Assembly (NCBI RefSeq): GCF_003149045.1
Contig: NZ_QGDU01000013.1
Span: forward strand, 1-64,000
DNA length: 64,000 bases
Source: Fibrobacter sp. UWR4
Lineage (GTDB): Bacteria > Fibrobacterota > Fibrobacteria > Fibrobacterales > Fibrobacteraceae
Reading direction: 5' to 3'
Shown here in pieces: positions 1-64,000 of the stretch (position 1 is its first letter; the number at the start of each line of letters is the position of its first letter). The position numbers were made by a program, and so were the translations under genes. The notes beneath the pieces are model-generated. The model saw nothing but the letters and a program-made list of their open reading frames with translations. It ran no database searches and was not told the DNA's origin.

Positions 1-60
1 TCTCGGTTAAGTCTCATCGCTTGTCCTTTTCTTGGTCGAAAACGCAAGTTAGAAACCTAA
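1..60 (+). CDS. Possible C-terminal end of an upstream gene (partial)
   Basis: The first 60 bases read open in frame 1 and end with TAA at 58-60. A strong terminator follows four bases later, which suits the 3' end of a gene that began before the window. The 19 visible residues end in a basic tail (GRKRKLET) and belong to no family I can recognise. A non-coding transcript ending at the same terminator is an equally simple explanation. Confidence 0.3.
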   Translation, partial: SRLSLIACPFLGRKRKLET

Positions 61-63
61 CCA

Positions 64-96
64 TCCCTAGAATTCACTTTCTAGGGATTTTTTTTT
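64..96 (+). terminator. Rho-independent terminator
   Basis: TCCCTAGA (64-71) pairs with TCTAGGGA (80-87) around an 8-base loop and is followed by a run of nine T. It would end whatever transcript enters from the left edge, just before the GH26 gene. Confidence 0.85.
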
Positions 97-158
97 GTTT
101 TCAGCCTAGATCGGATTTACTTGACGATGAGAATCCGCGTTTGAAAAAAGGTATGTTT

Positions 159-2057
159 ATGGGAATCAAATTAACTTTAGCAGCCCTGATGGGCATTGCC
201 GCTGTAGCCTCCGCCGCAGATGCAGTCAAGTACGAAGCAGAAGAACAGACAGGAGTCACCGCAGGCGATATCCTGACCGGAGATGAATATTCCGGTGGAA
301 AGTACGTGAAGGTAGGGGCTGCAATGACCTTTACCGTCAAGGTGGATGAAACAGCCATGTACGATATCGAAACCCAGGTTTTGATCAAGCAGTACGACTG
401 GACAACCTCCAAAATCCTGGTGAACGATGCGGAAGTGGGCTCCATGCTCACCACGCCCCGCAACTGCGATTCCGCTTACGTCATTACCGCTTCCGCCAAG
501 ATGAAAGCGGGCGAAAACACCATTACAGTGGGCAACGGTGCCATCGGTGTGGACTACATTTCCGTAGGCCGCCATCCGGATCCGGAATTCAAGATTAGCG
601 CCCTTCCCGTAACGCCTAATGCTACAGAAAGTGCCATGAAGGTAAAGACTTTCCTTCGGGATAATTTCATGAAGAAGACCATCAGTGGCATGATGATCAG
701 TGACCAGAATTTCAATTATGATTATGGCAACATGAAGTTGCTTTCCGCCGCAGAATGTACCCCTCAGGATTCCTGCAAGTTCCTGAATGGCGAAGACACC
801 TGGAAGGGTCAGACCGATATTGCGGAATTCTACAAGCGTTCCGGACACTACCCTGCCATCGGCGGATTTGATATGCTGTTCGCAGCAGGCGGACATCACG
901 AAGAAGGCTGGTTCCGAGGTTATACTGAGAATAATCTGGTCATGACTGAAGACTTGTGGAACATGGGCGGCATTCCCACTTATACCTGGCACTGGAAGGT
1001 TGGCAAGGACACCGTTTTCTACACCCAGATGCAGGGTTTCAAGAATGCAGGCTGTACCGAAGACGTTGCTGGAACCGCAGAAAACAACACCTGTTTCAAC
1101 TACACCAAGGCGTTCAAGGGCGAATCCTGCGCAGAAATCGATGAAACATCCCAAGAATACAAGGACATCGTCGCCGACGTAGATATTGTTTCCGGCTATT
1201 TCAAGCAGCTAGAAGAAAAGGGCATCGCCGTGGTATGGCGTCCCCTGCACGAAGCAAGCGGTGGCTGGTTCTGGTGGGGCGTAGGCTCTCCCGAATGTTA
1301 CGTTCAGCTCTGGCGTCTTGTCTTCGACCGCATGGTGAATGTGAACAAGAATAAGAACCTGATCTGGGTCTGGAATATCAATACGGATCCCAAGTTCGGT
1401 TATGACTATTCCGCCCTCAATGGCGCCTGGTATCCGGGCGCAGAATATGTGGACATCGTTGCCGTGGATATTTACGACCCGCTAAACAACCACAATTCCG
1501 CAGCCAACTACTGGAATAAAATTATCGAGGAAGTAGGAACCGACAAGATGATCGCCCTTAGCGAAAACGGCGCCATTCCCGACATCGACAGCATTGCGGA
1601 AGACAAATCCTATTGGAGCTACTGGATGACTTGGAGCCAGACCTGGAGCGGGAACTTCCTGGAAAAGACTTCTACTGACATGTGGAAACGCAACCTGGAT
1701 GATGAACGCATTATTGCCTTGGACGACATGCCTGGCTGGGACAAGGTTGTTGCAGACAAGTCTACGGAAGGCGCCATCATCGCCCCAAGCAAGGTCATTG
1801 CAAACCGTAGGCAGCTGATTGCAGGTTCCATGAACATTGACGTTATTGGAAACACCATCCAGATGAACATTCCTACTGCAGGCAGGGGCGCCGTAGCACT
1901 CTACGACCTTCACGGAAAACTCGCCATGAACATCGTTCGCGGAAACATCAACGCAGGAACGCTATCCGTTAGCACAGCCACCCTGCCCCGCGGCAAGTAC
2001 ATTCTCCGAGCTATAGTGGGCAGCAACTCCTTAAACAAGGTTGTGAACGTTCAATAA
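159..2057 (+). CDS. GH26 endo-beta-mannanase with N-terminal CBM35-like module
   Basis: Secreted beta-mannanase expected to cut beta-1,4-mannan in plant cell walls. From ATG 159 the protein has 632 residues: a signal peptide (about 1-21, ending AAVASA), a CBM35/CBM6-like beta-sandwich that opens VKYEAEEQTG (about 24-150), the GH26 barrel (about 160-545) and a C-terminal tail. The predicted acid/base is E365 in WRPLHEASGGWFWW and the predicted nucleophile is E469 in ALSENGA, the usual GH26 pair. ATG 153 is also in frame, but AAGG at 148-151 is spaced better for 159. The last 65 residues (VALYDLHGKL...LPRGKYILRA) resemble the sorting tails of surface proteins in the Fibrobacter/Bacteroidetes group. 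The enzyme lies tail to tail with the CE6 esterase. Confidence 0.93.
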   Translation: MGIKLTLAALMGIAAVASAADAVKYEAEEQTGVTAGDILTGDEYSGGKYVKVGAAMTFTVKVDETAMYDIETQVLIKQYDWTTSKILVNDAEVGSMLTTPRNCDSAYVITASAKMKAGENTITVGNGAIGVDYISVGRHPDPEFKISALPVTPNATESAMKVKTFLRDNFMKKTISGMMISDQNFNYDYGNMKLLSAAECTPQDSCKFLNGEDTWKGQTDIAEFYKRSGHYPAIGGFDMLFAAGGHHEEGWFRGYTENNLVMTEDLWNMGGIPTYTWHWKVGKDTVFYTQMQGFKNAGCTEDVAGTAENNTCFNYTKAFKGESCAEIDETSQEYKDIVADVDIVSGYFKQLEEKGIAVVWRPLHEASGGWFWWGVGSPECYVQLWRLVFDRMVNVNKNKNLIWVWNINTDPKFGYDYSALNGAWYPGAEYVDIVAVDIYDPLNNHNSAANYWNKIIEEVGTDKMIALSENGAIPDIDSIAEDKSYWSYWMTWSQTWSGNFLEKTSTDMWKRNLDDERIIALDDMPGWDKVVADKSTEGAIIAPSKVIANRRQLIAGSMNIDVIGNTIQMNIPTAGRGAVALYDLHGKLAMNIVRGNINAGTLSVSTATLPRGKYILRAIVGSNSLNKVVNVQ

Positions 2058-2096
2058 AGCCGCGCTGTTCGCAGTAGCAAATTAACTATAAAAAAG

Positions 2097-2130
2097 AAAA
2101 CTGCCGTTTGACGTAAGTCGCGGCAGTTTT
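2097..2130. terminator. Bidirectional terminator between GH26 and CE6 genes
   Basis: AAAACTGCCG (2097-2106) pairs with CGGCAGTTTT (2121-2130). A-rich and T-rich flanks on the two sides let it end both convergent genes. Confidence 0.9.
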
Positions 2131-2150
2131 TTCAGTTTTTTTGCGGTTCC

Positions 2151-3695
2151 TTACTTTTCCACGTTGCGGATCATCATTGTTTTTCCGCTACCTTTTAGCA
2201 TGAACACGCCTTTGCCCAGATTGCGAACCTTGGCACCTTCGCTTTCACCCAAATAATTTCCGTTAATGTCAAAGACCTTATAAGTTGCAGACTTGTCAAG
2301 TTCCAGTCGCATACCTTTGTTGCCGATAGTTGCGGTAGTATCTGCACGACTTGCAAAATCCAGCCAGTCGATATTCACGTAGGAGCCGTCAATAACAAGC
2401 TTCAGTACGTGTTCGCCAGCAGCGATTTCCGAAGTTTTAAAGGTAATTTCCTTGTAATCACCCCAGCCACCAATGCTATCCACCTTGACGGTATCTGTAA
2501 TGGGTTTATCGTCTAACTCCAGGTGAAACGCACTACCCTTTGCGGCACTGGCCACACGAGCTGTTACAGAGTAATCTACAGCGTCAGCAACTTTCACGGT
2601 ATATTTAAGCCATTCGCCCTTTTCAGTGTAGCCAATCACATAAGAACCAGGCTCTGCTGAAAGTTCTTCAATGTCTACGCCATCATTGCGGTAGGCCTTG
2701 GATTTATTTTCAGAATCGTTATCCAAGTAGGATTTTCCGATGGAACCAACACCGGGCTCATCATAATTTTCCACCTGGAGCTTGCCCGGGATTTCCGCAA
2801 CAACACCCTTGAAAGGAGTATGAGGAGACGGCGGAACAGAAACACGGTTCATATGTTCCAGCATCACCTTAGCGTAACGCTTACCAAATTCAATGTAACC
2901 GGCGCGGTTAAAATGATAACTATCGCCAGCACTTCCAAGACCGGATGAAGAAACCGGCCAAGCATTGTCCATCACCTTGGTAATGCGCTGCACCTGGCTT
3001 GTACTAAAACTCCTGCAGCAACCATCTTCACGCATTTCTCCTGCAAGCAGCGGAACCGTATCGGAGCTAAGCCCAAGATCCTTCAGCATGTCGTCGCGAA
3101 TTTTCTTGAGGTCTTCGGCCCAATGATTATTGTTCCAGTCCGATTCGCCCTGGTGAACAATGATACCCTTGATGACGCCATCCTTTTGGGCAATCTTTGC
3201 AAGGTCTATAATTCGTTTGTACAAATTGCTATCGTAAGCTTTCGCCCAGTTGATAATCCAGTTTTCCTTTTGACGGGCAGGGTCTTCGAGATAAGCTTGC
3301 CAATTGTCCTTATCGAATAACTTAAGCGCGGTACCACCCACAGCAACAGAAATGATACCCACTGTCACGTCAGGCAGAGAATCCACCAAAGTACGACCAA
3401 AGTAATCTGCCACAGAAATACTAGGCGGATTATCGCAATTTGCCAACTGAGACGTGGCATCGGTCCAAACACCCAAGGTGCGTCCCTTGGCCGGGCAATT
3501 CATTGAAGGTAAAAGTTTGAAACGGGGATAAGGCTTCGTTTCAGGTTCTGCAGCGCCCGCGGCTCCTGCCATATTGGATTGGCCAAAGGCAATGTAGATG
3601 TGGAAATTCGGATCTGGCGCAGCATTTACATTAGAAGCTGCTCCAAACAAGAACGCGCCGGCCACTGCCAAGTGCTTAAATAATTGTTTTTTCAT
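2151..3695 (-). CDS. CE6 acetyl xylan esterase with CBM6
   Basis: Secreted carbohydrate esterase that would remove acetyl groups from xylan. From ATG 3695 it has 514 residues with a signal peptide (1-25). The SGNH-type catalytic domain follows: Ser40 in FGQSNMAG, HQGESDW at 181-187, and D257/H260 in DSYHFNRAG. A CBM6 spans about 305-445 (LQVENYD near its start, WLDFA near its end). The C-terminal tail (YKVFDINGNYLGES...GVFMLKG) is built like the GH26 tail. Upstream codons to 3743 add no signal peptide, so 3695 is preferred. The architecture matches the Axe6-type esterases of Fibrobacter succinogenes. Confidence 0.93.
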   Translation of the reverse strand: MKKQLFKHLAVAGAFLFGAASNVNAAPDPNFHIYIAFGQSNMAGAAGAAEPETKPYPRFKLLPSMNCPAKGRTLGVWTDATSQLANCDNPPSISVADYFGRTLVDSLPDVTVGIISVAVGGTALKLFDKDNWQAYLEDPARQKENWIINWAKAYDSNLYKRIIDLAKIAQKDGVIKGIIVHQGESDWNNNHWAEDLKKIRDDMLKDLGLSSDTVPLLAGEMREDGCCRSFSTSQVQRITKVMDNAWPVSSSGLGSAGDSYHFNRAGYIEFGKRYAKVMLEHMNRVSVPPSPHTPFKGVVAEIPGKLQVENYDEPGVGSIGKSYLDNDSENKSKAYRNDGVDIEELSAEPGSYVIGYTEKGEWLKYTVKVADAVDYSVTARVASAAKGSAFHLELDDKPITDTVKVDSIGGWGDYKEITFKTSEIAAGEHVLKLVIDGSYVNIDWLDFASRADTTATIGNKGMRLELDKSATYKVFDINGNYLGESEGAKVRNLGKGVFMLKGSGKTMMIRNVEK

Positions 3696-3928
3696 ATCAA
3701 TCCCATAGCACCATATTGTGCAAAAAGCTCTCAAAAACACCACTTCATGAGAGCTGAACTCAAGTCAACATGAATATAGGCGTGTTTTTGTGATTTTAAA
3801 CACATGCGACATAAATCCCCATGGAACATTTATCCACGAGGGTTGCTGCAAAGCCACGTAGTACAAGACTTTATGAAAAGATTTCTAAACCAAATTTCTA
3901 TCTTTTGCGAAAAATATTTGGTGTTATT
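3696..3928. other. Divergent intergenic region, CE6 / GH57
   Basis: 233 bp with the 5' regions of both genes. The plus strand carries a -10-like TATCTTTTG at 3899-3907, upstream of GH57. No other gene or clear hairpin is seen. Confidence 0.5.
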
Positions 3929-6343
3929 ATGTCTGAAAAGCATCCTTTGTACTTTACCATTCACGGCCATTTCTATCAGCCGCCCCGCGAAAACCCCTGG
4001 ACCGGAGTCATTGAAAACCAGCCCAGCGCACGTCCCAATCATGACTGGAACGATCGTATTGCAAGTCAATGCTATAGCCCTAACTCCGCAAGCCGTATTC
4101 TTTCCCCAAACGGCCGCATCGTAGACATCGTCAACAACTACGATTTCATGAGTTTTAACATGGGTCCCACTCTTATGGGCTGGATCCGTACCCATACTCC
4201 GGATACCTACAAACGCATCCAGGAAGCAGACAAGCGTAGCATTGAACGCTTGGGTCATGGCAACGCCATTGCCCAGGTCTACAACCACATTATCATGCCT
4301 CTTGCTTCTGCAGAAGACAAGAAGACTCAGATCCACTGGGGCATTGAAGACTTCAAGAGCCATTTCGGCCGTATGCCGGAAGCCATGTGGTTGGCAGAAA
4401 CAGCCATCAACTTCGAAACCGTCGTTGAACTCATCAAGGCTGGCATCAAATTTACCATTCTCTCCCCCACCCAGGCAGATTCCTTCCGCAAGCTGGGCGA
4501 TGAAGAGTGGACCGGTTGCAGCAACACCGACATTGACACCACTCGTCCTTACCGCATTTATCCTCGCGATAAGGAAGGCAACCTGGTATGCGATGGTTAC
4601 CTGGATGTATTCTTCTACAATCCCTGGCTTTCCTCCGCAGTGGGTTTTGAACATTTGCTCCGCGACGCAGGCACCTTTGGTCGCCGCATCAAGGATGCAT
4701 GGGATGAAAATCGAGAAGAAGCTCAGCTCGTAAGCATCGGTACCGATGGCGAATCCTATGGTCACCATGAACCCTTTGGCGACATGTGCGCCGCATGGCT
4801 GTACAACCATTACGCACCGGAAAACAACATGGTACCGGTGAACTACGGTTGGTTCCTGGAAAAGTTCCCGCCTAAACATGAAGTTCTCCTGAAGAATTTC
4901 CACAGCGAAGGTTGCGCCTGGAGCTGCGCTCACGGTGTAGGCCGCTGGTATCGCGACTGCGGTTGCTCCACTGGCGGCGGCCCCGATTGGAACCAGAAGT
5001 GGCGCGGTCCTCTCCGCGACGCCTTTAACCACCTGAAGAAACTGGCAGACGACGTTTTCGTCCGCGAGTTCGCAAAGATTTCCAACGTCAATCCCTGGGA
5101 CGCCCGCAATAACTATGTCCAGACGCTGGTCGTTCCCGAAGACAAGGAACGTATCAAGACATTCCTGAAGACAACCGTCAAGCAGCCGGATAACGAGGAC
5201 ATGTGCGCCAAGGCCATCCGTCTTCTGGAAATCCAGAAGTTCTGCCTGTTCAGTTTCACCAGCTGCGGTTGGTTCTTCAATGATATTGAAGGTCTGGAAC
5301 CTGTTCAGAACATGCGCTACACCCTCCGTGCCATGGAACTTCTGGAACCGTTCCTCCCCCGCGACCACCACATCCGTAACCAGGTGTTGAGCATTCTTGC
5401 CCGCGCCACCAGTAACGAACACAAGTGGAACGGTGCGGAAGTCTTTACCCGCTACGCCGAAGAACAAGTTCCCGTTGTGGTCAAGCAGATGGCAGAACGC
5501 GCAGCCATCTTCCACCTGAACCTGGAAAACGACTACGAAAATGCGGACGACCGTATGGTCGCAACCAAGATTGCAAGCAATGACAACCAGACTCTGGTCC
5601 GTGCAGAATACAAGGACAAGCTCATTGGCGAATCCCGCGTCGCTTCCGTCCTGGTCATTACAGATTCCCTCGGTAGAATCAACATCGTTGTTGCCGATGG
5701 CGAGAACGACAAGAACGAACTGAAGTTCGTAGAGAATCCGAACATGAGCACCGAGGAACTCCAGAGCGAATACCCCACCGCCTATGTGGTCCGTATGCGC
5801 GACCTGATGAGCGACTCCCTGCGTCGAATCAACCAGATTACCACTCACAAGGACCTGACCTCCATTACCAAGTCCTTCTCCAGCTTCGCCCTTTCTCACG
5901 GACTTTCCATCGACAGTTTGGCCGACCCCGACCACACCCTGCCGGATACTCTCCGTAAGATCCTGTCCCTGGAAATCAACTCCAAGATTCACCACATGGC
6001 TCTCCAGTACCTGAAGAAGGATGACAAGAGCTTGTTTGATGAAATCCGTGATTTGATTGATGAAGCCAAGCGCCTGGAAACCACCTTCAGCTTTGGTGGT
6101 ACTGGCCGCATCTTCTTTGCAAAGCTTTCCGAACTCATTGACGCTGTATCCGGAAAGTACAACAAGGCAACCGTGGATCACATCACGGGGCTCATTACTG
6201 TTGCAGATTGGCTCCAGCTGGGTATTGACAAGACTAGCCTCGAGAATAAGGTGTTCCCCTTCTACAAGGAATACATCAAGAATCCCGAAGGCAAGCTTGT
6301 GGGCCTGAAGCCTATGTTCAGCTGGCTGAACTTCGAGGTATAA
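3929..6343 (+). CDS. GH57 glycoside hydrolase with DUF3536-like C-terminus
   Basis: Large cytoplasmic GH57 enzyme of 804 residues, probably acting on alpha-glucan such as glycogen; the exact activity cannot be read from sequence. The N-terminal HGHFYQPPREN (12-22) is GH57 region I. E157 in MWLAETA and D273 in GTDGESYGHHE sit where the family has its catalytic pair. The C-terminal half (about 450-800) looks like the DUF3536 extension found on long GH57 proteins. No signal peptide is present. ATG 3929 is used because it begins just before the conserved domain; the in-frame ATG 3821 would add 36 residues unlike the family. It heads a tight plus-strand run with hpt, a membrane protein, cysE and nth. 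Confidence 0.9.
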   Translation: MSEKHPLYFTIHGHFYQPPRENPWTGVIENQPSARPNHDWNDRIASQCYSPNSASRILSPNGRIVDIVNNYDFMSFNMGPTLMGWIRTHTPDTYKRIQEADKRSIERLGHGNAIAQVYNHIIMPLASAEDKKTQIHWGIEDFKSHFGRMPEAMWLAETAINFETVVELIKAGIKFTILSPTQADSFRKLGDEEWTGCSNTDIDTTRPYRIYPRDKEGNLVCDGYLDVFFYNPWLSSAVGFEHLLRDAGTFGRRIKDAWDENREEAQLVSIGTDGESYGHHEPFGDMCAAWLYNHYAPENNMVPVNYGWFLEKFPPKHEVLLKNFHSEGCAWSCAHGVGRWYRDCGCSTGGGPDWNQKWRGPLRDAFNHLKKLADDVFVREFAKISNVNPWDARNNYVQTLVVPEDKERIKTFLKTTVKQPDNEDMCAKAIRLLEIQKFCLFSFTSCGWFFNDIEGLEPVQNMRYTLRAMELLEPFLPRDHHIRNQVLSILARATSNEHKWNGAEVFTRYAEEQVPVVVKQMAERAAIFHLNLENDYENADDRMVATKIASNDNQTLVRAEYKDKLIGESRVASVLVITDSLGRINIVVADGENDKNELKFVENPNMSTEELQSEYPTAYVVRMRDLMSDSLRRINQITTHKDLTSITKSFSSFALSHGLSIDSLADPDHTLPDTLRKILSLEINSKIHHMALQYLKKDDKSLFDEIRDLIDEAKRLETTFSFGGTGRIFFAKLSELIDAVSGKYNKATVDHITGLITVADWLQLGIDKTSLENKVFPFYKEYIKNPEGKLVGLKPMFSWLNFEV

Positions 6344-6355
6344 AAAGTGTACGTG

Positions 6356-6871
6356 ATGTCCGAAAAGCCCATGATATCTGCAGAGCAGATCCAGACCCGA
6401 GTCAAGGAACTGGCTGCAGAGATCAGCGCGACCTTCGAGTTTGACGTAATCCTGTCCGCCCTTACCGGCGCGTTCATGTTTACGACAGACCTGTGTCGAG
6501 CCATGGCTAACACCAAGCACCACATCGCATTCATCAAGGCATCCAGCTATGGATCTGGAATGGAATCCAGCGGAAAGCTCCAGGTCTCAGGCCTTGAGAA
6601 ACTGGACCTTCAAGGTAAGCGCGTATTGGTCATAGACGACATCCTGGATACGGGCAACACCATGTGTACCCTAGTTTCCATGCTAAAGGAAATTGGAGTC
6701 GCAGACCTTCGCACCTGCGTTCTCATGAACAAGGAAGAACGCCGCACCGTAGACTACCACGCAGATTTTGTCGGTTTCGAAATCGCAAACGAATTCGTGG
6801 TAGGGTATGGATTGGACTTCAACGAAGACTATAGAACTCTTCCCGAAGTCTGGACATTGAAGGAAGTCTAA
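6356..6871 (+). CDS. hpt: Hypoxanthine phosphoribosyltransferase
   Basis: Purine salvage enzyme that joins hypoxanthine or guanine to PRPP, giving IMP or GMP. It has 171 residues, normal for the family. The PRPP-binding motif VLVIDDILDTGNT is intact, and the flexible-loop region IKASSYGSGMES and the end GYGLDFNEDYR are typical of HPRT. ATG 6356 was chosen over GTG 6347; neither has a strong ribosome binding site. The gene starts 12 bp after the GH57 stop, which suggests co-transcription. Confidence 0.93.
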   Translation: MSEKPMISAEQIQTRVKELAAEISATFEFDVILSALTGAFMFTTDLCRAMANTKHHIAFIKASSYGSGMESSGKLQVSGLEKLDLQGKRVLVIDDILDTGNTMCTLVSMLKEIGVADLRTCVLMNKEERRTVDYHADFVGFEIANEFVVGYGLDFNEDYRTLPEVWTLKEV

Positions 6872-6896
6872 CCCCTCATTTGCTAGGTTGAAAGAT

Positions 6897-7397
6897 ATGG
6901 CAAATAATGATTTAGATGAAGTCAAATTCCACGCGACCCAAACCTTCGAGGCTGTCGGTCGTAGCTTCAACAAGATTGGACGCGGCAAGCGTTTTCTTAT
7001 CGTACTTGCCGGCGGTCTGTTTTTCTTCATTGGCGGTTACGTCACTTGCAAGCTACTGAATGACATCCCTGCGCTTGGCACCATCGAAAAGATCGCCGCC
7101 CAGCCGGACCTTCCCAACAAGTGCAAGTATCGCTATGATCGAGCCATGGAATACGCCATTATGCACGAATGCGTTTTCGCGGGCCAGAAAGCCCCCCGTA
7201 ACCAGACGGAACTGGTCCAGCGCATTAACTACTGCACCTGCGCTCTGGAAGGCGTCCAGAAAAAGAAGCCCTACCAGAAAATGTTCGAGAACAACCTGGT
7301 TGACTTCTCCTTCAAAATTCGTGAAGAAAATCTCTGCCAGGAAAACAAGGTCATTCCCACTCTTGAAGAAGAAGAACCTGTCAAGGAAAAGAAATGA
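6897..7397 (+). CDS. Small single-pass membrane protein, unknown function
   Basis: 166 residues with no recognised family. One membrane segment (about 31-52, FLIVLAGGLFFFIGGYV) follows a polar N-terminus, and a charged, Lys/Glu-rich tail ends the protein. The part after the membrane holds five cysteines (NKCKYR, HECVF, NYCTCA, ENLCQE) that could form disulfides if it lies outside the cytoplasm. Start ATG 6897 has AGG about 10 bases upstream. The gene ends in a 4-base overlap with cysE, so the two are probably translationally coupled, but nothing ties it to cysteine synthesis. Confidence 0.75.
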   Translation: MANNDLDEVKFHATQTFEAVGRSFNKIGRGKRFLIVLAGGLFFFIGGYVTCKLLNDIPALGTIEKIAAQPDLPNKCKYRYDRAMEYAIMHECVFAGQKAPRNQTELVQRINYCTCALEGVQKKKPYQKMFENNLVDFSFKIREENLCQENKVIPTLEEEEPVKEKK

Positions 7398-8179
7398 ATA
7401 TCGTCGACATAGAAAAATCCATTCGTGAAGAAGCCCTGGAACTGGTGCAGAGGGAACCCCTTTCTGTACTGATGCTCAACGAACAGATCCTATGTCGCAA
7501 GAGCTTTGGAGAAATGCTGGGAGTGACCCTCTCCTGTCAGCTTGCCGGTGAAGTCATTGATAGAGCGGAGCTGGAAAAAATGTTCCGTATTTTGTACGAG
7601 AAGTACCCGGAACTTTTGACCAGTGCAGCCAAGGACTTGCACGCCACCGTCCTGCGAGATCCAGCATGTACCAGTTACCTGGAACCGCTCCTGTTCTTCA
7701 AGGGCTTCCAGGGATTACAGGCTTACCGCGTCGCCCACGTACTCTGGGAAGAAAGTCGTTCCTTCCCCGCCAAAATGCTCCAGAGTATTATCAGTCGCAA
7801 GTTCGGCATGGACATCCACCCGGCAGCAAAAATCGGCTATGGCCTTTTGATTGACCACGCCACCAATATTGTGATTGGTGAAACTGCTGTTATCGGGAAC
7901 AATGTCTCCCTGCTTCACGGCGTTACTTTAGGTGGTACCGGCAACGAGGTGGGTGATCGTCACCCGAAGCTTGGAGCAGGCGTCATGGTAGGCGCACATG
8001 CCCAGCTGTTAGGCAACATCCACATTGGCGACGGAGCCAAGATTGGTGCAGGCGCCGTTGTGGTGAGCGATGTTCCCGCACACACCACTTACGCAGGCGT
8101 GCCCGCAGTTCAGGTGGGTCGTCCCCATGATGAAATGCCCAGCTTCAACATGCAGCAGGACTTCACTCGCGACGCCTAA
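7394..8179 (+). CDS. cysE: Serine O-acetyltransferase
   Basis: First step of cysteine synthesis: acetyl-CoA plus L-serine gives O-acetylserine. It has 261 residues. An all-helical N-terminal domain is followed by a left-handed parallel beta-helix of hexapeptide repeats (about 145-245). The active-site signature is clear: DHATNIVIGETA, LLHGVTLGGTG and the AHAQLLGNIHIGDGAKIGAG turns. It overlaps the preceding gene by 4 bases and shares one base with nth. Confidence 0.94.
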   Translation: MNIVDIEKSIREEALELVQREPLSVLMLNEQILCRKSFGEMLGVTLSCQLAGEVIDRAELEKMFRILYEKYPELLTSAAKDLHATVLRDPACTSYLEPLLFFKGFQGLQAYRVAHVLWEESRSFPAKMLQSIISRKFGMDIHPAAKIGYGLLIDHATNIVIGETAVIGNNVSLLHGVTLGGTGNEVGDRHPKLGAGVMVGAHAQLLGNIHIGDGAKIGAGAVVVSDVPAHTTYAGVPAVQVGRPHDEMPSFNMQQDFTRDA

Positions 8180-8808
8180 TGACAAAGAAAGAACGTATCA
8201 CCTTCATCAACGAAAAACTGGACGAGTTGTTTCCTAACCCGCCTATTCCATTGAATTTCAGCGATCCGTTCACTTTGCTTGTGGCTGTTGCCCTAAGCGC
8301 CCAATGTACCGACGCACGAGTCAATGTAGTTACCGCAGAACTTTTTAAGGTAGCCGATACTCCCGCCAAGATGGTCGCCCTGGGTGTCGAAAAAATTGCA
8401 GATTACATCAAGACTTGCGGACTTTATCAAAACAAGAGCAAGAACATTTTCAGGCTTTCCCAGATTCTCGTGGAAAAATACGGTGGTGAAGTTCCCCGCA
8501 CGTTCGAGGAGCTGGAAGCGTTACCAGGCGTAGGGCACAAGACCGCAAGCGTCATGATGATCCACGCCTTCAACACGCCAGCCTTTCCCGTGGACACCCA
8601 CATCCATCGTCTCGCCGCCCGTTGGGGACTTTCCGACGGGAGCACCGTAGAACGTACCGAAGCCGATCTCAAGAAAATCTTCCCTCCCGAAGACTGGGAA
8701 AAGAAACACTTGCAAATTATTTTATTCGGAAGAACCTACTGCAAGGCCGCGGGTCATAAAGTCGATCAATGTCCCATTTGTAGCGTTGTAGGCTGCAAGA
8801 CGAAATAA
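8179..8808 (+). CDS. nth: Endonuclease III (DNA glycosylase/AP lyase)
   Basis: Base-excision repair enzyme removing oxidised pyrimidines and nicking abasic sites. It has 209 residues, standard length. The helix-hairpin-helix with catalytic lysine is LPGVGHKTAS, and the catalytic aspartate lies in VDTHIHRLAARWG. The C-terminal [4Fe-4S] ligands are present with C-x6-C-x2-C-x5-C spacing (CKAAGHKVDQCPICSVVGC). It is the last gene of the GH57-hpt-cysE run. Confidence 0.95.
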   Translation: MTKKERITFINEKLDELFPNPPIPLNFSDPFTLLVAVALSAQCTDARVNVVTAELFKVADTPAKMVALGVEKIADYIKTCGLYQNKSKNIFRLSQILVEKYGGEVPRTFEELEALPGVGHKTASVMMIHAFNTPAFPVDTHIHRLAARWGLSDGSTVERTEADLKKIFPPEDWEKKHLQIILFGRTYCKAAGHKVDQCPICSVVGCKTK

Positions 8809-8834
8809 GCGAGCGTTTCCGCCCGCTTTATTCA
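8801..8834. terminator. Weak terminator between nth and the epimerase gene
   Basis: An imperfect hairpin, AAGCGAGCG with CGCCCGCTT, is flanked by A/T-rich sequence between convergent genes. The mismatches make it a modest candidate. Confidence 0.45.
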
Positions 8835-8845
8835 TCATTACTAGA

Positions 8846-9778
8846 CTAGCCCTTCAGCAGTTCATCAAAATAGCAGATGGTCTTTTCAAGGCCCTTGCGC
8901 AGAGGAATCGTAGGTTCCCAGCCGAGAGCGCTCTTTGCCAAGTCAATGTTCGGACGACGCATCTTCGGATCGTCCCCCGGCAGAGGCTGATAAATAATCT
9001 TGCTCTTGGAGCCGGTAAGGTCCAGAACTTCCTTGGCCAATTCCAGCATGGTGAATTCGCCGGGATTGCCGATGTTCACAGGGCCAATAATCTTGTCCTG
9101 GTTCATCATGCGTACAAAGCCTTCAATCAGGTCGTCCACATAGCAGAAGCTGCGTGTCTGGGAACCGTCACCATAGATAGTGATGTCCTGGCCCTGCAAA
9201 GCCTGCACGATAAAGTTGGAAACCACGCGGCCATCGTTGGGCAACATACGGGGACCGTAGGTATTGAAAATACGGACAATGCGGATATCCACATTGTTCT
9301 GGCGGTGGTAATCCATAAAGAGGGTTTCAGCCACGCGCTTGCCTTCATCATAACAGCTGCGGATTCCGATGGGATTCACGTTTCCCCAGTAATCCTCTGT
9401 CTGCGGGTGAATCGCAGGATCGCCATAGACTTCGCTGGTACTTGCCTGGAGAATGCGAGCCTTCACACGCTTGGCCATGCCCAGCATATTGATTGCGCCC
9501 ATGACGCTGGTCTTGATAGTCTTTACAGGATTGAACTGATAATGCACCGGGCTTGCGGGGCATGCCAAGTTAAAGATGCGGTCCACTTCCAGAAGAATCG
9601 GTTCCGTCACATCGTGACGGATCAGTTCGAAGCACTTGTTGTCACGAAGGTGTGCCACATTAGCCATACGGCCAGTGAAGTAGTTATCCAAGCAAATGAC
9701 TTCGTGACCATCATTCAGGAGACGTTCACAAAGATGACTTCCTAAAAAACCCGCACCACCAGTAACTAAACAGCGCAT
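8846..9778 (-). CDS. UDP-glucuronate decarboxylase-like sugar-nucleotide epimerase/dehydratase
   Basis: Extended short-chain dehydrogenase of 310 residues, closest in motifs to UDP-xylose synthases, which convert UDP-glucuronate to UDP-xylose. The NAD-binding loop is [10 protein letters not shown] at residues 7-16, the family stretch [11 protein letters not shown] is present, and the catalytic Tyr/Lys pair lies in [18 protein letters not shown] is also typical. ATG 9778 is chosen because GGAG sits 8 bases upstream; the TTG at 9790 overlaps that site. Its place after a GGDEF gene and near two sugar transferases suggests a role in making surface polysaccharide precursors. Confidence 0.88.
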
Positions 9779-9827
9779 ATTAAGCTCCAATTATATGAGC
9801 ATAATATAGCTTATAAAAGATTCGTTA

Positions 9828-10853
9828 TCACTTAACGATCTGGTTCTTGCCGTGCTTCTTACCCCAATAAAGCTTTTCGTCCGCCTGACGGATGTAATCC
9901 TCGTATTCCGCAATATTTTCACCAGTACAAAGACCGATTGTCACAGTAATTGCAATCCTGGTATCCTTATGGTAAATTACCTGGTCGGCCAGTTTGGCAC
10001 GGAAAGAACTTAAAATATCCAAGGCATGGGAGTTATCGATTTGCGGCAAGTAAAGCACGAATTCTTCACCACCCCAGCGGACCGCCACTGCATTGGACGG
10101 CAGACAGGATTCAATACACTTACTGACGGCAGACAGGACCCTGTCACCCGTTTCGTGTCCGTAGGTGTCGTTAATCTTCTTGAAGTCATCCACGTCCAGC
10201 ATGGCCACGGAGAAGGAACGTTCCTTTTCTTCCTTGCTACGCTTCATGATGCCTTCAAAGAAACGACGATTGTAAAGGCCTGTCAGCATGTCGTGATTGC
10301 TGGTGTAGTCCAGCTTTTCCCTAGTAGTACGAAGTTCAACCAGATAAAGATTAGACAGGTAGAAAAGGGTAAACAGAGTAATAACGAGATTGATGCTATT
10401 TACAAGAGACTTGTATTCAAGAACCGTATCCATCAACTCCGGATGGAACGAAAAATTGTAAATGGAGATCTGACTAATGGCCACCGCGCAGATAGCCCCA
10501 ATAAACTGGTACACATATTTCTTCCTATTTTCGGAGGGGAGCAGGAAGAATATGACAGCCACCATTCCGATGACAAAGTTCAAGTAACCAAAGTGACCAC
10601 CAGAAGTCAATTCACTAAGAGCTGAGAAAATGATAATTTCGAAGTAGGCGAAGGAAATCCTGAGATTTTCGCTTTTCCTCATGAACAGGATGAAAATTAC
10701 ATACAGGCAAGAACTGACGCCATTAAGAACCGCAAGAGGGAACAGCCCTATTTTCCCGAAGAAAAAGATATTGAATACATGAACACAAAGACACATCATC
10801 AGAAAGATTACGGTCCTATGTTCCGACAGATTCCTTAAAAGATTTTTCTGCAC
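9828..10853 (-). CDS. Membrane GGDEF protein (probable diguanylate cyclase)
   Basis: Makes c-di-GMP if active. It has 341 residues: about six membrane helices fill residues 15-165, followed by a GGDEF domain (about 175-341). The active-site loop is RWGGEEF, and LDVDDFKKINDTYGH gives the metal and substrate residues. The RxxD inhibitory site expected five residues before GGEEF is absent (ESCLPSNAVAVRW), so product inhibition through that site is unlikely. GTG 10853 is supported by AAGGAG eight bases upstream. The helices do not match a sensor family I can name. It lies between coaX and the UDP-xylose-synthase-like gene. Confidence 0.88.
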   Translation of the reverse strand: MQKNLLRNLSEHRTVIFLMMCLCVHVFNIFFFGKIGLFPLAVLNGVSSCLYVIFILFMRKSENLRISFAYFEIIIFSALSELTSGGHFGYLNFVIGMVAVIFFLLPSENRKKYVYQFIGAICAVAISQISIYNFSFHPELMDTVLEYKSLVNSINLVITLFTLFYLSNLYLVELRTTREKLDYTSNHDMLTGLYNRRFFEGIMKRSKEEKERSFSVAMLDVDDFKKINDTYGHETGDRVLSAVSKCIESCLPSNAVAVRWGGEEFVLYLPQIDNSHALDILSSFRAKLADQVIYHKDTRIAITVTIGLCTGENIAEYEDYIRQADEKLYWGKKHGKNQIVK

Positions 10854-10882
10854 CTATATTTCTCCTTCTTACTTGAGAAAAC

Positions 10883-11743
10883 TTATTCTTCCTCGGTGTC
10901 TCGCGATTCCTCGCTATTGATATTCGTCGCGTCCCCGTTCAGGGCCACTAGGCGAATTCCTCGCAGCGTCAGGAATGGATCATACTTGTCAATCAGAGAT
11001 GTTCTTCGAGCGATCGTTTTTCCCCATCCGCCGGTCGCATAAACCGGCATATCGTCGCAGCCAATTTCCTTCTTTATTTTTCCAATCAGGAATTCCAGCT
11101 GAGCAAGAAAACCATACAGAAGACCTGCACGAATGGCGTCATCCGTGTTGTCCGCAACAACTGCGTCGGGCCATTCGATGGTCACCGGAAGCAGTCGGGC
11201 TGCCTTCTCCGTCAAGGCGTCCAAGCTTGCGTTAATACCGGGAATAATCACGCCACCTGCAAAGGCGCCATCCTTCATGACGTCAAATGTGGTGGCGGTC
11301 CCCATATCCACAATAATCGCATTCTTGAAGCCCGCCTCGCGCATGGCGACTACGTTACACAGACGGTCAGCGCCTGCCATAGACGGATTCTGATAATTAA
11401 TCCGCAAACCCATGCAGTTCTTGGAATTCACCACCTGCACACGTTTCTTCAGCAAGGAATCCAGAGCCTTAATCCACGGACGTTCCAATGCAGGCACCAC
11501 CGTAGATAGGCCAACATGAGTAATCTCATCCGTTTTGATTTTGGAAAAGCCTAGAAGGCCACCCACCTTGTTCATCACTTCGTCAGAAGTCGTTTCCTTG
11601 CGGGTAGTGAGGCGCCAGTAATCCACCACCTTGGTACCCTTGAAGATACCAAGTACGGTGTGGGAGTTACCTACGTCCACCACGCAGATTACCGGCTCCT
11701 TGCCGCGAGTCTTGCGCACAACCTTTTTACTATCCGACTTCAA
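10883..11743 (-). CDS. coaX: Type III pantothenate kinase
   Basis: First step of coenzyme A synthesis, phosphorylating pantothenate. It has 286 residues. The ASKHA phosphate motif is DVGNSHTVLG, the pantothenate/dimer region is NPSMAGADRLCN, and the second phosphate region is IIVDMGTATTFDV. The N-terminus is about 20 basic residues longer than usual. The start is TTG 11743: no other start precedes the conserved VVDVGN strand at a sensible distance, and AAGGA lies about 9 bases upstream, inside an AGTAGGAAG-type repeat. It follows nadC on the same strand. Confidence 0.92.
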   Translation of the reverse strand: MKSDSKKVVRKTRGKEPVICVVDVGNSHTVLGIFKGTKVVDYWRLTTRKETTSDEVMNKVGGLLGFSKIKTDEITHVGLSTVVPALERPWIKALDSLLKKRVQVVNSKNCMGLRINYQNPSMAGADRLCNVVAMREAGFKNAIIVDMGTATTFDVMKDGAFAGGVIIPGINASLDALTEKAARLLPVTIEWPDAVVADNTDDAIRAGLLYGFLAQLEFLIGKIKKEIGCDDMPVYATGGWGKTIARRTSLIDKYDPFLTLRGIRLVALNGDATNINSEESRDTEEE

Positions 11744-11744
11744 C

Positions 11745-11778
11745 TGTCTACTTCCTTCTGTCTACTAACTACTCGCGC
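11745..11778. repeat. AGTAGGAAGTAGACAG-type intergenic repeat, copy 1
   Basis: On the minus strand this reads AGTAGTTAGTAGACAG, then AAGGAAGTAGACAG, directly before coaX. Related copies lie at 41064-41188 and 51837-51892. The GGA in this copy serves as the ribosome binding site of coaX. Confidence 0.7.
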
Positions 11779-11782
11779 AGCG

Positions 11783-12646
11783 TTATATCCTCATGGAAAT
11801 ATCAAGGGCCTTCACGCTGTGAGTGAGTGCGCCGACAGAAATAAAGTCAAGACCGAGAGTCGCAATTTCCTTGGCACGTTCCAGAGTCATGTTTCCGGAA
11901 CCTTCCACCAGGCACTTGTCGCCACTTTCCTTGATGATCTTCAGAGCTTCCGCCATAGTTTCGTTGCTCATGTTGTCCAGCATGATAACGTCAACGCCCT
12001 TGTTCAAAAGTGCGCGGAGCTGATCGAAGTTTTCCACTTCCATTTCTACCATAAGGTTCTGGGTATTATTCTTCTTCACCACGGCAAGAGCTTCCAGCAC
12101 GCCACCGGCGGCAGCAATATGGTTGTCCTTCACCAGCACCATATCAAAGAGACCCATTCGATGGTTAGAGCCGCCGCCAACGCGAACAGCATACTTCTGC
12201 AAGGTTCGGAAACCAGGAATGGTCTTACGAGTATCAAGAACCTTGGTCTTGCCGCCCTTCAAAGCTTCCTGGAAAGTGTGGGCCACAGTTGCCACGCCGG
12301 AGAGCTGCTGAATGAAGTTCAGCAAGGTACGTTCGCCAGTCAAGAGTTCGTGGGTAGTACCATCCAGTTCGGCAATTAGGTCACCCTTCTTCACCACGTC
12401 ACCATCCTTCTTGTGAAGGGTAACAGTTGCGTTTGCCTTCATTTCCTTGAACACCAGTTCAATAATGGGAAGGCCAGCCACAACGCCATCTTCCTTGGCG
12501 ATGAGGCGTGCGTGCTGTTTCTGGTCAGCAGGAATAGTCCACATGCTGGTCACGTCACCAGTGCGAACATCTTCAGCCAAGGCCAGACGAATCATGGTCA
12601 AAGCATCTTCTGTAGGAAATACCGGAGTAGAATTATCACCGTACAT
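11783..12646 (-). CDS. nadC: Nicotinate-nucleotide pyrophosphorylase (carboxylating)
   Basis: De novo NAD synthesis: quinolinate plus PRPP gives nicotinate mononucleotide. It has 287 residues, close to the family's usual 280-300. Clear motifs are AEDVRTGDVTS near the N-terminus, LDTRKTIPGFRTLQKYAV, GGGSNHRMGL, and the C-terminal barrel end VEGSGNMTLERA. ATG 12646 has AAGGA upstream at good distance. Lies upstream of coaX, so two cofactor genes share the strand; nadA and nadB are not in the window. Confidence 0.95.
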   Translation of the reverse strand: MYGDNSTPVFPTEDALTMIRLALAEDVRTGDVTSMWTIPADQKQHARLIAKEDGVVAGLPIIELVFKEMKANATVTLHKKDGDVVKKGDLIAELDGTTHELLTGERTLLNFIQQLSGVATVAHTFQEALKGGKTKVLDTRKTIPGFRTLQKYAVRVGGGSNHRMGLFDMVLVKDNHIAAAGGVLEALAVVKKNNTQNLMVEMEVENFDQLRALLNKGVDVIMLDNMSNETMAEALKIIKESGDKCLVEGSGNMTLERAKEIATLGLDFISVGALTHSVKALDISMRI

Positions 12647-12670
12647 AATCAAGGTCCTTATATAAACGTT

Positions 12671-12787
12671 TTGGTATGAGGTATGGGGTCGCTCATTTCA
12701 TTCGCTCTGAGGTATGAGGATACTTACAACCTCTAGGGCGAAGCCCGACCTCATGTCTCAAAGTGAGCACAGCGAACGACCTCATAG
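12671..12787. repeat. Inverted-repeat element between sugar transferase and nadC
   Basis: The ends TATGAGGT (12675-12682) and ACCTCATA (12779-12786) are inverted copies about 100 bp apart. Inside are a further GAGGTATGAGG / GACCTCATG pair and a GGTCGCT / AGCGAACGACC pair. It encodes nothing and fills most of the gap between the two genes. Its form suggests a small non-autonomous repeat. Confidence 0.55.
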
Positions 12788-14239
12788 CTACTGTGCGCCC
12801 TTTCCTGTTAAAACAACATAAACAGTACGAACGAGAATCTGGAAATCCAAAAGCAGACTCATGTTCTCGTAGTAATACATATCATACTTAAGTTTAATCT
12901 TCACGTCTTCGGTGCTAGTATCATAATGGTGGCACACCTGAGCCCAGCCCGTAAGGCCCGGCTTCATCTTCAGACGGCTAATGTAGAACGGAATCTGTTC
13001 GCGAAGTTTACCAATAAATACAGCTCGTTCCGGGCGAGGTCCCACCATGCTCATGTCACCCTTCAGCACGCACAAAATCTGGGGAAGTTCATCAATACGA
13101 GTCTTACGCAGGAACCGCCCAATGCGAGTAATGCGAGGATCGTTCTTGGTCGCCCACTGGGCACCGAACTTTTCGGCATCGGTACGCATGGTACGGAACT
13201 TGTACACATAGAAGGGCTTACCATAAAGACCAATACGTTCCTGGGAATAGAAGATAGGTCCCTTGTCGTCCAGCTTAATAGCGAGAGCCGTCAGCAGGCA
13301 AATGGGCAAGGAACAAATACCCAGGAATGTTCCGAACAAAATATCGATTACACGCTTTACGCGAACCTGCCAGGGAGGCATCGTAAAGGGCAAAAGTTCC
13401 TGCAGTTCAAAACCATAAACAAGATTTGCCTTGAACTGACCGCTAATCACCTGATAAAGTTCGGGAACCAAATAAATATGAAGAGGACATTCGCAAATCC
13501 ACACCAGGATACGCATGATTTCCTGGGGAGAGTTACTTTCGTGAGCGATAATGATACCAGAGACTTTATACTTCTTGATGAGGACAGGCAGATCGGAATA
13601 CTTGCCTAGCACAGGCGCACCTGCAAATTCCTTTTCCATCACCTGAAAACGTTCATCCACAAAGCCAATCACTCGCTGACCACGCTCCGGAGTCCGAGCC
13701 AAATCCTCGGCAATTTTGCGACCAGCTTCCGTAGCACCCAGCACCAAAATATTGTTGGCACCATATCCATGACGCAGGAGACCACGAAGACATCCATAAA
13801 TAGCCATACGGAAAACAGCCACCAGACTCAGGGAGAATCCACCATAGATAAAGATCCAGGGGAAACGGGATCCATACAGATAGCCGCTGCTCAAGGGTTC
13901 ATTGGACATCACCTTGCCAATGAATTCAGCACCGAACAGGCAAAGAATAATCAAGACAATTCCGATAACCACAGCACGAATCACTCGCAGGATCTGGTGT
14001 GTCCTGGACTGCAGGAGCCAGGAACGATAAAGACCCGCACAAGTAAACAGCACAAGCCAGGCGACATTCAAAACTAGGCCCATGTGGTAGTAATCCGCAA
14101 AGGACTTCGTAGGGTCGAACTTATCGACAATCCAACCGCTATGGAACTGAACCCAAAACGCCAAGCCAAAGCAAATGGACAACACCACGAAATCCGACAG
14201 GATAACGAGGATTCTTTCCAATGTGGTAGCTCGAATCAT
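12788..14239 (-). CDS. Polyprenyl-phosphate sugar-1-phosphate transferase (WbaP/WcaJ type)
   Basis: Likely starts exopolysaccharide or O-antigen units by moving a hexose-1-phosphate onto undecaprenyl phosphate in the inner membrane. It has 483 residues: four N-terminal membrane helices (about 10-140), a CoA-binding-like Rossmann domain (NILVLGATEAGRKIAEDL, about 160-260), one helix near 290, and the C-terminal catalytic domain. Catalytic motifs are YKFRTMRTDAEKFG, LRKTRIDELPQI, GDMSMVGPRPE and KPGLTGWAQV. The sugar cannot be read from sequence. It lies downstream of hom, past a terminator. Confidence 0.92.
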   Translation of the reverse strand: MIRATTLERILVILSDFVVLSICFGLAFWVQFHSGWIVDKFDPTKSFADYYHMGLVLNVAWLVLFTCAGLYRSWLLQSRTHQILRVIRAVVIGIVLIILCLFGAEFIGKVMSNEPLSSGYLYGSRFPWIFIYGGFSLSLVAVFRMAIYGCLRGLLRHGYGANNILVLGATEAGRKIAEDLARTPERGQRVIGFVDERFQVMEKEFAGAPVLGKYSDLPVLIKKYKVSGIIIAHESNSPQEIMRILVWICECPLHIYLVPELYQVISGQFKANLVYGFELQELLPFTMPPWQVRVKRVIDILFGTFLGICSLPICLLTALAIKLDDKGPIFYSQERIGLYGKPFYVYKFRTMRTDAEKFGAQWATKNDPRITRIGRFLRKTRIDELPQILCVLKGDMSMVGPRPERAVFIGKLREQIPFYISRLKMKPGLTGWAQVCHHYDTSTEDVKIKLKYDMYYYENMSLLLDFQILVRTVYVVLTGKGAQ

Positions 14240-14262
14240 AATGACACCAATAGGATAAATTC

Positions 14263-14290
14263 AAAAAGGGTCGGGAAAACCCCGACCCGG
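14263..14290 (-). terminator. Terminator of hom
   Basis: GGGTCGGG (14268-14275) and CCCGACCC (14281-14288) form a GC-rich hairpin. On the minus strand it is followed by TTTTTGAATTT, right after the hom stop. Confidence 0.85.
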
Positions 14291-14295
14291 ATTTT

Positions 14296-15585
14296 TTATG
14301 CCAAGAAACGAATGACCTGGCTCTTTTCCACGATTTCAGCGAGAGCGTCAATGGCATCCACAGCCTTTTGAGCCTTGCTGTCCTGGGTATTTTCGGTAAT
14401 GACAACCACGGAAACCTTACCCGGATCCTTAACGTTCTTCTGGATGATGGTTTCGATGGAGATGTTGTTGTCGGCCAGGATCTTGGTGATCTTAGCCAGC
14501 ACGCCGCATGCGTCACGGGAAGTGAAGCGCAGGTAGTAACGTGCGGAAGTTTCGGAAATGGGAACGAGCGTTGCGGAATTTTCCACGTTGAACCAACCCA
14601 TGGGCAGAGCCTTGCGGGAACCGCAGTCGGTGGAGCGAGCCAGGGAGACCAGGTCGGCTACAACGGCAGAAGCGGTGGGAAGACGGCCTGCACCAGCTCC
14701 AGTCTGGAGGGTTTCGCCCAGGTTGTCGCACTGGAGGTAGACTGCGTTGAGAACGCGATTTACGCTGGACAGCTGATGTTCCATGGGAACCAGGCACGGA
14801 TGGACACGAGCGTCCACACGGTCACCTTCACGGCGGTAAATACCCAGGAGCTTTACGCAGCAGCCAAGTTCCTTGGCGATAGCGATATCCTGGGCGGTAA
14901 TCTTGGAAATGCCGGTCACATGAATCTTTTCGAAGTCTACGCGATGACCGCTGCAAAGGGAAGCAAGAAGTGCAGTCTTGTGAGCGGAGTCGATACCTTC
15001 GATATCGAAGGTGGGATCGGCTTCAGCAAAACCGAGACGCTGGGCATCCTTAAGAACTACGTCGAAGTCCAGACCTTCTTCTGCCATACGGGACAGGATG
15101 TAGTTACAGGTACCGTTAATGATGCAGCTCAGGTTTTCAACGGTAGAACCCAGGAGACCTTCCTGAAGGCTACGGATAATAGGAATGCCACCGCCAACAG
15201 CAGCTTCGAACAACACATGCAAGCCCTTCTTAGCTGCCAGGGGGAAGATTTCATGGCCATACTTAGCCAAGAGAGCCTTGTTTGCGGTAACCACATGCTT
15301 GCCGTTTTCAAGGGCTGCAAGGATCCACTTACGGGGCATATTGTAGCCACCGGCAAGTTCCACCAGCACGTCGATATCATTGGAAGCGATCATTTCGTCG
15401 GCATTGGTAGAAGTCTTATAGCCCTTAGCCTTATAAGGAGCCACTTCTTCGTCGGACTTGGCGCAAATGCAAGCCAATTCCATTTCAACACCGAGCTTTT
15501 CCTTATATTCGGCAATCTTCTGTTCAAGAATCTGAATAACACCGCCACCGACGGTACCTGTACCAATAAGACCAATACGCAACAT
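14296..15585 (-). CDS. hom: Homoserine dehydrogenase
   Basis: Reduces aspartate semialdehyde to homoserine for threonine and methionine synthesis. It has 429 residues with three parts: an NAD(P)-binding Rossmann domain (GLIGTGTVGGGV at 4-15), the catalytic domain (NGTCNYILSRM, AEADPTFDIEGIDSAHK) and a C-terminal ACT domain (about 345-429), usually the site of threonine feedback. No aspartokinase domain is fused. GGAG lies 6 bases before ATG 15585. Confidence 0.95.
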   Translation of the reverse strand: MLRIGLIGTGTVGGGVIQILEQKIAEYKEKLGVEMELACICAKSDEEVAPYKAKGYKTSTNADEMIASNDIDVLVELAGGYNMPRKWILAALENGKHVVTANKALLAKYGHEIFPLAAKKGLHVLFEAAVGGGIPIIRSLQEGLLGSTVENLSCIINGTCNYILSRMAEEGLDFDVVLKDAQRLGFAEADPTFDIEGIDSAHKTALLASLCSGHRVDFEKIHVTGISKITAQDIAIAKELGCCVKLLGIYRREGDRVDARVHPCLVPMEHQLSSVNRVLNAVYLQCDNLGETLQTGAGAGRLPTASAVVADLVSLARSTDCGSRKALPMGWFNVENSATLVPISETSARYYLRFTSRDACGVLAKITKILADNNISIETIIQKNVKDPGKVSVVVITENTQDSKAQKAVDAIDALAEIVEKSQVIRFLA

Positions 15586-15850
15586 AGAGCGTCTCCATTT
15601 TAAAAATTTACCCTATGCAAGATAGAAAAAATCCCATTGGCTCCCCGCTGCTTTAAGTAAGATTGCCCCCTACGAAGCACCCCAAAAAAGAAACCATTTC
15701 AATTGAAAATACATTTTTTCCTTTGTTTTCTTTTGTTTTATATTTTTTGAGCAACAACTTATCAATAAAAAAAACAGTCCCCCTCTAGTTAGGCACGTTT
15801 TGAATTCTTTCCTGGCCACGTCACTGGCTTTTTATTCTAAATTTGGAATT

Positions 15851-17023
15851 ATGGAACAAGCGAGCTCTAATCCGGCTATTGACAACCTGCTCAACGAGCA
15901 GAAGCTGAAAAATATTGTCTATCCGGCCCGCCTCTTCAGGGCGAGGCTCAACGAGGAATTCTTGCGAGCCAACCGCACCCGCAAGCCCTTCCTGTTCATC
16001 AAGATTTATTCCCACCAGTACGACATCTTCGGCTGGGCAAGTAATGATGTTACCGTCAGCAAGACCTGGCGCATTAGCCTTCTTACCATGTTCTCCCACC
16101 TACGTTTTATTGACGTTCTTGGGTATTTGGACGATGGTAGCGGCATCGGCATCATTCTCCTAAACTCCGACCTTTCCAAGCTGGAAGCCATCCGCAAGGA
16201 AATTCTCCACAAGTTAAACGATGCAGGCCTGATCCAGGCTCTCCGCATCAAGCCCAAGCGTCCCATCTTCCAGGCCTACATTTATAGCGGCCTTACCGAA
16301 AAGGACGCTCTGGAACAGCAGGACAAACTGGACGAATTCAACAGCACCAACGGCAGCTTCTTCAGCCTGCAGCGTCTGAACCTGGACCATATCTGGCAGC
16401 ATCCTCACAAGATCCGTTACCGCCATGTCATCAAGCGTATCGTGGACGTGGTCTGCACCAGTACGGCAATCGTTCTTTGCTCCCCACTGCTCCTGTTCTG
16501 TGCTGCCGCAGTGAAACTCAGCGATCCTAAGGGACCTGTTATTTTCAAGCAGATCCGAGTGGGCCGTAACGGCAAACTGTTCATGATGTATAAGTTCCGC
16601 AGCATGTATGTGGATGCCGAAGAACGCAAGAAGGAGTTGATGGCCCAGAACGAAACCGGTGGTAAGACTTTCAAGATGAAGAACGACCCCCGCATCTATC
16701 CGTTCGGCCGCATTCTTCGTAAGTTCAGCCTTGATGAACTGCCCCAGTTCTTCAACATCATCAAGGGTGATATGTCCATTGTGGGTCCCCGTCCTCCTAT
16801 TCCTTCCGAAGTGGCGGAATACGAACCGTGGCACCGCATGCGCCTGTCCGTGACCCCCGGTCTTACCTGCATCTGGCAGGTTAGCGGCCGTAGCAACATT
16901 AGCTTCGAAGGCCAGATGCGTCTGGACAACGACTACATCCGTCGCGACGGCAAACTTGGGGATGACTTCAAGTTGATTCTCAAGACCTTCAAGGTCGTGT
17001 TTAAGGGCGAAGGCGCGTATTAA
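15851..17023 (+). CDS. Sugar transferase fused to a degenerate GGDEF-like domain
   Basis: 390 residues from ATG 15851. The C-terminal 200 residues are a bacterial sugar transferase: KRIVDVVCTS and one membrane helix, VIFKQIRVGRNGKLF, YKFRSMYVDAEE, FSLDELPQFFNIIKGDMS, GPRPP and TPGLTCIWQVSGRSN. It lacks the four-helix N-terminus of WbaP-like enzymes. In its place are about 175 residues with the rhythm of a GGDEF domain (RLNEEF..ANR..KPFLFIKI, LRFIDVLGYLDDGSGIGIILL), but the GGDEF loop is replaced by YLDDGSG. It is therefore not expected to make c-di-GMP; it could bind a nucleotide or a partner. TTG 15800 is an alternative start without a good ribosome binding site. Confidence 0.88.
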   Translation: MEQASSNPAIDNLLNEQKLKNIVYPARLFRARLNEEFLRANRTRKPFLFIKIYSHQYDIFGWASNDVTVSKTWRISLLTMFSHLRFIDVLGYLDDGSGIGIILLNSDLSKLEAIRKEILHKLNDAGLIQALRIKPKRPIFQAYIYSGLTEKDALEQQDKLDEFNSTNGSFFSLQRLNLDHIWQHPHKIRYRHVIKRIVDVVCTSTAIVLCSPLLLFCAAAVKLSDPKGPVIFKQIRVGRNGKLFMMYKFRSMYVDAEERKKELMAQNETGGKTFKMKNDPRIYPFGRILRKFSLDELPQFFNIIKGDMSIVGPRPPIPSEVAEYEPWHRMRLSVTPGLTCIWQVSGRSNISFEGQMRLDNDYIRRDGKLGDDFKLILKTFKVVFKGEGAY

Positions 17024-17102
17024 GTTACAAGGGGCTCCGCCCCCTGGCCCCCCAAAAAAAGGATGCGACTTCGCAAGCAGAGCCTGCTTGTCTTTCCTTT
17101 TT
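17024..17102. repeat. GC-rich intergenic palindromes after the sugar transferase
   Basis: GGGGCTCCGCCCC sits just past the stop, and GCAAGCAGAGCCTGCTTG follows. These small palindromes, without coding capacity, resemble other intergenic repeats in this window. They may help end transcription. Confidence 0.45.
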
Positions 17103-17135
17103 TGTCTAAGGGGAACTAAAGTTCCTCCTTAGACA
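17103..17135. repeat. CTAAAG-core palindrome, copy 1
   Basis: TGTCTAAGG and CCTTAGACA enclose GGAAC-TAAA-GTTCC. The layout (outer CTAAGG/CCTTAG, variable inner arms, TAAA or TTTA centre) matches three hairpins at 34127-34300. Confidence 0.65.
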
Positions 17136-17163
17136 GATATCATTCAGTTATTTGTAGACAAAA

Positions 17164-17190
17164 AGAACCCCTGGCTTAAGCCAGGGGCAC
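17164..17190. terminator. Terminator of the DUF3332 lipoprotein gene
   Basis: A perfect 20-base palindrome (CCCCTGGCTT at 17168-17177 and its mirror) is followed on the minus strand by TTCTTTTTG. It may also stop read-through from the plus side. Confidence 0.8.
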
Positions 17191-17216
17191 TTTTACAAAA
17201 TTATGCAGTAATTGGA

Positions 17217-17654
17217 TTACTTAGCAATTTCGTACTGAGCAACGAGGTTGCCTTCAACGTCGAGAGCGCGGACAACGTTTTCGTCGCGCTGGAGAGTGAT
17301 GGTAGCCTTTTCGCCAGCAGCGGTGGTCAGTTCTGCGGTCATGGAACCGTCAGCGTTCTTGACAGCTGCGATGGTGTTGCCCTGAGCGTCCTTTTCGAAG
17401 TAGGAGTCGCCAGCAGCGAGAGGATTGGAACCGGTCCAGAATTCAACAGTGTTCAGAACGAGACCGTCGATGAGGCCGAGGCAGATCGGATATACACCGA
17501 AGCACATCAGGAAGAAGTGAACGATGGAGTTCAGCCACTTGTTACCAAGGGAGCCGTTCCACTGATGCAGCTTTTCGAAGCATGCGTTCTTGCCATAGCA
17601 ACCGGTCAGAACAACCATGCCGGCGCAGAGAAGGGTAATGATACCTTTTTTCAT
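17217..17654 (-). CDS. DUF3332 family lipoprotein
   Basis: 145 residues with a lipoprotein signal whose lipobox is VLTGC (Cys 19). The next part (CYGKNACFEKLHQWNG.LGNKW, then a hydrophobic stretch ending GLIDGLVLNTVEFWTG) is the DUF3332 pattern. A small beta-rich tail follows (NADGSMTAELTTAAGEKATI). The function of the family is not known. The gene stands alone with its own terminator, opposite in direction to both neighbours. Confidence 0.85.
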   Translation of the reverse strand: MKKGIITLLCAGMVVLTGCYGKNACFEKLHQWNGSLGNKWLNSIVHFFLMCFGVYPICLGLIDGLVLNTVEFWTGSNPLAAGDSYFEKDAQGNTIAAVKNADGSMTAELTTAAGEKATITLQRDENVVRALDVEGNLVAQYEIAK

Positions 17655-17964
17655 TGTTATACTCCTTAAGGATAAGTTTATCGTTTCGTAACGACGTGAG
17701 AAATATAACTAAAATGACAGAAAAATCGAGTGAACCTACATTTTTTTTACGCCAGGAGAAAAATACGAGACGAAATGTGATTTAACTCACTTAGCAAGTC
17801 AAACCAATTCCCTTTTCCGGAACCGTTTTGAAGAATCACCGATCTTAATGCACAAAAGAACAGTTTTTATAAAAAAAACACTAAAATACCGACAAAAACG
17901 AAAAAAAACTCAATTCGCTTTTTCATTTTTTATTGTAATTTACCATTGATTATTAGGGAGTTTT
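17655..17964. other. Divergent intergenic region upstream of the solute-binding protein gene
   Basis: 310 bp, very A/T rich on the right side. AGGGAG at 17956-17961 is the ribosome binding site for the gene at 17965. GAGTTAAATCAC-like half sites occur near 17780, but I see no convincing operator, RNA or small gene. Confidence 0.45.
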
Positions 17965-19476
17965 ATGCTTGATCTTTTTAAAAGAATGACTATTGCCGCA
18001 GCCGTCACAGCGACGGTCGTTTTTGCTGCACCCAAGCCGCTCACTGTTTGGATTATGCCCAACGGAGCGTCTCCGCAAGAAAAACTGGAGCAGCGTCTGG
18101 ACCTGTTTACCAAGAAGACAGGCATTCCCACCAATGTTCAGGTTTTAGACTGGGGCGAAGCCTGGAGCAGAATCTCTCTGGCTCTGGAAGGACGACAGGA
18201 AGCACCGGATGTCCTGCAGCTAGGAACAACCTGGATTCCCCATTTCGCCATCCGCAATAAAATCAAGCCCTTGAACAGCTGGCTCAAGGAAATCAAGCCT
18301 AGTCGTTTCGTCCCCGTGAGCTGGAACACGACTCACATCGATTCGGACACCACCATCTATTCAGTCCCCTGGTTTATTGACATCCGCCCGATTCTTGCCA
18401 ACAAGCGCATCCTCAAGAAAAACGGGATTACCAAGGAATCTGTCTCCACCTACGAAGGCTTTAGGGAGGCCCTTAAGAAAATCAACGACAGCCAGGAAAT
18501 CCTGGACAATGGGTTGAAAGTCCGTGCCTATTCCTTCCCTGGCAAGAGCGACTGGAACATTCCCCATAATTTTGCACCCTGGGTCTGGAGTAACGGAGGC
18601 TCCTTCATCGAAAAGGATGAAGAAGGTAAATGGCATTCCAACATCCTGAGCCCAAAAACGCTCAACGGAATCCGAGCCTACTTACACTTCGTACGCGATG
18701 GACTTGTATCTGCAGAAGATCTCCAGTTCAATACCGCCCAGGTGGCCCAACTGTTCAACAATGGTGAATTGGCTTTTATCGTCAGCACATCCGAAATCGT
18801 GATGCAGACCCATTTTGACGGTTCCCAGGGAGGACTTGCAAACGCCCGTATCGGACAGGATTCGGTAATGGTGTTGCCTATCCCCAGCGGAACAGCCGGG
18901 TCCGTCAGCTTTATTGGCGGTAGCAACCTGGCAATCCCTGCCAGCAACAACCGTCCCGAAGCGAAGGATCTGCTGCTATTCCTGGTAAGCGACGAAAACC
19001 AGGACGCCTATACCAAGCAAATCGGATTCCTCCCGACTAGCAAGAACGTTCTTGAAAGCTGGGCTGAAGACGAGAACTACAAGATCCTGGTTCAAGGTCT
19101 GGAAACGGGACGAACCTACGCCACCATTCCTGAATGGGGCGAACTGGAACAAATCCTCGTAAGCATGTTCAGCAGCGTCTGGGACAATATGGAAATTCCG
19201 TCCCTCTACTCCGAAGAAAAGCTTTACAATCTGTTCTCCACATACTCTCTTGAAATCGACAAGAAGCTGAATTATCCCACGACCAATTCCATGACTTTGG
19301 CTGAATTCAAGGAAATCTGGACGCAGAAAAAGACCGATAGTTTAGATAAGACAATCGATGAAGAAGTTGTTAAGGACGCCATTATTTCCGACAATTTGAA
19401 AAAGGCTCCCTTCGTATTTATCACTATCCTTGTAATAAGCTTCCTCGTGAACTTCGCAAGAAAACGAAAGAAATAA
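17965..19476 (+). CDS. Membrane-tethered extracellular solute-binding protein
   Basis: 503 residues of the ABC sugar-binding (family 1) type. A signal sequence (1-22) is followed by the binding domain: PLTVWIMPNG, a VLDWGEAWSRIS segment, APDVLQLGTTWIPHFA and the AFIVSTSEIV hinge strand. Unlike usual binding proteins it ends in a membrane helix (about 478-498, APFVFITILVISFLVNFA) with a basic tail, so it should stay anchored in the inner membrane facing the periplasm. No ABC permease or ATPase gene is nearby. A Cache-HAMP-GGDEF gene follows 25 bp later, suggesting it presents a ligand to that sensor. Start ATG 17965 has a good AGGGAG site. Confidence 0.85.
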   Translation: MLDLFKRMTIAAAVTATVVFAAPKPLTVWIMPNGASPQEKLEQRLDLFTKKTGIPTNVQVLDWGEAWSRISLALEGRQEAPDVLQLGTTWIPHFAIRNKIKPLNSWLKEIKPSRFVPVSWNTTHIDSDTTIYSVPWFIDIRPILANKRILKKNGITKESVSTYEGFREALKKINDSQEILDNGLKVRAYSFPGKSDWNIPHNFAPWVWSNGGSFIEKDEEGKWHSNILSPKTLNGIRAYLHFVRDGLVSAEDLQFNTAQVAQLFNNGELAFIVSTSEIVMQTHFDGSQGGLANARIGQDSVMVLPIPSGTAGSVSFIGGSNLAIPASNNRPEAKDLLLFLVSDENQDAYTKQIGFLPTSKNVLESWAEDENYKILVQGLETGRTYATIPEWGELEQILVSMFSSVWDNMEIPSLYSEEKLYNLFSTYSLEIDKKLNYPTTNSMTLAEFKEIWTQKKTDSLDKTIDEEVVKDAIISDNLKKAPFVFITILVISFLVNFARKRKK

Positions 19477-19501
19477 AAAAACGAACTTATCACGGTAAAC
19501 C

Positions 19502-21274
19502 ATGCAGGAACACAGCGTAAAATTTTCAAGAAGCATCATTCTTAAGTGCATCTTGATTTTGACGATCTCCATGACCTTCGCGGTCCTGTGTGGTGTTTAC
19601 GTCTATACCCAAAAACAGATGACGGAAATCGTGGAAAGGGCTTTTTCCAACGGAAAGAACATGCTAACCCAAAAGGCCCTTTTCGCCAATGACGAAATGG
19701 TCCAATTTGGCAGACGCCTTAAGCTTTTGGCAAGGACCTCCGAAATCCAGAGCATGGCCCCCATTGTTGTTGCGGGCTATCTCAAGAGCTATTCCGTTTC
19801 GGACCTATTCAATAAATCCGAGCTGATTACCATTTACGACAGAACCGGAAACTTCGTCTGCAACAATTCAATGATCGGCACGGAAAGTGTAAACGCCTAT
19901 CCCGTAGACTTTTCAAGACTGACGCCGCACAAGGCATACTTCTCCCCTTGGTATAGAGACACCTCCGACCCCTATCCCAAGAGAACAGTCGGCATCAACA
20001 TTACCAACCGCGCACAAGGCGACGGTAACTTGGTCGCCGTATTTTCCGCAAGTCGCATCTGGAAAAAACTGGAATCCACAACCCCAAGTCAACACGAAAT
20101 TCTAGTTGCAGTCAACGGCAATGGTGAAATTCTTTATCATCCCGATTTGAACACCTGGGTCACCTCGCCTCACAAGATTTCCGAACTGGGACTGAATATC
20201 CCGAACATAAAGACATATAGCGTAACCAAGCCTGAGTTCATTACATCCCTCAAGAATAAACAGTATCTAGTCAACTTCGATTACAATTCCGACTACGACT
20301 TCGGGCTTTTCCTTTTCCAGCCCAAAAGCGACATTGACGCACAGGCTGCAACTACCAAGCAGATTAGCATCGTCATCATGATCGTTTTCATCTTCGTGAT
20401 TACCATCATGGCTATCTGGATGTATCGACTTCTTGGCCGCCCCCTGAACAACTTGATCTACCACATTAGCCGAATTTCTAACGGTGAACTGGATATTGCA
20501 GAAATCAAGGTCGGAAACCGAAAGGATGAAATCGGACGACTGGCGGCAACCTTCAACCAGATGCACGATACCATTAGACGTCAGATTGAAGAGTTGAATT
20601 CCCATAGAGACTTGCTGGAACAGGAAGTCAAGGAACGCACCAAGGAACTTGAGGAAGCGAACCGAAGACTGGATCTGATTTCCAAGACGGATGAACTGAC
20701 CGGACTTCCAAACCGTCGCGAAATGAACGAAACCATCGCCAACGAAATTGGAAGAACACAGCGCACCAACAAGCCCTTCTGTTTCATCTTTATTGACATT
20801 GACCACTTCAAGGCAATCAACGACACTTATGGTCACGCCTGCGGTGATGAAATCCTGAAAGCGGTTGCCCTGAACATTCGTGGGCTTCTGCGGAAGTACG
20901 ATGTATTCGCACGCTATGGTGGCGAAGAATTCCTGACCCTGCTTCCGGAAACGGACCTGGATGGTGCCGCCGTAGTCGCAGAACGTTTCCGCCGTAAGAT
21001 CGAGATGATGACTGTCCACTACGGAGACTACACAATCAACGTAACCATTACCTTGGGCGTATCCCGCTTCGACCATCGCCTGGGTGCCGACAGAAGCATC
21101 CAGATGGCAGACAAGGCTCTGTACCAGGGTAAGGAGTCGGGTCGTAACCAAGTAGTGGTATGGCAACCAGAATGGGTGACAGAAGCCGACTACGAAGCAG
21201 CAGCTATTGAACTTGCTGAATTCAAGAAGAAGCAGGAAAGAGATGCCGCAACTGCAGAAAACAAATCAAAATAA
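19502..21274 (+). CDS. Cache-HAMP-GGDEF diguanylate cyclase
   Basis: Transmembrane c-di-GMP synthase of 590 residues. Order: membrane helix (about 13-33), periplasmic double-Cache-like sensor (about 35-280), second helix (about 284-306), HAMP (about 307-360), a coiled coil (IEELNSHRDLLEQEVKERTK) and GGDEF (about 400-565). The active site is RYGGEEF, FIDIDHFKAINDTYGH is intact, and an inhibitory RxxD site (RKYD) lies five residues before GGEEF. So both catalysis and product inhibition look possible. It lies 25 bp after the tethered solute-binding protein gene and is probably co-transcribed. A Lys/Glu-rich tail follows the GGDEF domain. Confidence 0.92.
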   Translation: MQEHSVKFSRSIILKCILILTISMTFAVLCGVYVYTQKQMTEIVERAFSNGKNMLTQKALFANDEMVQFGRRLKLLARTSEIQSMAPIVVAGYLKSYSVSDLFNKSELITIYDRTGNFVCNNSMIGTESVNAYPVDFSRLTPHKAYFSPWYRDTSDPYPKRTVGINITNRAQGDGNLVAVFSASRIWKKLESTTPSQHEILVAVNGNGEILYHPDLNTWVTSPHKISELGLNIPNIKTYSVTKPEFITSLKNKQYLVNFDYNSDYDFGLFLFQPKSDIDAQAATTKQISIVIMIVFIFVITIMAIWMYRLLGRPLNNLIYHISRISNGELDIAEIKVGNRKDEIGRLAATFNQMHDTIRRQIEELNSHRDLLEQEVKERTKELEEANRRLDLISKTDELTGLPNRREMNETIANEIGRTQRTNKPFCFIFIDIDHFKAINDTYGHACGDEILKAVALNIRGLLRKYDVFARYGGEEFLTLLPETDLDGAAVVAERFRRKIEMMTVHYGDYTINVTITLGVSRFDHRLGADRSIQMADKALYQGKESGRNQVVVWQPEWVTEADYEAAAIELAEFKKKQERDAATAENKSK

Positions 21275-21300
21275 AGACGCCACCCACCTACAAAACATTC

Positions 21301-21330
21301 AAGCCGACTCCCCCGAGCCGGCTTTTTTAT
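21301..21330 (+). terminator. Terminator after the diguanylate cyclase gene
   Basis: AAGCCG (21301-21306) pairs with CGGCTT (21319-21324), with an inner CTC/GAG pairing, followed by TTTTTT. Confidence 0.8.
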
Positions 21331-21348
21331 TTAACAAGAACAAGGTTT

Positions 21349-21422
21349 CGCAAACGTAAGCGGAGCGCATTGTTTGCTGGGGTGGGGGTCCAGGGGGCGG
21401 GGAACAGCCCCGCCCCTTGCAT
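21349..21422. repeat. GC-rich dispersed repeat, copy A
   Basis: Opens with a TGCAAA-like palindromic part (CGCAAACGTAAGCGGAGCGC), then GGGGTGGGGGTCCAG, and ends with GGGCGGGG-AACAG-CCCCGCCC and TTGCAT. A near-identical copy lies at 55367-55440. Both are intergenic. Confidence 0.8.
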
Positions 21423-21430
21423 CATAAACA

Positions 21431-21465
21431 AAAAAAGGTTCGCAACTTTCGTTACGAACCTTTTT
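21431..21465 (-). terminator. Terminator of tRNA-Pro
   Basis: On the minus strand AAAAGGTTCG and CGAACCTTTT pair around a short loop, followed by further T. It starts directly after the tRNA 3' end. Confidence 0.88.
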
Positions 21466-21466
21466 A

Positions 21467-21540
21467 TCGGGATGACTGAATTCGAATCAGCGACCTCTTG
21501 AACCCCATTCAAGCGCTCTACCAGGCTGAGCTACATCCCG
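21467..21540 (-). tRNA. tRNA-Pro (anticodon GGG)
   Basis: 74 nt on the minus strand. The acceptor CGGGATG pairs with CATCCCG, with A73 at 21467. The D arm is AGCTCAGCCTGGTAGAGC, the anticodon stem CTTGA/TCAAG encloses ATGGGGT with anticodon GGG, and the T arm has TTCGAAT. CCA is not encoded. A TTGCAA / TAACTTTG promoter lies just upstream. Confidence 0.95.
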
Positions 21541-21561
21541 AGGACTCAATTAAGAGTAGAC

Positions 21562-21591
21562 CAAAGTTAGTTAATATTCCGTTTTTTGCAA
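21562..21591 (-). promoter_or_regulatory. Promoter of tRNA-Pro (TTG / TAnnTTTG type)
   Basis: On the minus strand TTGCAA (21591-21586), 16 bp, then TAACTTTG (21569-21562), about 21 bp before the mature tRNA. This matches the Bacteroidetes-type -33/-7 consensus. Confidence 0.7.
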
Positions 21592-21628
21592 GGCGAAACA
21601 CTAAAAAAAATTGATTTTTTCCGATTTT

Positions 21629-22372
21629 TTACTTCCAGAAGCCTATAACCAGTACTTCGGGCGTTGCATTGGGATATTTCTTACTCTTGAAGCTTACGAT
21701 CTTACGAATGCTCCGCTGTTTCAGTTCCCATCCTTCGCGGCTCAATCCCTTGGTAGAAAGGGTGATTTTCAAGGCAGGGATCTTGCCCCCTTCCTTGACC
21801 TTGCCGTCAGCGTCGACCTTGACCTTCACGTTCTTGGTCTTAATGGAAAAGTCCTTGGCGGCTTCTTCGGAAAGGGTCAGATCCGGACGGGCCTTCCTGT
21901 CGGTTTCCCAAACATAGAACGTCCAATCACGAGATTCACCGGCAGTGTAATAGCCAGTGTCAAACATCTTTTCGTTAAAGAAGAAGGGAGCCTTGACCAC
22001 ACCATCCATGGATGTCAGATAAGTCTTGCCATCAGTTCCCACAAGAACCACCGTGGGACTTACCGGACCTTCCATAGCGGAAAAATCCAGGTCAAATTCT
22101 ATTACCAGGGCGCTCTTATTCTTTACAGTAGAGGGGTACTTAAAATTGGAACAACCAATGCCCTGGCACATTACCGTTTCCAGATTGAGATCCTTTCCGG
22201 AAACATTGGCTCCCTTCAAAACAAAGTGCTTCACATCGCCCTGGTTCACTTCACCGATCTGGTAAACGGCAGGGGTAAACAGAATAGCGTCGGCAGCGAA
22301 TGCCTGGGCGGCGAGGGCCGTAGCGAAAACGGATGCGCAAAGAACTGCGCGAGAGTTAAAAATTTTCTTCAT
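21629..22372 (-). CDS. Secreted DUF1573-like protein
   Basis: 247 residues with a signal peptide ending near QAFA. The next 100 residues (VYQIGEVNQGDVKHFVLKG, then a strand with CQGIGC and VIEFDLDF) resemble the DUF1573 Ig-like domain in strand order and Cys placement. A second, lysine-rich beta domain follows. Function is unknown. ATG 22372 starts the signal peptide; an in-frame TTG at 22387 is less likely. It is monocistronic, between tRNA-Pro and the methyltransferase remnant. Confidence 0.7.
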   Translation of the reverse strand: MKKIFNSRAVLCASVFATALAAQAFAADAILFTPAVYQIGEVNQGDVKHFVLKGANVSGKDLNLETVMCQGIGCSNFKYPSTVKNKSALVIEFDLDFSAMEGPVSPTVVLVGTDGKTYLTSMDGVVKAPFFFNEKMFDTGYYTAGESRDWTFYVWETDRKARPDLTLSEEAAKDFSIKTKNVKVKVDADGKVKEGGKIPALKITLSTKGLSREGWELKQRSIRKIVSFKSKKYPNATPEVLVIGFWK

Positions 22373-22453
22373 GGTCTGAATATACAAACTTTATGTAGGT
22401 TGCGCAAATCTATTTAGGATAAGGTTGAGCAAATTTGAATGAAGCAGCGCAGA

Positions 22454-22798
22454 TTACGCCTTGGTGTAAATGACCACGAAGCTCTTACCTTTTACGATAT
22501 CCTTGATCTGGACATTTTCAAAGCCGGCCTGACGACCAAAATCCATCAGCTGTTCCGGTTCAAACTTCTTGAACCCCTTCTTGGTGTAGGAAAGCTTGTC
22601 CAGCCATTCCCTGGTGTAGACCACATTATAGAAGGTTGCACCAGGTTTCAGCACACGGCGAATTTCGGAGAGGCCTTTTACCGTGTCCGACCAGAAATAG
22701 ACGGTGTTGATGACATTCATGATAATGCAGCAGACCTTCCCCACGAAACCGCGAGGATTTCCGAACTGCGAGCCGATATAATCTGTGAATTTCGACAT
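22454..22798 (-). pseudogene. SAM methyltransferase with its cofactor-binding core deleted
   Basis: 114 residues. The first 24 (MSKFTDYIGSQFGNPRGFVG...) look like the N-terminus of a class I methyltransferase. They run directly into INTVYFWSD, normally found after the Rossmann core, and continue through EIRRVLKPG and the C-terminal part. About 65-90 residues containing the glycine-rich SAM motif and the acidic ribose-binding residue are missing, while the frame is kept. It should not bind SAM in the normal way, so I treat it as a decayed gene. It could be a small protein with another role. The next gene is divergent. Confidence 0.7.
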
Positions 22799-22855
22799 GA
22801 TTGTGCGACCTTTTAACGAAGGTAAAGCTAGCATTTTTTATTTTTGTAAACCGAT

Positions 22856-23485
22856 ATGAGTCCGAATCCAAACACAGTTCATCCCATCGCTGGGTACGAT
22901 AAAGAAATCTACGTGAAACCCACCATCAAAAATCCAAACATCGTCGTTGGGGATTTCACCTATATAGCTGATTCGGATTTCGAAAGTCATGTCACCCATT
23001 TCTACCCTTGGAGCAGGGATAAGCTGATTATCGGCAAATTTTGCCAAATTGCCGCAGGCGTTGAATTCGTCATGAACGACGCCAACCATCAGATGAATTC
23101 CGTTTCCACATTTCCTTTCTACACCCTTGAAGGTTGGAACATGAAGCCACCCAAGGCTGAAGACATGCCGCTCAAGGGCAACACTGTCATTGGGAATGAC
23201 GTATGGATCGGTCAAAACGCCACCATACTCCCGGGTACACAAATTGGAGACGGAGCCATCATCGGAGCAAGCAGCGTTGTGTGCGGGAAAGTCGAGCCCT
23301 ATACAATCATTGCAGGAAACCCAGCAAAACCTATCCGCAAGCGATTTGACGACGAACTGATTAGTATGATGCAAAAATGGAAATGGTGGGACAAATCCAT
23401 TGAAGAAATCAATAGTTTGATTCCAATTCTCACCAACAGCAATCTCGAAATCGTCAAAGAAAAAATCAAAGAGTTTTTGAAATGA
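22856..23485 (+). CDS. Vat/CatB-like xenobiotic acetyltransferase
   Basis: 209 residues, a left-handed beta-helix acetyltransferase of the streptogramin A / chloramphenicol (xenobiotic) group. Family marks are PNPNTVHPI at the start, KLIIGKFCQIAAGVEFVMND then ANHQMNSVSTFPF with the catalytic His, GNDVWIGQNATILPG, GAIIGASSVV, IIAGNPAKPIRKRF and KWWDKSIEEI. Length and motif order match Vat proteins closely, so acetyl transfer from acetyl-CoA is likely. Whether the substrate is an antibiotic cannot be told. No ribosome binding site is seen; TATTTTTG begins 17 bases before the ATG. Its stop overlaps the gph start (ATGA). Confidence 0.85.
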   Translation: MSPNPNTVHPIAGYDKEIYVKPTIKNPNIVVGDFTYIADSDFESHVTHFYPWSRDKLIIGKFCQIAAGVEFVMNDANHQMNSVSTFPFYTLEGWNMKPPKAEDMPLKGNTVIGNDVWIGQNATILPGTQIGDGAIIGASSVVCGKVEPYTIIAGNPAKPIRKRFDDELISMMQKWKWWDKSIEEINSLIPILTNSNLEIVKEKIKEFLK

Positions 23486-24291
23486 CATCTTCCACAGAAC
23501 TGAAAGAACTATTGGACCACAAGGAACTGTTCATTTTTGACCTGGACGGCACCATGTTCAATTCTCTGGGGGACTTGGCTCCCGCGGTGAATTACGCCTT
23601 GAAGGCATTTGGCGTCCAGCAGATTTCAAAAGACAATGTAAGAAGTTGCATCGGGAATGGTTCTAGAAATTTGATTCGCAGGTCTGTGGCATCGGGCCTT
23701 ATGTTTGCCGCAGGAAAAACCGCCGGCGAGCCCATTGCAGGTAAAAGCAACGCCGAACATCTGGATGTTAGGAATGCAGAAGCTGTCGCCGCAGTATTAG
23801 AAAGCGCTGGCTTTGATGAAGCAAAAATTGACGAAGTCCTGAAAACTTATTCCAATTATTACTGGGAACATTGCACCGAAGATACGGAACCTTACGAAGG
23901 GGTCATCGAAATTATCAAACGCATCAACGCCCTTGGTAAAAATGCAGCCATGCTTACCAACAAGCCGGAACTTCCCGCCAAGAAAATTTTGGCGAAGTTC
24001 GGATTGATTGGCGGCGAAAGCGCTGACCTTATTTCAGCATACCTTTGTGGAGACACCTCACCGGAGCGCAAGCCCTCCCCTGCAGGCATTTTCGCCATCA
24101 TGAATCAATTCGGAATTGCAGCCGAAAAAGCCGTCATGATTGGAGATGACACTCCTGACGTAATGGCGGCAAAAAACGCTGGCATCGACAGCATCATCTG
24201 CCTGAAAGGGTTCGGCCGACCTGAGAATTTACTGCCCTTGGAGCCCAAGTACACCGCGGGCCACATCAAGGATTTTGCAGAATTACTTTAA
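23482..24291 (+). CDS. gph: HAD-family phosphoglycolate phosphatase
   Basis: 269 residues. HAD motif I is FDLDGTMFNS, motif II is in AAMLTNKP, the motif III lysine is near GDTSPERKPSP, and motif IV is MIGDDTPDVMAAKNAG. The helical cap carries an extra stretch of about 45 residues (around 75-120, rich in Ala/Gly), which makes it longer than most Gph proteins. It probably hydrolyses 2-phosphoglycolate, but other small sugar phosphates are possible. It overlaps the acetyltransferase gene by 4 bases and converges with the next gene, overlapping it by 9 bases. Confidence 0.85.
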   Translation: MTSSTELKELLDHKELFIFDLDGTMFNSLGDLAPAVNYALKAFGVQQISKDNVRSCIGNGSRNLIRRSVASGLMFAAGKTAGEPIAGKSNAEHLDVRNAEAVAAVLESAGFDEAKIDEVLKTYSNYYWEHCTEDTEPYEGVIEIIKRINALGKNAAMLTNKPELPAKKILAKFGLIGGESADLISAYLCGDTSPERKPSPAGIFAIMNQFGIAAEKAVMIGDDTPDVMAAKNAGIDSIICLKGFGRPENLLPLEPKYTAGHIKDFAELL

Positions 24292-26994
24292 AGTCTGAAT
24301 CAAGGAGTCCAGACGGTAAGTAAGCTGAGCGGCCCCTGTTATGGATAGATGGTCCGCATTGTATGCCATATTGTTACCATAATCATGGTCGCCCATCTTG
24401 TTCTCATCCATCAGGATAATGTCCATGTGCTTGACGGAGTCAATCAATTCAAGAGAACGGGACCTGTTGAGTCCATAGATGCCGAAAGCACCTGTATTTT
24501 TGTACTTGGGATTCTGAGGCGGAATAAGGGCAATTAGCTGGACCTCATTTTCCTTGGCCATTTTGCACATACTCCGTAAGGTATCCATGTTCGTCCAAAT
24601 GTTGGTCTTATTTATTTCGTAGGCTTCAATGGAGTCTCGGTAAATCACAGGACTTCCCCATCCTTCGGTGGGCAGCAAAATATTATCATAGGTATAGGGC
24701 AAAGTCAGCGAATCTGTGGGCTTGTAGGAATCCTTCACCGCTGTTACAAAGGATTCGCTTACACCATCAGGCCAGAAATCATGATTTTCGTCGTAACGGA
24801 AACCCGGAGAGCCCTGATAGATTAGATTCCAACTGGAGTTTTCATCGGTAATCAAGAAGTCGGGAGAAAACTCTACTACAACATATTTCGCCTTTGTATG
24901 CTTAAGGACATAGTTCTTGAAAAGGTAATACATGCCAGAAAAATCGCCCGAAGAGAAACCCATGTTCACCAGGACGCCAGAAACATACTTCTTTTCGTCG
25001 ATGCCAAACATCACTCTGGAACTACCAAGGGCAACCACGGAAGCAACATCCTTCTTGGTCCAGAAGGACTCCATTTTCACTCTTAAATCCAGACCGAAGA
25101 ACGGTACACCGGCGGTAAAATAAACCCCTGCGCTATCAAAATTCAACAGACTCTCTTCACCAGCCCCACCCTGATTCTTGAACCAGAAATCCGGATGCCA
25201 CAGCTCTTCCCCTTCGGCAATCTCTGTAACAGAGGAGTCTAAAGTGTTTATAATTACGATTTTTTCGTGCGCGCCATTGACGTTCGTCAAACTTGCAATA
25301 ATCAGGTCGTTTGCAGCCCATTCCGTATGGTCGAAAGCGTAGTTGGATGGAGACGGGAAAACATCCACCAACTGGCCAAGACTATCAACCACTAGAATTC
25401 GTTCGTGGACGCCATAGGATTCGTCCACATAGTCCGTCCCCTTTACGCTTCCAAAATCCAGGAACAAAGTTTTCTTAAGATCATCCTTGGAGAGGGACGC
25501 ATTGCAGGCCTGGTTATTATTGAACCAGATAGTATCTACTCCAGAAACATGAACACGAAGTTTCCTTGCTCCGGATACAGCGAACTTTTTCTGGGCATCG
25601 ACCCCGCCATGGTAGGCGCCATCAAAAAGTTTTTTGGGTGTCCCGAACTTACCATTCATAAAGGAGACGCTCCAGGTGGAGTTTTCCATAAACGTCTTTG
25701 TATTTTCGTTATTCCCGGCATCCGAAACATAAACAATAGAGGTATCCCCATCAAAAATCTTCCAGCGAGGAATTGCCGCAGACGGCACATCCAATTTCAC
25801 CAGGTTCGTCCCTGCCGTATTCAGGTCACGGACATAAACTGCAGACGTCCCAGATACCCCTTCCGTACCAGTACTGAATGCGACCTTCTTTCCATCAGGA
25901 GAAATGACAGGATGATAGACTTTTAAGGTGTCCTTAATCTCGGAAACAGAAGCTACTCCCGAAGAAAAGTCAATTATATCCAAGTTTCCCGTTACTTCGT
26001 TACGGAAGACTACCTTAGCCTGATATGTTCCCGTGAGGTTTCGGATGGTAAGGGGACTTGCCAGGGGAATTACCCTGCTTGTAGCCGCTCCCCCACGATT
26101 GTCCATCCATTGAGCGTCGGGAATGGATCCATAAGCCAGACGAAAACCGATATAGTCCTTGTGCGTCTCGGATGTAACAGTATAAACATCCCCTCGGGTA
26201 TAGAGTTCCATATCGCAAGGAACGTCGCGGAAACTCCCTCCCTTCACCACCCGCTGTCCAAGATTTCCCCCATCGGGTGCACCGACATAATTCACGAGGG
26301 TCACATTCGCAAAGTTGCCCAGCCAGTCATTCATCCATTCCATGACATTTCCGGCCATGTCACAGATACCAGAAGAGTGCACCTGCATGGAACAGACCTT
26401 ATGACTCCGATAATCGGAATTGTCCGCATTCCAGCTGTTGTTGGGATTCCAGACCTTGTTCGCCACCAGGACCCATTCCGCTTCCGTAGGCAAGCGAATC
26501 GCCTCTACTTCAGGGCGGAAAACGAATCCTTCCAGGTTAATACAGTGACCTTTTTCATCATAGAAGGCAGAATTGTAGGTATAGGCGGTATCTTTCCTGA
26601 TGCTCTTGCTTTTAGCATTTGCAAAAAGAACTGCATCATAGTAGGTAATATCCGTCGCAGGTAAGGAATCATTTTCGCAATCCAGGACAAGCCCCCCCTC
26701 TCGTTGGAAAGCATTAAACTCTCCGCAAGTGACTTCTGTACGGCCAATCGAGAAATCATAGTCAAAATCGACTCGCATCTGGGGACGTTCAATGGCCTTG
26801 GCTTTCCTTTCCGTGCCCAAAAAGGCAAAAGCACCAGCAGCCCGAACGAAAACCATACCTTCGATGGAACTTTCCTCTACATCGACAGGAGAGGCTATGA
26901 CGTAAGCATCGGATCCGCTATCGCATGCACTAGCCATCAGCAGACAGCCTACGTACACTAGATAGGGATACAAGAACTTCAAATACTTCGCCAT
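24283..26994 (-). CDS. TIGR02171-type Fibrobacter lipoprotein (FGE-like + beta-propeller + SGNH-like)
   Basis: 903 residues, the length of the paralogous family described from Fibrobacter succinogenes. A lipoprotein signal with ASAC (Cys 24) leads a formylglycine-generating-enzyme-like domain (about 45-290: GRTEVTCGEFNAF, RLPTEAEWV, CDMAGNVMEWMNDW, VVKGGSFRD, IGFRLAYG). Then comes a TolB-like propeller region (about 330-600: VISPDGKKVAFSTG) and a C-terminal SGNH-like domain (about 640-903: VVALGSSRVMFGI with candidate Ser, and NADHLSITGA with D881/H882). The gene would act at the cell surface; no substrate is known. A TATCTTTGG element lies 18 bases before the start. Confidence 0.85.
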   Translation of the reverse strand: MAKYLKFLYPYLVYVGCLLMASACDSGSDAYVIASPVDVEESSIEGMVFVRAAGAFAFLGTERKAKAIERPQMRVDFDYDFSIGRTEVTCGEFNAFQREGGLVLDCENDSLPATDITYYDAVLFANAKSKSIRKDTAYTYNSAFYDEKGHCINLEGFVFRPEVEAIRLPTEAEWVLVANKVWNPNNSWNADNSDYRSHKVCSMQVHSSGICDMAGNVMEWMNDWLGNFANVTLVNYVGAPDGGNLGQRVVKGGSFRDVPCDMELYTRGDVYTVTSETHKDYIGFRLAYGSIPDAQWMDNRGGAATSRVIPLASPLTIRNLTGTYQAKVVFRNEVTGNLDIIDFSSGVASVSEIKDTLKVYHPVISPDGKKVAFSTGTEGVSGTSAVYVRDLNTAGTNLVKLDVPSAAIPRWKIFDGDTSIVYVSDAGNNENTKTFMENSTWSVSFMNGKFGTPKKLFDGAYHGGVDAQKKFAVSGARKLRVHVSGVDTIWFNNNQACNASLSKDDLKKTLFLDFGSVKGTDYVDESYGVHERILVVDSLGQLVDVFPSPSNYAFDHTEWAANDLIIASLTNVNGAHEKIVIINTLDSSVTEIAEGEELWHPDFWFKNQGGAGEESLLNFDSAGVYFTAGVPFFGLDLRVKMESFWTKKDVASVVALGSSRVMFGIDEKKYVSGVLVNMGFSSGDFSGMYYLFKNYVLKHTKAKYVVVEFSPDFLITDENSSWNLIYQGSPGFRYDENHDFWPDGVSESFVTAVKDSYKPTDSLTLPYTYDNILLPTEGWGSPVIYRDSIEAYEINKTNIWTNMDTLRSMCKMAKENEVQLIALIPPQNPKYKNTGAFGIYGLNRSRSLELIDSVKHMDIILMDENKMGDHDYGNNMAYNADHLSITGAAQLTYRLDSLIQTLK

Positions 26995-27012
26995 AAAAAA
27001 TCTAACCTCCGC

Positions 27013-27021
27013 CCAAAGATA
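27013..27021 (-). promoter_or_regulatory. -10-like TATCTTTGG of the TIGR02171-type gene
   Basis: Matches TAnnTTTG on the minus strand, 18 bp before ATG 26994. GGAGG lies between, so this gene has a leader with a ribosome binding site. No clear -35 is seen. Confidence 0.55.
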
Positions 27022-27046
27022 AAAAACTTTTACAATTTTGTTTTTC

Positions 27047-27054
27047 TATCTTTG
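27047..27054 (+). promoter_or_regulatory. -10-like TATCTTTG of miaB
   Basis: The element begins 16 bases before ATG 27063, with no ribosome binding site between. A start of transcription 6-8 bases after the hexamer would leave a 0-4 base leader. Confidence 0.6.
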
Positions 27055-27062
27055 GCCTCGTT

Positions 27063-28388
27063 ATGAAGAAATATTACTTGGCCACATACGGCTGCCAGAT
27101 GAACGAGTACGATTCCGCCCTCATTGCCCAGCAATTGGACATGCGTGGCTGCATAGAGACCGGTGACATTGCCGAAGCCGATTTCATTATCGTCAACACC
27201 TGCTCCGTTCGCGAAAAGGCAGAGGATACCGCATTTGCCAACATCAGCAAGTACCGCAAGCTGAAAAAGGCCAACCCCGACAAGAAGGTGGTTGTCTGCG
27301 GTTGCATGGCCAAGAACCGCGGCCCGGAAATTCTCAAGCGACTGAAGGTGGTGAACTACGTCGTGGGTCCGGACCAGTATTCGAAAATTCCTGAGCTTCT
27401 GCTGGACGGTCCTGACAGCCCGTTGCACAAGACTCACCACCGTATGTTCCTGGATGAGGACATCACGGAAAACTATGTGGGCAATTACGCCAAGGTGAAG
27501 CACGACTTCAGCACTTTTGTGACGATCCAGCGCGGATGTAACAAGCGCTGCAGCTACTGTATCGTCCCCTACCTCCGCGGTCCGGAAAAGTACCGCGACA
27601 TGAACGACGTTCTGACTGAAGTCCAGAAGGCTGCCGACAAGGGCATTACCGAAGTCATGCTTTTGGGCCAGACAGTCAACGCCTACAAGAATGGCGACAA
27701 CAATTTTGCCACCTTGCTCACCAAGGTTTCTGAAATCGGCGGCATCCAGCGCATCCGCTTTACCAGCCCCCATCCGAGGCATTACACCAACGAACTGATC
27801 GACGTTCTGCTGAACAACCCCAAGGTTTGCCACTACGCCCACATTCCTATCCAGAGCGGTAGCGACGCCATGCTGAAGAAGATGCGCCGCCAGCACAACA
27901 TGGAACAGTACATGAGCGTCATCGAGCAGCTCCGCAGCAAGGATCCGTACTACGCCATTTCTACCGACGTGATCTGCGGTTTTGTGGGCGAAACGGAACA
28001 GGACTTCGAGGATACCATGAAGGCTTTTGAGGCCTGCCAGTTCGACACCGCCTACATGTTCATCTACAGCCCGCGAAAGGGAACCGAATCCTACAAGGAA
28101 CAGGAAACCCTCACCGCCGAAGAAAAGCTGGCTCGCCACACCCGTCTGGTGGAACTTCAGAACGAAATCACCAAGAAGCGAAACGAGATGATGCTGGGCC
28201 GTACCGAGACCTTGCTGGTGGAAGGCTGTTCCAGCCGCGACAGCGAGGAACTCATGGGCAAGACCGACAACTTCAAGAAGGTCATCTTCAAGCCTTCCGA
28301 GGGGCGCATCGTAAAGCCGGGCGACTACGTGAAGGTGAAAATTGACGACATCCGCGGATGGACATTGCGCGGGACATTGCTAGACTAA
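27063..28388 (+). CDS. miaB: tRNA-2-methylthio-N6-dimethylallyladenosine synthase
   Basis: Radical SAM methylthiotransferase modifying A37 of tRNAs that read UNN codons. It has 441 residues. The N-terminal domain carries three cluster ligands (C11 in TYGCQMNEYDS, C47 in NTCSVREKA, C81 in CGCMAK). The radical SAM CxxxCxxC is CNKRCSYC, followed by VPYLRGPEKYR. PIQSGSDAMLKKMRR and STDVICGFVGETEQDF are typical, and a TRAM domain ends the protein. All expected residues are present. Confidence 0.96.
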   Translation: MKKYYLATYGCQMNEYDSALIAQQLDMRGCIETGDIAEADFIIVNTCSVREKAEDTAFANISKYRKLKKANPDKKVVVCGCMAKNRGPEILKRLKVVNYVVGPDQYSKIPELLLDGPDSPLHKTHHRMFLDEDITENYVGNYAKVKHDFSTFVTIQRGCNKRCSYCIVPYLRGPEKYRDMNDVLTEVQKAADKGITEVMLLGQTVNAYKNGDNNFATLLTKVSEIGGIQRIRFTSPHPRHYTNELIDVLLNNPKVCHYAHIPIQSGSDAMLKKMRRQHNMEQYMSVIEQLRSKDPYYAISTDVICGFVGETEQDFEDTMKAFEACQFDTAYMFIYSPRKGTESYKEQETLTAEEKLARHTRLVELQNEITKKRNEMMLGRTETLLVEGCSSRDSEELMGKTDNFKKVIFKPSEGRIVKPGDYVKVKIDDIRGWTLRGTLLD

Positions 28389-28420
28389 AATTGGTAGATT
28401 AGGCTTTCGGAGAAATAAAG

Positions 28421-29365
28421 TTGAAACGCTCTATTATTCTTTTGTCTGTATCACTCGCTGCCGCCATGGCAAGCGCACAAACCGAAGCACCCGTTACCAT
28501 GGCCGATGCTCAGAAGGCCTATGTTTCCGGCAACTGGAAGGAAGCCGCCACGGCTTATGAAAAAGTATGTCCCAGCCAGCCTAAAGAAGCCCAGGTAAGC
28601 TGCAATTTGTGGGGAGTCCTTGCGCTTTCCCAGATTGGTGACGCCAAGTCCTTCAAGAAGGCGGGTACCCGACTAGACAGCCTTATTAACACAACCAACC
28701 CTCAGCACGACAACTATGCAGACCTGGTAATGACGCGGGCCCAGTTCATGCTGTATCTTGGAAAATATGACAAGGCTGCCGAAGAACTGATCCATGCCAT
28801 CGAGACATCCAGGCCCAGCCAGAGCCTTGTGCTCCAGAAAGTTTGCTCTGCAGTTCTTTCTAGAACCAAATCCGAGGAACTTTACGAACGTTGCGAAGGC
28901 TTGAAACATCCTGAAGTTATTGCCCCCGCAAAGCCAGCCACAGAAGCAGCAAAGCCCGCCGAAGTCAAGACAGCGGAAGTCAAGCCCGCAGTTGCCGAAA
29001 ACAAGCCCGTAGAAGCAAAGCCTACCGAACCGGTAGCGGCCCCCCAAGCACCTGCAGCACCAGTCGCAGCAGCCCCCGCCCCCACACAGGCAGCTCCGGC
29101 ACCTGCAACAGAAACAGCAAAACCTGCCGAAGAGTACTGGATTTTGCAGTTGGGAGCCTTTGGAGTCCGTGAAAACGCCAATCTTCTGGTTACAAACCTC
29201 AAGAAGCAGAAAATTTCCAGCACCGTCGTAGAAATGCCCCGTGGAGATAGAACACTCTATTTAGTCCAGACAGGGCACTTTTCCACCAGAGAAGAGGCAA
29301 ATTCTTACGGCGAGAAAGCACTTTTGCCCTTAAATGTGGAATTTCAGCCCCTTCTTAAGAAATAA
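28421..29365 (+). CDS. Secreted SPOR-domain protein with TPR-like N-terminus
   Basis: 314 residues. A signal peptide (1-19, ending ASAQ) is followed by a helical TPR-like region (about 25-165: AQKAYVSGNWKEAATAYEKV), a Pro/Ala/Lys linker (about 170-235) and a SPOR domain (about 240-314: YWILQLGAFGVRENANLL, YLVQTGHFSTREEANSYG). SPOR domains bind denuded peptidoglycan, often at division sites, so a periplasmic or outer-membrane role in cell-wall turnover is likely. TTG 28421 is used because GGAGA lies 7 bases upstream and the signal peptide begins there. Starts 32 bp after miaB. Confidence 0.88.
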   Translation: MKRSIILLSVSLAAAMASAQTEAPVTMADAQKAYVSGNWKEAATAYEKVCPSQPKEAQVSCNLWGVLALSQIGDAKSFKKAGTRLDSLINTTNPQHDNYADLVMTRAQFMLYLGKYDKAAEELIHAIETSRPSQSLVLQKVCSAVLSRTKSEELYERCEGLKHPEVIAPAKPATEAAKPAEVKTAEVKPAVAENKPVEAKPTEPVAAPQAPAAPVAAAPAPTQAAPAPATETAKPAEEYWILQLGAFGVRENANLLVTNLKKQKISSTVVEMPRGDRTLYLVQTGHFSTREEANSYGEKALLPLNVEFQPLLKK

Positions 29366-29442
29366 TTTACAGAAAAAAGCCATTTTTTCGGATTGTTCCC
29401 TCCAAAAAAAATATAAAGTGTTCTATATTTAATTCAACCCTT

Positions 29443-29526
29443 GCCGGGGTGGTGAAATTGGTAGACGCGTCGGACTCAAAATCCGATACTCGTGAGAGTG
29501 TGAGGGTTCGATTCCCTCCCCCGGCA
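29443..29526 (+). tRNA. tRNA-Leu (anticodon CAA)
   Basis: 84 nt with a long variable arm. The acceptor GCCGGGG pairs with CCCCGGC, then A73. The anticodon stem TCGGA/TCCGA encloses CTCAAAA with anticodon CAA. The variable arm is TACTCGTGAGAGTG and the T arm GAGGG-TTCGATT-CCCTC. CCA is not encoded. TATATT at 29424-29429 is a likely -10. Confidence 0.96.
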
Positions 29527-29549
29527 CTAAATGGATGAGGTCTGGAAAA

Positions 29550-30314
29550 ATGTTAAATTGGTGTAAGACAGTTAGTGCAGTGCTTCTTTGCGGTACTCTC
29601 GCTTTCGCTCAGTTTGACGACGAAGAATCCTCCGCAGAATCTTACGACTACGGTACCTCCGAATCCACCGAATACGCAGAAGACATTTCTGACTCTTCTG
29701 AACCTTCCGAAGAAAAATCTGTCGGTACTGCAAATGCAGCAGGCGACGAATGGGCTGGCTTCAATTACGAAGAAATGGGTATTTCCCAGTGGGAATTCCA
29801 GCAGGCCAAGGAAGAAGGTATTTCTCGCGACAAATTGACACAGCTCGTTGAAATGGGCGTTCGTCCTTCTGAATACATGCAGCATCCTTGGGAAAAGCTG
29901 GGTGTTTCCGAAGAAGAATGGCTCAACCAGCGTACCGGCGGTATGGAAGATGCAGACATCGACCGTTCCTATCGTAACCGTTCCGGTAACCAGAGCTACG
30001 CTTACCTTTCCCTTCTGGTTCCTTCCCTCTATCAGTGGAAGATGGATCAGTCCATGAAGGCCATCTGGATGGACGCTCTTTGGGTCACCAGCGTCGGCGC
30101 AACCGTTTATCTGGCTGCTGACGGCAATTCCGCTTGGTGGTACGGTCTGCTTTTCGTTGCAGGCGCACACCTTTGGTCCTTTGCAGATGCATTCTTCGGC
30201 ACCCAGTGGGACAGCAATCCTGACGCCAACCGCTTTAGCTACGGCGTCATTCCTACCCCGTCTAGCGACAACGCAGGCATGGGCGTCGCAGGATTCCTTA
30301 ACATTAAGTTCTAA
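29550..30314 (+). CDS. Secreted protein with acidic N-terminal region, unknown function
   Basis: 254 residues. A signal peptide (1-20, LCGTLAFAQ) leads a Glu/Ser-rich stretch (about 21-60), then a helical part with repeated short motifs (MGISQWEFQQAKEEGIS, LGVSEEEWLNQ), and two hydrophobic segments (about 160-215: YLSLLVPSLYQWKMDQSMKA, WWYGLLFVAGAHLW). The hydrophobic part resembles those of the two proteins at 53098-55331. ATG 29550 has GAGG/GGA upstream; ATG 29535 is less likely. It begins 23 bp after tRNA-Leu. Confidence 0.7.
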   Translation: MLNWCKTVSAVLLCGTLAFAQFDDEESSAESYDYGTSESTEYAEDISDSSEPSEEKSVGTANAAGDEWAGFNYEEMGISQWEFQQAKEEGISRDKLTQLVEMGVRPSEYMQHPWEKLGVSEEEWLNQRTGGMEDADIDRSYRNRSGNQSYAYLSLLVPSLYQWKMDQSMKAIWMDALWVTSVGATVYLAADGNSAWWYGLLFVAGAHLWSFADAFFGTQWDSNPDANRFSYGVIPTPSSDNAGMGVAGFLNIKF

Positions 30315-30330
30315 CTTAGTTTAAGTAATC

Positions 30331-30678
30331 ATGCAGCTTGAACTCCTTAAATGTAAGATTCACCGCGCAACGGTAACCGATGCAAACCTGAACTACCAGG
30401 GATCCATTACGATTGCCCGTGATTTGATGGACGCCGCAGGCCTCCTGCCCTACGAAAAAGTTGGCGTGCTGGACGTAAATAACGGTTCCCGTTTGGATAC
30501 GTACGTGATCGAAGGTCCCGCAAAGTCCGGCATGATCTGCCTGAACGGCGCTGCAGCCCGTCTTGTTCAGCCTGGTGATTTGGTCATTATCGTAGCCTAC
30601 GCTACCATGAGCCCCGAAGAAGCCAAGACTTGGCAGCCCATCGTCGTTCATGTCAACGAAAAGAACGAGATCATCTAG
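30331..30678 (+). CDS. panD: Aspartate 1-decarboxylase precursor
   Basis: Makes beta-alanine for pantothenate. It has 115 residues, the normal precursor length. The self-cleavage site that creates the pyruvoyl group is Gly24-Ser25 in [25 protein letters not shown] and [20 protein letters not shown] are family motifs. Together with coaX at 10.9 kb it covers two steps towards coenzyme A, though the genes are far apart. Confidence 0.96.
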
Positions 30679-30705
30679 TCTGCCACGGGATTTACAAGCA
30701 TTTGG

Positions 30706-30732
30706 AAAGCGAGTCAGGAGACTCGCTTTTGC
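30706..30732 (+). terminator. Terminator after panD
   Basis: AAAGCGAGTC (30706-30715) pairs with GACTCGCTTT (30720-30729) around AGGA, followed by T. Confidence 0.88.
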
Positions 30733-30744
30733 TATATTCAGAGC

Positions 30745-31338
30745 ATGAAACTCTCTACGTTCTTCCTCATTACGAGCGCTTGTCTGACTGCGGGTGTAAT
30801 TCACGCCCAGCAGGCCTTGCCGAGTAAGTCCAGGAACGTCGTAAAGGAAGAACAGGAAGTCGCCAGGGACACCATCCATGACACTGTCTATGTAGAAGTT
30901 CAGGACGGAGTCCCCTGGAATCGAGAAAGTTTTCCACCTAGCCGCCTCGTCCGAAAAGGGCCTTCCTTTGACGAAGCTTTGAAGGTGGGTTACACCTATT
31001 CCGTCAGCTTCGTGGGGGGAAGCTTTGGAACATTCGCTCACCAGAGCTACATGGCTCATGTGGACTACGAGTTCACCCCCAACCTTCATCTGTATGCCGA
31101 TCTCGGCCTGTGGATGCCCCTCTATGCAAATTTTCGCTCGGATGCTCCCGTAGCCAGAGAGGATGTTCGACAGGGACGGGTAGGTTTCGTCCTCCCCGAC
31201 ATAGCCCTGGAATACAAGCCTAGCGAAAATACCTACATGCGTCTAATGTTCGTGAACGAGCGAGACGCTCTAAAAGCCTACGGGCCGTCCCCATACTACT
31301 ACTGCAGTCCTTATAGAAATTCTATCTTTTGCAGGTAG
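30745..31338 (+). CDS. Secreted beta-rich protein, unknown function
   Basis: 197 residues with a signal peptide (1-22, ending IHAQ). A short polar stretch (KEEQEVARDTIHDTVYVEV) precedes a beta-rich domain with alternating hydrophobic residues (KVGYTYSVSFVGGSFGTFA, YMAHVDYEFTPNLHLYADLGLWMP), as in small outer-membrane barrels. I know no family. The -10-like TATATT at 30733-30738 ends 6 bases before the ATG and no ribosome binding site is visible. The stop abuts the next ATG. Confidence 0.65.
   Translation: MKLSTFFLITSACLTAGVIHAQQALPSKSRNVVKEEQEVARDTIHDTVYVEVQDGVPWNRESFPPSRLVRKGPSFDEALKVGYTYSVSFVGGSFGTFAHQSYMAHVDYEFTPNLHLYADLGLWMPLYANFRSDAPVAREDVRQGRVGFVLPDIALEYKPSENTYMRLMFVNERDALKAYGPSPYYYCSPYRNSIFCR
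31323..31331 (+). promoter_or_regulatory. -10-like TATCTTTTG before the LytR_C lipoprotein gene
   Basis: Begins 16 bases before ATG 31339, inside the end of the preceding gene, at the same distance as in miaB. The AGG that follows is too close to the ATG to be a normal ribosome binding site. Confidence 0.45.
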
Positions 31339-31734
31339 ATGCGACTTATTGCTTGCCTAGTATTCTGTGCCCTTCTGTGGGGATGCAACGAGGTTCGGGA
31401 AGAAGCTCCCAAGCCCCGTGTGGTCCGTACGTACAAGGGCGACGTGGAACTACTGAACAGTTGCGGCATTCAGGGGGCAGCTGCTTCCATACGAGCCTTC
31501 CTGAGAGAGAACGGTTTCGACGTGGTCAGTTCCCGAAACGACCTGCTGCAGAATTACGAAGAGACAATCATCGTTCTCAGGAATCCCGAATGGGAAGGCG
31601 CCCAGGCACTTGCAAGTACCTTAAGGACAAAGAACGTACTGATTGTGGGAAGCGACCACCCGGCTGTAGTTGATGCAGCCGTGTACATTGGAAAAGACTT
31701 TAAACAAATCATCGAACCCGAAGAGGGAAAATAA
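31339..31734 (+). CDS. Lipoprotein with LytR_C-like domain
   Basis: 131 residues. The lipobox is LLWGC (Cys 16). The rest matches the small alpha/beta domain found at the C-terminus of LytR/CpsA/Psr proteins: VELLNSCGIQGAAASIRAFL, ENGFDVVSSRND, then ETIIVLRNPEWEGAQALAS and VLIVGSDHPAVVDAAVYIG. Such stand-alone domains have no fixed function. The gene abuts its neighbours: no gap upstream, and rsfS begins one base after its stop codon. Confidence 0.8.
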   Translation: MRLIACLVFCALLWGCNEVREEAPKPRVVRTYKGDVELLNSCGIQGAAASIRAFLRENGFDVVSSRNDLLQNYEETIIVLRNPEWEGAQALASTLRTKNVLIVGSDHPAVVDAAVYIGKDFKQIIEPEEGK

Positions 31735-31735
31735 A

Positions 31736-32149
31736 ATGACAACAAGAAATGACCTGCCGGAATCCATCCAGTTGGGCGCAAGCATTCTTTTTGAACTGCG
31801 CGCTCAGGACGTGCAACTCATCGACCTTCGCGGCATCAAGGACGTAACCGATTACTTCCTGATCGCAACCTGCGAAAGCGAAGCCCAGATGCAGGCTATC
31901 CTCAATGAACTCCACAAGGAATTCAAGGCTAACAAGGTTCCTACCCTGGGCGTTGAATATAAGGAAGGCGTTCGCTGGGCTGTGTTCGACGCAGGCATGG
32001 ACCTGATGGTTCACCTGTTCGAAGAAGAAAAGCGTGCAGAAATTTCCCTGGACCGTCTGTATGCTGACGGCAAAATTGAAGAACTGAACGAAGAGGACTT
32101 CGTCCGCGAAGCCACCAAGAAGTCTGGAGACGACAATGAACTCGTTTGA
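31736..32149 (+). CDS. rsfS: Ribosome silencing factor RsfS
   Basis: 137 residues of the RsfS/Iojap family, which binds ribosomal protein L14 and keeps the subunits apart when nutrients are low. Typical stretches are VQLIDLRGIKDVTDYFLIAT, EGVRWAVFDAGMDLMVHLF and EISLDRLYAD. GAGGGAAAA lies before ATG 31736. Its end overlaps the argS start by 14 bases, so argS translation is probably coupled to it. Confidence 0.95.
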   Translation: MTTRNDLPESIQLGASILFELRAQDVQLIDLRGIKDVTDYFLIATCESEAQMQAILNELHKEFKANKVPTLGVEYKEGVRWAVFDAGMDLMVHLFEEEKRAEISLDRLYADGKIEELNEEDFVREATKKSGDDNELV

Positions 32150-33848
32150 GCAAGAAATTGCAAGTGCGCTGGAAGCTACCGGCAGCTTTACTGCCGAAGC
32201 CGCTCTCAAGCTTATCTCTGTGCCGCCTGATACCACTCACGGCAACTTCACCATCCCCTGCTTCTCCCTTGCAAAGACTCTCCGCAAGGCCCCGAAGATT
32301 ATCGCAGAGGAATTGGCAGCCCAGGTAAAGCTCCCTGCAGGCCTTTCCAAGGTGGAAGCTGTTAACGGCTACCTGAATTTCTTTATCGACCGCAACTTCC
32401 TCGCCAAGTCCACTCTGGAAGGCATCGCTTCCAAGGGACTTCACTACGGCCATCAGGAACCTAATGGCAAGGTGGTCTGCATTGACTTCAGCTCCCCCAA
32501 CATCGGTAAGGAACTGGCATTCCATCACCTGCGTTCTACCATGATCGGCAACAGCCTTTCCCGCATTTATAAGGCCGCCGGTTACAAGGTGGAACGAATC
32601 AACCATCTGGGCGACTGGGGTACCGCATTCGGTAAGCTCATCGTGATGTACCTCCGCGAAAACCGCCCCACCGACCAGGCAACTCTGGATTCCCTGACCG
32701 TCAAGGAACTGAACATCCTTTACGCCGCCTTCTCCAAGGCATGCAAGGAAGAGCCGGGTCTGGAAGATGAAGCCCGCGCCGCATTTACCAAGCTGGAACA
32801 GGGCGATGAATTCTACCGCACCCTGTGGTCCGCCTTCAAGGCCGCAACCCTGAAGGAACTGATGCGCATCTACGATATGATGGGCGTCGGTTTCGACCAC
32901 TACACTGGTGAATCCTTCTTTGAAGACAAGATTCCCGCCATTCTCGATGAACTGCGCGAAAAGAACCTGATGATCAAGAGCCAGGATCTGGACGTGGTGA
33001 TGCTGGACGAATTCGACCTGAATCCCTGCCTGATCCGCAAGAGCGACGGCTCGACTTTGTACGCAACCCGCGACCTGGCAGCAGCAGATTACCGCATGAA
33101 GGAATACAACTTCGACAAGTGCCTCTATGTGGTCGACCTGGGACAGGCTCTGCACTTCAAGCAGGTCTTCCATGTGCTGAAGAAGATGGGCCGCGAATGG
33201 TACACCAACATGTACCACATTCCTTTTGGCGTGATCCTCCAGCTGGTAGACGGCAAGTGGGAAAAGGGCAAGACCCGTACTGGTACCGCAAGCCTTTTGC
33301 GTGACGTGATTGAAGCTGCACAGAAGAAGATTCTTGAATTTATCGACGCCAAGAATCCGGAGCTGGAAAACAAGGAACTGATTGCCCGCCAGATCGGTAT
33401 TTCCGCACTGACCTTCAACGACCTGAAGAACAGCCGCGTGAAGGACGTCCGCTTTGACTGGGATGCAGTCATGAGCTTCGAAGGCGACACTGGTCCTTAC
33501 GTCCAGAATGCACACGTCCGTCTTTGCAGCATCATGCGCAAGGCCGGCTATACCGTGCCCGTTTCCGATGTGAACTACGACCAGCTGGCAGACGACGCCG
33601 CCTATAGTCTGATCAACCTTCTTTCCAAGAAGGCTGACAAGATTCTCGGCGCTGTAGCCGCTGACGAACCTAGCGTTCTCGCCCAGTACGCCCTGGAAAT
33701 CGCAGAAGCCGCACACAAGTTCATCCACGAAGACCGAGTTCTCGGCAGCGCCGAAGAAAAGTCCCGTCTGTTCCTGGTGCAGTCCACCCAGATTGTCCTG
33801 GAAAACGTCCTGGACCTTCTCGGCCTCTTCCCGATCCGCTCCATGTAA
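32136..33848 (+). CDS. argS: Arginyl-tRNA synthetase
   Basis: Class I synthetase of 570 residues, normal length. The HIGH-like signature is SSPNIGKELAFHHLRS, and NHLGDWGTAFGKLI follows as in the family. As in most ArgRS the KMSKS motif is replaced (KGKTRTGTAS). The end (HEDRVLGSAEEKSRLFLVQSTQ, LGLFPIRSM) is the usual anticodon-binding finish. GGAG lies 6 bases before the ATG, inside rsfS. Confidence 0.96.
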   Translation: MNSFEQEIASALEATGSFTAEAALKLISVPPDTTHGNFTIPCFSLAKTLRKAPKIIAEELAAQVKLPAGLSKVEAVNGYLNFFIDRNFLAKSTLEGIASKGLHYGHQEPNGKVVCIDFSSPNIGKELAFHHLRSTMIGNSLSRIYKAAGYKVERINHLGDWGTAFGKLIVMYLRENRPTDQATLDSLTVKELNILYAAFSKACKEEPGLEDEARAAFTKLEQGDEFYRTLWSAFKAATLKELMRIYDMMGVGFDHYTGESFFEDKIPAILDELREKNLMIKSQDLDVVMLDEFDLNPCLIRKSDGSTLYATRDLAAADYRMKEYNFDKCLYVVDLGQALHFKQVFHVLKKMGREWYTNMYHIPFGVILQLVDGKWEKGKTRTGTASLLRDVIEAAQKKILEFIDAKNPELENKELIARQIGISALTFNDLKNSRVKDVRFDWDAVMSFEGDTGPYVQNAHVRLCSIMRKAGYTVPVSDVNYDQLADDAAYSLINLLSKKADKILGAVAADEPSVLAQYALEIAEAAHKFIHEDRVLGSAEEKSRLFLVQSTQIVLENVLDLLGLFPIRSM

Positions 33849-33890
33849 TTGGGGAGCCGCAGCCAAAATCTGCGGCAACCACAACAAGCA

Positions 33891-33923
33891 AAAAAGAACC
33901 GCGACTCAATCGCGGTTCTTTTT
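33891..33923 (+). terminator. Terminator of rsfS-argS
   Basis: AAAAAGAACCGCGA (33891-33904) pairs with TCGCGGTTCTTTTT (33910-33923). Confidence 0.92.
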
Positions 33924-34126
33924 CATATTCTTTCTAAAAGAAGTCACATCCTGCTATAACGTTCTCGACCTGCTTGCGCGTCGGCCACAACCATTTAAGG
34001 CGAATACCGCAGCCATGCTTGCATGGATATGGTTGAGCCGATTGGTTGGCACTTGTGCCAGATGGAGGAGGGGTGCAGGGGGATGAGACACATCCCCACT
34101 TCGACATCTGTTTATTTTTTCTCTCA

Positions 34127-34153
34127 CTAAGGAGTCGCTTTAGCGACCCTTAG
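34127..34153. repeat. CTTTAG-core palindrome, copy 2
   Basis: Outer CTAAGG / CCTTAG with inner GTCGC-TTTA-GCGAC. The inner arms differ from the other copies but still pair. Confidence 0.65.
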
Positions 34154-34166
34154 ACAAAAAAGAAAA

Positions 34167-34204
34167 GGCAGGCCAAGTCTCTTTGGCCTGCCGAATTCTT
34201 TTTT
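34167..34204. terminator. Bidirectional terminator near the FISUMP gene
   Basis: GGCAGGCCAA (34167-34176) pairs with TTGGCCTGCC (34183-34192). A-rich sequence on the left and T-rich on the right serve both strands. Confidence 0.82.
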
Positions 34205-34223
34205 CAGGGGTCCAGGTAAATGA

Positions 34224-34249
34224 TCACTTAGGGCTTTAGCCCTTAGTGA
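34224..34249. repeat. CTTTAG-core palindrome, copy 3
   Basis: Outer TCACT/AGTGA and inner GGGC-TTTA-GCCC with TTAG at the joint. Confidence 0.65.
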
Positions 34250-34274
34250 GAATTATCCCCATAGGGGACAAGTC

Positions 34275-34300
34275 TTTGTAAGTGCTAAAGCACTAACAAA
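34275..34300. repeat. CTAAAG-core palindrome, copy 4
   Basis: Outer TTTGT/ACAAA and inner AGTGC-TAAA-GCACT; a near-perfect hairpin just before the end of the FISUMP gene. Confidence 0.65.
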
Positions 34301-34341
34301 TGCTTCATCCACTTTGTGGACGTACAGAGCCCCCTGCATCA

Positions 34342-35463
34342 CTAATTACCGTTGATGCAGCGGACAGAGTAGCCGTTGACCTTGGCGTTTCCAGGAACCA
34401 GCTGACGAACCATCTGGTCACTCATGCGCCCCATGGACCAAAGCCAGATTGTTTCGTTGCGGCCATTCTGACCACTCCAGAAGCCAGCATATTCGCCCAT
34501 ATCTTCGTAACGGACAGTAGACTTACCGATAATCTTGCGATAACCGGAAGAGAACACGGAGAAGCCGTATTCGTCGGTACCGCCACCGCCATGCCAGCCC
34601 GTAGTAGCCTTCATCTTCTTGGCAAAGGCTTCGCACTTGTCCACGCCTTCGTAGCAGTGGGTAAGACCGGTAATCATGTCCATCCATTCGCGGTCACGGG
34701 GCAGATGCCAGCCTTCGGGACAAGCCTGACGAGCACCTTCAAGGTCGTACAGACGACCGCTGCGAGCACAATAGGAATCCTTGTCTTCATAGCACCAGGA
34801 ATGGCCTTCCACTTCATAATTCACATTCTGGGCGAACCATTCACGGCCTTCCACCTTGATAGTACGATAGCTCTGACCATCACGAGGGTCTGTGAAGAAA
34901 CCGGACTTTTCACGGAGATCAGCGCGGTGTTCCTGTTCGGCGCGACGGAATTCCACCACCTTTTCGCGGCGATACTTTTCTCGGCCATAGATTTCGTTGG
35001 TCCACGCTTCGTGAGCCTTATCGTTATCGAACTTCAGCTTGATATCGGCAATGGCATACAGGTCGTTTCCGCAAGCCAAGTCTACACCAGCAATGTTGAT
35101 GATCAGTTCGTGTTCTGTCTTGCCGGACTTGAAAGTACGGGGCTTGTTGAAGTAGGAAATCCATGCTTCCTTGGTATCGTTACAAGTATCGTAGAAATGT
35201 TCCTTTTCGATTTTCTGAGCGGGAACAGTCATGTTACCAGCTACGGAGAACTGAAACAGGCCATCGTTTACTCGGAAGGATACGGGCTGTACTTCCTTGT
35301 AGTGGGTATACTTACCGAAACGAATGTTTCCATCGATCTTACCGGCAGCATAATCGCCTTCACCTTCGGCGTTGTAGATTGCGTCCCAGGTCTTGGGAGG
35401 AGCGGCAAAGGAGACCACTGCGGCAAAACCCATAATTGCAACTAAAGCAGATTTGAAATTCAT
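34342..35463 (-). CDS. FISUMP (Fibrobacter succinogenes major paralogous) domain protein
   Basis: 373 residues with a signal peptide (1-21, ending VSFA). The N-terminal half (about 25-190) is a beta-rich region of no known family with one Cys pair (YDTCNDT, DLACGND). A charged stretch (REKYRREKVVEFRRAEQEHR) links it to the C-terminal FISUMP/TIGR02145 domain (about 205-373): DGQSYRTIKVEGREWFAQNVNY, SGRLYDLEGARQACPEGWHLP, WHGGGGTDEYGFSVFSSGYR, and the end VNGYSVRCIN. The domain is common on surface proteins of this genus; function unknown. Confidence 0.88.
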   Translation of the reverse strand: MNFKSALVAIMGFAAVVSFAAPPKTWDAIYNAEGEGDYAAGKIDGNIRFGKYTHYKEVQPVSFRVNDGLFQFSVAGNMTVPAQKIEKEHFYDTCNDTKEAWISYFNKPRTFKSGKTEHELIINIAGVDLACGNDLYAIADIKLKFDNDKAHEAWTNEIYGREKYRREKVVEFRRAEQEHRADLREKSGFFTDPRDGQSYRTIKVEGREWFAQNVNYEVEGHSWCYEDKDSYCARSGRLYDLEGARQACPEGWHLPRDREWMDMITGLTHCYEGVDKCEAFAKKMKATTGWHGGGGTDEYGFSVFSSGYRKIIGKSTVRYEDMGEYAGFWSGQNGRNETIWLWSMGRMSDQMVRQLVPGNAKVNGYSVRCINGN

Positions 35464-35638
35464 TATTTTCTTCTTCTGTTAAATGATAGTGCAAAATTAG
35501 TTTTTTTTGTTCCCGCTTGAAAGTCTTCTTTTTACAAACTAATGTAAAAAAGATTTCAAAGGCAAAAACGACTGGGAAAAGCTTTATTTTCGCAATTTTT
35601 GCAGGAATTTTTCATCGCAGATTTTTTAACTTTTAAGC

Positions 35639-36484
35639 ATGGCTATTACACGTTACATTTTGCAAATTCACTGCCCTGACCAGAAGGGCCTTATTGCCGG
35701 TACCACCCAAGTTCTTGCCAAGGCTGGCGCCAATATCATCGACTTGCAGCAGCATACCGCAAAAGATATTGAAACCTTCTTCCTCCGAGCTGTTTTCGAA
35801 GCCGACTCCGACAACATCGAAGAAGTGCGCAAGCATCTGGAAACTCTGGAAGGTCACCTCCAGCTAAACTGGAAACTGTTCGATACCACCAAGGTGGAAC
35901 GTGTTGCGATTTTTGTATCCAAGACGGACCACTGCCTTTACGACCTGCTCCTGAAACACCGCGATGGGGACCTGCCCTGCGAATTCAGCTGCATCGTAGG
36001 TAACCACACGGACCTCGCAGCAGTTGGCGGTTCTTTCGGCGTTCCGTTCTACTATGTCCCGTCCAACCCGGACAAGAGCATCCCGGAAAATCGTTTCCGC
36101 GAAATCATTGCAGAAACCAAGACCGACACTGTGGTTCTCGCTCGTTACATGCAGATTCTTTCTGCAGCGTTCACCGAAGAATTTAAGTACCGCGTCATCA
36201 ACATCCATCACGGATTCCTTCCCGCCTTCAAGGGCGCTAAGCCCTACCATCAGGCCTGGAACAAGGGCGTGAAGATTATTGGCGCAACCGCACATTTCGC
36301 TACTGAAGACCTGGACCAGGGTCCCATCATCGCCCAGGACATCCAGCGAGTGCCTGAAACAGCAAGCATCAACGAACTGGTGGAACTGGGTAAGGACATC
36401 GAAAAGCGCACCCTTTCCCAGGCACTGAAGCTTTGGCTGGAACACCGTGTGTTCGTCTACAACGGTCGCACCTTTATTCTCTAA
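35639..36484 (+). CDS. purU: Formyltetrahydrofolate deformylase
   Basis: Hydrolyses 10-formyl-THF to THF and formate, balancing one-carbon units. It has 281 residues: an N-terminal ACT domain (about 5-85: CPDQKGLIAGTTQVLAKAG) and a formyltransferase-fold domain with the catalytic Asn-His-Asp set (NIHHGFLPAFKGAKPYHQAW, DLDQGPIIAQD). The ACT domain separates it from PurN. The upstream region is A/T-rich and has no strong ribosome binding site. Heads a run through 39.6 kb. Confidence 0.94.
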   Translation: MAITRYILQIHCPDQKGLIAGTTQVLAKAGANIIDLQQHTAKDIETFFLRAVFEADSDNIEEVRKHLETLEGHLQLNWKLFDTTKVERVAIFVSKTDHCLYDLLLKHRDGDLPCEFSCIVGNHTDLAAVGGSFGVPFYYVPSNPDKSIPENRFREIIAETKTDTVVLARYMQILSAAFTEEFKYRVINIHHGFLPAFKGAKPYHQAWNKGVKIIGATAHFATEDLDQGPIIAQDIQRVPETASINELVELGKDIEKRTLSQALKLWLEHRVFVYNGRTFIL

Positions 36485-36493
36485 GGAGTCATT

Positions 36494-36967
36494 ATGTCCG
36501 AAGAAAATCTGAATCAGAATGAAAACGAAGCCCCGGTTTCCGAACTGGATATCGTGACTGCAGTTCCCGCCGAAGAACCTGCCAAGCAGGAAGAACCGGC
36601 AAAGTCCGATGAACCTCAGGTCATCGTGCAGACCGAACGCGGCTTCGCCCACTATGTTGGTTTTGCCCTGTTGTGCGTACTGTGTGTAGCCTTCTATTTT
36701 GCACCGGGTATCGGCCTGACCTACGCCATCAACATGATTCCGGGCGTTAGCCTTGCCGGCATGGCCGCATGGATTCTCAGCGCAATCTTCAGCGTAGTCA
36801 TCTGGTTGATTTTCAAGTTGAAGATTAAGGGCTTCAAGAAGTCCTTCCGCATCTACATCGCTCTTTGTATCGTGGTTTTCATTGCCATGGTAGCCATCCA
36901 GTTCGCAACCGAAAATTCCCACATCTTTGCAAACATTCTGGCCATGCTCACTGGAGCAGAAGGCTAG
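36494..36967 (+). CDS. Small membrane protein with acidic N-terminus, unknown function
   Basis: 157 residues. A Glu-rich soluble N-terminus (about 1-50) is followed by three membrane segments (about 54-72, 80-110 and 120-137: YVGFALLCVLCVAFYFAPG, MAAWILSAIFSVVIWLIF, IALCIVVFIAMVAI) and a short tail. No family recognised. GGAG lies upstream of ATG 36494. Between purU and pyrE with short gaps, it probably belongs to the same transcript. Confidence 0.75.
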   Translation: MSEENLNQNENEAPVSELDIVTAVPAEEPAKQEEPAKSDEPQVIVQTERGFAHYVGFALLCVLCVAFYFAPGIGLTYAINMIPGVSLAGMAAWILSAIFSVVIWLIFKLKIKGFKKSFRIYIALCIVVFIAMVAIQFATENSHIFANILAMLTGAEG

Positions 36968-36991
36968 ACCATTTACGCATCCGAGGCAATT

Positions 36992-37663
36992 ATGACCAAG
37001 ACTGATACTTTTGTCCATTTTCTCGTTGAATCTGGCGCCCTGAAGTTCGGTGACTTCGTCACCAAGAGCGGCCGCAACACCCCGTACTTCATCAATACCG
37101 GAGAATTCCGCACTGGCGCATCTTTGTCTAAGTTGGCAGAATTCTACGCCGCAGCATTCGTTGAACATTTCGACGGCAAGGCAACCAACCTCTATGGTCC
37201 TGCATACAAGGGCATTCCCCTGTGCGCAGCCACAGCAATGAAGCTTTCCGACGTGTACGCCAAGAACCTGACCTTTACATACAACCGTAAAGAAGTTAAG
37301 GACCACGGCGAAGGCGGCTCCCTTGTTGGATACAAGTACGCCGAAAAAACCAACGTGGTGATTATCGAAGACGTGATTACCGCAGGTACTTCCGTCAACG
37401 AAACCTTGCAGATTCTCAAGAACATCGAAAACGCAAACGTGATCGGCCTTTTGATTTCTGTAGACCGCAAGGAAAAGCTGGAAAACGGCAAGTCTGCATT
37501 GCAGACTGTTCAGGAAGAATACGGCATTGAAGCTCACTCCATCGTGAACATCAACGACATCATCGCCTTCCTGGAAAAGGAAGAAAACCGCAAGGCTATC
37601 AACGCTCCTGAAGGTATCCTTGAAAAGGTTTACGCCTACCGCGAACAGTGGGGCGCAAAGTAA
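36992..37663 (+). CDS. pyrE: Orotate phosphoribosyltransferase
   Basis: Pyrimidine synthesis: orotate plus PRPP gives orotidine monophosphate. It has 223 residues. SGRNTPYFINTGEFRTG near the start, LYGPAYKGIPLCAATAMKL, KEVKDHGEGGSLVGY (catalytic loop) and the PRPP motif NVVIIEDVITAGTSVNE are all present. Other pyr genes are not in the window. Confidence 0.95.
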   Translation: MTKTDTFVHFLVESGALKFGDFVTKSGRNTPYFINTGEFRTGASLSKLAEFYAAAFVEHFDGKATNLYGPAYKGIPLCAATAMKLSDVYAKNLTFTYNRKEVKDHGEGGSLVGYKYAEKTNVVIIEDVITAGTSVNETLQILKNIENANVIGLLISVDRKEKLENGKSALQTVQEEYGIEAHSIVNINDIIAFLEKEENRKAINAPEGILEKVYAYREQWGAK

Positions 37664-37669
37664 GGTAAA

Positions 37670-38359
37670 GTGACCAAACGCTTTTGGACATTGCTGATTA
37701 TAGTTTCGGCGTTTCTCATGGGATGCGCCGATTCTTATCATTGGTCAAAGGCCCATCCAGCATACCATAAAGCGCCCTATGGAGAACTGACAATTGCAGG
37801 TGTCCAGTCCGCATTCGTGCTCACCCGCACCGCATGGTTCGCCAACCGACTGGACATTCCTAACGACAGCATCCAGCTGAAGATGACCGCCCTTTGCGCC
37901 CAGTTCATGCTGGACGAGATGAAGGGAGGCTACAGCAAGCTGAACGTCCTGCCGGATTCGGCAATCTCCCATTTCCCGGAAGAAAGCCAAAAAATTGACG
38001 AACGCATATTCCTGAAGGGAAAAATCCCCGAACAAGGCGTCGTCGTGAAAGATCCCGAAGGCAATGTTCCGCCCGTAATCCTGCTCGTTCATGAAGTGAT
38101 TGTCGGTACGGATTTAAAGCGTGAGGAGTTTTTCGACTATTCCCTGATGCACAACGAAGCTCAGGTGAAAAAAATGGTGGAGAACATTACCGCCATCGTT
38201 TCCTACACCTTGTGGGACAACGAAAAGCAGCGTCCCCTGTTTAGCGCCATCGACGAAATTCAGCATCCCGTAAGGTCGTTGACCATGGACGACATGAGGA
38301 CCCTGATTCGCAAGACGGTCCAGCAAATCCGCACCAACATGTACACGGGAGCAAAGTAA
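37670..38359 (+). CDS. Lipoprotein of unknown function
   Basis: 229 residues. The lipobox is FLMGC (Cys 19). The mature part is alpha/beta with no family I know. GTG 37670 is used: TAAGG of the pyrE stop region lies 5 bases upstream and gives the signal peptide its proper start. The stop TAA shares a base with the next ATG, so this and the following envelope protein are probably made together. Confidence 0.75.
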   Translation: MTKRFWTLLIIVSAFLMGCADSYHWSKAHPAYHKAPYGELTIAGVQSAFVLTRTAWFANRLDIPNDSIQLKMTALCAQFMLDEMKGGYSKLNVLPDSAISHFPEESQKIDERIFLKGKIPEQGVVVKDPEGNVPPVILLVHEVIVGTDLKREEFFDYSLMHNEAQVKKMVENITAIVSYTLWDNEKQRPLFSAIDEIQHPVRSLTMDDMRTLIRKTVQQIRTNMYTGAK

Positions 38360-39624
38360 TGAAGAATATTTTCTTTGCTATTTCTCTCGTGATGTTCCTG
38401 GTTGCAAGCGCCTTTGCAGGTGAAGTCTACTTTGATACCAAGTGGACCTTATGGAGCGACGCGGACATTCTCATCTGGACTCCAGATCCGGAACCAGCCC
38501 TGGACATCAAGGAATTCTGCCTTTCCTTACGTCGTAGCAATGGCGGCATAGGCATGCCCAAGTGCCGCGTGTTTGGCGAATGGGAACGCGATTCCATTGC
38601 AGTTCGTTACGCCAACTGGCTTAGTGCAAATATCGACCCGGCCCTGGACGCAAGCTACTTGAAGGCAAGACATCCCGCCATGTCTGCAAAAATACAGACT
38701 CTGGAAGATTACATCGTTTTATTTGTCGCAGACAAGGGCTCCTACCTCCAGATCGCCATCTTTGACGAAACAGCGAACACTCCCAAGGCCGTAGGAACCG
38801 TCAAGAAGACTTCCGACAAGGTCGCCCTGGGCGATGACATCGCCGACACTTTTTTTGACCATCCGACCAAGCGCCGCCTCAGTAAGGAAGAACGCCTGAA
38901 GAAGGCAAGCGAACCGGATGATTACTTCAAGGAAATTCCCAATTTCAGGGCATGGGCCGGAATTTCTGCAGGTTATGCCCAGGCACAATTCCCTCTCACT
39001 CCGGATGACTGGTACTCAAGTCACATCAAGAGCAGGGTCCGCAACTATCGTATCACGAAAGATTCCGTCAGTTTATGGAACTTTATTGACGATTCCACCC
39101 CGTTGTTTACTTTGTATGCAGGATGTATCTGGTACGGTTTTATCGGCGGTGAAATTTTCTACCGCTATTCCAGTCACAAGGTCAAGACAGACAATCAGGA
39201 TACTATCTACAAGGAACTGGATCACTGGGACTTTGCCCAGCACGAAGTGGGCTTGAACGTCATGTTTTCCAAGACTTTCGATCCTTTCAAGTGGCTGGAC
39301 ATCCACCTTTTCGGTTTCCTGGGTTTCCAATACAGCTTCTACGTGGAAGATATTGAACTCAACGAAGACGTAAAGAAACCATCCAAGGCGTACAGCTCCC
39401 GCATCCGTTTTGAAGATGTGTATAAGGGCGCACTCCTTGGTTTTGGTTCCCAGTTCGTCTTTCTTAATCACTACGCTTTCAGCGTACGTACAGGAATGGC
39501 CAGCCGCGGCAAGAACGTCTATTCAGACCCAACTCCCGACGCAGCCGCGGAACCTACCACGATTGGTGCTTCTACCATCGACTGGTTTATCAGTTTAGGC
39601 CTAGAATACCACTGGAGTTTATAG
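38359..39624 (+). CDS. Secreted protein with outer-membrane-like C-terminal half
   Basis: 421 residues with a signal peptide (1-20, ending SAFAG). The N-terminal domain (about 21-175) is alpha/beta. The rest is beta-rich with alternating aromatic residues (FLGFQYSFYVED, YAFSVRTGMASRG) and ends in WFISLGLEYHWSL, a typical outer-membrane barrel finish. Probably an outer-membrane protein partnered with the preceding lipoprotein (1-base overlap). No named family. Confidence 0.7.
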   Translation: MKNIFFAISLVMFLVASAFAGEVYFDTKWTLWSDADILIWTPDPEPALDIKEFCLSLRRSNGGIGMPKCRVFGEWERDSIAVRYANWLSANIDPALDASYLKARHPAMSAKIQTLEDYIVLFVADKGSYLQIAIFDETANTPKAVGTVKKTSDKVALGDDIADTFFDHPTKRRLSKEERLKKASEPDDYFKEIPNFRAWAGISAGYAQAQFPLTPDDWYSSHIKSRVRNYRITKDSVSLWNFIDDSTPLFTLYAGCIWYGFIGGEIFYRYSSHKVKTDNQDTIYKELDHWDFAQHEVGLNVMFSKTFDPFKWLDIHLFGFLGFQYSFYVEDIELNEDVKKPSKAYSSRIRFEDVYKGALLGFGSQFVFLNHYAFSVRTGMASRGKNVYSDPTPDAAAEPTTIGASTIDWFISLGLEYHWSL

Positions 39625-39655
39625 GCACTCCCCGACGTTACTTTTACGATTTTTC

Positions 39656-39663
39656 TAGATTTG
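39656..39663 (+). promoter_or_regulatory. -10-like TAGATTTG before the DEAD-box helicase gene
   Basis: TAnnTTTG match starting 16 bases before ATG 39672, with no ribosome binding site between. Same spacing as miaB. Confidence 0.55.
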
Positions 39664-39671
39664 CACCCATT

Positions 39672-41063
39672 ATGAGTGAAAATCAAGAAGTTGTAAAAGA
39701 AGAAAAAGTCAATCCGTTCTTGACTCCAATTAACATTATCGAACCCGAGCACAAGCTTCCCGACTATACTTTTGACATGCTGCCGGAAGAGCAGAAGGCC
39801 ATCCTCAGAGGTCACGGCTGGACCGACCTGATGCCGGTTCAGCGCAAGACCATGCCCTATATGCTCGCCGCCCGCGATATGCTGGTGCAGTCCAAGACCG
39901 GTTCCGGCAAGACAGGCGCTTACGTTCTCCCCCTTTTGCAGGTTATCGTTCGCGACCATCTGTTCCCCCAAGCACTGATTCTGGTGCCTACCCGCGAATT
40001 GGCAATCCAGGTGCAGGACGAAGTGCAGAAACTTTCCGAAGGCACCGGTATCAAATCCGTGGCAATTTTCGGCGGCGTTTCCTATGAGCCTCAGCTGAAG
40101 GCCCTTAAGGAAGGCGTACACATTATCGTCGCTACCCCGGGTCGTCTGATGGACCATGTAAGCCGCGGCAACGTGGACTTCCTGGATGTACGCGACCTGA
40201 TTCTTGACGAAGCAGACGAAATGCTTTCCATGGGATTCTATCCCGACATGCAGAAGATCCGCAAGTATCTTCCCAAGCAGCTGGCCTGCACCATGTTCAG
40301 CGCCACCATCCCCCAGACAGTGAAGAGCCTGGCCCGCGAATTCCAGCGCCCGTCCGCAGAATTTCTTTCCCTGTCCTACGACAAGGTGATTGCAAACAAC
40401 CTGGAACACCGCTGGTACTCCTGCGACGTGATGGACAAGGATTCCATGACCATCAAGGTGCTGGAATACGAGAATCCCGAAAGCTGCATGATTTTCTGCA
40501 ACAAGAAGTGCGACGTCAGCTATCTGGAACAGGTCCTGTCCGGCTACGGCTTTAACGTAGGCGCCCTCTCCGGCGACGTTTCCCAGAACCTCCGCGAAAA
40601 GACTTTGAACGCATTCCGCGACAAGAAGCTCCGCATTCTGATTTGCACGGACGTTGCCGCCCGCGGTATCGACGTGGACCATGTGACTCATGTGATCGTT
40701 TACGACCATCCGGATGATCACGAAGTTTACGTCCACCGTAGTGGACGTACGGCCCGTGCAGGCCGCAGCGGCGTCTGCATCTCTCTCATCACTCCGGTGG
40801 AAGAAATCGAAATCAAGAAGACCGCCTCCGACTTCGGCATCAACTTCATCAAGCAGGAACCTCTTACCAACGAAGCAATCGCCAAGAAGGTTGCAGAACG
40901 CACCAAGAAGCAGTTGCAGGAAGTGAGCAAGCGTTTCGGTGGTCAGAAGGCCAAGGAACGCATCAGCCACTTCATCCCCCTGGCCAAGGAACTGGCAAAC
41001 GGCTCTCAGGACGACCAGATGCTCCTCGCCTACCTGCTGGATCGGTACGTCTGGAAGAAATAG
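39672..41063 (+). CDS. DEAD-box RNA helicase
   Basis: 463 residues, ATP-dependent RNA helicase. Motifs in order: Q-motif region (GWTDLMPVQRKTMPYML), I SKTGSGKTG, Ia PTRELA, Ib TPGRL, II DEADE, III SAT, IV region MIFCNKK, V TDVAARGID and VI HRSGRTARAG. The C-terminal tail is short (about 70 residues) and has no RNA-binding extension like DbpA, so the client RNA cannot be named. Confidence 0.94.
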   Translation: MSENQEVVKEEKVNPFLTPINIIEPEHKLPDYTFDMLPEEQKAILRGHGWTDLMPVQRKTMPYMLAARDMLVQSKTGSGKTGAYVLPLLQVIVRDHLFPQALILVPTRELAIQVQDEVQKLSEGTGIKSVAIFGGVSYEPQLKALKEGVHIIVATPGRLMDHVSRGNVDFLDVRDLILDEADEMLSMGFYPDMQKIRKYLPKQLACTMFSATIPQTVKSLAREFQRPSAEFLSLSYDKVIANNLEHRWYSCDVMDKDSMTIKVLEYENPESCMIFCNKKCDVSYLEQVLSGYGFNVGALSGDVSQNLREKTLNAFRDKKLRILICTDVAARGIDVDHVTHVIVYDHPDDHEVYVHRSGRTARAGRSGVCISLITPVEEIEIKKTASDFGINFIKQEPLTNEAIAKKVAERTKKQLQEVSKRFGGQKAKERISHFIPLAKELANGSQDDQMLLAYLLDRYVWKK

Positions 41064-41188
41064 TAGGAAGTAGGAAGTAGGAAGTAGACAGAAATCTATA
41101 ACCTAAGTCCTTAATCCTAAAAAGAGCTGACCCACTCATCATAAGAAAACTCAACTGACTACCGTCTACTAACAACTGTCTACTAAAT
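41064..41188. repeat. AGTAGGAAGTAGACAG-type intergenic repeat, copy 2
   Basis: Three AGTAGGA units then AGTAGACAG (41064-41092) on the left; CTGACTACCGTCTACTAACAA and CTGTCTACTAA on the right (41153-41186). The two ends are partly inverted copies, spanning the whole gap between the helicase gene and map. Confidence 0.75.
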
Positions 41189-41950
41189 ATGGCTAAGATT
41201 AAAGTAAAGAACGCTAAGGAAATCGAACTGATTCGTGACGCAGGCGCACTTGCTGCAGAAACATTGATTCGCGCAGGTGAAATGTGCAAGCCCGGTGTAA
41301 GCACCCTGGAAATCGACGAGTTCATCGGTGACTACACCCGCCAGCACAAGGGCATCTCCGCATGCAAAGGCTATCACGGTTATCCTCGTTACGCATGCAT
41401 TAGCATCAACGAAGTGGTCTGCCACGGCATCCCCAACGCAAACACCATCCTGAAGGATGGAGACATCGTAAATATCGACATCACCACCATCCTCCAAGGT
41501 TATCACGGCGACACTTCCGCCATGTTCTGCGTAGGCAAGGTAAGCAAGTTGGCACAGGAACTGGTGGACACCGCCAAGTTCGCCATGGAAGAAGGTATCC
41601 GCGCCGCAGGCGAACAGGGTGCACGCTGGTACGACATTGGTAACGCCATCCAGGACATTGCCGACGAGCACGGCTTTAGCGTGGTCCAGGACTACTGCGG
41701 TCACGGTATCGGTCGCGGATTCCACGAAGACCCGCTGGTTTTCCATTTCCGTAACAACGAATACCCCCAGTTCATTGAAGTGGGGAATGTATTCACCGTT
41801 GAACCCATGCTGAATTCCGGCCGTCCAGGCACCAAGACTCTGTCCGATGGCTGGACCGCAGTGACCCGCGACGGATCCTTGAGCGCCCAGTGGGAACACA
41901 CCGTGGTACGCACCAAGGATGGCATTGAAATTCTGACGCTGCCCCGCTAA
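41189..41950 (+). CDS. map: Methionine aminopeptidase, type I
   Basis: Removes the initiator methionine. It has 253 residues, normal for type I without extension. The metal ligands are in place: two Asp in NIDITTILQGYHGDTSAMF, His in GHGIGRGFHEDP, Glu in FTVEPML and Glu in QWEHTVV. The next gene's ATG overlaps its TAA by one base. Confidence 0.95.
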   Translation: MAKIKVKNAKEIELIRDAGALAAETLIRAGEMCKPGVSTLEIDEFIGDYTRQHKGISACKGYHGYPRYACISINEVVCHGIPNANTILKDGDIVNIDITTILQGYHGDTSAMFCVGKVSKLAQELVDTAKFAMEEGIRAAGEQGARWYDIGNAIQDIADEHGFSVVQDYCGHGIGRGFHEDPLVFHFRNNEYPQFIEVGNVFTVEPMLNSGRPGTKTLSDGWTAVTRDGSLSAQWEHTVVRTKDGIEILTLPR

Positions 41951-42285
41951 TGTCCTTACTGTCAAACATCAGGGATAAGGCCGTCGAGAAGTTTGTACGG
42001 AATCACGAACTGGTCAAGAGGTTCGGTGAAATCCAGACTGTTTCTATCGACTCCGAGCAGGGCATCATCGATGTCACCGTTCTTCTCCACGGGGAAATCG
42101 CCCCCATTTCTTTCCGCGGGTTCTACTACCTGGATGACGCCCAATCCGGCGCAGACCTTGTAGTCCGAAAAATTACCTGCGAAAGGATCTGGATTAACGA
42201 AGCCCTGGATTACTGGCTCGGCGACAGAACCTTAAGATATAACGTGCCTGGACTTGCCGGCGGCATTGCAAAGATCCTGTTTTAA
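41950..42285 (+). CDS. Small conserved-looking protein, unknown function
   Basis: 111 residues, no signal peptide or membrane helix. The middle is beta-rich (IQTVSIDSEQGIIDVTVLLHGE, PISFRGFYYLD) and the end is amphipathic (EALDYWLGDRTLRYNVPG). It overlaps map by one base and is probably co-translated. No family recognised. Confidence 0.7.
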   Translation: MSLLSNIRDKAVEKFVRNHELVKRFGEIQTVSIDSEQGIIDVTVLLHGEIAPISFRGFYYLDDAQSGADLVVRKITCERIWINEALDYWLGDRTLRYNVPGLAGGIAKILF

Positions 42286-42295
42286 TATATTATAG

Positions 42296-42319
42296 AGCAT
42301 GTTCACAAGAGCATGCTTT
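42296..42319 (+). terminator. Terminator after map operon
   Basis: AGCATG and CATGCT pair around a 10-base loop, followed by seven T. The stem is short (6 bp). Confidence 0.65.
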
Positions 42320-42332
42320 TTTTGAGGCCATT

Positions 42333-42959
42333 ATGGAAAACAAGAAAGAAACAGCAGACAAGCTGAAGGAAAAGATCACCAATCTCCTCCTGGACGTCAT
42401 TACGGACATTCCGGAATCGCTGTACGAAAAATCCGACGAACAAGCCGTAAAGGTAAGGAAACTGATAACCCAGGCATCCCTGAAGGCTTCCGCCGTCAGT
42501 GCCACTCTTTCTGTTCCCGCAGGTCTCACCGGCGTGCTGACATCCATCCCGGACATCGTTGCCGTCTGGCGCATCCAGGCCCAGCTGGTGGCAGATATTG
42601 CGGCTACCTACGGAAAGATCGGTCTTCTCAGTCGCGAAGCTATGATCTGGTGTCTGTTCCGCCATAGTGCCGCCTCCCTCATGCGCGACGTGGTTGTCCG
42701 TACCGGCAGCCGCCTGGTGGTGCAGAAGCTGTCCCTGACCGCCCTCCAGAAAATTGTACAGAAGATCGGCCTCAAGGTTTCCACCAAGTTCATCGGGCGT
42801 GCAGCCCTCCGCGCCATCCCCGCCATCGGAGCCCTGGGTAACGGAGCCTATACCTATTATGATACTACCGAAGTCGGCAAGACTGCAGATTCCTACTTCA
42901 AGGCTCTTGCAGACCAACCACCTGCTGTGGAAGAAGCTGAAGTCGTCCAGGAAAAGTAG
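42333..42959 (+). CDS. EcsC-like helical protein
   Basis: 208 residues. The centre (ASLKASAVSATLSVPAGLTG, SIPDIVAVWRIQAQLVADIAATYG, then AIPAIGALGNGAYTYYDT) has the hydrophobic helix pattern of EcsC-family proteins. These are membrane-associated; their molecular role is unclear. Polar, acidic ends flank the domain. A terminator lies on each side, so it is a single-gene unit. Confidence 0.65.
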   Translation: MENKKETADKLKEKITNLLLDVITDIPESLYEKSDEQAVKVRKLITQASLKASAVSATLSVPAGLTGVLTSIPDIVAVWRIQAQLVADIAATYGKIGLLSREAMIWCLFRHSAASLMRDVVVRTGSRLVVQKLSLTALQKIVQKIGLKVSTKFIGRAALRAIPAIGALGNGAYTYYDTTEVGKTADSYFKALADQPPAVEEAEVVQEK

Positions 42960-43002
42960 ACGAAAAATCCCCTCATTTTTATAAAAAACAAGCATTTTTA
43001 AG

Positions 43003-43030
43003 AAAACCAGGGCATTACGCCCTGGTTTTT
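43003..43030 (+). terminator. Terminator after the EcsC-like gene
   Basis: AAAACCAGGGC (43003-43013) pairs with GCCCTGGTTTT (43019-43029) around ATTAC. Confidence 0.9.
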
Positions 43031-43062
43031 CCCGTTTCAGTACATCCCCAAAGCCCCCGCCC

Positions 43063-43093
43063 TTGACCCCTCCCCTATTTTTTTCTATCTTTG
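43063..43093 (+). promoter_or_regulatory. Promoter of fusA (TTG / TAnnTTTG type)
   Basis: TTGACC (43063-43068), 17 bp, TATCTTTG (43086-43093). The start codon is 43 bases further on. One of the clearest promoters in the window. Confidence 0.75.
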
Positions 43094-43135
43094 GGCGCAA
43101 CTCAAATAAACATCAACTCCATTTGTGGAATAACT

Positions 43136-45265
43136 ATGAAAAACATTACTACCCACAGAAATATTGGTATTTCTGCACACATCGACTCCGGTAAGACCAC
43201 TCTTACCGAACGTATCCTCTACTACACCAAGCGTATTCACGCTATCCACGAAGTTCGTGGTAAGGACGGCGTCGGTGCCACGATGGACTCCATGGAACTC
43301 GAACGCGAACGCGGCATCACCATTCAGTCTGCTGCTACCTTCGCAAGCTGGACCCACACCAAGTCTGGTGAAGCTGACACCATCAACATTATCGATACCC
43401 CGGGGCACGTGGACTTCACTATCGAAGTTGAACGTTCTCTCCGTGTGCTTGACGGTGCTATCCTCGTTCTTACCGGCGTGGAAGGCGTTCAGTCTCAGTC
43501 TATTACCGTTGACCGTCAGATGAAGCGTTACCACGTACCGCGCGTCGTGTTCGTCAACAAGTGCGACCGTTCCGGTGCAAATCCGCTCCGCGTTGCTGTG
43601 ATGCTCAAGGAAAAGCTGAACCACAAGCCCTGCGTCATGCAGATTCCTATCGGTCTGGAAGACCAGCTGAAGGGTGTGGTCGACCTCGTCGAAATGAAGG
43701 CCTACTACTTCGAAGGCGCCAACGGCGACGACATGATCGAAAAGGAAATTCCGGCTGAACTGGCTGACCAGGCTCAGGAATACCGTGAAAAGCTCGTTGA
43801 CTGCTGCGCAGACTACAACGACGAAATCATGGAAATGGCTATGGAAGGCAAGTACGGTGTCGACGAAATCGACAAGGCCCTCATCAAGAAGACCATCCGC
43901 GAAGCTACCATTTCTCTCGAAGTCACTCCGGTGTTCATGGGTTCCGCTCACAAGAACATTGGTATCCAGAAGCTCCTGGACGGTGTCGTGGACTACCTCC
44001 CGAACCCGCAGGAAGTCGAAAACAAGGCTCTCGACCTGAACAACAACGAAGCTGAAGTTATCCTCAAGTCCGAAGACAACGAACCCATGGTTTCCTACGC
44101 ATTTAAGCTGGTGAACGACCGCTACGGTCAGTTGACCTACATCCGCGTCTACCAGGGTGTGATCAAGAAGGGTGACATGATCACCAACATCTCCACTGGC
44201 AAGAAGGTTTCCGTTGGCCGTCTCGTTCGTATGCACGCTGACGAAATGGTGGATATCACCGAAGCTGGTGCAGGCGACATCGTTGCTCTGTTCGGTATTG
44301 ACTGCGCATCCGGTACTACCTTTACCGATGGCAAGAACAATTACAACATGACCTCCATGCACGTTCCTAACCCGGTTATCGAATTGGTGATCGAAGCTAA
44401 GAACCGTGACGACCTGGACAACATGTCCAAGGCTCTGAACCGCTTCACTAAGGAAGACCCCACATTCCAGGTCGAAGTGAACAAGGAATCTGGCGAAACC
44501 ATCATCAAGGGTATGGGCGAACTTCACCTCGACGTTTACATCGAACGTATGCGTCGTGAATACAAGGTTGACGTTCAGACTGGTGCTCCGCAGGTTGCAT
44601 ACCGCGAAACCATCACTCGCGCTTCCAAGTTCGACTACACCCACAAGAAGCAGACCGGTGGTAGCGGTCAGTACGCTAAGGTCGTCGGTGAAATGCGTCC
44701 GATGGCTGTGGAAGGCGACTCCGAAAAGGTTTACAACTTCATCAACTCCGTCGTTGGCGGCCGTATTCCTAAGGAATACATCCCGTCCTGCGATAAGGGC
44801 TTCCAGAGCTGCATGGCTGCAGGTTCCTTGATCGGCTTCCCGGTCGTTGGTATCGAAATGGACGTCCAGGATGGTGCATTCCACCCGGTTGACTCTTCTG
44901 ATATGGCCTTCCAGGTTGCTGCTCGTATGGCTTTCCGCGAAGCTTTCGCTAAGGCTGGCGCTCAGATCCTCGAACCGATCATGAAGGTTGAAATCCAGAC
45001 CCCGACCGAATTCCAGGGTTCCGTTGTTGGTAACGTTTCTCAGCGTCGTGGTACCATCGCTGGTACTAACGAAGAACTGGGCATGACCACCATCACCGCT
45101 GAAGTTCCGCTTTCCGAAATGTTCGGTTATGCAACTGACCTGCGTTCTATGACCCAGGGTAAGGCAGAATTCACCATGGAATTCTGCAAGTACTCTCCGG
45201 TTCCGCGCAACATTCAGGAAGAACTCATCAAGAAGTACGGCGACAAGGCTGGCGCACGCGCTTAA
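43136..45265 (+). CDS. fusA: Elongation factor G (mitochondrial/EFG1-like type)
   Basis: Translocation GTPase of 709 residues. GTPase motifs: AHIDSGKTT (P-loop), [10 protein letters not shown] (switch I), DTPGHVDF (switch II), [10 protein letters not shown]. Domains II-V follow, with [21 protein letters not shown] in domain IV and QRRGTIAGT near the end. Ser in AHIDSGKT, where classical bacterial EF-G usually has Ala, recalls mitochondrial EFG1 and the spirochaete/planctomycete-type EFG1. It stands alone, not in a str operon. Codon use is strongly biased (many GCT, GGT) compared with its neighbours, as expected for high expression. ATG 43136 was chosen over GTG 43091, which would add unrelated residues. 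Confidence 0.95.
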
Positions 45266-45320
45266 CCTGACCGCATGGGCTAAGGCTGGATAGAACCTCT
45301 CGTAAGCCCATGCTCTCGCA

Positions 45321-45358
45321 AAAACAAAACGACCGGGTCATACCGGTCGTTTTGTTTT
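45321..45358 (+). terminator. Terminator 1 after fusA
   Basis: AAAACAAAACGACCGG (45321-45336) pairs with CCGGTCGTTTTGTTTT (45343-45358): 16 bp, the strongest of the three. Confidence 0.92.
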
Positions 45359-45426
45359 GCTCACGGGGAGACCGCATGGGCTAAGGCAGGATAAAAACTC
45401 TCGTAGGCCCATGCTCTCGTAAGCAA

Positions 45427-45458
45427 AAAAAGACCTCGGTGAAAACCGGGGTCTTTTT
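45427..45458 (+). terminator. Terminator 2 after fusA
   Basis: AAAAAGACCTCGGT (45427-45440) pairs with ACCGGGGTCTTTTT (45445-45458), with one mismatch. Confidence 0.88.
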
Positions 45459-45496
45459 GCTCACGATATGACCGCAAACTCGGCGGCATATAGAAG

Positions 45497-45530
45497 AAGT
45501 CCCGCGATCACTCGCGGGACTTTTTTTTGT
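45497..45530 (+). terminator. Terminator 3 after fusA
   Basis: AAGTCCCGCGA (45497-45507) pairs with TCGCGGGACTT (45512-45522), then TTTTTT. Confidence 0.9.
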
Positions 45531-45552
45531 TTTTCACGTCGTACACAACACA

Positions 45553-45580
45553 AGGAGACATCCTTTTTACCAAGGGTCTC
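45553..45580. repeat. Isolated hairpin
   Basis: GGAGAC-at-CCTT pairs with AAGG-GTCTCC around TTTACC. No T run follows, so it is not an obvious terminator. Confidence 0.5.
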
Positions 45581-45589
45581 CATAATAAG

Positions 45590-45795
45590 GAAAAGAACCC
45601 TGCGAGTCTAGCCCGCAGGGTTCAGTGGAATTAGAAGAGAACAAGTGTGCTTCCTACCTAATCTACTCCGCGGTTAGAGGCCGGCATCCCGTCTCGAAAA
45701 CCAGAATAGGTTGGAAGCACGTTCTTAATATACCTACCAATCACCCCGCAAGGAGATTTTTTCACAAACAGGCTGTTCCCAGAAAAAACATTCCA
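45590..45795 (-). ncRNA. Candidate structured RNA
   Basis: On the minus strand a possible -10 (TATACT, 45807-45802) is followed by about 200 nt with a long stem, GTGCTTCC-a-ACCTA (45722-45709) with TAGGT-a-GGAAGCAC (45661-45648), and a terminator hairpin (AACCCTGCG/CGCAGGGTT, 45623-45597) before TTCTTTTCC. The stem loop encloses a GC-rich core with CCGCGG. It matches no RNA family I know; RNase P, SRP, tmRNA and 6S landmarks were looked for and not found. Confidence 0.4.
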
Positions 45796-45823
45796 ATATA
45801 GAGTATATGTTTTTTCCGAGCCT

Positions 45824-46033
45824 TTTACCCATAAATAAAGATAATATAAGGATCTTATAGGTAAATTCACATACAAATTAACACAATAACTTGTAAATCC
45901 TTAACTTTTTTACCCATAAGTTCGGCACTACACGATTTTTATGGGTAGCATACGAAGTTTCTTTTTAACTGCAATTCTTTTTTGGAGAAAATTTACCTAT
46001 AAGCCTCCCTTTTACAACTGATTTATAGGTAAT
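45824..46033. repeat. Three phased inverted-repeat pairs (TTTACCyATAA / TTATrGGTAAA)
   Basis: Left arms TTTACCCATAA (45824), TTTACCCATAA (45909) and TTTACCTATAA (45992) each face a right arm: TTATAGGTAAA (45855), TTTATGGGTA (45938), TTTATAGGTAA (46022). The arms are about 30 bp apart, and units repeat every 83-85 bp. In pairs 2 and 3 the variable base changes on both arms together (C/G, T/A). It lies just beyond the 3' end of mazG and overlaps the possible -35 of the candidate RNA. Confidence 0.8.
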
Positions 46034-46038
46034 TTCTG

Positions 46039-46845
46039 TCAAGACCTAGCCGTTTTAACTTTCGCTTCCCGCCACAGTTCCTGGAGGCGTTCCGGAGTTT
46101 CCTCCTTCATCTCCTTGCCCTCGGCGCGGGCAAGTTCCTCCACGATGCGGAAGCGTTTCTCGAACTTGGAATTGGCCCGTTCCAGCGCAAGTGCGGCATT
46201 GAACCCGCAATGACGGGCCACGTTCACCAGGCTGAACAAAATATCGCCGAACTCATCTTCCATGCGGTCCACATTGGGATTTTCCGCAGAGGCCGCTTGC
46301 ATTTCGGAACGGAATTCGCTAAATTCTTCTACGGCCTTATTGAACACAGGTTCCGCCTCGATCCAGTCAAAGCCCACCTTTGCTGCACGGCGTTGTATTT
46401 CCTGGGCACGGGCCAGCGTGGGCATGCTCCGGCTTACTTTATCCATAGCGGACTTCCCCGCCATATCCTGATTATTCTTTTCCGCAGCCTTGATGCGTTC
46501 CCAGCGTCGGGTGACCTCGCTTGCGTCGTCCACCTTTGCATCGCCAAAAACATGAGGGTGACGACGGATCATCTTTTCGCAGATTCCCTGCACCACATCG
46601 TCAATACTGAAATCGCCAGATTCCTTTGCGACCTGTGAGTGAAATACCACCTGGAAGAGAACGTCTCCCAGTTCTTCCGCCATGTGGACCTTGTCGTTGG
46701 CCTGAGCAGCATCGATGTATTCGTGGGATTCTTCGACCAGATACGGGAGCAGGGATTGATGAGTTTGCTTGCGGTCCCAGGGGCAGCCATTTTCCGAGCG
46801 GAGAGTGGCCATAATATTCACAAGATCTTGAAAGGAATACTTCAT
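46039..46845 (-). CDS. mazG: Nucleoside triphosphate pyrophosphohydrolase MazG
   Basis: House-cleaning enzyme hydrolysing NTPs and dNTPs to monophosphate and pyrophosphate. It has 268 residues with two MazG domains. The first carries RSENGCPWDRKQTHQSL, LVEESHEYIDA and ELGDVLFQVVFH with the EExxE/ExxD metal ligands; the second carries FDWIEAEPVFNKAVEEFSE and EDEFGDILFSLVNVAR. ATG 46845 was chosen by alignment with family N-termini; its start codon touches that of dprA (46846) on the other strand. Confidence 0.93.
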   Translation of the reverse strand: MKYSFQDLVNIMATLRSENGCPWDRKQTHQSLLPYLVEESHEYIDAAQANDKVHMAEELGDVLFQVVFHSQVAKESGDFSIDDVVQGICEKMIRRHPHVFGDAKVDDASEVTRRWERIKAAEKNNQDMAGKSAMDKVSRSMPTLARAQEIQRRAAKVGFDWIEAEPVFNKAVEEFSEFRSEMQAASAENPNVDRMEDEFGDILFSLVNVARHCGFNAALALERANSKFEKRFRIVEELARAEGKEMKEETPERLQELWREAKVKTARS

Positions 46846-47826
46846 ATGCACAAAGATAATTTTTTTGACTTTGATGACGCAAAAATCACAACGCACGAAA
46901 TAAAAAGAAATGAAGGCAAGGACATTCTTGAAATCCGGGAAGACAAGTTTCCCTTGATGCTTCGTGAATCCAGGCTCAGGCCAAAGCAGCTGTACTACAG
47001 GGGAACGCTTCCTCCAGCAGGCTACATCGGGGTCGGCATGGTAGGGACAAGACGCCCCAGCAGTTCCGCACGGGAACTATGCCGCAGGCTAGTCCGTTCC
47101 CTGCAGGGCACGAAAGCGGTTGTAGTCTCGGGGCTCGCCCAGGGCATCGACAGCTACTGTCACGAGGCAGCCCTGGATGCAGGAATCCCTACGGTAGCAG
47201 TCATCGCCCAAGGTCTGGAGGCACCCCTAAGTGGAGACCGGAAGGTACTGGCCCAGCGGATCATTGACGCAGGCGGTACCATTGTCACGGAGTATCCAGG
47301 AGACGCCCCCAGCTATCGTGGGACATTCCCCGCCAGGAACCGCATCATCAGCGGTATGAGTCGGGCCATAGTTCTCGTCCAGAGCAAGACCAAGGGCGGC
47401 GCCCTGATTACCGCAGACTATTGCCTCCAGGAGGGAAAGTTGCTGCTGGCAGTTCCCGGGGACTTCGACAGTGAAGTTTCCAGCGGTCCGAACCTTTACC
47501 TGGACCAGGGGAAGGCAAGGTCCGTTTTTAGGCCCGAAAGCCTGCCTCTGGTGGCAGGAATTTCCAAAGACCTGTCCTTGGACGGCAAAAGTCCTGCAGG
47601 GGCTACAATAAGCCTTTCTGGCCTTACACAGGTCGGGTGCCAGCTCTCCCAGGACGCCACCGAACTTTTCAAACGGTTCAAAGGTTTTAGAAAGACTTTT
47701 TCAGAAATTCAAGACGAATGTAACTTTAAGACTGGCAACATTTTAGCTATATTAACGGAACTCGAGATTGCCGGTCTGGTAGAAACTCGGGACAACTTCC
47801 AGTTTTATTTTAGCGGGAGCAACTAG
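46846..47826 (+). CDS. dprA: DNA processing protein DprA/Smf
   Basis: Loads RecA on incoming single-stranded DNA in natural transformation; also present in many non-competent bacteria. It has 326 residues. Rossmann-like core: QLYYRGTLPPA, VGMVGTRRPSSSARE, VVSGLAQGIDSYCHEAAL, FPARNRIISGMSRAIVLVQ, SGALITA-like GGALITADYCLQ and AVPGDFDS. A winged-helix-like end follows (KTFSEIQDECNFKTGNILAILTELEIAGLV). AAGGA lies about 9 bases before ATG 46846, inside antisense mazG. No other competence gene is in the window. Confidence 0.92.
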   Translation: MHKDNFFDFDDAKITTHEIKRNEGKDILEIREDKFPLMLRESRLRPKQLYYRGTLPPAGYIGVGMVGTRRPSSSARELCRRLVRSLQGTKAVVVSGLAQGIDSYCHEAALDAGIPTVAVIAQGLEAPLSGDRKVLAQRIIDAGGTIVTEYPGDAPSYRGTFPARNRIISGMSRAIVLVQSKTKGGALITADYCLQEGKLLLAVPGDFDSEVSSGPNLYLDQGKARSVFRPESLPLVAGISKDLSLDGKSPAGATISLSGLTQVGCQLSQDATELFKRFKGFRKTFSEIQDECNFKTGNILAILTELEIAGLVETRDNFQFYFSGSN

Positions 47827-47827
47827 A

Positions 47828-48109
47828 TTGAGCAAGCGTCTCTTCATTTCTCTTCTGGTACTGACGTTGGCTACCATTGTGGTAGTTTTCTCTCTGGTAT
47901 TCGGAAAGAATAGCATTAGACAGCAGCGCAGGCTCACCCGCGAAATCACAAGCTACCAGACCACCATCGACTCGCTCCAAAAGATCATCGACGAAAGGAA
48001 CGTTACTATCCAAAGACTTAGAAGCGATTCCCTGTATATCGAGGAACAATTGCGAGTCAAGTACGGAATGAGCCGCCAGGGCGAACGAGTCTTTCAATTC
48101 ATCAAGTAA
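47828..48109 (+). CDS. DivIC/FtsB-like septum initiator protein
   Basis: 93 residues. A short N-terminus, one membrane helix (about 5-25, LFISLLVLTLATIVVVFSLVF), a coiled coil (about 30-75) and an end EEQLRVKYGMSRQGERVFQF, which is the usual DivIC/FtsB finish. Such proteins link FtsL and FtsQ in the divisome. TTG 47828 is supported by GGGAG eight bases upstream. It follows dprA by one base. Confidence 0.85.
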   Translation: MSKRLFISLLVLTLATIVVVFSLVFGKNSIRQQRRLTREITSYQTTIDSLQKIIDERNVTIQRLRSDSLYIEEQLRVKYGMSRQGERVFQFIK

Positions 48110-48325
48110 TCCCCACTGCCCACCACCGCAGCGTCCGTTGCGCGGCATTTCTTTAGTTCCTCCCTCCGCTCGGCCTTTGGCCTCACCCGCTTCGCGGAGT
48201 CGGTCAGCCCTAAAAAACGCTCGCTCCACTCCCGCTGCTCCCCTTTTTTCCCACATGTCAGGAAAAATCAGGGGCACGTCGATGCCGTTTCCAAAGAACG
48301 TCGGGACGTATCTTGAAATATCTTG
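48110..48325. other. Intergenic region before the 150-bp repeats
   Basis: About 215 bp without a gene. It contains CTCGGCCTTTGGCC and CCCGCTTCGCGG small palindromes, and GACGTTCT/AGAACGTC-like parts near 48293-48330 that partly resemble the repeat unit that follows. Confidence 0.5.
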
Positions 48326-48763
48326 ACGTTCTTTCGGGAAACACAAAAAGGGCTGCGGTAGCGGAGGAACTGGGTATTAGCAAGGAGTGAGTCCGCCGAA
48401 GGCGGGTGTAGCGAAGCGGAGCCTCACGACGGCTAATGACCCAGGCCGTAGCGATAGCAGGCTAGCAACCACCACACGTTCTTTCGGGAACAAAACAAGC
48501 GCCTGCGATAGCGGAGGAACTGGGTATTAGCAAGGAGTGAGTCCGCCGAAGGCGGGTGTAGCGAAGCGGAGCCTCACAACGGCTAATGACCCAGGCCGTA
48601 GCGACAGCAGGCTAGCAACCACCACACGTTCTTTCGGGAACAAAACAAGCGCCTGCGATAGCGGAGGAACTGGGTATTAGCAAGGAGTGAGTCCGCCGAA
48701 GGCGGGTGTAGCGAAGCGGAGCCTCACAACGGCTAATGACCCAGGCCGTAGCGATAGCAGGCA
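48326..48763. repeat. Three 150-bp tandem repeats
   Basis: Units start at ACGTTCTTTCGGGAA at 48326, 48476 and 48626, a period of exactly 150 bp. The last is cut at about 48763 by the end of the RND gene. Units 2 and 3 are almost identical, unit 1 differs more near its start. Each can fold into one long branched hairpin: CCTGC/GCAGG, CTGGGT/ACCCAG, TTAGC/GCTAA, GTGAG/CTCAC and CCGCC-gaa-GGCGG. No protein is encoded. Confidence 0.9.
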
Positions 48764-48769
48764 CCCACA

Positions 48770-51700
48770 CTAAGCCATCTTGCTGGCGTCCGTATGTCCG
48801 GTCTTCTCCACCTTCCCTGCGAAATAGCTATAAGCCGCCGGCACAATGAAGAGCGTCATGAAGGTAGCGAACGTGAGGCCACCGGCGATGGCGATGCCCA
48901 TAGCCATACGGCTAGGCGTGCCCGTGAGGATCAAGGGCACTGCGCCCAATACCGTAGAAAGGCTAGTCATGAGGATTGGGCGGAAGCGGCGTTCCGCCGC
49001 CTGCCTAGCCGCTTCCAGCTTAGAACATCCGGTAGCAGCCGCAATCTGGTTTGCAAATTCCACAATCAAAATGCCGTTTTTCGTCACCAAGGCAATCAAA
49101 AGAATCAAGGCGATTTCACTGAAGATATTCAAGGTCTGTCCCGTCAGGAACAGGCAAGCCAGCGCACCAGCCAAAGCCAGCGGCACCGTAAAGAAAATCA
49201 CCAGAGGAGCGCGGAAGCTTTCAAACTGTCCCGCAAGAACCAGGAAGATCAAAGCCAGCGCCAGCAGGAACACAATGTACAAGCCGGAAGAACTTTCCTC
49301 GAATTCCTTGGACGCACCACTCAAAGTAGTGCTCACGTTGGGATATTCCTTCAGGAGGCCTTTGGCAATTCGACGCATTTCTTCCACGCCGTCGCCGATG
49401 GTCTTTCCCGGGACAAGACCCGCCTGAATTGTCGCAGCGCTAAAGCGGTTATAGCGCGGGAGCGACGGCGACGCAGAACGTTCCGTATAAGTGATAAAGT
49501 TGTCAACACTCACTGCTTCACCCTTGTTATTCTTCACCGTCAGCAAGGACAAGTTTTGCGGCGTGGCACGGTACTGATAACCTACGGCCCCCACCACATC
49601 ATATTGGCGGCCGTCCTTGTAGTATTCACCATAACTCATGTCACTAATACTTAACTGCACAGCCTGAGCAATATCATTTACAGACACCCCTTCTTCATTA
49701 GCCTTGTCGCGCAAGATCTCGATATGAAGTTCCGGCTTGGTAAACTTCAGATTGGTATTCACCACGCTAAACACCGGACTCTTGCTAGCCTCTTCCATGA
49801 ACTTGGGCACCAAGGTTCGCAGCACTTCAATAGAACCAGCCTGCAGCACAAACTGTACCGGCAAACCACCACGCTGAGTACTGATGCTCTGAGGTTCAAA
49901 CACCATCACGCGAAGGTCAGGATATTCGTTACCCAGAATCTGGATGGCGTGAGCAATTTCACTCTGGGGCCGACGAGCCGTCTTGTCGTCATTCAAGGAC
50001 AGACGAATTCTGGAGTTACCCGCATTCCAGGCGCCAGCCTGCATTTCCTTGTATTCACCACTATCCAAAATGTTCATGACCTCGTCCACAAAAGCATCGG
50101 CCATACGCTTGGTGCGGGTAAGGGTCACGCCTTCAGGCATGTTCACGTTCACCATCACGGAGCCGGAATCTTCCGTAGGAGCCATTTCGCTACTCATATT
50201 GTTGAAGCAGAAATAAGCAGCCACCAGAAGCCCTGCCACCACCGGGAACAATAGCCAGCGTAACTTCAGGAAGCCACCCAGAAGCACAGAATAAATGCGG
50301 TTCAAGCCATTAAAGAAAGGTTCCGTAAAGTTATAGAAGCGCCCTTTCTTCTGCCTGCGCAGGAACTTGGAGCAAAGCATGGGAGAAAGAGTCAAAGCGC
50401 ACAAAGTGGAAAGGAACACCGTTCCAATCATCACCGCCACGAACTCACGGAACAAGAGGCCCGTGGTACCGCCCAAGGCAAGCACCGGCACAAACACGGA
50501 CATCAATACCACAGAGGTGGCAATCACGGCAAAGAAGATTTCGTTGGTACCCGCCACAGCAGCCTGCTTCGGGGTCATGCCCTTTTCAATCTTGTCGTAA
50601 ATGTTTTCCACAATCACAATGGCATCATCCACCACAAGGCCGATGGCAAGCACCATTGCAAGCAAAGTCAAAACGTTAATACTGAATCCGCAAAGGTACA
50701 GGACAAAGAAGCTACCGATCACAGCCACCGGCACCACCACCATGGGGATAATGGTTGTACGGCCCTGACGGAGGAAGGCGAAGATAATGGCAGTCACCAG
50801 GAGGAATGCAACAAAGATGGTCTCCACCACTTCCTTGATGGATGCGCGAATGTTGATGGAAGTGTCGCGGCCGTAGAGCATATCCACGCCTTCGGGAAGT
50901 TCGCGACGGATGTCTTCCACACGCTTGTAGAATTCGTCGGCAATATTCACATGGTTACTGCCGGGCTGAGCCACCAAGGCGCAAGTAATAGTGTTCTTAC
51001 CGTTACGACGGAAACCCTTACGAGTATCCATGGGTTCGTAATGGATGGTAGCCACATCGGCCACATGAATCACGGTGCCGTCAGCCGCAGTCTTCACAGC
51101 GATTCTGCCGAAGGCTTCAGGGTCCGGAATTCGGCCCAAGGTACGGATAGAAAGAGTTGTTTCAGAACCTTCGATGGAACCGGAAGGAAGTTCCAGGTTG
51201 CCACGCTTCAGGGCGGCGCTCATTTCGCTTCCGGTAACGCCCATGGCCTGCATTCGGATGGGATCGATCCACAAGCGGACCACCGGCTGCTTTTCGCCCC
51301 AGATCATCACTTCGGAAACACCGTTGATGGTCTGCAAGCGTTCCTTCACATGGTTGCGGGCAAGTTCAGAAACTTCCATGGGGTCCAGCTTATCGCTGAC
51401 CAGGCTGATCATCAAAATGGGGTCGGAGTCGGAGTCGCTCTTGTTGACGGTAGGTTCGTCCACATCGTCGGGCAAGCGGCGGCGCACGCGGCTTACGCGG
51501 TCTCGGATATCGTTGGCGGCCGCTTCCAGGTCCATGCCCGTTTCGAATTCCGCACTGATGTAGGAGAAGCCATCGGAACTGGTAGAAGTCAAGGCCTTGA
51601 TGCCCGGAGCACTATTGATGGAAGATTCAAGAACTTCGGTAACTTCCGCTTCCACCACCGCAGCGTTTGCGCCGGGATAAGAAGTTCGTACCTGAATCAA

Positions 51701-51829
51701 GGGATAGTCAACATTGGGAAATTCGCGGATACCCAGGTTGCTCATGCCGAAGGCGCCCAGCAACAGGATGACCAAAGCCATCACAGTCATGAGGACCGGG
51801 CGACGAACTGAAAGGTTAGCTACACTCAT
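48770..51829 (-). CDS. RND-family efflux pump permease (AcrB-like)
   Basis: Proton-driven inner-membrane transporter of 1019 residues, full HAE1 length. The proton-relay residues are in VLAIGLVVDDAIVIVENI (two Asp in TM4) and LIALVTKNGILIVEF (Lys in TM10). The N-terminus LSVRRPVLMTVMALVIL and PNVDYPLIQVRTSYPGA are typical. Substrate unknown. It is preceded on the strand by its adaptor gene. No TolC-like gene is in the window, so the outer channel must be encoded elsewhere. Confidence 0.93.
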   Translation of the reverse strand: MSVANLSVRRPVLMTVMALVILLLGAFGMSNLGIREFPNVDYPLIQVRTSYPGANAAVVEAEVTEVLESSINSAPGIKALTSTSSDGFSYISAEFETGMDLEAAANDIRDRVSRVRRRLPDDVDEPTVNKSDSDSDPILMISLVSDKLDPMEVSELARNHVKERLQTINGVSEVMIWGEKQPVVRLWIDPIRMQAMGVTGSEMSAALKRGNLELPSGSIEGSETTLSIRTLGRIPDPEAFGRIAVKTAADGTVIHVADVATIHYEPMDTRKGFRRNGKNTITCALVAQPGSNHVNIADEFYKRVEDIRRELPEGVDMLYGRDTSINIRASIKEVVETIFVAFLLVTAIIFAFLRQGRTTIIPMVVVPVAVIGSFFVLYLCGFSINVLTLLAMVLAIGLVVDDAIVIVENIYDKIEKGMTPKQAAVAGTNEIFFAVIATSVVLMSVFVPVLALGGTTGLLFREFVAVMIGTVFLSTLCALTLSPMLCSKFLRRQKKGRFYNFTEPFFNGLNRIYSVLLGGFLKLRWLLFPVVAGLLVAAYFCFNNMSSEMAPTEDSGSVMVNVNMPEGVTLTRTKRMADAFVDEVMNILDSGEYKEMQAGAWNAGNSRIRLSLNDDKTARRPQSEIAHAIQILGNEYPDLRVMVFEPQSISTQRGGLPVQFVLQAGSIEVLRTLVPKFMEEASKSPVFSVVNTNLKFTKPELHIEILRDKANEEGVSVNDIAQAVQLSISDMSYGEYYKDGRQYDVVGAVGYQYRATPQNLSLLTVKNNKGEAVSVDNFITYTERSASPSLPRYNRFSAATIQAGLVPGKTIGDGVEEMRRIAKGLLKEYPNVSTTLSGASKEFEESSSGLYIVFLLALALIFLVLAGQFESFRAPLVIFFTVPLALAGALACLFLTGQTLNIFSEIALILLIALVTKNGILIVEFANQIAAATGCSKLEAARQAAERRFRPILMTSLSTVLGAVPLILTGTPSRMAMGIAIAGGLTFATFMTLFIVPAAYSYFAGKVEKTGHTDASKMA

Positions 51830-51836
51830 CTTAATT

Positions 51837-51892
51837 AGTAGGAAGTAGGAAGTTATTAGTAGGAAGCGGTCTACTTTTGTTTAGTCTACTTC
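51837..51892. repeat. AGTAGGAAG-type intergenic repeat, copy 3
   Basis: AGTAGGAAGTAGGAAG, then AGTAGGAAG and TAGTCTACTT, between the adaptor and pump genes and running over the adaptor stop. Confidence 0.65.
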
Positions 51893-52993
51893 GTAATCGG
51901 TATTGTTGCGGATTTCACGAATGCGGATAGAACTGCCCTGACGGATGCTGATCAAGCCTGAGGTAATCACCGTATCACCTTCATTCAAGCCGGAAACCAC
52001 ATCCACAGAAATCGGAGTGCGGAGTCCCGTTACCACACGGGTCATCTGGGCCTTGCCTTCCTTGGCAACAAACACATAGGCGCCATCCTTATCCAAAGTC
52101 AAAGCTTCTGCAGGAACGGGAATAGACTTCGCATGGCCCGTAGAAAGTTCCACACTCACCTTGGCGTAGCTACCAGCGATCAAATCACCATTCGCATTAT
52201 CCACCACAACCATAATCTGGCGGGTACGGCTGCTTTCAGAAATAGTGGCATCCAGAGCCTTCACCTTTCCGGCCTTATCAATACCACGTTCCTCATCACG
52301 AAGATTGATCATGTCGCCCACTTTCAAATTGGATGCATAACGCTGCGGCAAGGCAAACTTGGCCTTTAACTGCTTGACTTCGCTAAGTGTCGCAATAGAG
52401 GTGCCGGTGGTCATCCAGGCGCCTGCAGACACATTCACAAATCCAAGCTTACCGCTAAACGGCGCACGAACTTCAGTCTTTGCAATTTGAGCCTTAATCA
52501 GCTCCACACTTGCATCAGCAGATTTCAGGGAAGCTTCAGCCGCTTCAAGGTCAATCTGGGTTGCGGCATTCTTTTCGACCAGGCCCTGGGTACGTTCCAT
52601 TTTCTGCCTAGCCAGCTGCTGGTTGGATTCAGCCTGTTTCAGCTGAGCTCTCAATTCCGAATCATCGATCTTTGCCAGGAGAGCGCCCTTCTGCACATTG
52701 GCCCCATCCTTAGCGTATAAGTTCACCAAGCGTCCGTTCGCGGCAGAGGTCAATTCCACACTGTTCATGGCTTCCAAGGTTGCCATGGTCTGGAAGTTCT
52801 TATTGGCTTCATGAGATTGGGCAATATAACCTTCGACAGCAAAAGTCTTGGCACCACGGCCACCAGGTCCGCCCTTGCCAGCACCAGGACCTCCAGGTCC
52901 CTTTCCTGTAGGCGCCCCCTTAGCATCATCGCCGCCACATGCGGACAGCGCCAGCACCAGAGCGACAACAATCAATTCAAAAAATCTTTTCAT
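51881..52993 (-). CDS. RND pump periplasmic adaptor lipoprotein
   Basis: Membrane fusion protein of 370 residues. The lipobox is LALSAC (Cys 18). A Gly-rich linker (PGGPGAGKGGPGGRG) separates it from the domains: barrel-sandwich hybrid (AANGRLVNLYAKDGANVQKG, RAPFSGKLGFVNVSAGAWM), an alpha-hairpin, beta-barrel and membrane-proximal domain. It would link the pump at 48770 to an outer channel. ATG 52993 starts a normal lipoprotein signal; upstream in-frame codons do not. The gap to the pump gene is 51 bp and holds a repeat. Confidence 0.9.
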   Translation of the reverse strand: MKRFFELIVVALVLALSACGGDDAKGAPTGKGPGGPGAGKGGPGGRGAKTFAVEGYIAQSHEANKNFQTMATLEAMNSVELTSAANGRLVNLYAKDGANVQKGALLAKIDDSELRAQLKQAESNQQLARQKMERTQGLVEKNAATQIDLEAAEASLKSADASVELIKAQIAKTEVRAPFSGKLGFVNVSAGAWMTTGTSIATLSEVKQLKAKFALPQRYASNLKVGDMINLRDEERGIDKAGKVKALDATISESSRTRQIMVVVDNANGDLIAGSYAKVSVELSTGHAKSIPVPAEALTLDKDGAYVFVAKEGKAQMTRVVTGLRTPISVDVVSGLNEGDTVITSGLISIRQGSSIRIREIRNNTDYEVD

Positions 52994-53097
52994 ATCCATC
53001 CAAGGATAAAAGCGTGAAACAATCCTCATCCAGTTTTTCGACATTTAGATGCCTCAAACAAGATAAGGGTTACAAGGTCATGTGCCCAAACACTCCC

Positions 53098-53808
53098 TTA
53101 GAACTTCACATTTAAAATCAAGCCGCTTCCATCTTCGCTGAATTCCGGAACAAACTGCATTCTTTCCGAAAAAGCCTTCGACGACGTCTTACGGTAAATT
53201 CGAACAGCATCCAGCATGGAAATCACTCGATTCAAGACAAGAGCTCCAGCACTAGCCTGAAATACAATGCGACTCACTCGGTAGTGACGCAAACGGCTCT
53301 TGTATTCTTCCATATGTTCAGTGGTCTCGGGATTATCGGAGCTACCCCAATCCCATTGAATGCTGGCATCCAATTCTTCGTCAACCTTCTTGCCAGCGCG
53401 GATCATGGCCTGGTTATAATCTTCATCCATATCCGGAGAGGAATTCTGACCAGCAACACCACTACGGCTACGATAGTCGCCCACCTTATTCAGCATGGAT
53501 GTTTTCTTACTGCTAGTCGTAAGTCCTGCATGTCGAACAGCGTAGTCGTGAGCAGAAGTAATATAGCGTTCACCAATAAAATAGGAACCGATGGTGGAAA
53601 CCCAAAGAGCCACATCAGCCCACACAAAAGGACGGACCAGGCCCTTTTCCTCCAAGTACAGTTCACCCATACCAGGAAGCAATGCAGATGCGCCTACCGC
53701 AAGAGCCAAGCTCTTGTCACGGTTCTTGCTTACCGTTTCATCAACGGAAATCACCACCTGGGAAAAGGCGGAGACTGCAGCAAGTAATAGGACGCAAAGA
53801 AGCTTCAT
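53098..53808 (-). CDS. Secreted DUF5683-like protein
   Basis: 236 residues with a signal peptide (1-16, ending SAFSQ). Two hydrophobic segments surround LLPGMGELYLEEKGLVRPF (about 42-85), a P-G-x-G-x-x-Y pattern seen in DUF5683 proteins. A polar middle follows, then a hydrophobic stretch near 195-210 and an end GSGLILNVKF. It shares one base with the stop of the next protein's gene and is related to it, so the two are probably a working pair in the envelope. Function unknown. Confidence 0.7.
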   Translation of the reverse strand: MKLLCVLLLAAVSAFSQVVISVDETVSKNRDKSLALAVGASALLPGMGELYLEEKGLVRPFVWADVALWVSTIGSYFIGERYITSAHDYAVRHAGLTTSSKKTSMLNKVGDYRSRSGVAGQNSSPDMDEDYNQAMIRAGKKVDEELDASIQWDWGSSDNPETTEHMEEYKSRLRHYRVSRIVFQASAGALVLNRVISMLDAVRIYRKTSSKAFSERMQFVPEFSEDGSGLILNVKF

Positions 53809-55331
53809 TAGAATCCCCAGCTAGCCTGAACGTTCACGCCAAAGCCGCCGAACAACTGGAGGCCACTATCGAAGTGCAGACGGTCATACCAGGACAAATC
53901 TTCCTGATACAAGGTCTTATTGAAAGAACTTGCAGAAAGAGCAGCGTCTACAGCGGAAACAATATGGTTCAGGATCAAACCGCCAAAGAACCAAGCCTGC
54001 ATGTCGGCATAATCATTTGCCTTGCTACGGATAGAACGGTACTTTTTCATGTTGTCAGATGCACCCAGCACTTCCGTTGCGGATTCAGGATTTTCCAGAC
54101 CGAGATTCGTTGCCACAGCTTCGTCAGTCACATCGTCCCAACCCAGCACATAGGCCTTGTCGGCAATCTGCTGATAAACAGCGGATGCATCATCAAATCC
54201 ATCCACTTGTTCAATTTCTTCACCAAGGCTTACCGGAGTGGTTACGAAATCACTCTTGAACTGACCGTCATTGGTGTAAAGCTTATCCCTGTTATAGCAA
54301 CCGCGATCGGAGGCATTGTTATAGATACCGTCGCAGAAGGATTCTCGTGTACCAAGGTAACGTCTACGGAATTCAGTTTCGTAGTTTACGGCATCCTGGT
54401 CGTAGAGGTCTCGCATCTTACGTTCATAGCGACCGATAGAATAATGCTTCTTGGCAAACTTTTTATAGTCCCGAACCTGGTCATTATACTTGTATACGGA
54501 GTAATAGTACCAGCCACTCCAAAGGGCAGCTTCCAAAGCCAGGTAGACACCACCACGAACATAATTGAAGCTGGAACCGCCCACATACATCTGACCGGAA
54601 CCAGGAATGATGAGGGACATGAACATGGCCTTACGGGGGCTTCTGTACTTACCCCTCATCTCATCAATGCCGTTCACCTTGGAAACCTTCACCGGACCAA
54701 GAAGGTCACGACGGCTCATGGAACTGCTGGAAGGCGCATCAGACACAGAACTACTGGACATTGCTGCGGCGATAGAATCTGCCTTAGCCTTTTCGGCAGC
54801 GGCAACGGAATCGGCAATCATCTGGGCAACTGCGGCGGAGTCGCGAGCAATCGCTTCCAGATCATCACGAATACGGGCGGAATCTGCGTATGCCTGAATG
54901 GCACGAGCATAGGCTTCATTTGCATCAATGTTCTTGTTTTCTGCAGCAGCGGCGGCAGCGTCATCGGCAGCCTTAGCACTATCGGAGTTCATGGCGGCCT
55001 GGGTTGCCATTTCCATGTTCCTGCGCTTTTCTTCGGCAGCTTCCCTGGCTAGGCGTTCCGCTTCGGCATCGGCGGCGGCCTGTTCTGCAGCAGCCTTTTC
55101 AGCGGCTGCTTTCTCGGCAGCCATTCGATCTGCTTCAGCCTTTTCTTCGGCAGCTTTCTTCTCGGCGGCGGCCATTTCTTCGGCAGCCTTCACAGAATCG
55201 GCTTTGGCCTGTTCAGCAGCAGTTTCCTCCGCTTCAAATTCAGCAAAAAGGTCTCTCGGCTGAGCAAAGGACGTAGAAACAAACATTCCGGCCACCAGGG
55301 CCATTACACTAACGAATGTAAACTTGCGCAT
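53808..55331 (-). CDS. Secreted protein with Ala/Glu coiled coil and DUF5683-like domain
   Basis: 507 residues. A signal peptide (1-23, ending SFAQ), a long Ala/Glu/Lys-rich coiled coil with AAEKAAAE-type repeats (about 30-195), a Ser-rich stretch (SSSSVSDAPSSSSMS), then a DUF5683-like part (SLIIPGSGQMYVGGSSFNYVR) related to the protein at 53098, and a barrel-like end (LQLFGGFGVNVQASWGF). The coiled coil could reach across the periplasm. Low-complexity DNA in the first third may make the length variable between strains. Confidence 0.75.
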   Translation of the reverse strand: MRKFTFVSVMALVAGMFVSTSFAQPRDLFAEFEAEETAAEQAKADSVKAAEEMAAAEKKAAEEKAEADRMAAEKAAAEKAAAEQAAADAEAERLAREAAEEKRRNMEMATQAAMNSDSAKAADDAAAAAAENKNIDANEAYARAIQAYADSARIRDDLEAIARDSAAVAQMIADSVAAAEKAKADSIAAAMSSSSVSDAPSSSSMSRRDLLGPVKVSKVNGIDEMRGKYRSPRKAMFMSLIIPGSGQMYVGGSSFNYVRGGVYLALEAALWSGWYYYSVYKYNDQVRDYKKFAKKHYSIGRYERKMRDLYDQDAVNYETEFRRRYLGTRESFCDGIYNNASDRGCYNRDKLYTNDGQFKSDFVTTPVSLGEEIEQVDGFDDASAVYQQIADKAYVLGWDDVTDEAVATNLGLENPESATEVLGASDNMKKYRSIRSKANDYADMQAWFFGGLILNHIVSAVDAALSASSFNKTLYQEDLSWYDRLHFDSGLQLFGGFGVNVQASWGF

Positions 55332-55366
55332 ACCATAAAAATAGAAAATTTGATGTGACGACGCAT

Positions 55367-55440
55367 TGCAAATATAAGCGAAGCGCGATATTTGCAGGGG
55401 TGGGAGTCCAGAGGGCGGGGAACAGCCCCGCCCTTTGCAT
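55367..55440. repeat. GC-rich dispersed repeat, copy B
   Basis: Near-identical to 21349-21422 in the same orientation: AAGCGAAGCGC, GGGGTGGGAGTCCAG, GGGCGGGG-AACAG-CCCCGCCC, TTTGCAT. Differences fall mostly in the left part. Confidence 0.8.
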
Positions 55441-55444
55441 CTAT

Positions 55445-55475
55445 AAAAAGAACCGCCCCCGTTAGGGAGCGGTTC
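55445..55475 (-). terminator. Terminator of the rpsF-rpsR-rplI operon
   Basis: GAACCGCCCCC (55450-55460) pairs with GGGAGCGGTTC (55465-55475) with one mismatch; on the minus strand TTTTTAT follows. Confidence 0.85.
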
Positions 55476-55518
55476 ATAAGCTTTTAGCTGAAAGGTTAGT
55501 TAGCTAAAGGACGGACAA

Positions 55519-55968
55519 TTAAGCCTGTTCCTTAGTCACCCAAACCTTGACCTGAGCTTCAACGTCGCCGAAGACCTTGATGGTAACGGTGTAGACGCCA
55601 ACCTGCTTGATGGGTTCAGCCAGTTCAACCTGAGCGCGAGTGATCTTGACACCCTGCTTGGTGATTGCTTCAGCGATGTCGGATGCGGATACAGAACCGT
55701 ACAGACGTTCGCCTTCAACAACGCGGCGTTCCATGTTCACAGAAATCTGAGAAAGCTTAGCAGCTACGTCGCCAGCAGCTGCCAGTTCCTTCTGGAAAGC
55801 AGCCTCAACAGCAGCGCGGTTGTTTTCGATTTCAGCGATAGCTTCCTTGGTAGCGCGGACAGCGAGCTTGCGAGGGAAGAGGTAGTTATTTGCATAACCA
55901 TTCTTAACCTTCACAACGTCGAGCATCTTACCGAGGTGAGGTACGTTAGCCTTAAGAATAATTTCCAT
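55519..55968 (-). CDS. rplI: 50S ribosomal protein L9
   Basis: 149 residues, normal length. The N-terminal domain MEIILKANVPHLGKMLDVVKVKNGYANNYLFPRKLA is the L9 signature region; a long connecting helix and the C-terminal domain (GERLYGSVSASDIAEAI) follow. Third gene of the S6-S18-L9 operon. Confidence 0.97.
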   Translation of the reverse strand: MEIILKANVPHLGKMLDVVKVKNGYANNYLFPRKLAVRATKEAIAEIENNRAAVEAAFQKELAAAGDVAAKLSQISVNMERRVVEGERLYGSVSASDIAEAITKQGVKITRAQVELAEPIKQVGVYTVTIKVFGDVEAQVKVWVTKEQA

Positions 55969-55985
55969 AGTCTAGTTCCTCCTTA

Positions 55986-56237
55986 TTAGCGCATGCTGTC
56001 AGAGACAAACGGAAGGATAGCCATCTGACGAGCACGCTTGATAGCTTCGTTCAGCATACGCTGATACTTAGCGGAGGTGCCAGAAATACGGCGAGGAATG
56101 ATCTTGCCACGTTCAGAGATGAAGCGACGAAGAGTCTTTTCGTCCTTGTAGTCAATGAACTGAACATTGTTTTCGGTGAACCAGCAAGTCTTCTTGCGAC
56201 GAATACGGGTTGCCTGCTTCTTATCTTCAAAAGCCAT
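55986..56237 (-). CDS. rpsR: 30S ribosomal protein S18
   Basis: 83 residues with a basic N-terminus and the S18 core [20 protein letters not shown] followed by [21 protein letters not shown] single Cys (KKTCWF) remains of the zinc-binding N-terminus. Its start shares one base with the rpsF stop. Confidence 0.97.
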
Positions 56238-56605
56238 TATTCAGCCTCCCCTTCTTCTGCGTCAACCGGAACGATTTCTTCGGTAGACTGAGCCATGTCT
56301 GCATTGTAAACGATTTCGGTCATCGGATAATCAGCGAGGGTCATCCAACGGAGAACGTTTTCATTGAGCTTGAGAGCTGCTTCCATAGCGGCAACAGTTG
56401 CAACTTCTGCCTTGTAGTAGAAGATCACATAGAAGCCGTGCTGGCGCTTGTTGATAGAATAAGCGAGCTTGCGCTTGCCCCAATCGTCACGACGAACAAT
56501 TTCGCCGCCCTTAGTGATTGCAGCGGCGATGGTCTCGATTTCAGCCTTGATGGCGTCGTCAGAGATCATAGCGTCGATGATCACCATAGTTTCATACTGT
56601 CTCAT
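56237..56605 (-). CDS. rpsF: 30S ribosomal protein S6
   Basis: 122 residues. [11 protein letters not shown] at the start, [21 protein letters not shown] and [13 protein letters not shown] are typical of S6. The acidic C-terminus is short. AAAGGGATC lies before ATG 56605. Unlike many bacteria there is no ssb gene between rpsF and rpsR. Confidence 0.97.
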
Positions 56606-56678
56606 AGTGAGATCCCTTTGGTCTTTCGCCCAGGATACCAACATTGGCCCCGGGAGGGTTCCGATAAAATCGGTGCAC

Positions 56679-56709
56679 CAAATATAGAAAAAAGGGATAA
56701 AATGTCAAA
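56679..56709 (-). promoter_or_regulatory. Promoter of rpsF operon (TTGACA / TATATTTG)
   Basis: On the minus strand TTGACA (56709-56704), 16 bp, TATATTTG (56687-56680). About 75 bp lie between it and the rpsF start, room for a leader with autoregulation by S6/S18. Confidence 0.75.
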
Positions 56710-56729
56710 CTAGGGAGGGCAGTCGCCCC

Positions 56730-57536
56730 TTAAATTCCCAGCTGGAAGCCCAAAAATCCAAAAGTGGCCCATTCACTGACCCCTCGATTGAAGAACCTCT
56801 GGGTACCAATTTCCACGGAAATCCAGGTAGAACGGAGATTTTTCCTAGCCCAGGGCCAAACTTCCTGCAAATTGAGGGCCGCACCGGGGGTCAAGGTCAA
56901 CTGGACCGCGCGGGCAAAATTGTACTCCAGAAGAACACTTCCCGTAAATCCCCACAATTCATTTAGACGATAGCCAAGACCAGTACCGACACCTAGGGAG
57001 AATCCATCCAGGGAAAACATTTTCTCGCAGGCTCCACGGGAAGTGTTTTCATCCATGGTATCCGCAGGGGCCCAGGATACAGCCCATCCTCCTTCCCGAA
57101 GGGAATTCTTGTGAGTCCGCACCTGGTCTCTAAATTCTTCAATGCTGGTATTCTCAAGACCAAAAATCGGTTCCACGTACATATCCAGCGATTCAAGGAC
57201 TTTGTGAAGCCTCAAATTCAGACGATAACGCTGGTACATGATCATTACATCGGAATCTAGATCGCCCCCCAGGAATCGGACATCCACCCCCGCACTTATG
57301 GTAGGCGTATAAAAATATTCCAGCTGACCCTGCCAGTGTCCCATACAATCGCAGTCATCCGTGGGATTATAAATACCGGCACCAATCCCGATGGATAACC
57401 CTTTGCCCGTGTAGGCTGTTTGTCGCGGGAGGGGGATGTTCTTATTACCGTCCGTTCCCTGCAACAAGGAATCCGTCGCTACATCGGAAGCGAAGGAGAA
57501 AATTGCAGAAAACAAAATAAACAGCAGTACAGGCAC
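56730..57536 (-). CDS. Probable outer-membrane beta-barrel protein
   Basis: 268 residues with a signal peptide (1-16, ending FSFAS). After a short linker, alternating strands (LSIGIGAGIYNPTDD, GQLEYFYTPTISAGVDVRF, YRLNLRLHKVL, FSLGVGTGLGYRL, GSVLLEYNF) end in FGFLGFQLGI, as in small outer-membrane barrels. The start is GTG 57536, the only one that gives a full signal peptide; its ribosome binding site is poor. No family name. Confidence 0.65.
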   Translation of the reverse strand: MPVLLFILFSAIFSFASDVATDSLLQGTDGNKNIPLPRQTAYTGKGLSIGIGAGIYNPTDDCDCMGHWQGQLEYFYTPTISAGVDVRFLGGDLDSDVMIMYQRYRLNLRLHKVLESLDMYVEPIFGLENTSIEEFRDQVRTHKNSLREGGWAVSWAPADTMDENTSRGACEKMFSLDGFSLGVGTGLGYRLNELWGFTGSVLLEYNFARAVQLTLTPGAALNLQEVWPWARKNLRSTWISVEIGTQRFFNRGVSEWATFGFLGFQLGI

Positions 57537-57567
57537 ACCCTAATTATAATAAAAACAGAACGATACC

Positions 57568-58770
57568 TTAATCAGCCTCGCCTTCATTATCCCGAGCAAA
57601 GCATTCGCTTACTTTTTTTCTGTAAGCTTCGGAAGTGTCGGAAGGAGGCAGGTATTTCATGGCACGTCCCACGATGGCTAAAGCCCGAGGGACAGCCGGC
57701 CCGGCATTTCCTATTTCAAGATAACGCTTGGTGCCTTTCTGAAAATCATAATAAGTCACTTCGAAAATGCCACCATCCAAAATGACATAGTCTATTTCTT
57801 CTTGCTGGTAATCATTGACGGATTGAATCAGCGAAGGCAACTGCTTGACGGAAGCAGAGTCCATCAATTCCCAGTGGCAGGAGCCCTTGGAGTTTTCATC
57901 AAAACCGCAGGGAGCCGTCATACGGCAAACAAAAGTGGAATCATCTCTTTTTTGTACAACCGTTTTGCTTGCGTCTCGACGCCACGCATCTGAACTTTCA
58001 ATGACAAGCTCATAATCAAGCCCACGATTTTTCTCCAGCATTTCCGAAGGCAGTTTGCTATCGACAATGCTGCCAAAGGGAGTTGCATAGGAACCTAGCC
58101 AGCCATCCTCCACCATATAAGCGACAGAAGAAACAACCATAAATACGGGGCAAAAGATTAGACAGAATTTTTTACCCAACTTAAGGAAATAGACCAGCAG
58201 GCTAAACAGCAAAAAGGGACCGCCCACTTCCAGCAAATATTCGTAAGAGAAATTGAAGAAGTCAAATAAAACATGTCGAAAAAGAATGGACGAAAGGAGC
58301 ATACCCCACAAAACGAACCACAAAATTTTCAGCGGTTTATTTTTGGCAATCCTAAAATAATAAGCAAGAACAACGCCGTTCATCACAGGCAAAAAGAACA
58401 GTATTAGGTCATAGTCCAGAACAGAAAACAGAATCGTTCCCAGAACGAGTCCAACAATGGCAAGCCAGTGATTTGCACTTTTCATCTTGAAGGTTCGTCC
58501 CGCCATTCCAAAGGACAAGTACAGAGGAACAAATAAAGGAACATCGTTCAAGATAATTACAACGGGAGCATTTACAATACACTGCACAGCGGCTGCAACT
58601 AAAGGCAGAGACCAAAGAGTTAGCCACAAGGGCTTGTAACGGACCGACTTTTGATACAGCGCAGCAAAGAGCATTCCCAGCAAGCAAGGGAACGCCAACG
58701 TCAATAGTATTATAAGGATAGTTTCTATATCAAAACGGAAATAAATAAGCATTCCCCACCCCGTTTTCAT
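57568..58770 (-). CDS. Polytopic membrane protein with C-terminal soluble domain, paralogue A
   Basis: 400 residues. About eight membrane helices (12-230) precede a soluble domain (about 245-400) with four Cys (VCRMTAPCGF, KGSCHWEL, SECFARD). Its helix-2 region FPCLLGMLFAALYQK...PLWLTLW matches that of the neighbouring upstream gene, and the soluble parts also share ideas (WxLxDSxS, IxxxDFQKxxxR). The start overlaps that gene's stop (ATGA). Family and function unknown. Confidence 0.7.
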   Translation of the reverse strand: MKTGWGMLIYFRFDIETILIILLTLAFPCLLGMLFAALYQKSVRYKPLWLTLWSLPLVAAAVQCIVNAPVVIILNDVPLFVPLYLSFGMAGRTFKMKSANHWLAIVGLVLGTILFSVLDYDLILFFLPVMNGVVLAYYFRIAKNKPLKILWFVLWGMLLSSILFRHVLFDFFNFSYEYLLEVGGPFLLFSLLVYFLKLGKKFCLIFCPVFMVVSSVAYMVEDGWLGSYATPFGSIVDSKLPSEMLEKNRGLDYELVIESSDAWRRDASKTVVQKRDDSTFVCRMTAPCGFDENSKGSCHWELMDSASVKQLPSLIQSVNDYQQEEIDYVILDGGIFEVTYYDFQKGTKRYLEIGNAGPAVPRALAIVGRAMKYLPPSDTSEAYRKKVSECFARDNEGEAD

Positions 58771-59630
58771 TCCCTAGCGCATTTTTTCAATTGGTTGAAC
58801 ATTCTTTCGATGGCGAGGGCATCATGCACATGGGAGCCATCGGCGTTGCAGAAAACCAGCCGACGACGAATCGCCTTCTGAAAATCGTCCAGAATGATAT
58901 TCGTGCAATAGCCATCCAAGATTTCATCTGCGGAAAATTCTTGTCTATAAGAAGCAATGGCCTTTTTCAACTTGATTGCCACCGATGTTTTTGATTCATC
59001 CAATAGCGTCCAATCCGTAGATTTTTCAGTGACAAAATGGCAATAGACGGAGTCGCCCTTCCCACGAATCTTAAAGGGACCAGGTTGAATGGGCATACCT
59101 TCTTCATCCATAAAAGCACCTACATCCGCAAGGTAAATCTCAAAATCAAAACCTTCCGATTTCGTCAAGGCCGTTTGATCCAACTCTTCGTCTTCAATAG
59201 ACGCAAAGGGCCACATCACGCCCAAATACATAACGGACCAGACGTTAATCACGGACGCAACAACCATCACAGGAATAAGCAGCCATTGCCACTTTTTTCG
59301 CGGGTTATATTTTCGTCCCAACAAAGAACAAAAGAGATACAAAACCACAGCAAAAAAGAGAGAAACGATCATCCCCCAAAAGGAGCCCCAATGATCCAAA
59401 TCAAATTCACAGGCTCTGGTCAGCATAATGTTTACACCCATTAAAACAACCATCGTAGTTGCAATCCAAAGGGTAAGCCACAAAAGCTTAAACCGTGCCT
59501 TTGAATGCAAGGCTGAAAACAAGAAACCTAGCAGACAAGGAATCGAAACAACCAAACTAAGCAGCAGGACAAAAATCCCGTCGCTGAGATTGCTAAATAA
59601 GGAAAAGAAACTCCAGAAAAAATTATACAT
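58767..59630 (-). CDS. Polytopic membrane protein with C-terminal soluble domain, paralogue B
   Basis: 287 residues. Four membrane helices (about 15-150) precede a soluble domain (about 160-287). IPCLLGFLFSALHSK...LLWLTLW and WTLLDESKTSV.LKKAI / IILDDFQKAIRRRL parallel paralogue A, so the two arose by duplication, with A having about four more helices. GAGG lies 6 bases before ATG 59630. It overlaps paralogue A by 4 bases. Function unknown. Confidence 0.7.
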   Translation of the reverse strand: MYNFFWSFFSLFSNLSDGIFVLLLSLVVSIPCLLGFLFSALHSKARFKLLWLTLWIATTMVVLMGVNIMLTRACEFDLDHWGSFWGMIVSLFFAVVLYLFCSLLGRKYNPRKKWQWLLIPVMVVASVINVWSVMYLGVMWPFASIEDEELDQTALTKSEGFDFEIYLADVGAFMDEEGMPIQPGPFKIRGKGDSVYCHFVTEKSTDWTLLDESKTSVAIKLKKAIASYRQEFSADEILDGYCTNIILDDFQKAIRRRLVFCNADGSHVHDALAIERMFNQLKKCARE

Positions 59631-59660
59631 ACTTAACCTCTAATCATCCTCAATATACAC

Positions 59661-59688
59661 AAAAGCCCTCGGGAGTAACCCGAGGGTG
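59661..59688 (-). terminator. Terminator of trpS
   Basis: CCCTCGGG (59666-59673) and CCCGAGGG (59679-59686) pair around AGTAA; on the minus strand CTTTTGTG follows. Confidence 0.78.
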
Positions 59689-59736
59689 ATTGTAAAATAA
59701 AGAGTACAGCCGACCCTGACCTACGTCAGGGGACAA

Positions 59737-60732
59737 CTAGTAAGTACCCAGGAGTTCGCGGACCTTGTCCATCATGGCCTTGGACTTGACGCGAGCTTTT
59801 TCCTTACCGTAGGCGAGAATCTTGTCGATTTCTTCGGTGTGGGCCAGAAGGTCGAAGTACTTTTCGCGGGCGGCGCCCAGGTGTTCTTCAAGAACGTTCT
59901 GCAGTTCCTGCTTGGCGTGTCCCCAGCCCATGCCACCTGCGCGGTAGCGGGCGGCCAGAGCTTCGGTCTGTTCCGGCGTTGCGAACAGCTTGTACAGCTT
60001 GAACACGTTGCAGGTATCCGGATCCTTAGGTTCTTCGATGCCCTGGGAGTTGGTCACGATCTTACCCAAGCGCTTCTTGAGAGCCTTGGAATCCAGGAAG
60101 ATGTCGATGTAGTTGTCGTAGGACTTACTCATCTTGCGGCCATCCAAGCCCGGGATCACGCCGGTGGATTCCTGGAAAACCGGTTCAGGAACGGTGAAAA
60201 CGTCTTCGCCAAAATGCTTGTTGAACTTGATGGCGATATCACGGGCAAATTCCACGTGCTGCTTCTGGTCCTTACCGACGGGAACGATGTCTGCGTTGAA
60301 CATCAGGATGTCGGCATCCATGAGGCAGGGGTAGCAGTAAAGACCCATGTTCACATTTGCATCCACGTCTTCGCCGGCGGCTTCGTTCTTTGCCACCTTG
60401 TCCTTATAGGCGTGGGCGCGATTCATGAAGCCCTTGGGGGTAAAACAGCTGAGAGCCCAGCTAAGTTCGAAGATTTCAGGAATGTCGCTCTGCTTGTAGA
60501 ACAGTGTTTCTTCCGGATTCAGGCCCAGAGCCAGCCAAGTGGCTGCCACCTTGTAGATGTTGTCGCGCATTTCGGCACCGTTCTGCACGGTGGTCAGAGC
60601 GTGATAGTCTGCAATGAAGTAGACTGCATCGTAGGTCTTGGTGAGTTCAAGAGCCGGGCGGATAGCGCCCACATAGTTGCCGAGGTGCGGAGTGCCCGTC
60701 GGCTTGATACCGGTAAGAGAAATCTTTTTCAT
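59737..60732 (-). CDS. trpS: Tryptophanyl-tRNA synthetase
   Basis: Class I synthetase of 331 residues. The HIGH motif is PTGTPHLGNY (11-20) and the KMSKS motif is GRKMSKSYDN. IADYHALT and the end KILAYGKEKARVKSKAMMDKVRELLG match the family. ATG 60732 gives the usual N-terminus MKKISLTGIKPTG; a GTG at 60762 would add ten unrelated residues. A 27-codon gene lies 85 bp upstream on the same strand. Confidence 0.96.
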   Translation of the reverse strand: MKKISLTGIKPTGTPHLGNYVGAIRPALELTKTYDAVYFIADYHALTTVQNGAEMRDNIYKVAATWLALGLNPEETLFYKQSDIPEIFELSWALSCFTPKGFMNRAHAYKDKVAKNEAAGEDVDANVNMGLYCYPCLMDADILMFNADIVPVGKDQKQHVEFARDIAIKFNKHFGEDVFTVPEPVFQESTGVIPGLDGRKMSKSYDNYIDIFLDSKALKKRLGKIVTNSQGIEEPKDPDTCNVFKLYKLFATPEQTEALAARYRAGGMGWGHAKQELQNVLEEHLGAAREKYFDLLAHTEEIDKILAYGKEKARVKSKAMMDKVRELLGTY

Positions 60733-60817
60733 GGGTTCAAATTTAATAAAAAAAGTCGACACAACATAAAGCTGTGACGACCTTTTCTCTCTCGTAATGA
60801 AGGTTTAAGGATGAATT

Positions 60818-60901
60818 TTAGCCGTAAAGAAAACCAAGAACCACGGCAATAACCGAGAATGCTACGATCTGCTTTACAATGAATACTTCGTGAGATTTCA
60901 T
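60818..60901 (-). CDS. 27-residue membrane miniprotein
   Basis: ATG at 60901, TAA ending at 60818. The peptide has a polar start (MKSHEVFIVKQ) and one hydrophobic segment (IVAFSVIAVVLGFLYG) long enough to enter or cross the membrane. A strong ribosome binding site, AGGAAGG, lies about 9 bases upstream, better than that of most genes here. No Trp codon is present, so it is not a tryptophan leader peptide. It precedes trpS on the same strand, with no terminator seen between. No family known. Confidence 0.6.
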   Translation of the reverse strand: MKSHEVFIVKQIVAFSVIAVVLGFLYG

Positions 60902-61067
60902 TTTAGCTACCTTCCTCATTGAGGGTTTCAACCATTTGTTCTTAAAATACCTTGCTTATTCGTCCCGAGGTACTTTGTAAGAAGTAAAACGCAATCTTTC
61001 CGTTGAGAATTGTTGAGAATGTGACACAGGTCATAACATTTTCGTTTTTTCTATATATATGGGCGTT
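60902..61067. other. Divergent intergenic region, miniprotein / EamA transporter
   Basis: Contains a direct repeat TTGAGAATTG/TTGAGAATG (61003-61021), the palindrome TGACACAGGTCA (61022-61033) and TATATA (61052-61057), which starts 16 bases before ATG 61068. Confidence 0.5.
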
Positions 61068-61982
61068 ATGGCAAACATCGGATACAGTTTACTGCTCGTT
61101 TTAGCAGCTTTTATCTGGGGAACCACCTTCGTAGCCCAGGCCGAAGGCAATAGCGCAGGTCCCTTCGTCTTTACTTTCGCCCGAAATTTTATTGCCGCTT
61201 TCCTGCTGTTCGGACTGGCAAAAATCCTTGACGCCGCAGGGAAAAGTCCCCGAAAACCACGAAACGCCATAGAACGTAAACAGCTCTGGAAGGCAGGTAT
61301 CCTTTGCGGCATCGCCCTAGCTTTTGGAACGAATTTTCAGCAGTTAGGCCTGTATTTAGGATGTTCCGCAGGAAAGTCGGGATTTTTAACCACCTGCTAC
61401 ATTATCCTTGTGCCTATCCTCAGCATCTTTATGGGAAAGAAGATTCCCAGGAAAATCTGGTTTTGCGTGGGACTGACTTTAGCGGGACTTTACCTATTGT
61501 GCATTAAGGAAGGTTTCAGCGTACAGGCTTCCGACGGAGTGCTGTTGCTCTGCGCACTTTCCTTTGCTATCCAAATCCTGATTGTGGACAAGTACGGAAC
61601 GGAAGTGGACAACATCCGCCTTTCGGCCATCCAGTGCCTGGTGGCCTGCGCTATGAGTTCCATCCCCATGGTCTTTGTGGATATGAAGGTTTCTATTGCG
61701 GGTTTGACGAACGCAATTGAAATTTACACTCACTGGAACGCCTGGATTCCGCTTCTCTATGCGGCGATTCTTTCCAGCGGGGTGGCATTCACCCTGCAGA
61801 TTGTGGCCCAGAATAAGATAAGACCCACGGTAGCATCCCTACTCATGAGCCTTGAATCTGTATTTGCGGTCCTTGGCGGATGGGCGGTTCTGAACGAACG
61901 GCTTACCCTCCAGGAAGGTATTGGCTGCCTGCTAATGTTTATCGCAGTCATCCTCGCCCAGGTAAAGCTGGGCAAGGAATAA
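61068..61982 (+). CDS. EamA/DMT-family transporter
   Basis: 304 residues with ten membrane helices in two EamA repeats: AFIWGTTFVAQAEGN in the first, and VASLLMSLESVFAVLGGWAVLNERL in the second, the typical glutamate-containing end. An inner-membrane metabolite exporter or importer; substrate unknown. ATG 61068 is preferred over 61059: the latter falls within 2 bases of the TATATA element, and 61068 has the 16-base spacing seen at other genes. Confidence 0.88.
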   Translation: MANIGYSLLLVLAAFIWGTTFVAQAEGNSAGPFVFTFARNFIAAFLLFGLAKILDAAGKSPRKPRNAIERKQLWKAGILCGIALAFGTNFQQLGLYLGCSAGKSGFLTTCYIILVPILSIFMGKKIPRKIWFCVGLTLAGLYLLCIKEGFSVQASDGVLLLCALSFAIQILIVDKYGTEVDNIRLSAIQCLVACAMSSIPMVFVDMKVSIAGLTNAIEIYTHWNAWIPLLYAAILSSGVAFTLQIVAQNKIRPTVASLLMSLESVFAVLGGWAVLNERLTLQEGIGCLLMFIAVILAQVKLGKE

Positions 61983-61990
61983 TCCCTAGC

Positions 61991-63493
61991 CTACTTGGCG
62001 AGCTTCCTCTTGATGAGAAAGAGGCCTCCTGCGGTGAAAGCGGCACCCACCAGCAGGGAGAGAACTGCGCTACGGCTAAAGCCTGCGATAATGTAAGTCA
62101 CGAAAGACACGCTTGCAACATACAGAACGTAGGGCAGCTGGGTATTGACATGATTGACATGTTCGCATTGTGCGCCAGCGCTTGCCATGATGGTCGTATC
62201 CGAAATGGGAGAGCAGTGGTCACCGCAAACGGCACCAGCCATACAGGCAGAAATGGAGATAATCATGAGGTTATAGTCCACACCACTGAAAGCGGCCACC
62301 ACGATGGGGATGAGAATACCGAAAGTACCCCAGGACGTACCCGTTGCAAAAGCCAGGAAGGCGGCAATCACGAAGATAATGGCCGGCATGAAGTTCATGA
62401 ATCCAGCAGCACCACCGCTGACCACCCCAGCCACGAATTCCTTAGCACCGAGAGTATCGGTAACGCCCTTCAGAGTCCAGGCAAGGGAAAGAATCAGGAT
62501 TGCAGGCACCATGGCCTTGAATCCGGAGGGAAGACATTCCATGCACTTGCCAAAACGAAGGACCCCGCGGGACACATAAAGTACGAGCGTCAACAATAAT
62601 GCGGCAAAGGATCCAATGACAAGACCTACAGAAGCATTGCTGTTGGCAAATGCATCTACAAAGCCCTTGGCATCTGCGCCACTTGCAAAGAAACCACCGG
62701 TGTAAATCATGCCAATGGTGCAGAACACAATCAAAAGAACAATGGGAAGAACCAGATCGATTACCTTTCCGCGGCCTTCAGGGATATGGACTTCGTCCAT
62801 CTTGGACTGGATCATTTCTTCGGCAGATTCATAATTTTTCATGGGACCGAAATCAATCTTCCAGAACACCACCAGGAAAATGGCAAGGAGGGTAAATAAA
62901 GCGTAGAAATTGAAGGGAATAGCCTTCACGAAAAGTCCAAGGCCATCCTCCCCTTCTACGAATCCGGAAACCGCAGCGGCCCAGGAACTGATGGGAGCAA
63001 TAATGCAAATGGGTGCTGCAGTAGAGTCGATCAGATAAGCCAATTTTTCATGACTGACCTTATACTTGTCCGTAATGGGACGCATGACACTACCCACCGT
63101 AAGGCAGTTGAAATAGTCATCGATAAAGATCAGGATTCCCAGGCAAATCGTTGCAATTTGAGCGCCAGTCTTTGACTTGATACGCTTTTTGGCCCATTCG
63201 CCGAAAGCGGCAGATCCACCCACACGATTCATGAGGGCGACCATGGTTCCAAGAATCACGAGGAATACAAGAATACCCACATTCCACGGGTCAGACACCT
63301 TGGCGATCAGCCCGTCCTTGAAAATGGCATCCAGGAAACTGCCAAAACTTCCTTGGCAAATAAAGAAGGCCCCAATGACCACACCTGCGAAAAGGGAGGA
63401 ATAAACTTCCTTGGTAATAAGAGCCAGGGCAATTGCCACAATGGGCGGCACCAGAGCCCAGAAAGATCCTGTTGCGAAAATCCACTGATCCAT
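61991..63493 (-). CDS. NhaC-type Na+/H+ antiporter family protein
   Basis: 500 residues and about 11-12 membrane helices. Family marks are FIDDYFNCLTVGSVMRPITDKYKVSHEKLAY (with IDDYFN), STAAPICIIAPISSWAA, FATGTSWGTFGILIPI and GAVCGDHCSPISDTTIMASAG. NhaC relatives exchange Na+ for H+, some couple to small acids such as malate/lactate. GGAG lies 7 bases before ATG 63493. The 56-residue gene upstream ends two bases before it. Confidence 0.9.
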   Translation of the reverse strand: MDQWIFATGSFWALVPPIVAIALALITKEVYSSLFAGVVIGAFFICQGSFGSFLDAIFKDGLIAKVSDPWNVGILVFLVILGTMVALMNRVGGSAAFGEWAKKRIKSKTGAQIATICLGILIFIDDYFNCLTVGSVMRPITDKYKVSHEKLAYLIDSTAAPICIIAPISSWAAAVSGFVEGEDGLGLFVKAIPFNFYALFTLLAIFLVVFWKIDFGPMKNYESAEEMIQSKMDEVHIPEGRGKVIDLVLPIVLLIVFCTIGMIYTGGFFASGADAKGFVDAFANSNASVGLVIGSFAALLLTLVLYVSRGVLRFGKCMECLPSGFKAMVPAILILSLAWTLKGVTDTLGAKEFVAGVVSGGAAGFMNFMPAIIFVIAAFLAFATGTSWGTFGILIPIVVAAFSGVDYNLMIISISACMAGAVCGDHCSPISDTTIMASAGAQCEHVNHVNTQLPYVLYVASVSFVTYIIAGFSRSAVLSLLVGAAFTAGGLFLIKRKLAK

Positions 63494-63494
63494 G

Positions 63495-63665
63495 CTATTT
63501 CTCCTTTTCCAGACTTACCAGAGGATTCTTGACCCCTTCCTCTTCCAGTTTTTCCAGGACAGCAATGGCATAATCCAAAGCTTCCAGAGAGCTGGAGCTG
63601 GCATACACCTTCAAATCGTTGAGTGCCATTACGGCTCTCACGTTATTCATTGTTTTTTGCGACAT
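63495..63665 (-). CDS. 56-residue soluble protein upstream of nhaC-type gene
   Basis: ATG 63665 has GAGG 7 bases upstream. The peptide is polar with an amphipathic helix (LEALDYAIAVLEKLEEEG) and no signal or membrane segment. Only one base separates its stop from the antiporter ATG, so the two are almost certainly translated from one mRNA. It could regulate or accompany the transporter. No family recognised. Confidence 0.65.
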   Translation of the reverse strand: MSQKTMNNVRAVMALNDLKVYASSSSLEALDYAIAVLEKLEEEGVKNPLVSLEKEK

Positions 63666-63738
63666 GATGAACCTCACAGATGAGATGGCTTTGTCTTGTT
63701 GTCCACAATCTAATAAAAAACTTCGGTTACGGACGTAT

Positions 63739-63768
63739 ACAAAATGGTTCCTGTGGAAAACATTTTGT
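63739..63768. promoter_or_regulatory. Inverted repeat upstream of the GH9 gene
   Basis: ACAAAATG (63739-63746) and CATTTTGT (63761-63768) are perfect inverted copies, with TTCC/GGAA pairing inside. It lies in the 174-bp gap between divergent genes, about 70 bp before the GH9 start: operator-like or a 5' hairpin. Confidence 0.5.
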
Positions 63769-63839
63769 GCACATCGGGCATATCCCTTCAGAGCATTTTC
63801 AAGATAATTTTTAGACAACAAAAAAACAAGGACGGGTTT

Positions 63840-64000
63840 ATGACAATCAAAAAGTTCATCACAGGCGCTATGATCGCCTCCGGTTTCGCAACTTCCCTGT
63901 TTGCAGCAACCGCTTATCAAAATCAGGTTGGCTTCCTGACCAACGGACAGAAGCAAATGGCTGTTATCGGAGCCGAAGGAAAGGACATCCAGTTCAAGGA
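63840..64000 (+). CDS. GH9 cellulase, N-terminal part (cut by window end)
   Basis: 53 residues visible. A signal peptide (about 1-22, ending SLFAA) is followed by AYQNQVGFLTNGQKQMAVIG, which matches the start of the Ig-like domain that precedes many GH9 catalytic domains (pattern NQVGY.PN..K.A.V). AAGGACGGG lies before ATG 63840. The catalytic domain is outside the window, so GH9 is inferred from the N-terminal module only. Confidence 0.7.
   Translation, partial: MTIKKFITGAMIASGFATSLFAATAYQNQVGFLTNGQKQMAVIGAEGKDIQFK

Follow-up and report, generated by a model that had tools for sequence, protein, structure and literature searches.

In the 64,000-nucleotide stretch of the Fibrobacter sp. UWR4 genome analysed here (the window), three inverted pairs of short arms stand just beyond the 3' end of mazG, and the question they raise is what so regular an arrangement is for. 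The original prediction described six arms alternating in direction, about 30 bp apart within pairs that repeat every 83-85 bp. All six were located (45825-46032; Table 1), and the measured distances are 30, 29 and 30 bp between the starts of paired arms of about 11 bp, and 85 and 83 bp between pairs; the window has three such inverted pairs, and 60 dinucleotide shuffles of it have none. The answer developed below is that the feature is probably a dispersed, gene-less recognition array belonging to a chromosomal nuclease-like protein family of the genus. One detail of the prediction, the variable base that seemed to change on both arms together, proved a coincidence: pair 1 carries C/A, and the two bases vary independently over 56 distinct pairs of the window type (CG 8, CA 15, TG 14, TA 19; Fisher p=0.59). 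Its view that the spacers are unrelated and the array no product of duplication holds inside the window array but not elsewhere in the genus, where whole arrays are copies of one another. Neighbouring proteins match Fib_succ_major and TIGR02147, as would be expected of Fibrobacter.

Table 1. The phased array and its neighbours, in coordinates of the window.
Feature	Coordinates	Strand	Remarks
Whole phased array	45823..46034	.	Three inverted arm pairs, pitch 85 + 83 bp
Pair 1, left arm	45825..45834	-	TTACCCATAA on +
Pair 1, right arm	45855..45864	+	TTATAGGTAA; 20-nt spacer
Pair 2, left arm	45910..45919	-	TTACCCATAA on +
Pair 2, right arm	45939..45948	+	TTATGGGTAG, one mismatch; 19-nt spacer
Pair 3, left arm	45993..46002	-	TTACCTATAA on +
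Pair 3, right arm	46023..46032	+	TTATAGGTAA; 20-nt spacer
mazG	46039..46845	-	Context; array begins just beyond its 3' end
fusA (elongation factor G)	43091..45265	+	Convergent with mazG; named by translation
Small-RNA-like gene	45590..45722	-	Conserved; terminator hairpin 45595-45623

The array is not peculiar to its place in the window. A search for the pair as TTACCYATAA-N20-TTATRGGTAA, with the reversed pattern as a control, gave 12 exact matches in the window's genome against none for the control, besides further variants with one or two mismatches. Nearly all of the exact matches lie within three-pair arrays, and the same pair type stands at about seven further places in that genome. Of the 168 genomes scanned from the phylum, 17 contain it; 16 belong to the same genus as the window, and the one outside that genus has just a single pair. 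Arrays in other species comprise three to five pairs, and the viral contigs scanned with the TTACCYATAA-type pattern contain none. All four arm types searched are dispersed (ACCYATAA, GCTACTAA, TGTGGGTA in the window's own genome, and TACATACT), TGTGGGTAAA arrays occur in the window's genome as well, and the arrays number about 5-15 per genome. The window array belongs to the TTACCYATAA family as an orphan, a copy with no gene of its own. Among the orphan arrays classified, 53 of 54 are intergenic (22 convergent, 22 tandem and 10 divergent contexts, 1 overlapping a predicted gene), with a mild excess of convergent contexts (22/54, p=0.03); the window array should itself count as convergent, because the gene caller missed mazG.

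Distances from one pair to the next cluster at 53, 63, 74, 84, 95 and 106 bp, intermediate values being almost absent, and a period of 10.6 bp fits the 230 spacings best (R=0.91, against at most 0.24 among 2000 random sets). Such quantisation by helical turns favours a protein on one face of double-stranded DNA and disfavours a reading as RNA. In 12 orthologous array comparisons the arms are 96.6% identical (913/945) against 77.9% for the spacers and 79.6% for the flanks, so that it is the arms rather than the spacers that are conserved. The 10.6-bp pitch, the conserved arms and the candidate cognate protein described next all agree with the earlier proposal that the sites lie on one helical face for a putative cooperative binder. 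In the array of a further gene of that protein's family in the window's genome (L178, G000:C7:98600-101600) the pitch is unusually short, at 53 bp (5 turns). A CRISPR-like array was considered and rejected: the repeats are inverted, not direct, and the spacers are recognisable between sister species.

Comparison of array-adjoining genes between species yielded one recurrent gene. For the window arm type the cognate gene lies in the same genome as the window (G000:C2:217-1044, 276 aa), directly preceded by an array that is split by the contig end. Matches to the protein family are present in 50 of 168 genomes, with 1-7 copies each. Each fetched gene was checked for phased pairs upstream, the arm sequence not being assumed: a phased array of at least two pairs precedes 63 of 73 loci and 12 of 19 more, or 72 of 89 distinct family genes once three loci counted twice are removed, and shuffled upstream DNA never gave two or more pairs. 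Some family genes have no detectable upstream array. In seven loci (L152, L164, L170, L180, L181, L228, L231) an array lies downstream, added to the upstream one or replacing it; L228 and L231, for instance, are followed by GTGGCGGTGA-type repeats. The genes occupy fixed chromosomal places by miaB, purA or gatA (names from translations), with host housekeeping neighbours only and no recurrent partner gene, defence partners included, beside them. A full-length stand-alone relative in a human gut contig (L197:3033-3836, MT839528), with no phased array nearby, indicates that the protein family extends beyond Fibrobacter. Two genes from an orphan array in another genome (G011), a gene that by eye encodes a Vsr-like very-short-patch-repair endonuclease was noted (L040:7728-8297).

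Arms read differently from one subfamily to the next (TGCTACTAAA, GGTTACTAAA, TTACATACTAAA, GGGGCATATAA, TGGGTACCAAA, TGTCACTAAA, CACCCACTAAA, GTACCTATAAA and others), nearly all arms consisting of 6-7 variable bases followed by YAAA, and the rules of spacer and pitch are common to all. Arrays and cognate genes also occur together across genomes. Orphan ACCYATAA arrays are found in 12 of 12 genomes with the cognate gene and in 4 of 68 others of the genus (p=3e-11); G006, G022, G053 and G060, some of them incomplete, each retain one array although no cognate gene was detected in them. All 6 genomes with the gene of the TACATACT type have TACATACT pairs and none of 6 without it does, the sole exact match in one of the former (G020) being the gene's own array. 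Because the genomes are related, these figures are to be read as associations and not as independent trials.

The two halves of the protein relate to the arms differently. Arm similarity follows N-terminal identity (Mantel r=0.42, p=0.0005), also when the C-terminal half is allowed for (partial r=0.33), and the C-terminal half itself adds nothing (partial correlation -0.12); from this covariation, it is most likely the N-terminal half that reads the arms. The C-terminal half has an invariant RSKSE...E...PxF...WEH arrangement (E158, P203 and W218-E219-H220 invariant, the PD aspartate D204 nearly so) and matches the C-terminal domain of the PADLOC PDC-S68 helicases (E=5e-24). The fold was predicted on relatives of this domain from viral contigs, not on the 276-aa protein itself, and is of the PD-(D/E)XK nuclease type (pLDDT 87). 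With VIA-align the viral relatives' domain scores Z=9.6 against I-Bth0305I (3r3p), 8.6 against Bax1, 8.2 against TnsA and 7.4 against Vsr (1vsr). Foldseek gave no match to the PDB at E<=0.001 for this domain (best Bax1, 1.1e-3), and the fold assignment therefore rests on the VIA-align Z-scores and the motif. The C-terminal half is thus a predicted PD-(D/E)XK nuclease domain. The conserved E, PD and E/H of the PD-(D/E)XK / EDxHD core are present, the fold being that of the viral relatives' domain. Both the fold and the arrangement of Glu, PD and WEH motifs recall the Vsr/EDxHD nucleases and the free-standing homing endonuclease I-Bth0305I, from which the Fibrobacter protein differs in its N-terminal part and its linked phased arrays; neither an intron nor a homing target was seen with it. 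Pfam and NCBIfam searches with 28 family members gave no Y1 domain or other convincing match; Pfam, NCBIfam and PHROG searches with the whole protein found no family at a convincing score, and a PDB sequence search with it nothing meaningful.

The evolutionary history of the arrays combines changes of specificity in place with copying. At the same chromosomal place, different species have different arm types beside the family gene, which indicates that specificity changes in situ. At one locus (L199) a TGCTACTAAA array is present in G045, G047 and G053, the site is empty in G004, G014 and G051, and the array of G006 can be aligned with the others but has TGATACCAAA or a close variant in every arm, a concerted change from TGCTACTAAA to TGATACCAAA (L225, G006:C126, around 2560-2860); no cognate gene was identified for this switched array. 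As to copying, arrays of G048 reach 81-87% identity across about 220-370 bp, with ends close to the outer arms and unrelated flanks, and those of G074 and G038 are 70-80% identical paralogues; array-sized copies with unrelated flanks mean that the array itself is the unit copied. Positions of arrays of the window arm type are mostly common to sister species and the copies are old, hence these arrays are not hopping today. Neither target-site duplications nor clean insertion boundaries were found, and the empty sites in G004, G014 and G051 fit gain or loss. We infer mobility by the protein rather than observe it: besides the age of the copies and their common positions, no array was caught moving.

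We suggest the following scheme. The protein encoded on contig C2 would read the arms of about 11 bp through its N-terminal half, as the covariation supports, and from the geometry it would assemble on inverted pairs about three helical turns apart, three to five of which would stack cooperatively along a single face of the helix. An array upstream of the gene probably provides autoregulation. The array is the unit that reached other intergenic places by copying, as the G048 copies show, and the most likely agent is the protein, working in trans. The system would then work in the manner of REPIN/RAYT, with a single-copy enzyme and scattered, non-autonomous cognate repeats.

In REPIN/RAYT systems a single-copy gene lies beside its own repeat, repeats in inverted pairs are scattered extragenically, several families, each with its own gene, may share a genome, and the replicating unit is gene-less (PMC3116915, PMC2817692); the RAYT is a REP-associated tyrosine transposase of the HUH/Y1 type (PMC3116915, PMC2817692). 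The Fibrobacter system likewise has a repeat beside its cognate gene with dispersed extragenic copies, and a unit copied within the genome as array-sized stretches with unrelated flanks. It differs in an enzyme of predicted PD-(D/E)XK type with no Pfam match, in a unit made up of 3-5 double-strand pairs set at helical-turn intervals instead of single-strand hairpins, in about 5-15 arrays per genome rather than hundreds, and in an arm specificity that evolves in place. It therefore lacks two defining features of REPIN/RAYT: its enzyme is no HUH transposase, and its pairs, helically phased and without covariation at the variable base, do not behave as a single-strand hairpin.

We found no description of such a gene-plus-array system in the open-access part of the literature, and we lean towards regarding it as an undescribed class in which the specificity of a nuclease-fold protein changes rapidly in place and the six or more arms of its scattered, helically phased arrays are altered in concert with it, and which may serve selfish copying, chromosome organisation or the distinction of self from non-self. 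Through it a large protein family without annotation, from a genus important for fibre digestion in gut and rumen, is tied to a strict DNA architecture predictable from sequence, and its roughly 20 arm types with their proteins form a natural data set for decoding the specificity of a new DNA-reading domain. It also raises the questions of why a nuclease-like protein with many sites on its own chromosome is kept, and how all the arms of one array come to be rewritten together.

Repeated protein-binding sites scattered on a replicon or arrayed in it are familiar from parS/ParB, matS/MatP and sopC-like sites, which the Fibrobacter arrays resemble as repeated putative protein sites, scattered or arrayed. 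A domesticated architectural factor, for which the arrays, about 5-15 per chromosome, would be selected anchoring sites with a role like that of matS or parS, is a possible reading, if not a probable one. It would explain arms that stay nearly identical while spacers drift, positions common to sister species, arrays spread along long contigs, the joint switch of all arms in one of the orthologous arrays, and intergenic sites with their mild convergent excess. Patchy presence in close relatives and empty sites misfit an essential chromosomal function; several independent array families in one genome and the conserved nuclease residues of the protein also speak against this reading. The linked gene is neither ParB nor MatP, and the arms, unlike parS and matS, are non-palindromic, inverted and split by 19-20-nt spacers; a ParABS partition system was rejected on the grounds that the repeats are split and inverted instead of palindromic and that the linked gene is no ParB CTPase. 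BIMEs and Correia-type repeats are, like the Fibrobacter arrays, dispersed extragenic inverted repeats; we know of no co-varying cognate gene or helical-turn spacing rule for them.

A role in defence or self-recognition, with the nuclease attacking incoming DNA and the chromosomal arrays holding, titrating or licensing it, appears unlikely; fast change of arm specificity would then reflect conflict with phages or other elements. The C-terminal domain common to the PDC-S68 candidate defence proteins, also found in viral contigs, points this way, as do recognition diversified at fixed gene loci and the 1-7 family genes per genome. The same domain does occur in RecD2-like helicases of about 1120 aa in two viral contigs (L189, L190). 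PDC-S68 is a helicase fusion of about 1200 aa, unlike the stand-alone 276-aa Fibrobacter protein with its arrays. Against defence, the scanned viral contigs have no arrays of the window type, housekeeping genes take the place of recurring defence partners beside the gene, and the protein falls convincingly in no Pfam, NCBIfam or PHROG family.

That the array governs its neighbours in the window, as a local operator of the small RNA or mazG, is very improbable. The array does lie upstream of the small-RNA promoter (- strand), but many relatives keep the arrangement of RNA and mazG without it, sister arrays adjoin unrelated genes, and only 10 of 54 stand between divergent genes. At the mazG locus the window's genome shares it with G011 and G055; close relatives such as G036 and G024 lack it there. 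Between G011 and the window, arms are identical at 61 of 66 positions and spacers at 74 of 148; in G055 the arms are partly degenerate. The suggested fixed operator, partition or replication site is not supported: the array is one of many dispersed copies and is missing from this place in those close relatives. Absence from relatives that keep the flanking genes, which the original prediction would have taken as a sign of chance, does occur at this locus, but it reflects the patchiness of the whole array family between genomes and not a chance origin of the array. The weakest reading, a structured RNA or terminator built of hairpins, was rejected for want of covariation between the variable bases of the arms (p=0.59, with C/A mismatches in 15 of 56 pairs) and is hardly credible. 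In its favour the strand folds more stably than its shuffled versions (z=-5.2), but so would any sequence with inverted repeats; against it, the predicted fold mostly joins arms of different pairs, helical-turn spacing is meaningless for RNA, and fusA has terminator-like hairpins already.

The small-RNA-like gene is context, outside the array system: many species of the genus keep it, and relatives have it whether or not the array is there. An Rfam search of the region including it gave sub-threshold matches only, none at gathering score. It consists of a GTGCTTCC...GGAAGCAC stem, then CTTGTTCTCTTCTAATTCCACT and the terminator, and lies between fusA and mazG. Upstream of its promoter a GGAA...TTCC-like element, TTGGAATGTTTTTTCTGGGAAC (45775-45805, - strand), is kept in array-less relatives too. 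Downstream of fusA (45270-45420), two GCATGGGC...GCCCATGC inverted repeats lie 101 bp apart, each followed by a terminator-like hairpin.
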